From Psychrilyobacter sp. (lineage in GTDB: Bacteria; Fusobacteriota; Fusobacteriia; Fusobacteriales; Fusobacteriaceae): a stretch of DNA of 11,873 nucleotides. A program made the position numbers and the translations under genes. The notes below the pieces were generated by a model, which saw nothing but the letters and a program-made list of their open reading frames with translations, did no database searches and was not told the DNA's origin. Positions 1 through 11,873 of this stretch are shown piece by piece. Location: assembly GCA_030621995.1 (NCBI GenBank), contig JAUXGP010000025.1:1-11873 (forward strand), given 5' to 3'. Within the stretch, counting starts at the first letter, position 1. Each line of letters starts with the position of its first letter.

Positions 1-1
1 A

Positions 2-691
2 TTGCAGTTGATTTCATGGTCATTTATGACTTATAAGGATGTTATAGATGATAAATTGATGAAAGTTATAGGGAATACATTTACGATTGCCATTGTAGGA
101 GCTGTATTCACAACCATAATAGCGATTGTTATTTCTAATACATCCAGGTTAAAAAAAGGAAAGATATCTAAAATTTTATCTAAGTTGACAACCATAGGAT
201 ACTCTATTCCAGGAGCAGTTATAGCCATTGGAGTTATGACATTTTTCATCTATCTGGATAAAAAAATTATAAAACAAAATATATTTTACGGAACTTTATT
301 TTTAATGGTTTTTGCATATATAATCAGATATTTAGCTGTGGCTTATAACAGTGTAGAAAGTGGGTTTGACAAGGTTGGAATGAAATTTCATGAGGCTTCC
401 AGGAGTTTGGGTTATGGAAAAACTAAAACATTCTTCATGGTAGATCTGCCCATGATAAAAGGGAGTCTTATAGGAGCTGTGATCTTAACATTTTTGGAGA
501 TTATAAAAGAGTTACCCCTTACCTTGATCTTGAGACCTTTTAATTTTTCAACCCTTTCTACCTATGCGAAGCAGTATGTAGATGATGAGATGGTACATCA
601 TAGTGCTATTCCGTCTATTATTCTTATTTTAATCGGGATAATAATAATTTTAGTTTTTGAGATGATCAATAAAAAAAAGGAGAAACAATAA
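2..691 (+). CDS. ABC transporter permease, iron(III)-type, 3' part
   Basis: This is the C-terminal 229 residues of an inner-membrane permease. The reading frame is open to the left edge, so the true start lies outside the window. Hydrophobic segments lie near residues 22-45, 65-85, 92-112, 150-170 and 203-222. The EAA loop, which docks on the ATPase, is visible as EASRSLGYGKTKTFF near residues 132-146. The stretch KELPLTLILRPFNF near 168-181 is typical of FbpB/AfuB-like permeases for iron(III), so ferric iron is the favoured substrate. Related thiamine or phosphonate permeases cannot be excluded without the solute-binding protein, which is probably upstream. The stop codon overlaps the start of the ATPase gene (TAATG), so the two are translationally coupled in one operon. 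Confidence 0.85.
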   Translation: MQLISWSFMTYKDVIDDKLMKVIGNTFTIAIVGAVFTTIIAIVISNTSRLKKGKISKILSKLTTIGYSIPGAVIAIGVMTFFIYLDKKIIKQNIFYGTLFLMVFAYIIRYLAVAYNSVESGFDKVGMKFHEASRSLGYGKTKTFFMVDLPMIKGSLIGAVILTFLEIIKELPLTLILRPFNFSTLSTYAKQYVDDEMVHHSAIPSIILILIGIIIILVFEMINKKKEKQ

Positions 692-1410
692 TGAATTATA
701 TAGATTTAAAAAATTTATTTTTTAAATATAGAAACTCTGTGGAAGATATTTTAAAAAATATAAATTTCACTGCAAATAAAGGAGAAATAACGGCCATCAT
801 AGGGGAAAGCGGGAGCGGGAAATCTACCCTATTACGTATATTAGCTGGATTAGAAATTCCTCAAGCAGGAGAATTAAAGGTTAACAATAAAATATTTATA
901 GATGATGAAAATTTTATTCCGGTGGAAAAAAGAGGAATAGGGATGGTTTTTCAAGACTATGCTCTTTTCCCCCACTTATCTGTGGAAAAAAATGTCTTGT
1001 TTGGGCTGAATAAACTGGAAAAAAAATCAGCTGAAAAAAGAACCCATGAGGTCTTAGATTTGGTTAGTATGAAAGAGTTTATAAAAAGATATCCCCATGA
1101 ACTGAGTGGAGGACAGCAGCAGAGAATTGCCTTGGCACGTGCCCTGGCTCCTAATCCAGAAATTATCCTCTTGGATGAACCATTTTCAAATTTAGATGCC
1201 AACCTTCAGGGGAAAATAAGAAATGAATTAAAGGCGATCTTAAAAACCAGTGGAGAAACTGCTATTTTTGTGAGTCATGATAAGGATGATTTGGAGATAG
1301 CAGACAGAGTTGTTATACTGGACAGGGGTGAAGTTATTCAAACAGGAACCCCTGCAGAGATCTTTAGAAATCCCAAGAATGAATATGTAAGGCATATTTT
1401 GGGGATCTAA
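691..1410 (+). CDS. ABC transporter ATP-binding protein, FbpC-like short form
   Basis: This cytoplasmic ATPase drives the preceding permease. All nucleotide-binding motifs are intact: Walker A GESGSGKST (38-46), Q-loop Gln88 (VFQDY), signature LSGGQQQR (138-145), Walker B IILLDEP (158-164), D-loop SNLD (166-169) and switch His196. The start is set by an AAAGGAG ribosome site at 677-683 and the TAATG overlap with the permease stop. At 239 residues it ends just after the core ATPase domain. Classical FbpC/PotA-type ATPases run to about 350 residues with a C-terminal regulatory domain, which is absent here. Substrate is inferred from the permease, not from this protein. Confidence 0.9.
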   Translation: MNYIDLKNLFFKYRNSVEDILKNINFTANKGEITAIIGESGSGKSTLLRILAGLEIPQAGELKVNNKIFIDDENFIPVEKRGIGMVFQDYALFPHLSVEKNVLFGLNKLEKKSAEKRTHEVLDLVSMKEFIKRYPHELSGGQQQRIALARALAPNPEIILLDEPFSNLDANLQGKIRNELKAILKTSGETAIFVSHDKDDLEIADRVVILDRGEVIQTGTPAEIFRNPKNEYVRHILGI

Positions 1411-1489
1411 CTACCTCACAACCAGTGTTCCTTTCATTTTTCTATGACCCTGCGCTATGTTAGCTAAAAATCCTTTAAAATTAATTTAG

Positions 1490-1518
1490 AAGACATGGAA
1501 GAAGTTTTCTAGTATAAT
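1490..1518 (+). promoter_or_regulatory. sigma70-type promoter for mntP
   Basis: The -35 is AAGACA (1490-1495), followed by a 17-bp spacer and a perfect TATAAT (1513-1518), 31 nt before the mntP start. The remaining leader is too short for the yybP-ykoY manganese riboswitch often found ahead of mntP. No clear terminator was seen between the ABC operon and this promoter. Confidence 0.55.
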
Positions 1519-1549
1519 ACTAAAATAAATATAATTTTAGGAGGAAGAT

Positions 1550-2110
1550 ATGAACTTTACATCACTTTTTTTTATTTCCATAGGGTTAGCCATGGATGCC
1601 TTTGCAGTATCATTGACCGAAGGGATATCTCTCAGGAAATTATCTATTAAATCAATATTGAGAGTAGCTCTGGTATTTGGAATATTTCAAGGGATTATGC
1701 CGTTATTAGGCTGGACAATAGGAGGGTTATTTTATGATAAGATAGCGAGGTTTGATCATTGGATAACTTTTGGACTATTGGTGTTTATCGGCATCAAGAT
1801 GATAATAGATGCCAGGGAATTTGGGAAATGTGATATTCATGGAAACTGCGAGAAAACTTCTAATATTCTAGTTTTAGGAATAGCAACCAGTATCGATGCA
1901 CTGGCAGTGGGGTTTTCATTTTCCCTCCTACCGGGGTTAAATATCTATTTTTCCATAGGGATAATAGGTGTGATCACCTTTATTTTGTCCTCTGCAGGAG
2001 TTTATCTGGGAAATAAAGTGGGACAGCTATTAGGCGCCAAGGCCGAGTATGCAGGCGGAATCATCCTTATAGGGATGGGGATAAACATACTGATACAGCA
2101 TTTGTTCTAA
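1550..2110 (+). CDS. mntP: Manganese efflux pump MntP
   Basis: This inner-membrane protein exports Mn2+ and protects against manganese excess. It is 186 residues, the usual length for the family (DUF204/YebN). The two inverted halves each carry the family acidic motif: MDAFAVS with Asp16 in helix 1 and SIDALAVG with Asp116 in helix 4. About six hydrophobic segments are visible, and a central loop near residues 89-103 carries two Cys and a His (KCDIHGNCE). The start ATG follows AGGAGG at 1539-1544. It has its own promoter and terminator, so it is probably a single-gene transcript. Its position beside an iron-type ABC transporter fits a metal-homeostasis cluster, but that link is inference. Confidence 0.93.
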   Translation: MNFTSLFFISIGLAMDAFAVSLTEGISLRKLSIKSILRVALVFGIFQGIMPLLGWTIGGLFYDKIARFDHWITFGLLVFIGIKMIIDAREFGKCDIHGNCEKTSNILVLGIATSIDALAVGFSFSLLPGLNIYFSIGIIGVITFILSSAGVYLGNKVGQLLGAKAEYAGGIILIGMGINILIQHLF

Positions 2111-2111
2111 T

Positions 2112-2145
2112 AAAAAACACCTTAGAAGGCTCTAAGGTGTTTTTT
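2112..2145. terminator. Bidirectional intrinsic terminator between mntP and sstT
   Basis: A perfect 15-bp stem has arms AAAAAACACCTTAGA and TCTAAGGTGTTTTTT around the 4-nt loop AGGC. The A-tract on one side and T-tract on the other let it work in both directions, as expected between convergent genes. Confidence 0.9.
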
Positions 2146-2154
2146 ATTTGTTTC

Positions 2155-3390
2155 TTATAAGTTAACTTCTTTGTTGATAACGATTTTTTTACCTTCTTTT
2201 CTCCATTCTGCAAATTCAGCTACTGCTGTAAATAATGCATCTGTTGAAGAGTTAAGACCAGTCTCTACTGAATCCTGGATTACTCCAATTACGAATCCTA
2301 CTCCTACTACCTGCATTGCTACTTCATTTGGGATACCAAATAAGCTACAAGCTAATGGGATAAGAAGTAATGATCCACCAGCTACACCAGATGCTCCACA
2401 AGCACTGACAGCCGATAAAATACTTAAGATAAGAGCAGTTCCGAAGTCTACCTGGATACCTAATGTATGTACTGCTGCAAGAGTTAATACAGAGATTGTA
2501 ATAGCTGCTCCTGCCATGTTTATAGTAGCTCCTAAAGGAATAGATACTGAATACATATCTTTGTCCAATCCTAATTCCTCACATAATTCCATGTTTACCG
2601 GGATATTTGCAGCTGAACTTCTAGTGAAGAAAGCTGTAAGTCCACTTTGCTTTAAACACCTGAATACTAATGGATAAGGATTTTGTCTCATCATAACAAA
2701 TGCAATTGCCGGGTTTACTACCAGTGCCATAAATGCCATAGCTCCTAATAATAATCCTAATAATTTACCATAAGCTAATAATGAAGCTAATCCGCTAGTT
2801 GCGATTGAACTGAATACTAATCCCATGATACCAAATGGAGCTAAGTGAATAACCCATCTTACAACTTGAGATAGTGCATTTGAAAAGTCTGTGATCATTG
2901 TTTTAGTAGAAGCAGGTGCATGCTTTAATGCTACTCCTAATAATAATGCCCAAACTAAGATTCCGATATAGTTCGCATTTGCAAGAGCATTTATCGGGTT
3001 GTCTACAACGTTCATTAATAATGTTTTTAATACTTCACTTACACCACTTGGAGGAGATACATTTTCTACTCCCTTCCCTAAAGCGATAGTTACTGGGAAT
3101 ATGAAACTTCCTACTACTGCAACTACACCGGCTAAGAATGTTCCGATAAGATAAAGACTGATAACAGATTTCATATTTGTTTTCTGACCAGGTTTATGCT
3201 GAGATACTGCTGACATTACCAAGAAAAATACTAAGATAGGTGCTACTGCTTTTAGTGCTCCTACGAATAATGATCCCAATAACTCAACTGGTTTTGCTGC
3301 ATCTGGTACAGCGATTGCTAAGATAATACCAACGATCAGACCAATAACAATTCTTTTTACTAAACTTAATTGATTCCATTTACTAAACAT
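2155..3390 (-). CDS. sstT: Serine/threonine:Na+ symporter SstT
   Basis: This inner-membrane transporter of the dicarboxylate/amino acid:cation symporter (DAACS) family takes up serine and threonine with sodium. It is 411 residues, close to the E. coli length. The N-terminus ([18 protein letters not shown]) and long hydrophobic segments fit SstT. The substrate and ion sites are recognisable: the serine-rich hairpin TRSSAAN near 256-262, the NMAG-type motif [10 protein letters not shown] near 287-296, and the C-terminal [13 protein letters not shown]. An in-frame GTG nine bases upstream (3399) lies inside the ribosome site; GAGGTGG at 3396-3402 is correctly placed for the ATG at 3390, so that start is chosen. 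Amino-acid uptake of this kind suits an amino-acid fermenter. Confidence 0.93.
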
Positions 3391-3453
3391 ACTTACCACC
3401 TCATGATTATAATTTTTTTATTTCTTTATAGACTATTTAATTACTACAAAAGT

Positions 3454-3482
3454 ATTCTACCACACTTTCAGTTTAATTTAAA
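3454..3482 (-). promoter_or_regulatory. Candidate sstT promoter (extended -10)
   Basis: Reading the minus strand, TTTAAA (3482-3477) is followed by a 17-bp spacer and TAGAAT (3459-3454). The spacer ends in TGG, giving an extended -10. It lies 64 nt upstream of the sstT start. Confidence 0.5.
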
Positions 3483-3570
3483 GTTAAAACGTAATAAAAA
3501 AGGTTTTTTAGTGCGATAAATAAACAAAAACTGTGTTTGTTGTATTTTGATATTCATAAAGAATGACTTT

Positions 3571-3597
3571 TTGTAAAAAAATACTATTTTTTTACAA
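3571..3597. promoter_or_regulatory. Perfect 27-bp palindrome upstream of sstT
   Basis: The arms TTGTAAAAAAATA and TATTTTTTTACAA are exact reverse complements around a single C. The stretch from 3400 to 3869 has no convincing gene: it holds the sstT promoter, this palindrome, a smaller AT dyad at 3645-3660 (TTTCATT/AATGAAA) and a possible decayed ORF at about 3690-3866. The palindrome is about 90 bp upstream of the sstT -35. Perfect symmetry with outer TTGTAAA/TTTACAA suggests a dimeric repressor site. It also resembles a BirA operator but with too short a spacer. An AT-only hairpin without function remains possible. Confidence 0.4.
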
Positions 3598-3663
3598 CGT
3601 ATCATAAAAAAAATAAAAAGAATTAAAATAAATTAATTTTTTTATTTCATTTTAATGAAAAAA

Positions 3664-3866
3664 AGTATAAAAAACCTATAGACTAGATGCGTTTATTTTT
3701 ATCTTTCATTAATAATTGCGGATATTTATCTATAGAGAAATATTCTTTTTTTATTCGCATAACTGTTAAGATTTCCTTTTATAATTCTTTATTTGCCTTA
3801 TTATATCCATCTCGAAAATCTCTCCTTAATATAGTAGCATTAAAAACTAAGCAGTACTTCTGCAAC
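3664..3866 (-). pseudogene. Possible decayed ORF, unrecognised
   Basis: One minus-strand frame reads through about 65 codons with a single internal TAA, then ends at TAG (3664-3666). The part after the stop reads KEILTVMRIKKEYFSIDKYP and the part before includes FNATILRRDFRDGYNKANKEL in two pieces. There is no start codon with a ribosome site, and I do not recognise the family. The complementary 64-codon plus-strand ORF (3687-3881) has no ribosome site either. Chance openness in AT-rich DNA is a serious alternative. Confidence 0.2.
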
Positions 3867-3869
3867 AGC

Positions 3870-4559
3870 CTACATGAATAAATATATAAATATCGGAATA
3901 AATGGAGCCAAACTAAGATTTGCAACTTTTATCTTTGCTACTCCTAAGATATTAAATCCGATTGCCATAATTACAAGTGATCCTACACATGTTATTTCAT
4001 CAATAACAACTGCTGATAGAAAGGGGGAAAGAGTTCCCGCAAATAAAACTATTGCACCCTCATAGAATAAGATCAAAAATGCTGAGAAAAACACACCTAT
4101 TCCCATTGTTGCTGACATTGCAATGACTACAAACAGGTCTATAAATGCCTTTGCATATAATACCTCATGGTTGCCTACAAGCCCGCTTTGAAGTGAACCC
4201 ACTATTGCCATTGCTCCGACACAAATTACCATTGTAGCGTTTAGAAATCCTTCTACCAATGACTCTTTTTCATCTGTATTTGACTTGAATTTAGCTTCCA
4301 TAGCAAATCCAAATTTTCTGAGTCTGCCATCTATATCGATTAATTCACCGACAATGCCTCCTAAAGCTATTGAGCCTATTGCTACCAGTATGTTTTGTCC
4401 TTTCAAGGAACCTGATATTCCAATGTACAGGACACACAGCCCCATACCACTCATAACAGTATCAATTAGCTTTTTATTGAATTTATTTCTGAAGAAAACT
4501 CCCAATAAAGACCCGAAGCCCACTGCAACGGAATTTACGATTACACCACTTAATATCAT
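3870..4559 (-). CDS. DUF554 family membrane protein (YqgA/YdfK-like)
   Basis: This is an inner-membrane protein of unknown function. It has 229 residues, the usual DUF554 length. The family layout is visible: an N-terminal helix (MILSGVIVNSVAVGFGSLLG), then a Gly-rich pair of helices, the motif GGIVGELIDID near 67-77, a charged loop near 80-103, and four further hydrophobic segments ending in the typical NLSLAPFIPIFI. The ATG at 4559 is preceded by GGAGG (4567-4571) at 7 nt. It has its own promoter. A weak hairpin (GCAG/CTGC then TTAGTTTTTA on the minus strand, about 3835-3860) may be the terminator. It is the first chromosomal gene beyond the stranded ssrA 3' end. Confidence 0.88.
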   Translation of the reverse strand: MILSGVIVNSVAVGFGSLLGVFFRNKFNKKLIDTVMSGMGLCVLYIGISGSLKGQNILVAIGSIALGGIVGELIDIDGRLRKFGFAMEAKFKSNTDEKESLVEGFLNATMVICVGAMAIVGSLQSGLVGNHEVLYAKAFIDLFVVIAMSATMGIGVFFSAFLILFYEGAIVLFAGTLSPFLSAVVIDEITCVGSLVIMAIGFNILGVAKIKVANLSLAPFIPIFIYLFM

Positions 4560-4588
4560 TTTTCAGCCTCCAAAATTTGACTTGAAGT

Positions 4589-4617
4589 ATTTTAGCAGTT
4601 ATTTTTAGCTTTGTAAA
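4589..4617 (-). promoter_or_regulatory. sigma70-type promoter for the DUF554 gene
   Basis: On the minus strand TTTACA (4617-4612), a 17-bp spacer and TAAAAT (4594-4589) each match consensus at five of six positions. It lies 29 nt upstream of the start codon. Confidence 0.65.
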
Positions 4618-4641
4618 GGAGGACTCAATAAGAGGTTGAGC

Positions 4642-4685
4642 TAAAAAAATAAAATAGAGAGCTAAGGTTTCCCCCTAGCTCTCTA
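4642..4685 (-). terminator. Intrinsic terminator beside the stranded ssrA 3' end
   Basis: A 10-bp stem (TAGAGAGCTA 4655-4664 with TAGCTCTCTA 4676-4685) is followed on the minus strand by a T-rich tail, ATTTTATTTTTTTAG. It directs termination of minus-strand transcripts. The nearest upstream minus-strand gene, rocD, already has its own terminator, so this is best read as the original ssrA terminator left behind when the accessory segment inserted. Confidence 0.75.
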
Positions 4686-4686
4686 C

Positions 4687-4747
4687 TATTTGAAACTCCT
4701 ACAAAATTCTAGAACATTTGCAGTCGTGTATTTGTTGGTGGAAGTGA
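4687..4747. repeat. Direct repeat copy A: displaced ssrA 3' end (att-like)
   Basis: These 61 bp match 9682-9742 at 57 positions with no gaps. The right end reproduces the last 12 nt of mature tmRNA including CCA (minus strand TCACTTCCACCA); the rest matches the tmRNA 3' flank. To the right, similarity stops abruptly: the tmRNA T-arm is absent. This is the expected shape of an attachment-site copy at the distal end of an element integrated in ssrA. Confidence 0.8.
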
Positions 4748-4810
4748 TTCACCACTAACCTACCCCTCTACTATAAACTTCTGTTCTTTCCTTTGTTTTA
4801 TCATTTGTAC

Positions 4811-4841
4811 AAGAAAAAAACTTAAGCCGAAGCTTAAGTTT
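4811..4841 (-). terminator. rocD terminator with UUCG tetraloop
   Basis: A perfect 10-bp stem, AAACTTAAGC/GCTTAAGTTT on the minus strand, closes the very stable loop TTCG and runs into TTTTTTTCTT. Its first base overlaps the rocD stop codon. Confidence 0.9.
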
Positions 4842-6025
4842 CATGACAATACTTTCTTTAATTTATCTATACATACATCTAATTCTTCCTTTTTAATTAC
4901 TAAAGGTGGTGCTAAACGAATTGTAAACTCGTGTGTTTCTTTACAAAGAATACCTTCATTCATTAAAGCTTCGCAGAATGGTCTTGCTGGTTTATCTAGT
5001 TCAACACCAACAAACAAACCTTTACCTCGCACTTCTTTAATATGTTCCGAATCTATCTTCTTCAATTCAGCTAATAGATAGTCTCCTAATTCTTTAGATT
5101 TTTCTACTAAGTTTTCATCTTCTAGAACATCTAATGCTGCCATAGCAACCGCACATCCTAATGGATTACCTCCAAATGTTGATCCATGGTCACCTGGTCT
5201 AAATACATCCATCACTTCTTTTGATGATAGCATTGCAGATACCGGATACAATCCACCACTTAAAGCTTTACCTACTGTTACAACGTCTGGTCTAATATTT
5301 TCGTGTTCGAAGGCAAAAAGCTTTCCAGTTCTACCAAAGCCAGTTTGAATTTCATCACAGACCATTAAAACATTATTGGCTTTTGTAATTTCTCTTACAC
5401 CTTTTAAGTACCCTTCAGGTGGTACAATAATACCGGCTTCACCTTGAATTGGTTCCATAATTACAGCGACGGTATTGTCTGTGATAGCGTCTTCTAATGC
5501 TTTTAAATCACCAAAAGGAACAGTTTTGAAACCTGGTGTAAAAGGTCCAAAGCCCTCTCTATATTGATCTTCTGTTGAAAAAGAAATTGTACTGATTGTT
5601 CTACCAGCAAAGTTATTTTGACAGGCAATGATTTCAGCACGTTCAACACCTTTCACTTGATAACCCCATTTTCGAACAGCTTTTAGAGCAGTCTCAACTG
5701 CTTCTGCGCCTGTATTCATTGGTAAAACCTTTTCAAAACCTGTAAATTCACATAACTTCTTTACGTAAGCACCCATCTTGTCATTGTGAAAAGCTCTTGA
5801 AGTCAATGGCATTTTTTGAGCTTGGTCAATAAGCGCTGAAACTATTTTGGGGTGTCTATGCCCCTGATTTACTGCCGAATATGCTGCTAACATATCCATA
5901 TACTTATTGCCTTCTACATCAGTTACCCAGATGCCTTCGCCTTCTGCAATAACAATGGGAATTGGATGATAATTATGAGCACTCCACTTTTCAACTTCAT
6001 CAATCATAATTTTTGTTTTAGACAT
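4841..6025 (-). CDS. rocD: Ornithine aminotransferase
   Basis: This cytoplasmic PLP enzyme converts ornithine and 2-oxoglutarate to glutamate semialdehyde and glutamate, linking arginine/ornithine breakdown to proline and glutamate. The 394-residue product follows Bacillus RocD closely. Visible landmarks are NNYHPIP-like HNYHPIPIVI at the N-terminus, YSAVNQGHRHPKI, the phosphate-binding NTGAEAVE near 104-111, DEIQTGFGRTGK from Asp224, Lys253 in TVGKALSGG as the Schiff-base lysine, and GSTFGGNPL near 281-289. The ATG at 6025 has AAGGAGG at 6033-6039, 7 nt away. An in-frame ATG at 6049 would sit upstream of that ribosome site and add eight residues, so it is not used. The gene lies inside the ssrA-bounded segment but looks intact and functional. 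Confidence 0.93.
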   Translation of the reverse strand: MSKTKIMIDEVEKWSAHNYHPIPIVIAEGEGIWVTDVEGNKYMDMLAAYSAVNQGHRHPKIVSALIDQAQKMPLTSRAFHNDKMGAYVKKLCEFTGFEKVLPMNTGAEAVETALKAVRKWGYQVKGVERAEIIACQNNFAGRTISTISFSTEDQYREGFGPFTPGFKTVPFGDLKALEDAITDNTVAVIMEPIQGEAGIIVPPEGYLKGVREITKANNVLMVCDEIQTGFGRTGKLFAFEHENIRPDVVTVGKALSGGLYPVSAMLSSKEVMDVFRPGDHGSTFGGNPLGCAVAMAALDVLEDENLVEKSKELGDYLLAELKKIDSEHIKEVRGKGLFVGVELDKPARPFCEALMNEGILCKETHEFTIRLAPPLVIKKEELDVCIDKLKKVLS

Positions 6026-6050
6026 GATATAACCTCCTTCATCTTTCATG

Positions 6051-6090
6051 TGTATATATTTTTATGCATATATGCGTATATTTTTATACA
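6051..6090. promoter_or_regulatory. 40-bp imperfect dyad upstream of rocD, candidate operator
   Basis: The block is symmetric about 6070.5: TGTATA (6051-6056) mirrors TATACA (6085-6090), with a perfect GCATATATGC core (6066-6075); 15 of 20 mirrored positions pair. TATATTTTTAT also occurs twice, 22 bp apart. It begins 25 bp upstream of the rocD start. A related half-site, TATGCATATGAA, occurs at 6145-6156. An arginine-repressor-type (ARG box) operator would suit an ornithine catabolic gene, but that identity is inference. Confidence 0.4.
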
Positions 6091-6109
6091 ACAATGTATT
6101 TCAATGAGT

Positions 6110-6139
6110 TTATCATAATTTTTACTCACTGTCTATAAT
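6110..6139 (+). promoter_or_regulatory. Candidate promoter for the antirepressor fragment
   Basis: TTATCA (6110-6115), an 18-bp spacer and a perfect TATAAT (6134-6139) precede the plus-strand KilA-C ORF. The -35 is weak and the region is AT-rich, so a chance match is possible. Confidence 0.35.
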
Positions 6140-6204
6140 TATTTTATGCATATGAATTTTTTAAGTTCTTTGTTACACTGAATTTGAAAGGAGCGATGCA
6201 TAGT

Positions 6205-6474
6205 ATGATAGCATTCGCTGAGAGTGTAGGTGAGTGTGCCAGTTTGATTTCTATTAATGATTTTGCTAAGACTACTTATGGTACTTTTAGATTAGGGCAA
6301 AAGAAGCTATTTCAAGAAATGAGATATAATGGTATTCTTAGTAGTCAAAATAGACCTTATCAGTGTTATATTAAGGCAGGGTATTTTCAAGTGGTAACTA
6401 GAGTTATCAATGGAAGGATTATATATCTACAGGAAATTTATAATAGATTAGGAATTCAAGCAAATTCACTCTAA
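6205..6474 (+). pseudogene. Phage antirepressor KilA-C domain fragment, copy 1
   Basis: The 89-residue ORF matches only the C-terminal DNA-binding (KilA-C/ANT) domain of phage antirepressors. The run SINDFAKTTYGTFRLGQKKLF, read in two pieces SINDFAK and GQKKLF, then NGILSSQNRPYQCYIKAGYF, fits the family pattern of dfAK...iGqkkLf..lr.nGyL...n.pyq.yi..g.F. The N-terminal Bro/ANT half expected of a full antirepressor is missing. Compared with copy 2 it also lacks about 11 codons that include the conserved TGKG. GGAG at 6190-6193 favours the ATG at 6205; ATG 6196 and TTG 6184 are too close to it or overlap it. It could still be expressed as a small protein. Confidence 0.65.
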
Positions 6475-6533
6475 TTCTTAGTAATTTTTAAAGGGATAAG
6501 TTGATACTAAAAGATAATTAATTGGAGGAAGTT

Positions 6534-6812
6534 ATGGTCAGAAGAAATATTATTGCGGATTTTAAATTTAAAGTATTTCTTGAAGCTTTTAATTATTTAG
6601 GAAAATATAGCAATTAAAAAGTGTAAAAAAAGGTTAAAATTTTGAAAAAATCAGAAAAAAAGGTTAAAATAGTTTTAACAGAATATTTTAAGAAAAAATT
6701 AGAAAAATTTGGAATTGAATTTAATGTAGCACCCAGCCAGATATCCAGGTGGACCAAAGAGCTTAAGGATAAAGTATTTTTTCAAAAGATAAAAATAACT
6801 CTTACAATATAG
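6534..6812 (+). pseudogene. Interrupted IS3-family orfA remnant
   Basis: The left piece starts with ATG at 6534 after GGAGGA and reads MVRRNIIADFKFKVFLEAF before diverging and stopping at 6617. This is the classic IS3 OrfA N-terminus (RRxYSxEFKxKVxLEA). After about 120 nt of A-rich DNA the helix-turn-helix end of OrfA resumes as EFNVAPSQISRWTKELKDK, ending at TAG 6812. A normal OrfA has only about a dozen residues between these blocks. No orfB or terminal inverted repeats were found. Confidence 0.6.
6625..6670 (+). repeat. Tandem 16-nt repeat inside the orfA remnant
   Basis: AAAAAAAGGTTAAAAT occurs exactly at 6625-6640 and 6655-6670, 30 bp apart. A third, 12-nt match (AAAGGTTAAAAT) lies at 7780-7791. 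The second copy runs into a 17-bp dyad, GTTAAAA-TAG-TTTTAAC (6663-6679). Confidence 0.6.
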
Positions 6813-6829
6813 ATCAAAGGGGGAAGACT

Positions 6830-7204
6830 ATGGATCAAAAGTTTTTGAAACACGAAATGGAAAACTATAAGAAGGAACAGGAAAAAATAAAACAACTCAT
6901 CGGAAGTATAGGAGCTACTCACAGTAGCAGAAACCACAAGATCTTTAACGGACTTTTTCTTTTGTTTGTTATTCTTTCATTCTTTGCAGGGGGAGTTTTA
7001 CACTATATCCCATTCAATCTTTCCATAGAGTTGGGAGTGCTACTAGTTTCCATAAAGATAGCATGGATGATCCACGAACAGCAGAAAGTTAACCACTTTC
7101 AGTTCTGGATATTAAACTCCATAGAGTTAAGGTTAAATTCTCTTCAAACAAACTTCAGGAAGATGGATAAGGAACTTAAAAAGCAGGGAGAGGAGAGAAA
7201 ATAA
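6830..7204 (+). CDS. Small two-helix membrane protein, unknown function
   Basis: This 124-residue protein belongs to no family I can name. Residues 1-37 are highly charged and likely helical (KHEMENYKKEQEKIKQLI). Two hydrophobic segments follow, about 39-58 and 67-81, joined by a short HYIPFN turn, so both ends probably face the cytoplasm. The C-terminal tail (about 82-124) is again charged and helical (KMDKELKKQGEERK). AAAGGGGG at 6816-6823 sits 6 nt before the ATG, a strong ribosome site. Unlike the debris around it, this frame is intact and of balanced composition, which argues that it is maintained. It lies between the orfA remnant and a strong hairpin. Confidence 0.65.
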   Translation: MDQKFLKHEMENYKKEQEKIKQLIGSIGATHSSRNHKIFNGLFLLFVILSFFAGGVLHYIPFNLSIELGVLLVSIKIAWMIHEQQKVNHFQFWILNSIELRLNSLQTNFRKMDKELKKQGEERK

Positions 7205-7321
7205 ATACAGCAAAAATGAACGTTTTTATCAGACACGGTAAACTGGTATTGTATCAAGTTCTTTAAGACTCATATATCATAGATTGTAAATTACTGTAAT
7301 TAAACGGCTATTTATATACTT

Positions 7322-7366
7322 AAAACGTCCACTAGGAAGACAAATTGTCTTCTCAGTGGACGTTTT
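7322..7366. terminator. Long hairpin, probable terminator of the membrane-protein gene
   Basis: Arms AAAACGTCCACT (7322-7333) and AGTGGACGTTTT (7355-7366) are exact complements and continue inward through GAAGACA/TGTCTTC with one mismatch and one wobble pair. Only four Ts follow on each strand, so termination efficiency is uncertain. Confidence 0.55.
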
Positions 7367-7472
7367 GTCAACTGGGTACACAAATCTAAAAATGTGCTCT
7401 CTAGCCCAATAGTACCAATGGTTTCGTGACCTTCTTATTTAATGTATTTCAATAGTAGAGGTGTAATCACAA

Positions 7473-7512
7473 GGGGGAATTTTTAGGAGGGCTTAGGAGG
7501 GGAATGAGGGGG
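7473..7512 (+). other. G-rich tract with G-quadruplex potential
   Basis: Four G-runs of 5, 3, 4 and 5 bases (7473-7477, 7489-7491, 7499-7502, 7508-7512) are separated by loops of 11, 7 and 5 nt. It stands out in DNA this AT-rich. The runs also create AGGAGG-like ribosome-site matches, but no ORF follows closely. Confidence 0.45.
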
Positions 7513-7555
7513 TACTTTTGAAGTGAAAGATGAAAATTAATGTAGGGGGGAATTC

Positions 7556-7642
7556 ATGAATTACCCGTATGTTAAAGTATTAGATATAATTTGTATCTAT
7601 GGATTAAAAGTCAAAAGAAGGTTCCAAAGATTCCGCCTTTGA
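7556..7642 (+). CDS. Possible 28-residue peptide
   Basis: ATG at 7556 follows AGGGGGG (7544-7550) at 5 nt. The product starts MNYPYVKVLDIICIYG and ends in a basic tail (KVKRRFQRFRL). The first half is hydrophobic and the second strongly positive. No homology is recognised. The strong ribosome site may be a by-product of the local G-rich sequence. Confidence 0.25.
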   Translation: MNYPYVKVLDIICIYGLKVKRRFQRFRL

Positions 7643-7852
7643 TACGGGTTACTTTTTCTCTTGAAAGAAAAACTAACGAAAAAGTTCAAGAAGGTTTATA
7701 TGTTGTCTTAGTGAGTAAGTCACGATCGTCATTGTAGGAACAGTACTGCTGAAGTGGAACGACTATAAACTTCAGGAGGAAAGGTTAAAATAAATTTTTT
7801 TAAATTTGTGTAATCTGTGACAAAAAAAGAGAATTTGGGTAATTTTTGAATT

Positions 7853-8104
7853 GTAGTTTCCATTAATGATTTTGCTAAGACTACTTATGGTACTCTTGGA
7901 TTAGGACAAAAGAAACTATTTCAAGTAATGAGCTTTAATGGTATTCTTAGTAGTCAAAATAGGCCTTATCAGTGTTATATTAAGGCGGGGTATTTTCAAG
8001 TGATCACTAGAGTTATCAATGGAAGGGTTATACATCAGCCTATGTTGACTGGGAAAGGTGAGATTTGGTTATTCAAAAGGATGAAAAAGATATTAGGAAT
8101 ATAG
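7853..8104 (+). pseudogene. Phage antirepressor KilA-C domain fragment, copy 2 (5' truncated)
   Basis: The frame opens right after a TGA and has no start codon at its head, then reads VVSINDFAKTTYGTLGLGQ and on to a proper KilA-C end containing MLTGKGEIWLFKRMKKILGI. From 7862 it aligns without gaps to copy 1 at an offset of 1609 bp until near 8033. Copy 2 keeps the TGKG segment that copy 1 lost, while copy 1 keeps a usable start that copy 2 lost. Neither is a full antirepressor. Confidence 0.65.
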
Positions 8105-8107
8105 AAA

Positions 8108-8136
8108 AAGCACATAGGATTGATTTCCTATGTGCT
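8108..8136. terminator. Intrinsic terminator, likely bidirectional
   Basis: A perfect 12-bp stem, AAGCACATAGGA (8108-8119) with TCCTATGTGCTT (8126-8136 and the preceding base), has a 6-nt loop. The minus-strand exit is TTTTTC, so it can end HEPN-gene transcripts; the plus-strand tail is weaker. Nothing recognisable lies between it and the HEPN stop at 8281. Confidence 0.7.
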
Positions 8137-8280
8137 TCTACTTTACTTCATTCTACATCAATTTGAAGATTTACACTAAATTTGAGAACCCCTTTCTATT
8201 CTATAGAGCCTGTTGGTTTGATCAGTAATTAAGTTTTGGAAGAATACATAAAAGGCATTATATTACTCAAAAATAAGTAC

Positions 8281-9573
8281 TTATTGATTTGGTTCACTTT
8301 CTGCGAGTAAAGAGTCCGGCTCTTCTCCTGCTTCTTCATAAAGTTTTCTCATACCTCTTTTCCAATTTTCATCTGCTAACTTTTCTTTTAATGTTACTAC
8401 TGTTCTATTTGGAGAATATGTATACTTTGTAACTTTTATTATCTCTTTTAATAACTCTGGCGATTTGGTTTTTTCTAACAAATAGAATATGAAACTATTA
8501 TGCTTATTCCATATATTGTAATCATACCAGCAGTAAACTTTAGAGTTTAAGAACACTTCTAATATTCCATTATCTCCTAAAATTTTAAATTCAATTTCAC
8601 TTAAGCTTGTATGAATTAGATAGTTTGCAACTTCTTTTTTAAATTCTTCTTTATCATCTTCTATTATAAAGTTATTATTCAGTAATAAAGAAACTAATTC
8701 ACACAATTTATTCCTCTGAATTTCACTTAATTCCTGTTTCCATAACTTTAGTATTAGACTATCTGAAATATTTAATTCTACTAAGCTTTGAATATTTCTT
8801 TCTAAGAAAAATACTATACTTTCTTTTGAATTAAGATATTTTTCAATTCCATTTTTTATATTTTCTTCTTCTAAGCTAAGTAAATAATGTAATATATCTG
8901 ACATCTCTTCCTTATACAGAAACCAATGAAATTTCCCTTCTCCTAATAGAAGTTCTAATGCTAAAATTACTTCTTCCGCATCATTTTCATTTTTTACCTC
9001 TTGACTTATTTTTTTTAATATTTCTTTAACTCTTTGGTCTTCTATTTTGATATTTAGTTCTATGTAGTCACCTATTTTTTTTAATAAAGTTTCTCTACTT
9101 CCATACATATTTATTTTTTTATAGTTCGATTTAATAAAGCTCCAAAAAGATTCTATATGTGAGCTTGTTATCTGATTTTTCTTATAATGAGCACAATCGT
9201 TTCTTCTATCTCTCCAATACTCTAATTCTCTCCTTAAAGAGCCAGACAGATCAAAAACTTTTTTCTTTATCGTTCCTGTCCCATTTGGAATTTCAAAATC
9301 TTCTTGAGTTAATACTTCAAAAGTATTCCTATCCCACTCATCTTCTTTTAATATATTTTCTTGAATTTTTCTCCATGTACTATCTAAAACTTCATCTGGT
9401 CTTTCTGCAACTATAACTTTGTTTTTTATACTTTCTAAAAAAGCTAAATATGACATTATAAGAGAAGCTCTATAAGCTCCTGCCTTATAACAAACTATAC
9501 TTTCTTTATAAAGTTCTAAACTTTCTTTTGTTAAATTCTCTGTTTCCATATATTTTTCAAAACCTAATTTCAT
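8281..9573 (-). CDS. HEPN-domain protein, candidate RNase/defence gene
   Basis: This is a 430-residue, probably soluble protein. Residues about 15-55 form a helix typical of HEPN proteins (SLELYKESIVCYKAGAYRAS), and residues 123-129 read RRNDCAH, containing the exact HEPN catalytic pattern R-N-x3-H (Arg124, Asn125, His129). The rest (about 160-430) is predicted mostly helical and charged, with no motif I recognise; it may sense a trigger or bind a partner. ATG at 9573 follows AGGGGGGAG. It has its own near-consensus promoter and lies immediately downstream of the tmRNA terminator on the same strand. HEPN domains occur in toxins, abortive-infection proteins and Cas RNases, so an RNA-cutting defence role is plausible. 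No nucleotidyltransferase antitoxin (MNT) partner is adjacent. Confidence 0.65.
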   Translation of the reverse strand: MKLGFEKYMETENLTKESLELYKESIVCYKAGAYRASLIMSYLAFLESIKNKVIVAERPDEVLDSTWRKIQENILKEDEWDRNTFEVLTQEDFEIPNGTGTIKKKVFDLSGSLRRELEYWRDRRNDCAHYKKNQITSSHIESFWSFIKSNYKKINMYGSRETLLKKIGDYIELNIKIEDQRVKEILKKISQEVKNENDAEEVILALELLLGEGKFHWFLYKEEMSDILHYLLSLEEENIKNGIEKYLNSKESIVFFLERNIQSLVELNISDSLILKLWKQELSEIQRNKLCELVSLLLNNNFIIEDDKEEFKKEVANYLIHTSLSEIEFKILGDNGILEVFLNSKVYCWYDYNIWNKHNSFIFYLLEKTKSPELLKEIIKVTKYTYSPNRTVVTLKEKLADENWKRGMRKLYEEAGEEPDSLLAESEPNQ

Positions 9574-9606
9574 TTCTCCCCCCTATAATTATTCATTCCA
9601 CTAATG

Positions 9607-9635
9607 ATTATACTCTTCTAAAAAAAAGAAGTCAA
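9607..9635 (-). promoter_or_regulatory. Near-consensus sigma70 promoter for the HEPN gene
   Basis: On the minus strand TTGACT (9635-9630), exactly 17 bp, then TATAAT (9612-9607): eleven of twelve consensus bases. It lies 34 nt upstream of the start codon. It is the strongest promoter match in the window. Confidence 0.8.
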
Positions 9636-9642
9636 AGAAGTA

Positions 9643-9676
9643 TATAAAAAAGGAGTTAGACAATTGTCTAACCCCT
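9643..9676 (-). terminator. Terminator of the current ssrA gene
   Basis: A stem of about 11-12 bp (AGGAGTTAGACA 9651-9662 with TGTCTAACCCCT 9665-9676, one wobble pair) is followed on the minus strand by TTTTTTATA. It lies inside the accessory segment and differs in sequence from the terminator at 4642-4685. Confidence 0.85.
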
Positions 9677-9681
9677 TTCTC

Positions 9682-9742
9682 TATTTAAAACTCCTACAAA
9701 TTTCTAGAACATTTGCAGTCGTGGATTTTTTGGTGGAAGTGA
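9682..9742. repeat. Direct repeat copy B: intact ssrA 3' end and flank
   Basis: This is the partner of 4687-4747, offset 4995 bp. The four mismatches are at 9687, 9701, 9724 and 9729, all in the flank; the 12 nt within mature tmRNA are identical. Confidence 0.8.
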
Positions 9743-10078
9743 CGGGAATTGAACCCGTGTCCAAGAACACCAGTATTATAGGTTTCTACAAGTTTATTTC
9801 GTGAATTAGTCTCATATAAACTCGTCTCACAAACAGAACCAGTCTATACCAGTCAATTAAAGATGTCCCGCAGGTTTAATGACGAAACCATTGGTAAGCC
9901 TGATGTTAATTATATTCTACCGACCTGCACAGGCCTTAGGAAGGTAGAACACGCTGCACTATTAGGCAGCTATTGCGTAATTTTCGTTTCCATTTAAAAA
10001 AATGGTTTGACCTCTCACAGCGATCAACCTGACTTGCTTCCTATAACCTGATGCCCCTGTCGAAACCAGTGCACTCCC
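9731..10078 (-). ncRNA. ssrA: tmRNA (transfer-messenger RNA)
   Basis: This 348-nt RNA rescues stalled ribosomes with SmpB and tags the nascent peptide for proteolysis. The 5' end GGGAGTGCACTGGTTTCGAC is the canonical tmRNA start and pairs with the 3' end CACTTCCACCA; the encoded CCA ends at 9731. The T-arm reads GGGTTCAATTCCC. The tag frame is GGA AAC GAA AAT TAC GCA ATA GCT GCC TAA at 9962-9991, giving GNENYAIAA after the tRNA-donated alanine. The mature 5' end is 34 nt from the smpB stop, so the RNA is probably cut from a smpB-ssrA transcript or from a promoter within the end of smpB; RNase P would trim the 5' end. Confidence 0.95.
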
Positions 10079-10112
10079 GTAATGTTGAACCTTTATATTA
10101 AAGTCATATATC

Positions 10113-10559
10113 TTATCTATATGTATCTTTAAGAGCTCTGTCAATCTGTCTTTTGGCATCTTTTTTTGCCAGGGTATCCCTTTTATCGTAGTTTGTTTTA
10201 CCCTTACCCAAGGCTATCTCTATCTTGATCCTTCCAGCCTTTTGGTATACTGAGATAGGTACTATAGCGTATCCTTTTTGAGATACTTTTTCATGAAGTT
10301 TTGCAATCTCTTTTTTATGAATAAGAAGTTTTCTTACCCTTTTTTCATCGGGATTATATACACTCCCAAAAGCCCAAGGAACTATACTCATTCCCATTAT
10401 AAAGATCTCTCCATTTATTATTCTGACAAAGGCTTCCTTGATACTTACCTGACCAGCCTTTATAGATTTTACCTCACTACCAATTAATTCTATTCCAGCT
10501 TCAAGTCTATCTTCTATAAAATATTCATGAAACGCTTTTTTGTTTTTAGCCAATGCCAT
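10113..10559 (-). CDS. smpB: SsrA-binding protein SmpB
   Basis: SmpB binds the tRNA-like domain of tmRNA and carries it into the ribosomal A site. The 148-residue product shows the family hallmarks: the N-terminal NKKAFHEYFIEDRLEAGIEL, GSEVKSIKAGQVSIKEAFV near 27-46, the basic RVRKLLIHKKEI near 74-85, and the C-terminal tail KGKTNYDKRDTLAKKDAKRQ, which threads into the mRNA channel. The ATG follows GAGGTGAT (10563-10570). The gene lies directly upstream of ssrA on the same strand, so both components of trans-translation come from one locus. Confidence 0.96.
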   Translation of the reverse strand: MALAKNKKAFHEYFIEDRLEAGIELIGSEVKSIKAGQVSIKEAFVRIINGEIFIMGMSIVPWAFGSVYNPDEKRVRKLLIHKKEIAKLHEKVSQKGYAIVPISVYQKAGRIKIEIALGKGKTNYDKRDTLAKKDAKRQIDRALKDTYR

Positions 10560-10583
10560 AATATCACCTCATTCTACTACAAT

Positions 10584-10612
10584 AGTATACTATATATATT
10601 TTTTTTTTACAA
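10584..10612 (-). promoter_or_regulatory. Promoter for smpB(-ssrA)
   Basis: On the minus strand TTGTAA (10612-10607), a 17-bp A/T-rich spacer and TATACT (10589-10584) lie 24 nt upstream of the smpB start. Confidence 0.6.
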
Positions 10613-10656
10613 CTTCTAATCGAACATATTGCCACCAATGAACACCAATTTGTAGT

Positions 10657-10691
10657 CAAAAAAAATAAAAAGCAACGACATGCTGCTTTTT
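10657..10691 (-). terminator. Terminator of the outer-membrane protein gene
   Basis: On the minus strand AAAAAGCAGC and GTTGCTTTTT form a 10-bp stem (one G-U pair) around ATGTC, followed by ATTTTTTTTGA. It touches the stop codon. Confidence 0.85.
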
Positions 10692-11329
10692 TAGAAATTA
10701 AATCTATAACCAACTGAAAGGGTAATTCTGTCATAATCAGCTTTTTTTTCAACACCACTGCCTTTAACTGAGCTTTTACACTCATTAATTGAATACATTA
10801 ACTCCATAGTGTAATTTTTGTATTCTATCCCGGCACCTATCCCCCAGTATAAACCACTGTCTACCTCTATCTCAGTTTTTTCTATCTGATCATTGATTGT
10901 ATTTTTTGCTTCTAAATCAGAAGAATCAAAATTGAATGAGTATCCTAAATTTGCCTTTAAATATGGTGTTACTTCCGAGTTTAAAAGAAAGTTGTATTTA
11001 CCGGTTGCATATACCGGTATAGAGCTATATTGTACACCTGAGGTATCCACATTACTTGTATAAGCAAAATGTTTTCTGTCAGCATGAACTTGATAAGCCA
11101 CACCTAAACCTAAATGTATATTTTCATTTAAAATTTTATATCCTTCTATTGCTACTTCTCCACCAAACCCTTTTGTATTACCATTTAAGAGAGTTTTTCC
11201 ATTATCATCATAAGTTCTTTCGTATCCAGATATTATATCTACACCAACTTTTGGATTTATATAAAAATCAGATTCAGCAAACGATACAGTTGATAAGACT
11301 ATTAATACTAATAAGAATAATTTTTTCAT
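10691..11329 (-). CDS. Outer-membrane beta-barrel protein (8-strand type)
   Basis: The 212-residue precursor starts with a clear signal peptide, MKKLFLLVLIVLSTVSFA, with likely cleavage after Ala18. The mature part alternates hydrophobic and polar residues in strand-like runs (KVGVDIISGYE, HLGLGVAYQV, YWGIGAGIEY, ITLSVGYRFNF) and ends in Phe, the outer-membrane insertion signal. This fits the small OMP_b-brl/OmpW-like porin family. No OmpA-type peptidoglycan domain follows, so the exact role is unknown. An in-frame ATG at 11377 would bury the signal peptide behind 16 residues; the ATG at 11329 is preferred, with GGGGG 11-12 nt upstream. It implies a diderm host. Confidence 0.85.
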   Translation of the reverse strand: MKKLFLLVLIVLSTVSFAESDFYINPKVGVDIISGYERTYDDNGKTLLNGNTKGFGGEVAIEGYKILNENIHLGLGVAYQVHADRKHFAYTSNVDTSGVQYSSIPVYATGKYNFLLNSEVTPYLKANLGYSFNFDSSDLEAKNTINDQIEKTEIEVDSGLYWGIGAGIEYKNYTMELMYSINECKSSVKGSGVEKKADYDRITLSVGYRFNF

Positions 11330-11365
11330 GATTAAATTTCCCCCAGAAACTTTAAATTTAACATA

Positions 11366-11387
11366 AAAATAACCCAATTGTTATTTT
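11366..11387. promoter_or_regulatory. Leader hairpin upstream of the outer-membrane protein gene
   Basis: AAAATAAC (11366-11373) and GTTATTTT (11380-11387) are exact complements around CCAATT. It lies in the predicted 5' untranslated region and could affect mRNA stability or bind a regulator. Confidence 0.35.
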
Positions 11388-11398
11388 GTACTTAAATT

Positions 11399-11427
11399 AT
11401 AATACCATGTTATTTTATTTTAATCAA
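11399..11427 (-). promoter_or_regulatory. Candidate promoter for the outer-membrane protein gene
   Basis: On the minus strand TTGATT (11427-11422), 17 bp and TATTAT (11404-11399). A TATAAT three bases downstream offers an alternative -10 with a 20-bp spacer. The leader is about 60 nt. Confidence 0.55.
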
Positions 11428-11541
11428 ATTTTGCGTGATTTGTGACTAAGGTTTCTTTTCAGTAAAAATAGATAGAAATCAATAACCAATAACTGACAAT
11501 AAAGAATTAAGAACTTAACCGCCAATTACGCTAATGACAGG

Positions 11542-11572
11542 AAGAAAAAAACTAAGTCGCAGATTAACTCAG
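11542..11572 (-). terminator. Weak terminator of the HAD phosphatase gene
   Basis: On the minus strand CTGAGT and ACTTAG pair over 6 bp (one wobble) around a 9-nt loop, followed by TTTTTTTCTT. The stem is short, so this is tentative. Confidence 0.4.
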
Positions 11573-11620
11573 ATTAAAGTTCAGCACAAAGAAAAGAGGA
11601 TTTATATTTTATTATATCTA

Positions 11621-11873
11621 CTATAAATATTTCTTCAAAAATTCTCCTACTCCCGAGTTGTCATTGGAAGTAGTCATATGGTCAGCTACTTGTTTTAACT
11701 CGTCAAATGCACCATCCATTGCTACTCCGATTCCGGCAGTTTCCAGCATCTCCTTGTCATTTAACCCGTCTCCAAAGGCTATTACCTGAGACAGGGGAAT
11801 ATTCTCTTCCTCCATGATATTTTTCATGGTAGAGCCCTTGTTGACAGTCCCATCTAAAATTTCCAAGAAAAAT
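11621..11873 (-). CDS. Cof-type HAD phosphatase, C-terminal part
   Basis: This is the last 83 residues of a cytoplasmic sugar-phosphate or cofactor phosphatase of the Cof/HAD-IIB family. The frame runs off the right edge, so the N-terminus with the nucleophile Asp is not seen. The visible C-terminal motifs are the conserved lysine in NKGSTMKNI and motif IV, FGDGLNDKEML, which holds the Mg2+-binding aspartates, followed by the typical GIGVAMDGAFDELKQVADHMT. Substrate cannot be told from this part. Confidence 0.88.
   Translation of the reverse strand, partial: FFLEILDGTVNKGSTMKNIMEEENIPLSQVIAFGDGLNDKEMLETAGIGVAMDGAFDELKQVADHMTTSNDNSGVGEFLKKYL

Follow-up and report, generated by a model that had tools for sequence, protein, structure and literature searches.

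At tRNA and tmRNA genes, insertions are usually made by tyrosine integrases. In the staphylococcal cassette chromosome (SCC), cargo islands follow one another at the 3' end of rlmH, a conserved gene, and the Ccr-type enzyme of staphylococci moves antibiotic-resistance cassettes. A close precedent for the locus described here is provided by the ssrA-specific genomic islands of Dehalococcoides with DsiB; in the available part of their description, 15 of the 31 islands were without a recombinase module (McMurdie et al. 2011, PMC3146451).

The window, the whole stretch of 11,873 nt that was analysed, is an entire 11.9-kb contig of a Psychrilyobacter genome that is 76% complete and in 311 contigs. 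The host is a marine bacterium. Comparison with related genomes indicated that the window is probably a decayed composite ssrA island, of the kind inserted at the ssrA 3' end by a CcrB/DsiB-like large serine recombinase. Coordinates are given in Table 1.

The initial annotation had described a duplication of the ssrA 3' end and its flank, with the second copy lacking the rest of the tmRNA, and both points held. The copies form a direct repeat, identical at 58 of 62 nt and with a start-to-start spacing of 4995 nt (E = 2.2e-20, BLAST within the window's own genome), and ARAGORN and Rfam gave a single complete tmRNA, so that the repeat consists of 12 nt inside ssrA and 50 nt downstream. The identity past the RNA end, previously regarded as unusual, was real but not peculiar to the window; it was seen again in the G031 insertion (below) and is thus a trait of this family of att-like sites. 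BLAST homology to G006 ended at the start of copy 2, after the terminator. The promoter-like sequence was found once, against 0.6 expected in shuffles, and its leader also follows two G005 sites.

Table 1. Features of the window and their positions, ordered by coordinate.
Feature	Position	Strand	Evidence
DUF554 gene, bordering the hot spot on the right in G006, G007, G002 and G011	3870..4559	-	
Terminator, DUF554-upstream	4642..4685	-	by eye; common to G006
Repeat copy 2, same 62 nt but no tmRNA body; site of attR type	4686..4747	-	
'A' left arm of copy 2, 25 nt	4748..4772	-	18/25 to A consensus, 7/25 to T-arm
Ornithine aminotransferase (rocD), before copy 2	4841..6049	-	TIGR01885 over cut-off
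ANT (KilAC) stretch 1	6184..6474	+	PF03374 E 1.5e-12
orf56, in the block of orf124, more diverged	6642..6812	+	
orf124, genus-conserved neighbour, probably not cargo	6830..7204	+	94-96% aa in relatives
ANT (KilAC) stretch 2	7829..8036	+	
430-aa ORF, weakly HEPN/AbiV-like, candidate cargo behind ssrA	8281..9573	-	NCBIfam AbiV E 0.01
Promoter-like TTGACT-17-TATAAT, copy 1 to 430-aa gene	9607..9635	-	11/12 matches
Terminator-like hairpin immediately past copy 1	9655..9672	.	reported for +; T run on - by eye
Repeat copy 1, final 12 nt of ssrA and 50-nt trailer; attL-type (T-arm left, P' right arm)	9681..9742	-	
ssrA, complete tmRNA gene	9731..10078	-	ARAGORN; Rfam RF00023, 148.6 bits

That the ssrA 3' end is an integration target was borne out by attL/attR-type sites of an ssrA-specific system, and the locus is a hot spot. 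In a neighbouring genus, alignment of the genomes gave an empty and an occupied ssrA locus: G038 is empty, and G031 carries 18,973 nt inserted at the core TCACTTCCACCA. The two diverge from the left edge of TCACTTCCACCA, and from the core the right flank is identical at 1067 of 1067 nt and then at 99.9% over 4621 nt. The ends of the insert have a 68-nt repeat in common, with 66 positions identical and the first 52 exact. The insert contains an internal site and may therefore be two elements. For the window itself an exact empty site was not seen; the arrangement expected earlier, with ssrA directly followed by the terminator, was not found, and G006 carries four genes between them (orf124, orf56, a GNAT gene and an EamA gene).

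The enzyme is likely a CcrB-like large serine recombinase. Those of G031 and G011 match CcrB (E 1.4e-55 and 5.3e-48), at 164 and 189 bits, far short of the family cut-off of 900 bits, and each was the only recombinase detected with Pfam among the ORFs of at least 90 aa scanned in the G031 insert (16 of 17) and in the G011 island as far as the site on the recombinase side (18 of 19). A close group (E < 1e-200, whereas the best match outside it reached 3e-58), assigned by scores rather than by a tree, with a profile built from five of its seven members, had seven carriers in 98 genomes. Six of the seven lie in ssrA islands; four of the genes share 22 to 79 nt with the ssrA 3' end, two stand 14-16 kb behind ssrA, and around that of G090 a distance of 1.5 kb is free of tmRNA. 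At weaker recombinase loci, tmRNA was found at 0 of 11. The association suggests that this recombinase would act on these sites. No close-group member was found in eight genomes of the same genus, four of them <90% complete, and in the window's genome PF07508 gave no match; the window and its genome are without a CcrB-like large serine recombinase. The window had been reported to contain no integrase, which was confirmed, as the Phage_integrase (PF00589) matches of its genome are all on other contigs.

A tyrosine recombinase had been proposed as the agent. Such recombinases are present in 8 of 8 genomes of the genus, and the long common core would fit a tyrosine integrase. Against the serine recombinase, the shared core of 68 nt exceeds what such an enzyme requires. 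However, in G031 and G011, where the islands are fuller, the scanned ORFs include the CcrB-like serine recombinase and no tyrosine recombinase, and the G006 ORF with PF00589, at 13 kb upstream of ssrA, probably encodes a housekeeping Xer, since it lies between recN-like and era-like ORFs (by eye). Insertion by a tyrosine integrase is considered very unlikely.

A model search recovered 27 att-like sites outside ssrA, copy 2 included, in 9 of 51 genomes; 12 of the 27 had gone into the search model. Model R1, for which all building sites came from the same genus, matched copy 2, itself in the building set, at E 2.7e-26. Beyond the genus it matched two sites in G031 (2.3e-15 and 3.4e-13) and one in G011 (5.8e-15), whereas the site lying outermost in G011 scored weakly (1.3e-5). 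Arms were compared in 26 hand-picked sites, with consensuses typed from those sites and degenerate sites such as L115:15516 and L106:11157 excluded. The left arm was either that of the tmRNA (T-arm) or an 'A' arm of 25 nt, right arms were P' or B', and left and right arms reassort at TCACTTCCACCA in all four combinations: T.B' at ssrA in G007, G002 and G005; T.P' at ssrA in the window, G006, G003, G031, G038, G020 and G011; A.P' at copy 2 and other sites; and A.B' at two G005 sites. A-core-P' stands behind ordinary genes such as rocD, a NERD gene, nucleotidyltransferase/HEPN pairs and a Tmn-like ATPase.

The probable explanation is a model in which the ssrA 3' end is the attachment site for islands inserted by a CcrB/DsiB-like large serine recombinase, with the crossover base at or beside TCACTTCCACCA. 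At each insertion ssrA would receive the right arm of the island (T.P'), and a second site at the far end (A.P' or A.B') would bear the 25-nt left arm that the island brought with it. Tandem arrays would arise as islands are inserted and lost again and again. Copies follow genes and continue into hairpins resembling terminators, and the tmRNA T-arm is kept at some non-ssrA loci, as might be expected if they were a mobile terminator or a copied ssrA tail spread without an integrase. Against this, the A arm is non-ssrA sequence, the arms reassort at one point, and the G038/G031 pair represents a site-specific insertion, which makes such spread extremely improbable.

Within the model of recombinase-inserted islands, scattered sites need a separate comment. 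Seventeen of the 27 either share no contig with ssrA or lie >1 Mb from it, and in some the left arm resembles the T-arm; two of these 17 belong to G016, a draft genome. Simple islanding does not explain them. At the recJ locus of G002, a T-arm-like site and a gene are missing in G006, G007 and G005, whose target has no such arm, but the locus was not accepted as a clean insertion, its right edge being blurred by ~30 nt that G004 has in common with G002. An empty-site scan at L163 gave one partial ortholog only, in G007. The 91-nt site consensus had 0 matches among 72,556 plasmid records; in phages it gave six weak matches, all from Salmonella phages (E 0.8, covering 36% of the query), which were taken as chance. 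Two site patterns had 0 matches in viral contigs, where three recombinase relatives were 27-33% identical. Phages and plasmids were accordingly rejected as carriers of the site.

The interval between the two window sites was first interpreted as a single 4.9-kb element that entered at ssrA in one insertion and has the two repeats as its ends, and T.P' and A.P' are the expected end pair. This is contradicted by two of its genes. orf124 is a genus-conserved neighbour, standing between ssrA and DUF554 in G006, G007 and G002 too, which makes it an unlikely cargo for a single insertion. rocD, together with its site, has a separate origin; rocD with a site occurs at a comM-like locus in G002, and the G006 homologue is without a site. 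A single insertion was rejected on these two genes and is considered quite unlikely. Proximity of orf124 to smpB in Cetobacterium, considered as proof of an ancestral ssrA neighbour, was dropped because that locus contains no tmRNA.

The window is better read as a decayed array, with copy 1 as the putative attL-type site and copy 2 as the attR-type site now behind rocD. Because no recombinase is left and conserved genes lie between the sites, it would be a composite of at least two events: one would have placed the 430-aa gene with an ANT remnant beside ssrA, the other rocD with copy 2 beside DUF554. Both sites are presumably dead. A wrong assembly join at rocD is possible, given that the window is the whole contig of an incomplete, fragmented genome and that both rocD junctions are near repeats. 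The phage debris reported earlier fits the pair of KilAC/ANT stretches, which share 87% identity across 208 nt, but a scan of six ORFs in the interval gave no IS gene. For the 430-aa ORF, HEPN is a weak label, its AbiV match being below the cut-off; Pfam gave only a below-cut-off NUSAP match and PADLOC none, and among 25 homologues listed the closest were 78% and 73% identical and the others ≤38%.

Integron cassette arrays and CALIN likewise consist of site-tagged single genes in arrays, and A-core-P' could be a tag of the attC type that folds, follows single genes and is mobilized in trans, with ssrA as the place of landing. A same-strand ORF lies upstream at 24 of 29 sites, against 942 of 1881 random intergenic points, and within 200 nt at 19 of 29, against 470 of 1881 (controls based on mechanical ORFs ≥90 aa; G003:C30 excluded, G011:C29:23012 (E 0.0025) and two G031 sites included). 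Additionally, several copies have complementary outer arms (AGTCGTGG/CCACGACT), inter-site segments may be short (a 334-aa ORF in L106, a nucleotidyltransferase/HEPN pair in L112), and rocD has a site at two places. On the other hand, the integron-integrase cut-off (TIGR02249) was reached in 0 of 41 genomes (and in none of 14 controls, with no positive control), the arms swap inside the dyad and not at one end, a 19-kb insertion also moves at this core, and single-strand folds are mostly weak. An integron was rejected on TIGR02249 and the swap point, and this explanation is unlikely; a conserved attC-like fold, clear only in a few copies, was likewise dropped.

Scattered sites behind single genes raise the question of how genes become cargo. 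Addition of A-core-P' behind ordinary genes might create single-gene cassettes carried to ssrA by the CcrB-like recombinase, an integron-like capture with ssrA as platform, although we regard this as rather unlikely. The cargo of the relatives' islands likely includes anti-phage defence genes, and the ssrA tail in Fusobacteriota appears as a gathering place of defence-like genes (Lamassu-type, kinase, Cas9, nucleotidyltransferase/HEPN).

The CcrB/DsiB-type ssrA islands known from Dehalococcoides are thus extended to Fusobacteriota, where an empty and an occupied locus form a clean pair and the half-sites follow a readable code that is directly testable. As in SCC with CcrA/CcrB/CcrC, the recombinase is CcrB-like; here the target is ssrA, not rlmH. 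Since its genome is without the CcrB-like recombinase, the window was filed as a remnant and not as a full member of the DsiB-type islands. According to the available part of the Dehalococcoides account (PMC3146451), the islands of both groups stand in tandem behind ssrA, bounded by ssrA 3'-end repeats, with a CcrB-like recombinase of ~540 aa (likened to DsiB by description) whose gene overlaps the ssrA/attL 3' end in Dehalococcoides and in four genomes here; a non-ssrA motif upstream of the repeats, islands without a recombinase module and CRISPR modules in the cargo are also common to both. By the same source (PMC3146451), Dehalococcoides has a second, small recombinase, DsiA. Its repeat measures 20 bp and insertion takes place in the T-loop, whereas here it covers 12 nt in the gene and at least 50 nt downstream; in contrast to Dehalococcoides, the G031 and G011 recombinases lie toward the far end of the island; sites there are all within 100 kb of ssrA and here also far away; and the cargo, reductive dehalogenases in Dehalococcoides, is here often defence-like in the scanned part.

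The window is contig C107 in full; the genome it comes from is 76% complete, in 311 contigs, and probably belongs to Psychrilyobacter. An smpB relative named Psychrilyobacter matches at 94% over 50 residues, although the names of the best smpB records go no further than family or class. The tmRNA gene is accompanied by a direct repeat of 62 nt, comprising 12 nt of the tmRNA 3' end and 50 nt downstream of tmRNA, with copies 4995 nt apart and 58/62 identical (E 2.2e-20). Between them were found a weakly HEPN/AbiV-like ORF of 430 aa (closest homologue among the matches listed, a Psychrilyobacter-named one, 78%), two KilAC/ANT stretches on either side of the small ORFs orf56 and orf124, and the ornithine aminotransferase gene (rocD). 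A promoter-like TTGACT-17-TATAAT precedes the 430-aa gene (0.6 expected by chance) and was seen again after two sites of the compared genome G005. The islands of the genomes G031, G011 and G020 contain an ANT gene that runs antisense to ssrA.

Coordinates of features in the window and in loci (L) of the compared genomes (G)
Sequence	Feature	Position	Strand
Window	tmRNA gene, one complete	9731-10078	minus
Window	Direct repeat, copy 1	9681-9742	
Window	Direct repeat, copy 2	4686-4747	
Window	KilAC/ANT stretch	6220-6427	
Window	KilAC/ANT stretch	7829-8036	
L147 (G031)	Internal site of the insert	3529	
L151 (G020)	Cas9 gene	16035-19313	
L111 (G002)	Microcompartment-like ORF run	8356-20000	
L106 (G006:C1)	Segment with genes like those of the G047 ssrA element	6520-9858	
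L165 (G002:C12)	119-aa ORF	8765-9124	

The initial annotation had proposed a single accessory segment of about 4.9 kb, checkable against a strain with an empty site; a pair of this kind was found in G038 and G031, in a neighbouring genus. In G038, ssrA and its trailer are followed by a metallo-beta-lactamase-like gene (named by eye). In G031, ssrA and a near-identical trailer are followed by 18,973 nt up to the next core, a site with a 25-nt non-ssrA left arm (A), and then the G038 flank. Starting at the core, this flank matches at 1067/1067 nt, and the next 4621 nt are 99.9% identical. Both ends of the insert have 68 nt in common from the core on (66/68 identical), with immediate divergence left of it. 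The identity extending past the RNA end, already pointed out for the window, recurs in this pair. Because an internal site lies within the G031 insert, it may be two elements.

Further copies of the repeat, first seen by BLAST in four genomes of the same genus, were searched with a sequence-only model, R1, trained on 12 non-ssrA copies. In 51 genomes, under stricter filters, 27 non-ssrA copies were retrieved in 9 genomes (E below 1e-3), including the training copies and copy 2 of the window, 15 being new; ssrA tails were likewise matched. Ten of the 27 share a contig with ssrA and lie downstream of it; the remaining 17 are on other contigs or more than 1 Mb away. G005 has four extra sites in series after ssrA, and G031, outside the 51-genome set, has two more R1 sites. 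A same-strand ORF is upstream of 24 of 29 sites versus 942 of 1881 random intergenic points, and within 200 nt at 19 versus 470.

For 26 sites, picked by hand, arms were compared after alignment at TCACTTCCACCA. The left arm is the tmRNA T-arm (T) or a 25-nt arm near AGTCGTGAGTCAGGTTAGTGGTGCT (A), the right arm ACAAATCCACGACTGCAAA-like (P') or AAAATAATTTTCTTATAAC-like (B'), and all four combinations are present. Such free reassortment at a single point is the trace that site-specific recombination would leave. Copy 1 of the window is T.P' and copy 2 is A.P' (left arm: A 18/25, T 7/25). The right arm is ambiguous at one G005 site (13/19 and 11/19), and the outermost G011 site fits either class poorly (A 12/25, T 8/25; P' 11/19, B' 8/19).

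Some sites behind single genes far from ssrA have T-arm-like left arms. At the recJ locus of G002, gene and site are absent from three relatives, the target being without such an arm. The L106 segment, on a different contig from ssrA, has genes homologous to those of the G047 ssrA element (50% and 45% aa) and ends at a site that includes 34 nt of the tmRNA 3' end. The L165 ORF has no Pfam match, with several related stretches per genome.

The islands of G031 and G011 contain serine recombinases of 549 and 548 aa with Resolvase, Recombinase and zinc-ribbon domains; their matches to CcrB (1.4e-55 and 5.3e-48) fall well short of the equivalog cut-off. Pfam scans covered 16 of the 17 ORFs (at least 90 aa) of the G031 insert and, as far as the recombinase-side site, 18 of the 19 of the G011 island; no second recombinase was detected. 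Among 80 genomes, four more close recombinases (39-41% identity) were found, whose frames share 79 nt (G047) or 22 nt (G075, G026 and G035) with the ssrA 3' end. A profile made from five of the six close members added only G090 in 98 genomes of the phylum, where no tmRNA lies within 1.5 kb; six of the seven are thus in ssrA islands. None of the 11 loci of weaker large serine recombinases from that search has a tmRNA, and no close member was found in eight same-genus genomes. tRNA genes are uncommon targets for large serine recombinases; four of those 11 loci have one close by, three tRNA-Leu and one tRNA-Arg (L227 in G038, L230 in G007, L233 in G002, L231 in G083). Some of these ssrA islands may be conjugative or mobilizable, because a MobA/MobL relaxase and conjugation-like ORFs (the latter by eye) follow ssrA and the recombinase in L218 of G035.

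Cargo names are family matches, not tests of function. Sites adjoin a Ser/Thr kinase (best PADLOC matches mad6, PD-T4-6, Stk2), PDC-M46B, HKD+Snf2 and PIN_8 proteins in G005, a similar kinase and LmuA/LmuB in G011, Tmn and a NERD protein in G007, and nucleotidyltransferase/HEPN-type pairs in G031, G002 and G020. Directly behind ssrA, G020 has Cas9 (1092 aa; HNH_4, RuvC_III, Cas9_RuvC); Cas1-like and Cas2-like ORFs (by eye) accompany it. Non-defence cargo includes a BCCT transporter, a membrane transporter and an acetyltransferase in G031, and a microcompartment-like operon (by eye) in G002, its ORF run separating ssrA from the first extra site.

The interval between ssrA and the DUF554 gene holds orf124, orf56, GNAT and EamA genes in G006, with the ssrA site only, and retains orf124 and a GNAT-like gene in G007 and G002. 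Thus orf124, although between the window repeats, probably belongs to the conserved neighbourhood. Both G006 and G002 have rocD behind a comM-like gene (Mg_chelatase domains); no site accompanies it in G006, and the site next to it in G002 lacks the terminator hairpin present at the window copy. In the window, rocD and its site abut the DUF554 terminator, and BLAST homology to G006 stops at copy 2. The arrangement could also be an assembly error at the repeats. The simplest history would be two or more events and decay, in an inferred order.

Among the open-licence papers searched, no report of a fusobacterial ssrA genomic island with a direct repeat was found, and any claim of newness rests on that literature. 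In Dehalococcoides, 31 tandem ssrA islands have been described (McMurdie et al. 2011, PMC3146451). Their integrase, DsiB, is CcrB-like and its gene invariably overlaps attL, but 15 of the islands are without the module; the motif preceding the repeats does not resemble ssrA. Compared with that text, not with the DsiB sequence, the parallels are close. The present islands differ in repeat length and position, in having the recombinase at the far end (two genomes, G031 and G011), and in their scattered sites.
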